9,241 bases of DNA. It comes from Oscillospiraceae bacterium (GTDB taxonomy: Bacteria; Bacillota_A; Clostridia; Oscillospirales; Oscillospiraceae). The DNA is taken from the NCBI GenBank assembly GCA_017381835.1, contig JAFOBK010000262.1, forward strand, positions 1 to 9,241, written 5' to 3'. The notes below the pieces were generated by a model, which saw nothing but the letters and a program-made list of their open reading frames with translations, did not search any database and was not told the origin of the DNA. Numbering within the stretch: the first letter of the stretch is position 1; every line of letters begins with the position of its first letter. Below are positions 1 through 9,241 of the stretch, piece after piece. Both the position numbers and the translations under genes were made by a program.

Positions 1-558
1 ACACCGCAAACACCAGAACTGATCTACTTATCCCCAGAGGCGGACAAGCTGTTAGAAGCATTTGCCGGTGAGGTGGAGTCCAAGCTGAAAAACGAATACT
101 CCGATATTCCGGATTGGGCAGGTAAGCTGGTAGGCGCTGTGCTGCGGATCTCCGGACTCCTATGCCGAGCTGCCAATGCCAAGTGTGCTGACTTTCTGGA
201 CATCCCGGAATCCACCATAGTTTCCCCAGAGCAGATGACGGGTGCCATTGCAATCGGTAGATATTTTACCGAACACGCTCGTGCAGCTTACTCCCTGATG
301 GGTGCCGACGATCTGATCAAGCAGAGTAAATATACGCTGGATGCCATCATTAAGAATGGCCTCACGGAATTTACCCGCCGGGATATTATGCGGATCTGTC
401 GAAGCTTCAAGAAAACAGAACAAGTGCAACCGGTGCTGAACCATCTGACAGACCTTGGCTATTTGGCTTTGAAGGAAGCTGAACAGCCTGCCGGTAAAGG
501 CAGACCCAACAATCCCGCTTATCTTGTTAACCCCCTGCTATACCGGGATGCTGCGTGA
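1..558 (+). CDS. DUF3987-type primase/helicase-like protein, C-terminal part (5' end outside window)
   Basis: The reading frame is open from the first base, so this is the last 185 residues of a longer protein. The visible part matches the C-terminal region of DUF3987 (YfjI-like) proteins, which are found in phages and integrative elements and are thought to act in element replication. A helical segment resembling the end of the ATPase-like domain (LVGAVLRISGLL, then MTGAIAIGRYFTEHA) is followed by a probable winged helix (about residues 105-180, with FTRRDIMRIC and VLNHLTDLGYL). A GTG at 73 is an internal codon, not a likely start. The stop is 7 bp before the left arm of a 26-bp inverted repeat, so expression or replication control may be linked to that repeat. 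The catalytic region is not visible. The family call rests on remembered sequence character, not on a search. Confidence 0.75.
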   Translation, partial: TPQTPELIYLSPEADKLLEAFAGEVESKLKNEYSDIPDWAGKLVGAVLRISGLLCRAANAKCADFLDIPESTIVSPEQMTGAIAIGRYFTEHARAAYSLMGADDLIKQSKYTLDAIIKNGLTEFTRRDIMRICRSFKKTEQVQPVLNHLTDLGYLALKEAEQPAGKGRPNNPAYLVNPLLYRDAA

Positions 559-564
559 AAAGGT

Positions 565-590
565 ATTTTTGTCCTTTTTGTCACGCGTCC
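565..590 (+). repeat. Left arm of a perfect 26-bp inverted repeat
   Basis: Positions 565-590 are the exact reverse complement of 777-802. Read on the - strand the arm contains GTGACAAAAAGGACAAAAA, which is itself a near-tandem pair of a GACAAAAA(G) unit, preceded by an ACGCGT palindrome. A related but shorter sequence (TGTCCTTTGTCCC) lies at 668-680. No matching short direct duplication flanks the two arms. Confidence 0.95.
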
Positions 591-628
591 CGAGAGTATA
601 GATATTACATTTTAAGGAGGCTTTTCCT

Positions 629-661
629 ATGACCTATCGCATCCGTGATCCTTGCTATTAG
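629..661 (+). CDS. Ten-residue mini-ORF with strong ribosome binding site (leader peptide or gene remnant)
   Basis: An ATG at 629 is preceded by AAGGAGG (614-620) with an 8-base spacer, one of the best ribosome binding sites in the window, but the frame encodes only MTYRIRDPCY before TAG at 659. After that stop the frame stays open for another 11 codons, to a TAG at 695. The ORF lies inside the inverted repeat. It could be a regulatory leader peptide, a small functional peptide, or the 5' remnant of a gene broken by a nonsense change. No function can be assigned. Confidence 0.4.
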   Translation: MTYRIRDPCY

Positions 662-776
662 CATCTATGTCCTTTGTCCCTTAAGGGTAATGGATAGAAA
701 AATAGTATAAATATATATTCGTTAAATTACTGCTTTCTATATATACCCCTATAAAAACACAGTTCTCTATATTAGA

Positions 777-802
777 GGACGCGTGACAAAAAGGACAAAA
801 AT
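777..802 (+). repeat. Right arm of a perfect 26-bp inverted repeat
   Basis: Exact reverse complement of 565-590, with 186 bp between the arms. It ends 40 bp before the start codon of the gene at 843 and so lies in that gene's leader or promoter region. In RNA the two arms could pair into a long stem. In DNA they could be paired binding sites for a replication protein or repressor. Confidence 0.95.
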
Positions 803-842
803 CGAAAACCAACACAAATTCTATGAAACGAGGTATTGAACC

Positions 843-1244
843 ATGAAAATCAAGCAGCTGATTCCTATCAGCAATGAGTATGCCGTCCTGGCTACTGACG
901 ATTACGACTACAAGCATATTTGCTATGACCGCAAGCTGGACGATGTGCATTTCTTCTGGGCTGTCCTGGATGGTGGCGAATATGAACATGATGCCATTGC
1001 ATTGATCCGGGTATCTGAAGATGGCAGCTATGAAATTTGCGAGCGCAACCTGGTGGTAGAACGGCAGGCCTGTCCCATCTGTGGGCAAAAGATGTTCCCC
1101 AAGCACAGTGAAAAGCATAACCCCACCTCCTGGCAGGATTGCGCAGGCTGCGGTTATCGGCTGGATACCAGCTATGATGCCAAGGACACTGCCGGTTCCA
1201 GAATACAGGAAATCATTCGAGGTCGTGAAGAAGATGATACCTGA
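843..1244 (+). CDS. Small zinc-ribbon protein of unknown function, 133 aa
   Basis: The ATG at 843 has a modest GAGG site (830-833) with a 9-base spacer. The N-terminal three quarters are acidic and rich in aromatic residues (for example DDYDYKHICYD), with no recognised fold. The C-terminal part has a four-cysteine zinc-binding pattern: C77-x2-C80 (CPIC) and C100-x2-C103 (CAGC), 19 residues apart. It probably binds zinc, and perhaps nucleic acid or a partner protein. No membrane segment or signal peptide is visible. It is the first gene after the inverted-repeat region, and its 3' end overlaps the next gene by 11 bp, suggesting translational coupling. It resembles the small accessory proteins common in Clostridia phages and integrative elements. 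I do not recognise a named family. Confidence 0.75.
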   Translation: MKIKQLIPISNEYAVLATDDYDYKHICYDRKLDDVHFFWAVLDGGEYEHDAIALIRVSEDGSYEICERNLVVERQACPICGQKMFPKHSEKHNPTSWQDCAGCGYRLDTSYDAKDTAGSRIQEIIRGREEDDT

Positions 1245-1476
1245 GGATCTGTCCCGGTATCTTTGGGAAGGCCTTGACCTAGATAGGTACTCCGTGGTGC
1301 GGATCGTACCGCAAGATAAAAATAATGCCGTTGTCATCATGTACAGCAACGACCCCGGTGATCCTCACTGGTGTTTGCAGTACAAAGGCAACGGCCATTA
1401 TTTTGCCACCGCCAAGGAACTGATGGACTACTATTGCAGCCGTGGTTTTAAGAAGCTGCACCTGCCGTACCTCTAA
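1234..1476 (+). CDS. Small protein of unknown function, 80 aa
   Basis: I place the start at ATG 1234, preceded by GAGG (1219-1222) with an 11-base spacer. The frame is open upstream to 1081, but that part lies entirely inside the zinc-ribbon gene and its composition (many Pro, Met and Ser) looks like an out-of-frame reading. The real part begins MIPEDLSRYLWEGLDLDRY and contains predicted strands (YSVVRIV, NAVVIMYS), a tryptophan-cysteine turn and a C-terminal helix (ATAKELMDYYCSRGFKKL). It is small, soluble and mixed in charge. The 11-bp overlap with the gene before it indicates co-translation. It ends one base before the G-rich packaging-type segment. No family recognised. Confidence 0.65.
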   Translation: MIPEDLSRYLWEGLDLDRYSVVRIVPQDKNNAVVIMYSNDPGDPHWCLQYKGNGHYFATAKELMDYYCSRGFKKLHLPYL

Positions 1477-1609
1477 CCCCCGGGAGGGGGGTGGGGGTGG
1501 TCAAATCTCTACGACTATTTTATCGGACAACGGGCCTGGGGTCGCGTGTGGAAAAACGGCGAAATCAAACCCGAAAATCTGAAAAATCAAACAGAAAGGA
1601 CGATGAACC
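1477..1609 (+). other. G-rich cos/pac-like segment upstream of small terminase
   Basis: This noncoding stretch starts with a run of C then long G runs (1477-1500), followed by TCAAATCTCTACGACTA, then a GGGCCTGGGGTCGCGTGTGG block and an A-rich tail up to the terS ribosome binding site. From memory, the same order (G-rich run, TCAAATCTCTA, CG-rich block with CGTGTG, AAAAA...GCGAAAT) recurs just upstream of P27-type small terminase genes in many Gram-positive phages, where the DNA packaging (cos) site is expected. This makes it a candidate packaging site. The cleavage position cannot be read from sequence. The G runs could also form a quadruplex or affect transcription. Confidence 0.45.
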
Positions 1610-2170
1610 ATGTCGAAAGACGGAACGAATCGTGGCGGAGCCCGTCCCGGAGCGGGCAGAAAACCCAAAGCGATCTCGGAGAAAATTGCATCCGGGAATC
1701 CCGGCGGCAGAAAACTGACGGTAGTGGACTTCGGAGACGAAGCCGAAAGCCTCACCGGAAGCATTATGCCCCCGGTAAAGGATTACCTCAAGGCAAAGCA
1801 GAAGGACGGCAGCGTCACCTGCGCCGAGGCAATCTACACGGAAACCTGGCAGTGGCTGCAGGAGCGCAAGTGCGATCAGCTGGTCACTACCCAACAAATC
1901 GAACAGTATGCCATGAGTGTGGCACGCTGGATCCAATGTGAAGAAGCGGTGTCTGAATTTGGCTTTCTTGCGAAGAAGCCTTCAGGCACCGTTATTTCAT
2001 CCCCTTATGTCACCATGGGCCGGGAGTATATGAAGCAGGCAAATGCCGCCTGGTTTCAAATCTACCAGATCGTGAAGGAAAACTGCGTGGCGGAGTTCAG
2101 TGGCAGAACTCCCCAGGACGATGCTATGGAGCGTTTGCTCCGTGCCCGTATGGGTCAAAAACATTATTAA
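1610..2170 (+). CDS. terS: Phage terminase small subunit, P27 family (186 aa)
   Basis: Small terminases bind the packaging site on phage DNA and recruit the large subunit (ATPase/nuclease) for loading DNA into the capsid. The N-terminus is a basic, glycine-rich DNA-binding tail (GGARPGAGRKPKA, about residues 9-21) followed by NPGGRKL, as is usual in the P27 (Terminase_4) family. The middle and C-terminal parts are helical (YTETWQWLQERK, QIEQYAMSVARWIQCEEA, YMKQANAAWFQIYQIVKENC). The length is normal for the family. ATG 1610 is preceded by GAAAGGA (1594-1600). The capsid gene starts 18 bp after the stop. No large terminase follows, which is abnormal for a complete phage but usual for phage satellites. 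The frame looks intact. Confidence 0.85.
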   Translation: MSKDGTNRGGARPGAGRKPKAISEKIASGNPGGRKLTVVDFGDEAESLTGSIMPPVKDYLKAKQKDGSVTCAEAIYTETWQWLQERKCDQLVTTQQIEQYAMSVARWIQCEEAVSEFGFLAKKPSGTVISSPYVTMGREYMKQANAAWFQIYQIVKENCVAEFSGRTPQDDAMERLLRARMGQKHY

Positions 2171-2188
2171 TTTTTGGAGGTATTTATT

Positions 2189-3220
2189 ATGAGCAATGTT
2201 AGAAACGCTGACGAGGCTATCCGTCGTCTGGAAGAGATGGAGGCACAGTGGAGTGGCAAGAAGGCCGATCCTTCTGCCGAGGCAAAGAAACAGGCTGCGG
2301 CTTACAACGCAGCATTCTGGGAGACCATGCACACCGGTATGCCCCAGAACAGTTTGAAGGCGGGCAGCGATGGTGCCGGCGGCTACCTGGTACCGGATAC
2401 ATACGAGGAGACCCTGGTGCAGGCGCTGACGGAGAAAAATGTATTCCGTCAGATCGCCAAGACCATTCCCACCACCCACCGGATGCATATCCCTGTTGCA
2501 AGCGGCGCAGGCTGCGCAGATTGGTTCCGGGAGGACGAAGGTTTGTCCTTTGTTGAAGAATCTTTTGGCGAGGTCATTCTGGACGCTTACAAGTTGAGCG
2601 CCTCTATCCTGGCTACAGATGAAATGCTGGAGGACAGCGCCATCGACTTGGAAGAGCATATCCGCACCTTCTTTGCCGAGCGCATCGGTGAAGCAGAAGA
2701 GGAGGCCTTTGTCCGGGGCAATGGCAAGGGTAAGCCTTTGGGTCTTATCTACCAGGCACCTATGGGTGCGATCTCCGAACTGGAGGGCGATATCACCCTG
2801 GATGACATTTTGAACCTGGAGTATTCCATCAAGCAGGCATACCGGGACAACGCAGTATGGTTGATGTCCGAAGATGCCTACCACAAGCTGCGCCGCATTC
2901 CTCACTATGACGGCAGACCTTTGTGGAATCCCAACCTGAAGGAAGGCGAACCGGAGTATTTGTTCGGCCACCGGATCTACATCTGTAAATCTATGGACGA
3001 TGTGACTCCCGGCAGCATCCCCGTGATGTTTGGCGACTTCAGATTCTTCTGGATCGGTGACCGGGGCAAGCGTGTCATCAAGCGCCTGGTGGAACGTTAT
3101 GCGGATCGTGGCCAGGTTGCTTTCATCACCACCGAGCGTGTGGATGCCAAGTTGGTAATGCCGGATGCCGTAAAGTATTTGAAGATCAATGGCAAGGCAC
3201 AAGCTGCCGCCGAAGAATAA
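2189..3220 (+). CDS. Phage major capsid protein, HK97 family (343 aa)
   Basis: This gene encodes the shell protein of an icosahedral phage head. I chose ATG 2189, with GGAGG at 2176-2180 and an 8-base spacer; an in-frame TTG at 2174 overlaps that site and is unlikely to be used. Residues 1 to about 57 form a short charged helical region (DEAIRRLEEMEAQW), followed by GSDGAGGYLVPDTYEE from residue 59, the typical start of the mature HK97 fold. Further HK97-like features are VASGAGCADWFREDEG, LDAYKLSASILATDEML, the E-rich helix EEAFVRGNGKGKPLGL and the C-terminal segment VFR-type FGDFRFFWIGDRGKRVIKRL. The N-terminal delta region is about half that of HK97 itself. No prohead protease or portal gene is present in the window. 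It probably forms an operon with terS. An encapsulin is a less likely alternative. Confidence 0.9.
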   Translation: MSNVRNADEAIRRLEEMEAQWSGKKADPSAEAKKQAAAYNAAFWETMHTGMPQNSLKAGSDGAGGYLVPDTYEETLVQALTEKNVFRQIAKTIPTTHRMHIPVASGAGCADWFREDEGLSFVEESFGEVILDAYKLSASILATDEMLEDSAIDLEEHIRTFFAERIGEAEEEAFVRGNGKGKPLGLIYQAPMGAISELEGDITLDDILNLEYSIKQAYRDNAVWLMSEDAYHKLRRIPHYDGRPLWNPNLKEGEPEYLFGHRIYICKSMDDVTPGSIPVMFGDFRFFWIGDRGKRVIKRLVERYADRGQVAFITTERVDAKLVMPDAVKYLKINGKAQAAAEE

Positions 3221-3227
3221 TTCACTC

Positions 3228-3260
3228 GGGAGGGTGGCTCTTACGGGTCATCCTCCCTTT
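3228..3260 (+). terminator. Weak hairpin after the capsid gene
   Basis: GGGAGGGT (3228-3235) can pair with ATCCTCCC (3250-3257), including one G-U pair, around a 14-base loop, and is followed by only TTT. It lies 8 bp past the capsid stop. The short T run argues for a partial terminator or an mRNA 3'-end stabiliser rather than a full stop, so downstream genes may still receive read-through. Confidence 0.4.
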
Positions 3261-3285
3261 GCAGTTACACGGAAGGAGTGTCACT

Positions 3286-3657
3286 ATGAAACTGCAAGAT
3301 CAAATTGCCATTAACAATATGCGGCTGGAGGGACACAGTCCTTCCGAAATCGCAGCTAAGCTTGGACTATCTCCCAGCACCGTTCGTTCTCACATCCACC
3401 GCCACCGGCATATTCCCGGCACTAAGGCGTGCAAACATTGCGGACAGCCTTTGGTGCAACCTAAGGGATACCGGGAGAAGAAGTTCTGCTCAGACGCTTG
3501 CCGGATGGCTTGGTGGAACAGCCACAAAGAGGAAGTCAACAAGCAGGCCTTTTACACATTGACCTGCCAGCACTGCGGAAAGGAGTTTGATAGCTATGGA
3601 AATGCCAACCGAAAATACTGCTGCCGGACCTGCTACATTGCATCCCGACAGCCGTGA
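3286..3657 (+). CDS. HTH protein with two zinc knuckles (123 aa), putative regulator
   Basis: ATG 3286 follows GGAAGGAG (3271-3278) with good spacing; an upstream in-frame ATG at 3259 has no site and lies in the hairpin tail. Residues about 14-36 form a helix-turn-helix resembling sigma region 4 or LuxR/resolvase-type helices (EGHSPSEIAAKLGLSPSTVR). Two cysteine knuckles follow: C49-x2-C52...C68-x3-C72 and C94-x2-C97...C112-x3-C116, each with an FC/YC-type second half as in FCS/MYM-like fingers. Similar proteins in Clostridia elements are often labelled sigma-70-like. It most likely binds DNA and regulates the element or assists the recombinases encoded next to it. The next gene begins inside its 3' end (62-bp overlap). 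The function is inferred from motifs only. Confidence 0.75.
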   Translation: MKLQDQIAINNMRLEGHSPSEIAAKLGLSPSTVRSHIHRHRHIPGTKACKHCGQPLVQPKGYREKKFCSDACRMAWWNSHKEEVNKQAFYTLTCQHCGKEFDSYGNANRKYCCRTCYIASRQP

Positions 3658-3823
3658 TCAGTATGCCCCCGGCAATCTCATCCTTTACCGCACCTCCCTG
3701 GCGCTGTACCGAAACCTCAAAAACCAGGGTGTTTTCAACGACGAGGAGTATTGTCACATACGCACCATATTAACCAAAAAGTACGGCCTATCTTCGGATA
3801 GTATTTTCGCAGAATGTGCTTGA
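3596..3823 (+). CDS. Small SHOCT-like protein (75 aa)
   Basis: ATG 3596 has AAAGGAG (3579-3585) with a 10-base spacer, all inside the preceding gene, and overlaps that gene by 62 bp in another frame. The N-terminal 25 residues are unstructured. The C-terminal half (LALYRNLKNQGVFNDEEYCHIRTILTKKYG) has the helix, 'G-x-(I/F)-(T/N)-(E/D)-E-E-(Y/F)' turn and helix seen in short SHOCT-like proteins that often precede serine recombinases in Clostridia mobile elements. No catalytic residues or membrane segments are seen. It is probably an accessory or partner protein of the recombinases. Family assignment is tentative; the coding call rests on the good ribosome binding site and recognisable C-terminal half. 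Confidence 0.6.
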   Translation: MEMPTENTAAGPATLHPDSRDQYAPGNLILYRTSLALYRNLKNQGVFNDEEYCHIRTILTKKYGLSSDSIFAECA

Positions 3824-3882
3824 TATAAGCGCCGGTCAGAGCGAATATGAAGTACCGCAATATGATACAAAGGAGGAGTCAT

Positions 3883-5163
3883 ATGAGAATCGTAACCCAG
3901 ACCCGTTTTCCAAAAGCGCAGCTTCCCAAGCTGACACGGGTCGCCGCCTATGCTCGTGTTTCCAGCGGCAAGGATGCGATGCTGCACTCGCTGTCCGCCC
4001 AGGTCAGTTACTACAGCGAACTGATACAAAACCATAGTGGCTGGCAGTATGTTGGTGTGTACGCAGACGAGGCACTGACCGGCACCAAGGACAACAGAGA
4101 AAACTTTCAGCGGCTGCTAGCGGATTGCAGAGCAGGCAAGGTGGATATGGTCATTACCAAGTCCATCTCCCGCTTTGCCCGCAATACCGTGACGCTGCTG
4201 GAGACAGTTCGTGAACTGAAAAACATGGGAGTGGATGTGTTCTTTGAGGAGCAGAACATCCACTCCCTTTCTGCTGACGGCGAACTGATGCTGACGATCC
4301 TGGCAAGTTATGCCCAAGAAGAAAGCCTCTCCGCCAGCGAAAACCAAAAGTGGCGAATCCGTCGCAACTTTGAAAACGGAATGCCCTGGAACGGGACGAT
4401 GCTTGGCTACCGATACGAAGACGGCACTTTAGTCGTTGAGCCAACAGAAGTAGAAATTGTCTGCCGGATATTTACGGAATACCTTGGAGGATTTGGAATG
4501 GCGGCCATTGCCAAGCGACTGAACGCAGACGGCATCCCCACGAGGTTTGGTAATGATTGGGGCAAGACCAGCGTTGGCAAGGTCCTTCAAAACTATGCAT
4601 ACACCGGAAACCTGCTTTTGCAAAAGTACAGACGGATGGATTACCTTACCAAGCGGGACGAGCCGAATAACGGAGAGTTGCCCAAGTACCATATCACCGA
4701 TGCCCACGAGGCAATCATCTCTCTGAGGTCGTTTAATGCTGTGCAGGAGGAAATGAAACGGCGGGCAGCAAAGCATACGCACCCCGGTGTGAAGCACAAA
4801 GAATATCCCTTCTCGGGAAAAATCACCTGCGCCGGGTGCGGAAAGCACTACCGCCGGAAGGTCAAGGAAACCGGCCCCGTTTGGATCTGCACGACTTACA
4901 ACACCTATGGCAAAACAGCCTGCCCCTCAAAGGCAATACCGGAGAGTATTTTAGAAGCCATTGCCGACGAGGTTGGCGGTATCGGTAAAATAACGGCTCT
5001 GCAAGCCTGCGAGGGCAACACCCTGGTACTTACCCTTACAAGCGGAGAACAAATCGTTAAACGGTGGCAAGACCGTTCCAGGCGGCAAAGCTGGACACCT
5101 GAAATGAAAGAAAAGGCGCGACAGAAAGATTTGGAAAGGAGGTCGCATCATGCAAGCACCTAA
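3883..5163 (+). CDS. Large serine recombinase 1, short form (426 aa)
   Basis: This is a site-specific recombinase of the serine integrase/TndX-like family, which cuts and rejoins att sites through a serine-DNA link. ATG 3883 has AAAGGAGG (3869-3876) with a 6-base spacer; an in-frame ATG at 3847 lacks one. The catalytic domain spans about residues 17-150: YARVSSG with probable nucleophile S27 and R25, SRFARN at 96-101, and the E-helix region QEESLSASEN. The recombinase domain (about 180-300) contains AIAKRLNADGIPT. The zinc ribbon uses C316, C319, C336 and C347. Unlike usual 500-residue-plus members, it has no long coiled-coil insert after the zinc ribbon and ends in a short basic tail (KRWQDRSRRQSWTPEMKEKAR). 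It overlaps the second recombinase by 14 bp, so the two are probably made together and may act as a pair. Confidence 0.92.
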   Translation: MRIVTQTRFPKAQLPKLTRVAAYARVSSGKDAMLHSLSAQVSYYSELIQNHSGWQYVGVYADEALTGTKDNRENFQRLLADCRAGKVDMVITKSISRFARNTVTLLETVRELKNMGVDVFFEEQNIHSLSADGELMLTILASYAQEESLSASENQKWRIRRNFENGMPWNGTMLGYRYEDGTLVVEPTEVEIVCRIFTEYLGGFGMAAIAKRLNADGIPTRFGNDWGKTSVGKVLQNYAYTGNLLLQKYRRMDYLTKRDEPNNGELPKYHITDAHEAIISLRSFNAVQEEMKRRAAKHTHPGVKHKEYPFSGKITCAGCGKHYRRKVKETGPVWICTTYNTYGKTACPSKAIPESILEAIADEVGGIGKITALQACEGNTLVLTLTSGEQIVKRWQDRSRRQSWTPEMKEKARQKDLERRSHHAST

Positions 5164-6745
5164 GAATATTACAGTGATTCCAGCAACCATCAATCCCGTT
5201 ACTCGGTTGCCGAAAGAATCCAAACAACTGCGCAGAGTGGCTGCTTATGCCCGTGTGTCCACGGACAGCGAAGAGCAGCTGACCAGTTACGAAGCGCAGG
5301 TGGATTACTACACCCGTTACATACAAGACAGACCGGATTGGGCATTCGTAGGCATCTATACCGACGAAGGCATCTCCGCCACCAATACAAAGCGCCGGGA
5401 AGGCTTCAACCGCATGGTGCAGGATGCCCTGGACGGCAAGATCGACCTTATTGTGACCAAGTCGGTTAGCCGCTTCGCAAGAAACACCGTAGACAGCCTC
5501 ACTACCGTCCGCAAGCTGAAGGATGCTGGTGTGGAGGTCTACTTTGAAAAGGAAAATATATGGACGCTGGACTCCAAAGGTGAGCTGCTCATTACAATTA
5601 TGAGTAGCCTTGCCCAGGAAGAGAGTCGATCAATTTCTGAAAATGTCACCTGGGGTCAGCGGAAGCGTTTTGCAGACGGCAAGGTCAGCATTCCTTACGG
5701 CCATTTCCTCGGCTACCGCAAAGGCACAAACGGCCTTCCGGAAATCGTACCGGAGGAAGCGGAGGTTGTTCGTACCATTTACCGGATGTTCATTGAGGGG
5801 CAATCCTCCAATGCCATTGCACGGCATTTAACGCAGCAAGGTATTCCTACTCCGGCAAAGAAAACCGTATGGCAAAAAGCTACGGTGGAGAGCATTCTCC
5901 GTAATGAAAAATATAAAGGTGCTGCCTTATTGCAGAAATCCTTTACAGTGGATTTCCTTCAGAAGAAAACGAAGGTCAACGAGGGCGAGGTGCCACAGTA
6001 CTATGTGGAACATAGCCACGAGGCAATTATTAAGCCAGCAGAGTGGGATAAGGTGCAATTGGAACTGGCACGACGGAAGAATAGCCCGCGGTACACGGTG
6101 TGCAATAGTCCCTTTGCCGGGAAAATCATCTGCGGAGATTGCGGGGAGATCTTCGGCTCAAAGGTATGGCACAGTACCAGCAAGTACCGCCGAACCATTT
6201 GGCGATGCAATGCCAAGTATGAAAGCGGTGACGCTTGCAGCACACCCCACCTTTACGAAGACGACCTGAAGCAGCATTTTATTACGGCGCTGAGCCAACT
6301 GCTCACCGACCGCACCGCCCTTTTGGAGGACGGCAGACTGATCCTAACCGACCTATTGGATACCGCTACCCTGGATGCAGACAGCAACAGAACACTGCAG
6401 GAGATGGATGTGGTAGCCGGGATGATTCGACAGATGGTGAACGAAAACGCAAACCAGGTAACCGACCAAACCGCCTATGCGGATCGGTACAATTCCCTGG
6501 TTGAACGATATGAAAAACTGCAGGCAGAATACGACGGTCTGCTCCATCAAAAGGAACGGCGGAAGATCCAAGCCGAGGCAATTGGTAGCTGCCTGGATGC
6601 CTTGGAGGCATTGGAGCTACCGCAGATAGCTTATACGGACAGCCTATGGAACACAGCGGTTGACCATGTGACGGTCTTTGCCGATGACCGTTTGGTGTTC
6701 CATTTCAAAAACGGCTCAGAAGTGGAGGTGAAGGTATGCAAGTGA
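5150..6745 (+). CDS. Large serine recombinase 2, full length (531 aa)
   Basis: Second serine integrase-type recombinase, with ATG 5150 and AAAGGAGG (5135-5142) inside the end of the first. The catalytic domain has YARVSTD (R35, nucleophile S37), SRFARN at 107-112 and QEESRSISEN. The recombinase domain includes AIARHLTQQGIPTPAKK and VESILRNEKYKG. The zinc ribbon cysteines are C328, C331, C353 and C363. A coiled-coil region (about residues 405-490, for example YNSLVERYEKLQAEYDGLL) follows, which in this family controls synapsis and direction. The C-terminal WNTAVDHVTVFADDRLVFHFKNG is the usual end of this group. Full length and all motifs indicate an active enzyme. It overlaps the DUF4314 gene by 10 bp. 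The element's integration and excision most likely depend on this protein, alone or with recombinase 1. Confidence 0.95.
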   Translation: MQAPKNITVIPATINPVTRLPKESKQLRRVAAYARVSTDSEEQLTSYEAQVDYYTRYIQDRPDWAFVGIYTDEGISATNTKRREGFNRMVQDALDGKIDLIVTKSVSRFARNTVDSLTTVRKLKDAGVEVYFEKENIWTLDSKGELLITIMSSLAQEESRSISENVTWGQRKRFADGKVSIPYGHFLGYRKGTNGLPEIVPEEAEVVRTIYRMFIEGQSSNAIARHLTQQGIPTPAKKTVWQKATVESILRNEKYKGAALLQKSFTVDFLQKKTKVNEGEVPQYYVEHSHEAIIKPAEWDKVQLELARRKNSPRYTVCNSPFAGKIICGDCGEIFGSKVWHSTSKYRRTIWRCNAKYESGDACSTPHLYEDDLKQHFITALSQLLTDRTALLEDGRLILTDLLDTATLDADSNRTLQEMDVVAGMIRQMVNENANQVTDQTAYADRYNSLVERYEKLQAEYDGLLHQKERRKIQAEAIGSCLDALEALELPQIAYTDSLWNTAVDHVTVFADDRLVFHFKNGSEVEVKVCK

Positions 6746-6966
6746 TAAAGGATTGGCAGCTGAAACAACTGCGTGAGGAGTATCCGGTCGGCACACGGGT
6801 GGAACTGATCTACATGAACGATCCCTCCAACCGCAAGCTGGTCCCCGGCTGCCAAGGCACTGTCCGCTGGGTGGACGATATGGGTACGATCCACGTCAGC
6901 TGGGATTGTGGCTCCAGCCTGGGCCTCATCCCCGGCGAGGATGCCTTCAAAAAGATAACCAAATAG
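6736..6966 (+). CDS. DUF4314 protein (76 aa)
   Basis: ATG 6736 has GGAGG (6724-6728) with a 7-base spacer and overlaps recombinase 2 by 10 bp. The sequence matches the DUF4314 pattern: VGTRVELIYMNDP, then PGCQGTVRWVDDMGTIHVSWDCGSSLGLIPGEDAF, a small beta-barrel-like fold rich in Gly, Val and Trp. The biochemical role of DUF4314 is not established as far as I know. Its constant place directly after serine recombinases and tight translational coupling suggest a role in recombination, mobilisation or their control, for instance as a partner that sets the direction of recombination. This is inference only. Confidence 0.85.
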   Translation: MQVIKDWQLKQLREEYPVGTRVELIYMNDPSNRKLVPGCQGTVRWVDDMGTIHVSWDCGSSLGLIPGEDAFKKITK

Positions 6967-6982
6967 CACCCACAACGAAGAA

Positions 6983-7020
6983 GCCTCACACCCGGCAACC
7001 CCAGGTGTGAGGCATTTTCT
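6983..7020 (+). terminator. Rho-independent terminator after DUF4314
   Basis: A perfect 10-bp stem, GCCTCACACC (6983-6992) with GGTGTGAGGC (7004-7013), has an 11-base loop and is followed by ATTTTCT. It lies 16 bp after the DUF4314 stop and closes the element operon. It may also work in reverse for the kinase gene, whose stop is at 7076, because the opposite strand past the stem reads TTCTTCGTT, though that tail is weaker. Confidence 0.88.
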
Positions 7021-7033
7021 ATTCAGGCCCATT

Positions 7034-7099
7034 AATTGCAATGTTCTGTCGGAACAATTCATAAACAGTAAAACATCAGTTTGTTGATTCTGTACTGCC
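7034..7099. other. Candidate right attachment-site region of the element
   Basis: This stretch lies between the last element gene and the body of the kinase gene and contains TGTTC-TGTCG-GAACA (7042-7056), flanked by AATTG (7034-7038) and CAATT (7055-7059), and ATCA-GTTTGT-TGAT (7075-7088). Serine integrase att sites are imperfect inverted repeats of about 40-60 bp around a 2-bp core. The altered kinase C-terminus places the likely crossover near codons at 7091-7099. The exact core cannot be read without the left end or an empty site. Confidence 0.4.
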
Positions 7100-7627
7100 A
7101 AAAGCATCAAAGTAGCGATTTTCCATAGGAATCCAATCCTCAAAGAACCGTTTATGAAGAAATGCCGGGCGCTCCAGTATTCTCCTCCGCTGGGTTTCTT
7201 CGTCTACAGTCAGCATGATCTTCAAATCGTAGGGGTTACCGAAATAGGGATGGTGGCTATAAGTGCCTTCTATGATGTTCAGCTTTTTGGGAGCAACAGT
7301 AACCGGTGCAGATAGGGTAAAAGTGCTGCAATCAAAGGGGCGGTAAGAAAAAGCTTTTCCGGATTTCAGCGGAAGCAGCACTTCCTCCTGGAATCGTTCG
7401 TAGTCCACATTGCCTCCAACCTCTGCAAATCGCTCCGGTGTTCGCTGTTCCGGACGGAGAAAGAAGTCATCCATGTGAAATACATTGCAGTCATAGATCT
7501 CTGCTAGTTTGGAAGCTAGGGTAGTCTTGCCGGAAGTACATTTACCATCGATAGCAACAATCACTAAATTGTTTTCCTCTAGCAATGTATCAATCTGCTT
7601 TTTCAACATTCCCAATATTATATTCAT
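7076..7627 (-). CDS. Uridine kinase-like P-loop kinase (183 aa) with atypical C-terminus
   Basis: Probable nucleoside kinase of the uridine kinase/PRK family, phosphorylating uridine or a related substrate with a nucleoside triphosphate in the cytoplasm. The ATG at 7627 (read leftwards) has GGGAGGT just upstream; an in-frame ATG at 7651 lies upstream of that site and is less likely. Walker A is at residues 28-35 (GKCTSGKT), a magnesium/substrate motif HMDDFFLRPEQRTPER at 51-66, then GGNVDYERF, SYRPFDC and IEGTYSHHP. RRRILERPAFLHKRFFEDWIPMENRYF is the usual lid/C-terminal region. Relatives, as I recall them, continue after 'RYFxAF' with an IRxKCDL-like tail, whereas here the protein ends GSTESTN. 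This suggests that the last residues come from inserted element DNA. The kinase core is complete. Its promoter is divergent from the downstream transporter gene. The exact substrate is uncertain. Confidence 0.85.
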   Translation of the reverse strand: MNIILGMLKKQIDTLLEENNLVIVAIDGKCTSGKTTLASKLAEIYDCNVFHMDDFFLRPEQRTPERFAEVGGNVDYERFQEEVLLPLKSGKAFSYRPFDCSTFTLSAPVTVAPKKLNIIEGTYSHHPYFGNPYDLKIMLTVDEETQRRRILERPAFLHKRFFEDWIPMENRYFDAFGSTESTN

Positions 7628-7652
7628 ACGGCTACCTCCCAGCATTTCCACT

Positions 7653-7681
7653 ATTGTAATGCGAATGGTTCTTTACCACAA
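7653..7681 (-). promoter_or_regulatory. Sigma-A-like promoter for the kinase gene
   Basis: Read on the - strand, TTGTGG (7681-7676) and TACAAT (7658-7653) are separated by exactly 17 bases and lie about 25 bp before the kinase start codon at 7627. The leader would be very short, with the ribosome binding site just after the start of transcription. Confidence 0.55.
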
Positions 7682-7702
7682 CCCCCACCGGGGGATGTTG
7701 AT

Positions 7703-7763
7703 AAAAAATATCAAAAAATATCCCCCCACCCGGCTTGTGGAAGTGTATCAGAGCCTTTATAAT
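7703..7763 (+). promoter_or_regulatory. Sigma-A promoter with phased A-tract UP-like element for the transporter gene
   Basis: TTGTGG (7735-7740) and a consensus TATAAT (7758-7763) are 17 bases apart. Upstream, the 10-bp unit AAAAAATATC occurs twice in tandem (7703-7712 and 7713-7722), placing two A-tracts one helical turn apart at about -65 and -55, as in UP elements that raise promoter strength. A C-rich run (7722-7727) separates them from the -35. This would give a leader of about 125 bases before the start at 7894. Confidence 0.65.
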
Positions 7764-7776
7764 TTTCAACAAGAAA

Positions 7777-7812
7777 GATGCCCCGGCATAGCTGGCACTA
7801 CACCGGGGCGTT
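7777..7812 (+). promoter_or_regulatory. GC-rich hairpin in the 5' leader of the transporter gene
   Basis: GCCCCGG (7780-7786) pairs perfectly with CCGGGGC (7803-7809), extendable by an A-U and G-U pairs to 7777/7812, around a 16-base loop. It begins close to the predicted transcription start. No T run follows, so it is not a simple terminator; it may stabilise the mRNA 5' end or take part in regulation. No known riboswitch was recognised. The rest of the leader to 7893 shows no further structure. Confidence 0.45.
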
Positions 7813-7893
7813 GCCGACCCCAATTCCAAACAATCAAGGCAGGCATCGTTATTATACAATGTTCTGCCAGAAAAAGAAAGGACGAAAACCAAA

Positions 7894-9241
7894 ATGAAGA
7901 AACTTTTTGCACTGCTTCTGGCTGCCCTTATGGTGGTTTCTATGTTCGCAGGCTGCGGAACCGAAGAGAAAAAGTCTACCCTGGTCTACGGTTCCGGCGA
8001 CTACGATTCCATCAACCCCATTATGAACGAGCACTGTGAGATCAAGCATCTGCTGTTCGACTCCCTGGTGAAGCTGGATAAAGACGGCAAGCCCGTGGCA
8101 AGCCTGGCTGAGAGCTGGACCTATGACGATGCCACTCTCACCTACACCTTCAAGCTCCGCAGCGATGTGAAGTGGCATGACGGTGAGAAGTTCACCGCTG
8201 ACGATGTCAAGTTCACCATCGAAGCCATCATGAATCCCGACAACGGTTCCGAGAACTACCCCAACTACATCGAGATCAAGGAAATTAAGGTCAACTCCGA
8301 TACCGAGATCGCATTCGTTCTGTCCGAGCCCAACTACGCATTCCTGGACTACATGACCATGTCCATCCTGCCCGAGCACAAGCTCCAGGGCGAGGATATG
8401 TGGGAATCCGATTATTTCAAGAACCCCATCGGCACCGGCCCCTACAAGCTGGAAAGCTGGGATGTTGGTCAGGCTATCACCATGGTGAAGAATGAAGAGT
8501 ACTTCGGCGGCGCTGCCAAGATCAACACCATCATCTTCAAGATCGTCACCGACGACAACGCCAAGGCCCTGCAGCTGAAGGAGGGCACTCTGGATCTGGC
8601 ACAGGTCACTCCTAAGGATGCCCAGAACTTCAAGGACTCCAAGGATCTGACCATCTACGATATGGCTACTGCTGACTACCGTGGTATCCTCTACAACTTC
8701 TGGAATCCCTACTGGCAGGAAAACGGCGATCTGATCCCCGCAATCAGCTACTGCATCGACCGCCAGGCCATCGTGGATGCGGTCCTGCTGGGCGAAGGCT
8801 TCGTGGCTTACAGCCCCATTCAGCTCAACGAGTACAACTACGACGGTGTAGAGAAGTACGACTTTGATCTCGCCAAGGCAGAAGCTGCATTCGTCGCTGC
8901 TGGTTGCGAGAAGGATGCAGAGGGCTACTGGTGCAGAAATGGTGAGCGTATTTCCTTCACCATCAACGCAACTCCCGGTGATCAGGTCCGTATCGATATG
9001 GCTCAGATCGCTGCTCAGCAGCTCCAGGAGGCTGGTCTGGATGTAAAGGCTAATGTTCCCGCTGACGGCATTGACTGGGGCGGACAGGAATGCTGCATCA
9101 TCGGCTGGGGTTCTCCCTACGATGCTGACGACCACACCTACAAGGTCTTCTCCACCGATGCAGGCGCTAACTACTCCGGTTACTCCAACGCAGAAGTTGA
9201 CCAGTGGCTGAAGAAGGCTCGTCAGACCGACGATCCTGCCG
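7894..9241 (+). CDS. ABC transporter family 5 substrate-binding lipoprotein (3' end outside window)
   Basis: Membrane-anchored extracellular binding protein of a peptide, nickel or similar ABC importer (SBP_bac_5 family). ATG 7894 has an AAAGGA site (7877-7882). Residues 1-21 are a lipoprotein signal peptide with lipobox FAGC and lipidated C21. The mature part starts with STLVYGSGDYDSINPI and has the family hallmarks: SLAESWTYDD, YTFKLRSDVKWHDGEKFTADDVKFTIEAIM near residues 87-118, NPIGTGPYKLESW, then AISYCIDRQAIVDAVL and DFDLAKAEAAF. The 449 codons seen are intact; the family is usually 500-600 residues, so the rest lies beyond the window, probably followed by permease and ATPase genes. Codons end strongly in C or G, as in highly expressed chromosomal genes and unlike the element to the left. 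The transported substrate cannot be told from this sequence. Confidence 0.93.
   Translation, partial: MKKLFALLLAALMVVSMFAGCGTEEKKSTLVYGSGDYDSINPIMNEHCEIKHLLFDSLVKLDKDGKPVASLAESWTYDDATLTYTFKLRSDVKWHDGEKFTADDVKFTIEAIMNPDNGSENYPNYIEIKEIKVNSDTEIAFVLSEPNYAFLDYMTMSILPEHKLQGEDMWESDYFKNPIGTGPYKLESWDVGQAITMVKNEEYFGGAAKINTIIFKIVTDDNAKALQLKEGTLDLAQVTPKDAQNFKDSKDLTIYDMATADYRGILYNFWNPYWQENGDLIPAISYCIDRQAIVDAVLLGEGFVAYSPIQLNEYNYDGVEKYDFDLAKAEAAFVAAGCEKDAEGYWCRNGERISFTINATPGDQVRIDMAQIAAQQLQEAGLDVKANVPADGIDWGGQECCIIGWGSPYDADDHTYKVFSTDAGANYSGYSNAEVDQWLKKARQTDDPA

Follow-up and report, generated by a model that had tools for sequence, protein, structure and literature searches.

The stretch of DNA analysed here (the window, 9,241 nucleotides, contig JAFOBK010000262.1 of an Oscillospiraceae bacterium) probably holds most of a cos-type satellite of gut Clostridia, which would exploit Heliusvirales-type siphoviruses and use a capsid switch like that of Ccm, the capsid homologue of the staphylococcal island SaPIbov5. 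Based on sequence comparison, we give this reading a probability of about 0.8. That the element is a satellite of Heliusvirales-type phages is very likely, and that its capsid protein works in a Ccm-like manner is fairly likely.

Gene content of the window

The genes and the packaging site of the element were read on the plus strand. The window edge cuts the first gene, and the element lies only partly inside the window: positions 1..558 encode the C-terminal part of a DUF3987 protein of the replication primase/helicase type (PF13148, E 5.9e-17; phrog_2373 DNA helicase, E 8e-12), with 97% identity across 184 residues to a 781-aa protein of the related locus L010. From this DUF3987/phrog_2373 family match it is the predicted replication-type protein of the element. 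Two small genes follow, an accessory zinc-motif protein found in some relatives (orf843, 843..1244; matches to Lar and similar proteins all below threshold) and orf1231 (1234..1476, start read from the sequence), which has no family match and recurs 5′ of terS or the capsid gene in many relatives. A cos-like packaging site (1490..1570, function inferred), terS (1610..2170) and an HK97-type capsid gene whose N-terminal delta (scaffold) region is mostly missing (2189..3220) come next. Downstream are an HTH/zinc protein (3286..3657; phrog_2308, E 1.4e-37; the same block is present in phages), a small SHOCT-domain protein (SHOCT_2, 3587..3823; PF20612, E 2e-7), two large serine recombinases, rec1 (3883..5163) and rec2 (5150..6745), each matching PF00239, PF07508, PF13408 and phrog_95 integrase, and a DUF4314 protein (6736..6966; PF14192, E 2e-29), which is also found between terS and terL in several phages. 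The final segment, 6967..7071, is shared with the related element L042, whose similarity ends at 7071. Beyond this point were a kinase-like gene (7076-7651, minus strand) and a solute-binding-protein-like gene (7894-9241), both named from their translations only.

The first-pass annotation had described an intact terS and an intact capsid gene 18 bp apart, each with a good ribosome binding site, followed by HTH/zinc and recombinase genes and no other structural gene. The stop-to-ATG gap is indeed 18 bp and both genes are intact; for the capsid gene the ribosome binding site was confirmed, with GGAGG standing ahead of the ATG at 2189, and an alternative start is possible at TTG 2174, 15 bp upstream. 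Among the 10 window proteins scanned against Pfam, PHROG and NCBIfam, no structural gene was found besides terS and the capsid gene, and the downstream genes were as described.

The gene string recurs in divergent relatives

A search for the gene string, as the first-pass annotation had proposed, found it in divergent relatives: DUF3987, optional terS, optional capsid, HTH-zinc, SHOCT and two serine recombinases. The capsid search returned 39 loci, 6 from genomes and 33 from viral contigs. Those of L001-L004 and L007-L024 had capsids 53-78% identical and carried the gene string to the extent that their contigs cover it, and the remaining loci had distant capsids (22-29% identity). The TerS search returned 65 loci, satellites and phages both. 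Both genes were present in the window, L008/L010/L012, the L015 group, L020, L042, L055 and L056; terS alone in L043-L047 and L052-L054; the capsid gene alone in L001, L003, L004, L018, L021, L024 and others; and neither in L185 and L205. The terS-only and capsid-only forms were scattered across the trees, a pattern suggestive of modules gained or lost more than once.

In whole-record searches, TerL_ATPase, Phage_portal and CLP_protease were found in 0/20 satellite records, which may be fragments (the largest 29 kb), and all three were found in both phage controls. Thus terL, portal and protease were seen neither at the terS-capsid junction of close relatives nor elsewhere in their records. 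The possibility that these genes lie left of the window was rejected, as they were absent from the left flanks of the relatives. The PF04586 protease search gave no match, both phage controls included. Tail reference proteins had no match in the satellite relatives checked.

PICI-like satellites in the broad sense have their own integrase and replication protein, a divergent regulator and an excisionase-type gene, and no full complement of head and tail genes. In the window the two serine recombinases would be the integrase and the DUF3987 protein the replication protein. Counterparts of the regulator and the excisionase-type gene were seen only in relatives, at positions that fall left of the window: a phrog_8 regulator in L001 (5756-6214, minus strand) and an HTH/excisionase-type gene in L010 (219-443; phrog_66, E 1.8e-4). 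Left of the regulator, defence genes were observed in four relatives, namely DruC/DruD-like genes of Druantia in L001 (247-4968), a type I methyltransferase in L015 (1382-2974), AbiEi/AbiEii in L020 (3599-5130) and MzaB with a type II methyltransferase in L024 (335-3988). These genes are likely to be inside the element.

At the right end, a hairpin 3′ of the recombinases was common to 9/29 satellite sequences (the window, which lacks it, is counted among the 29): L001, L003, L004, L009, L020, L022, L042, L043 and L054. The hairpin stood at the 3′ end of a called tRNA in six of them (Met in L001 and L003; Leu in L004, L042 and L043; Arg in L054). The bases after it resemble a tRNA 3′ end in L009 and L020, and L022 diverges after 16 bases. 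If the serine recombinases are responsible, tRNA 3′ ends are an unusual target. The left end was sought through a repeat of the tRNA end, and none was found.

A capsid protein with a largely missing delta region

The capsid protein (343 aa) covers the full PF05065 profile (1-280 of 280, E 6.2e-63) and matches TIGR01554 (E 1.4e-81). Against 50,697 phage records it gave 504 matches, none at 60% identity or above, the best (40-43%) being to phages of the 'Ca. Heliusvirales' kind. The AlphaFold model was of moderate quality (pLDDT 72.8, pTM 0.66). Its fold matches were HK97-type capsids, the first being 6tb9 (gene transfer agent), with EcCI2 (9gyi) at rank 11 and SaPIbov5 at rank 22.

The number of residues ahead of the GGYLVP anchor was 62-68 in 19/19 satellite capsids, compared with 121-141 in 15/16 phage capsids, the remaining one lacking the exact motif. 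The satellite protein is therefore about 60 residues shorter in its N-terminal region, and the absent part is the charged N-terminal region at the position of the delta scaffold in HK97-type phages. A similarly short leader (60-63 residues) was found in 116 of the best 120 of 1,232 database homologues, the other 4 being without the exact motif. The capsids of a further group of relatives (L186, L191, L200, L204 and L207) start almost at a shared Y..FW motif and, where complete (L191, L204, L207), are 305-315 aa long. The main satellite capsids formed one clade with 100/100 support on a long stem. The test of separate origins of the two short-capsid lineages gave an AU p of 0.354.

Capsid dN/dS was 0.055-0.231 in the 27/55 pairs that gave an estimate, dS being saturated in many, and TerS dN/dS was 0.04-0.20 in 5/6 pairs of relatives. 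With these low values, terS and the capsid gene both look to be under selection in the relatives.

TerS and its phage counterparts

TerS, a 186-aa ORF of the P27/phrog_83 type, matched PF05119 above the cut-off (E 2.8e-7) and phrog_83 (E 1.9e-30), and fell below the cut-off of the NCBIfam P27 model (18.8 of 45.6 bits). The 50,697 phage records held 32 matches, with 46-60% identity among the 25 matches listed; many were the same phages as for the capsid, and streptococcal phages were added. Identity was 59-60% to L100 and L101. In the tree, satellite TerS proteins formed one clade (support 100), and residues 101-186 were on the whole nearer to phage TerS than residues 26-100.

The closest phages were 'Ca. 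Heliusvirales' and their kin. The first-pass annotation had given the order terS, terL, portal, protease, capsid for phages. In the closest phages terS does not adjoin terL: it stood about 3-10 kb upstream of terL in 11/12 annotated records, the twelfth (L109) being cut before terL. In the more distant relatives L095-L097 and L099 terS is directly before terL. One phage, L100 (Oscillospirales phage IMGVR 15609780), has counterparts of seven window genes (TerS 59% identity, DUF4314 64%, rec1 53%, rec2 54%, SHOCT 43%, HTH-zinc 32% and capsid 38-40%) and also encodes TerL, portal, protease and tail proteins. In other phage contigs (e.g. L193, L214, L256, L260) the HTH-zinc/SHOCT/recombinase block was found 3′ of tail genes.

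In sum, the Heliusvirales phages (L100, L101 and others) share terS, capsid, packaging site and DUF4314 with the satellite, and L100 also the HTH-zinc/SHOCT/recombinase block, which makes them the source or a cousin of the shared genes. In contrast to the satellite, they are complete phages of 47-90 kb (terS-bearing records) in which terL, portal, protease and tail genes are all present, and their capsid delta region is about 60 residues longer.

A putative cos-like packaging site is shared with the phages

A conserved block was present in the gap before terS of the phages. HNH proteins have a role at cos sites in Gram-positive phages, and an HNH gene was named just upstream of terS in 8/12 annotated phage records. 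A site profile was built from 18 phage terS-upstream sequences only and scanned over 1.53 Mb of loci; a 19th sequence, from L106, was dropped as it did not contain the block. L106 thus has a phage terS with no site, and in L062 and L063 the site was only weak. With this phage-only model, nhmmer found a single match in the window (1490-1570, E 3.4e-17, 63 bits), immediately 5′ of terS, compared with 9.6 bits for the best match in three shuffles. The site is called cos because of its position before terS, and this function is inferred. Record ends, as proof of cos, were also considered, and the site was at the record end in none of 15 phage records.

Most satellites have the site ahead of terS, or ahead of the capsid gene if terS is absent, and it was retained in relatives without terS, without the capsid gene or without both. 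A score of at least 17 bits was reached in 22/26 non-redundant elements (9/11 with terS, 13/15 without), where the grouping was by judgement and truncated loci (e.g. L022, L194, L204) were not counted. L003, L018, L044 and L280 gave no site match at the thresholds used, and L055 just 15 bits. In a smaller set, site scores of terS-less and terS-bearing elements differed with a one-sided p of 0.007 for matched elements only and 0.10 for all; with more loci, non-matching ones included, the two-sided p was 0.08, and a more phage-like site in terS-less elements is not claimed.

The arrangement of the site was variable. L185 (4944-5375) and L205 (3049-3969), which have neither terS nor capsid, retain it before the HTH-zinc gene. 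Two tandem copies were seen in L001 (9782-9959), one direct and one inverted copy each in L021 (6773-6948) and L024 (9789-9960), and two copies in L274 (8065-9474) and L281 (7684-9088); among these five loci the copies lie before the capsid start or flank the capsid gene. In L191, L200, L187 and L198 the site is inverted and 3′ of the capsid gene.

Short-capsid loci and candidate helpers in bacterial genomes

Two sets of bacterial genomes (150 and 200, together 350) were searched for capsid matches. The main satellite capsid was rare, being found in 3/200 and 1/150 genomes. Twelve short-capsid loci were compared, comprising short frames of at least 26% identity plus one of the main type, with contig-edge fragments (such as G183, G231 and G252:C31) left out. 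The comparison set was 8 delta-bearing loci, including L282, which was fetched as a short-capsid locus and has a short frame, but one with a delta region and beside terL, portal and protease. The site was found within about 0.7 kb of the capsid gene in 11/12 short-capsid loci versus 0/8 delta-bearing loci (p 7e-5); the site model had been fixed beforehand from phages only, and for 6/12 short-capsid loci shorter stretches had already shown the site. The 0/8 result is expected because the phage site is at terS. In the fetched stretches terL, portal and protease were present in 0/12 short-capsid and 8/8 delta-bearing loci.

The window's recombinase pair was replaced by a single distant recombinase (22-26% to rec2) in L274-L277, L279 and L281, and by a distant pair (41-42%) in L273. 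Therefore, as judged from these loci, the shared core is the site together with the short capsid. The capsids of L271-L281 (in G106, G045, G088, G007, G108, G064, G056, G003, G196, G280 and G206) had practically no delta region; 10/11 of these loci were beside a cos-like site, and several had other recombinases.

Helper-type TerL, defined as at least 55% identity to L100 and at least 150 bits (limits chosen after the lists had been seen), was found in 31/350 genomes: 5/14 satellite carriers (G003, G004, G056, G064, G196) versus 26/336 others (Fisher p 0.0045, uncorrected for kinship, genome quality and mobile-element load). It was not found in 9/14 carrier genomes. The prophages of G056 and G064 had TerL, portal, protease, a full-length capsid and, ahead of terS, the site. 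The G196 prophage had the genes from TerL to capsid, and terS and the site were looked for and not found. The G004 prophage had the site, terS and TerL, but the 20 kb after them gave no match to portal or capsid, and that of G003 was of another packaging type, with terS adjoining terL and no such site. G002, outside the 350, contained truncated fragments of a terL and a terS of similar kind. A helper prophage with matching genes, which the first-pass annotation had proposed to look for, was thus found in part: related terL, portal, capsid, terS and site exist and TerL is commoner in carriers, but only G056 and G064 of the five have head genes and the site.

That the satellite site best matches that of the co-resident helper had no support in G056, G064 or G004. 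G003 contains a main-type satellite without the site (L003), an interrupted short-capsid copy with the site (L278) and the other-type prophage (L118). Sharing of packaging DNA between L003 and this prophage was rejected, as there were just capsid-gene matches and one weak 47-base match.

Comparison with known satellites

As described for SaPIbov5, Ccm is a protein of 355 aa whose delta domain has 87 residues versus 128 in the helper (PMC8569155), 44 residues shorter according to models (PMC5052747). It is reported as the only SaPIbov5 protein required for size redirection, is incorporated in the shell and forms no capsid alone, and the island bears its helper's cos site (PMC8569155). The window resembles SaPIbov5 and the cos-type SaPIs in having a capsid homologue whose delta region is shortened (by about 60 residues here and by about 41-44 in Ccm), in carrying a phage site, here putatively cos, and in its candidate helper, which would likewise be a cos phage that has a delta-domain capsid (PMC8569155, PMC5052747). 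On the other hand, the window has terS, which SaPIbov5 does not have (nor do the relatives L001, L021 and L024), as well as two serine recombinases and DUF3987, and the carriers seen are Clostridia. The capsid lineages also differ: the window capsid is nearest to Heliusvirales-type capsids, and the Ccm chain was absent among the 29 PDB sequences that matched it at E 0.01, whereas the helper capsid of the same entry (7rwz_B) was matched.

With pac-type SaPIs and other PICIs the window shares an own TerS that would redirect the helper TerL and a small island without a head gene set, but these islands are described as switching size with CpmAB or Rcm, neither of which is related to Ccm by sequence (PMC5052747, PMC12409344). 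Like cfPICIs such as EcCI2, which is among the fold matches, it encodes an HK97-type capsid protein; cfPICIs, however, are described as building their own capsids (PMC11389934), and portal, protease and terL were not found here. PmCI172 and EcCICFT073 are reported as PICIs with a capsid homologue, the latter with two cos sites, but they have Gram-negative hosts and EcCICFT073 is described as packaged in full-sized capsids; both were compared by description (PMC6092414). Titles and abstracts, with subscription papers and bioRxiv largely outside this coverage, held no description of the present satellite family.

Discussion

In the proposed mechanism, when a helper is active the element would excise via its serine recombinases and replicate with the DUF3987 protein. 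Its TerS, or the helper TerS in terS-less relatives, would bring the helper TerL to the cos-like site. The short capsid protein would mix with helper capsid protein to give a shell too small for the helper genome and fitting the satellite, and the helper portal, protease and tail would finish the particle. The first-pass annotation had likewise proposed a satellite-type element that redirects packaging and supplies its own shell protein. Its first part is supported by the recurrent string, the absence of terL, portal and protease and the related helpers, with redirection as the predicted step. Its second part stands in that an HK97-type capsid is encoded; because most of the scaffold region is absent, however, mixing with helper capsid is likelier than a self-sufficient shell.

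A complete shell made of the satellite's own capsid protein, with the helper contributing no more than portal, protease, terL and tail, is unlikely. In favour of such a shell, the HK97-fold domain is complete in an intact capsid gene, and cfPICIs are reported to make their own capsids (PMC11389934), but the assembly scaffold is largely missing, portal and protease genes are absent, and Ccm, similarly shortened, is described as forming no capsid alone (PMC8569155). It is somewhat less likely still that the capsid and terS serve mainly as an anti-phage weapon that poisons helper assembly and packaging while the element moves otherwise, e.g. by general transduction. Such a role would fit the defence genes (Druantia-like, MzaB, AbiE, type I methyltransferase) on the left side of four relatives and the report that Ccm expressed alone lowers helper titre 10^3-10^4-fold (PMC5052747). 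A phage packaging site would be superfluous for a pure weapon, yet it is kept in L185 and L205, which have neither gene.

We consider it very improbable that the window is a prophage remnant which lost the terL-to-protease and tail genes and kept terS and capsid by chance. The phage-like genes do resemble one phage group, and L100 has homologues of terS, DUF4314, the capsid, HTH-zinc, SHOCT, rec1 and rec2. Against this, the arrangement is repeated in divergent relatives as one clade with a long stem, frames are intact, dN/dS is low, the junction is conserved, and the same N-terminal part of the capsid was lost in 19/19 copies. A single recent prophage deletion, the alternative that the first-pass annotation had named, is therefore excluded by conservation, selection and the shared capsid shortening. 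An ancient prophage origin with a later new lifestyle is possible.

The Ccm-like satellite reading bears on a known strategy. How a satellite can use a capsid protein against its helper has been worked out for Ccm of SaPIbov5, and the same design would now be present in other bacteria, in another capsid lineage and in many copies, several with varied defence genes adjoining. Heliusvirales-type phages are indicated as concrete candidate helpers, and a short capsid beside a cos-like site may be a handle for satellites that tools based on staphylococcal or enterobacterial genes may miss. At about even odds, these elements represent a broad class of gut-Clostridia satellites whose core is a phage cos site and a scaffold-less capsid, with at least two capsid lineages, varied recombinase modules and optional terS; removal of the scaffold would then be a general, perhaps repeatedly evolved, route to shell shrinking beyond one staphylococcal island. 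Comparison of the natural variants, with terS only, capsid only, both or neither and the site mostly kept, would allow the roles of terS, capsid and site to be told apart.
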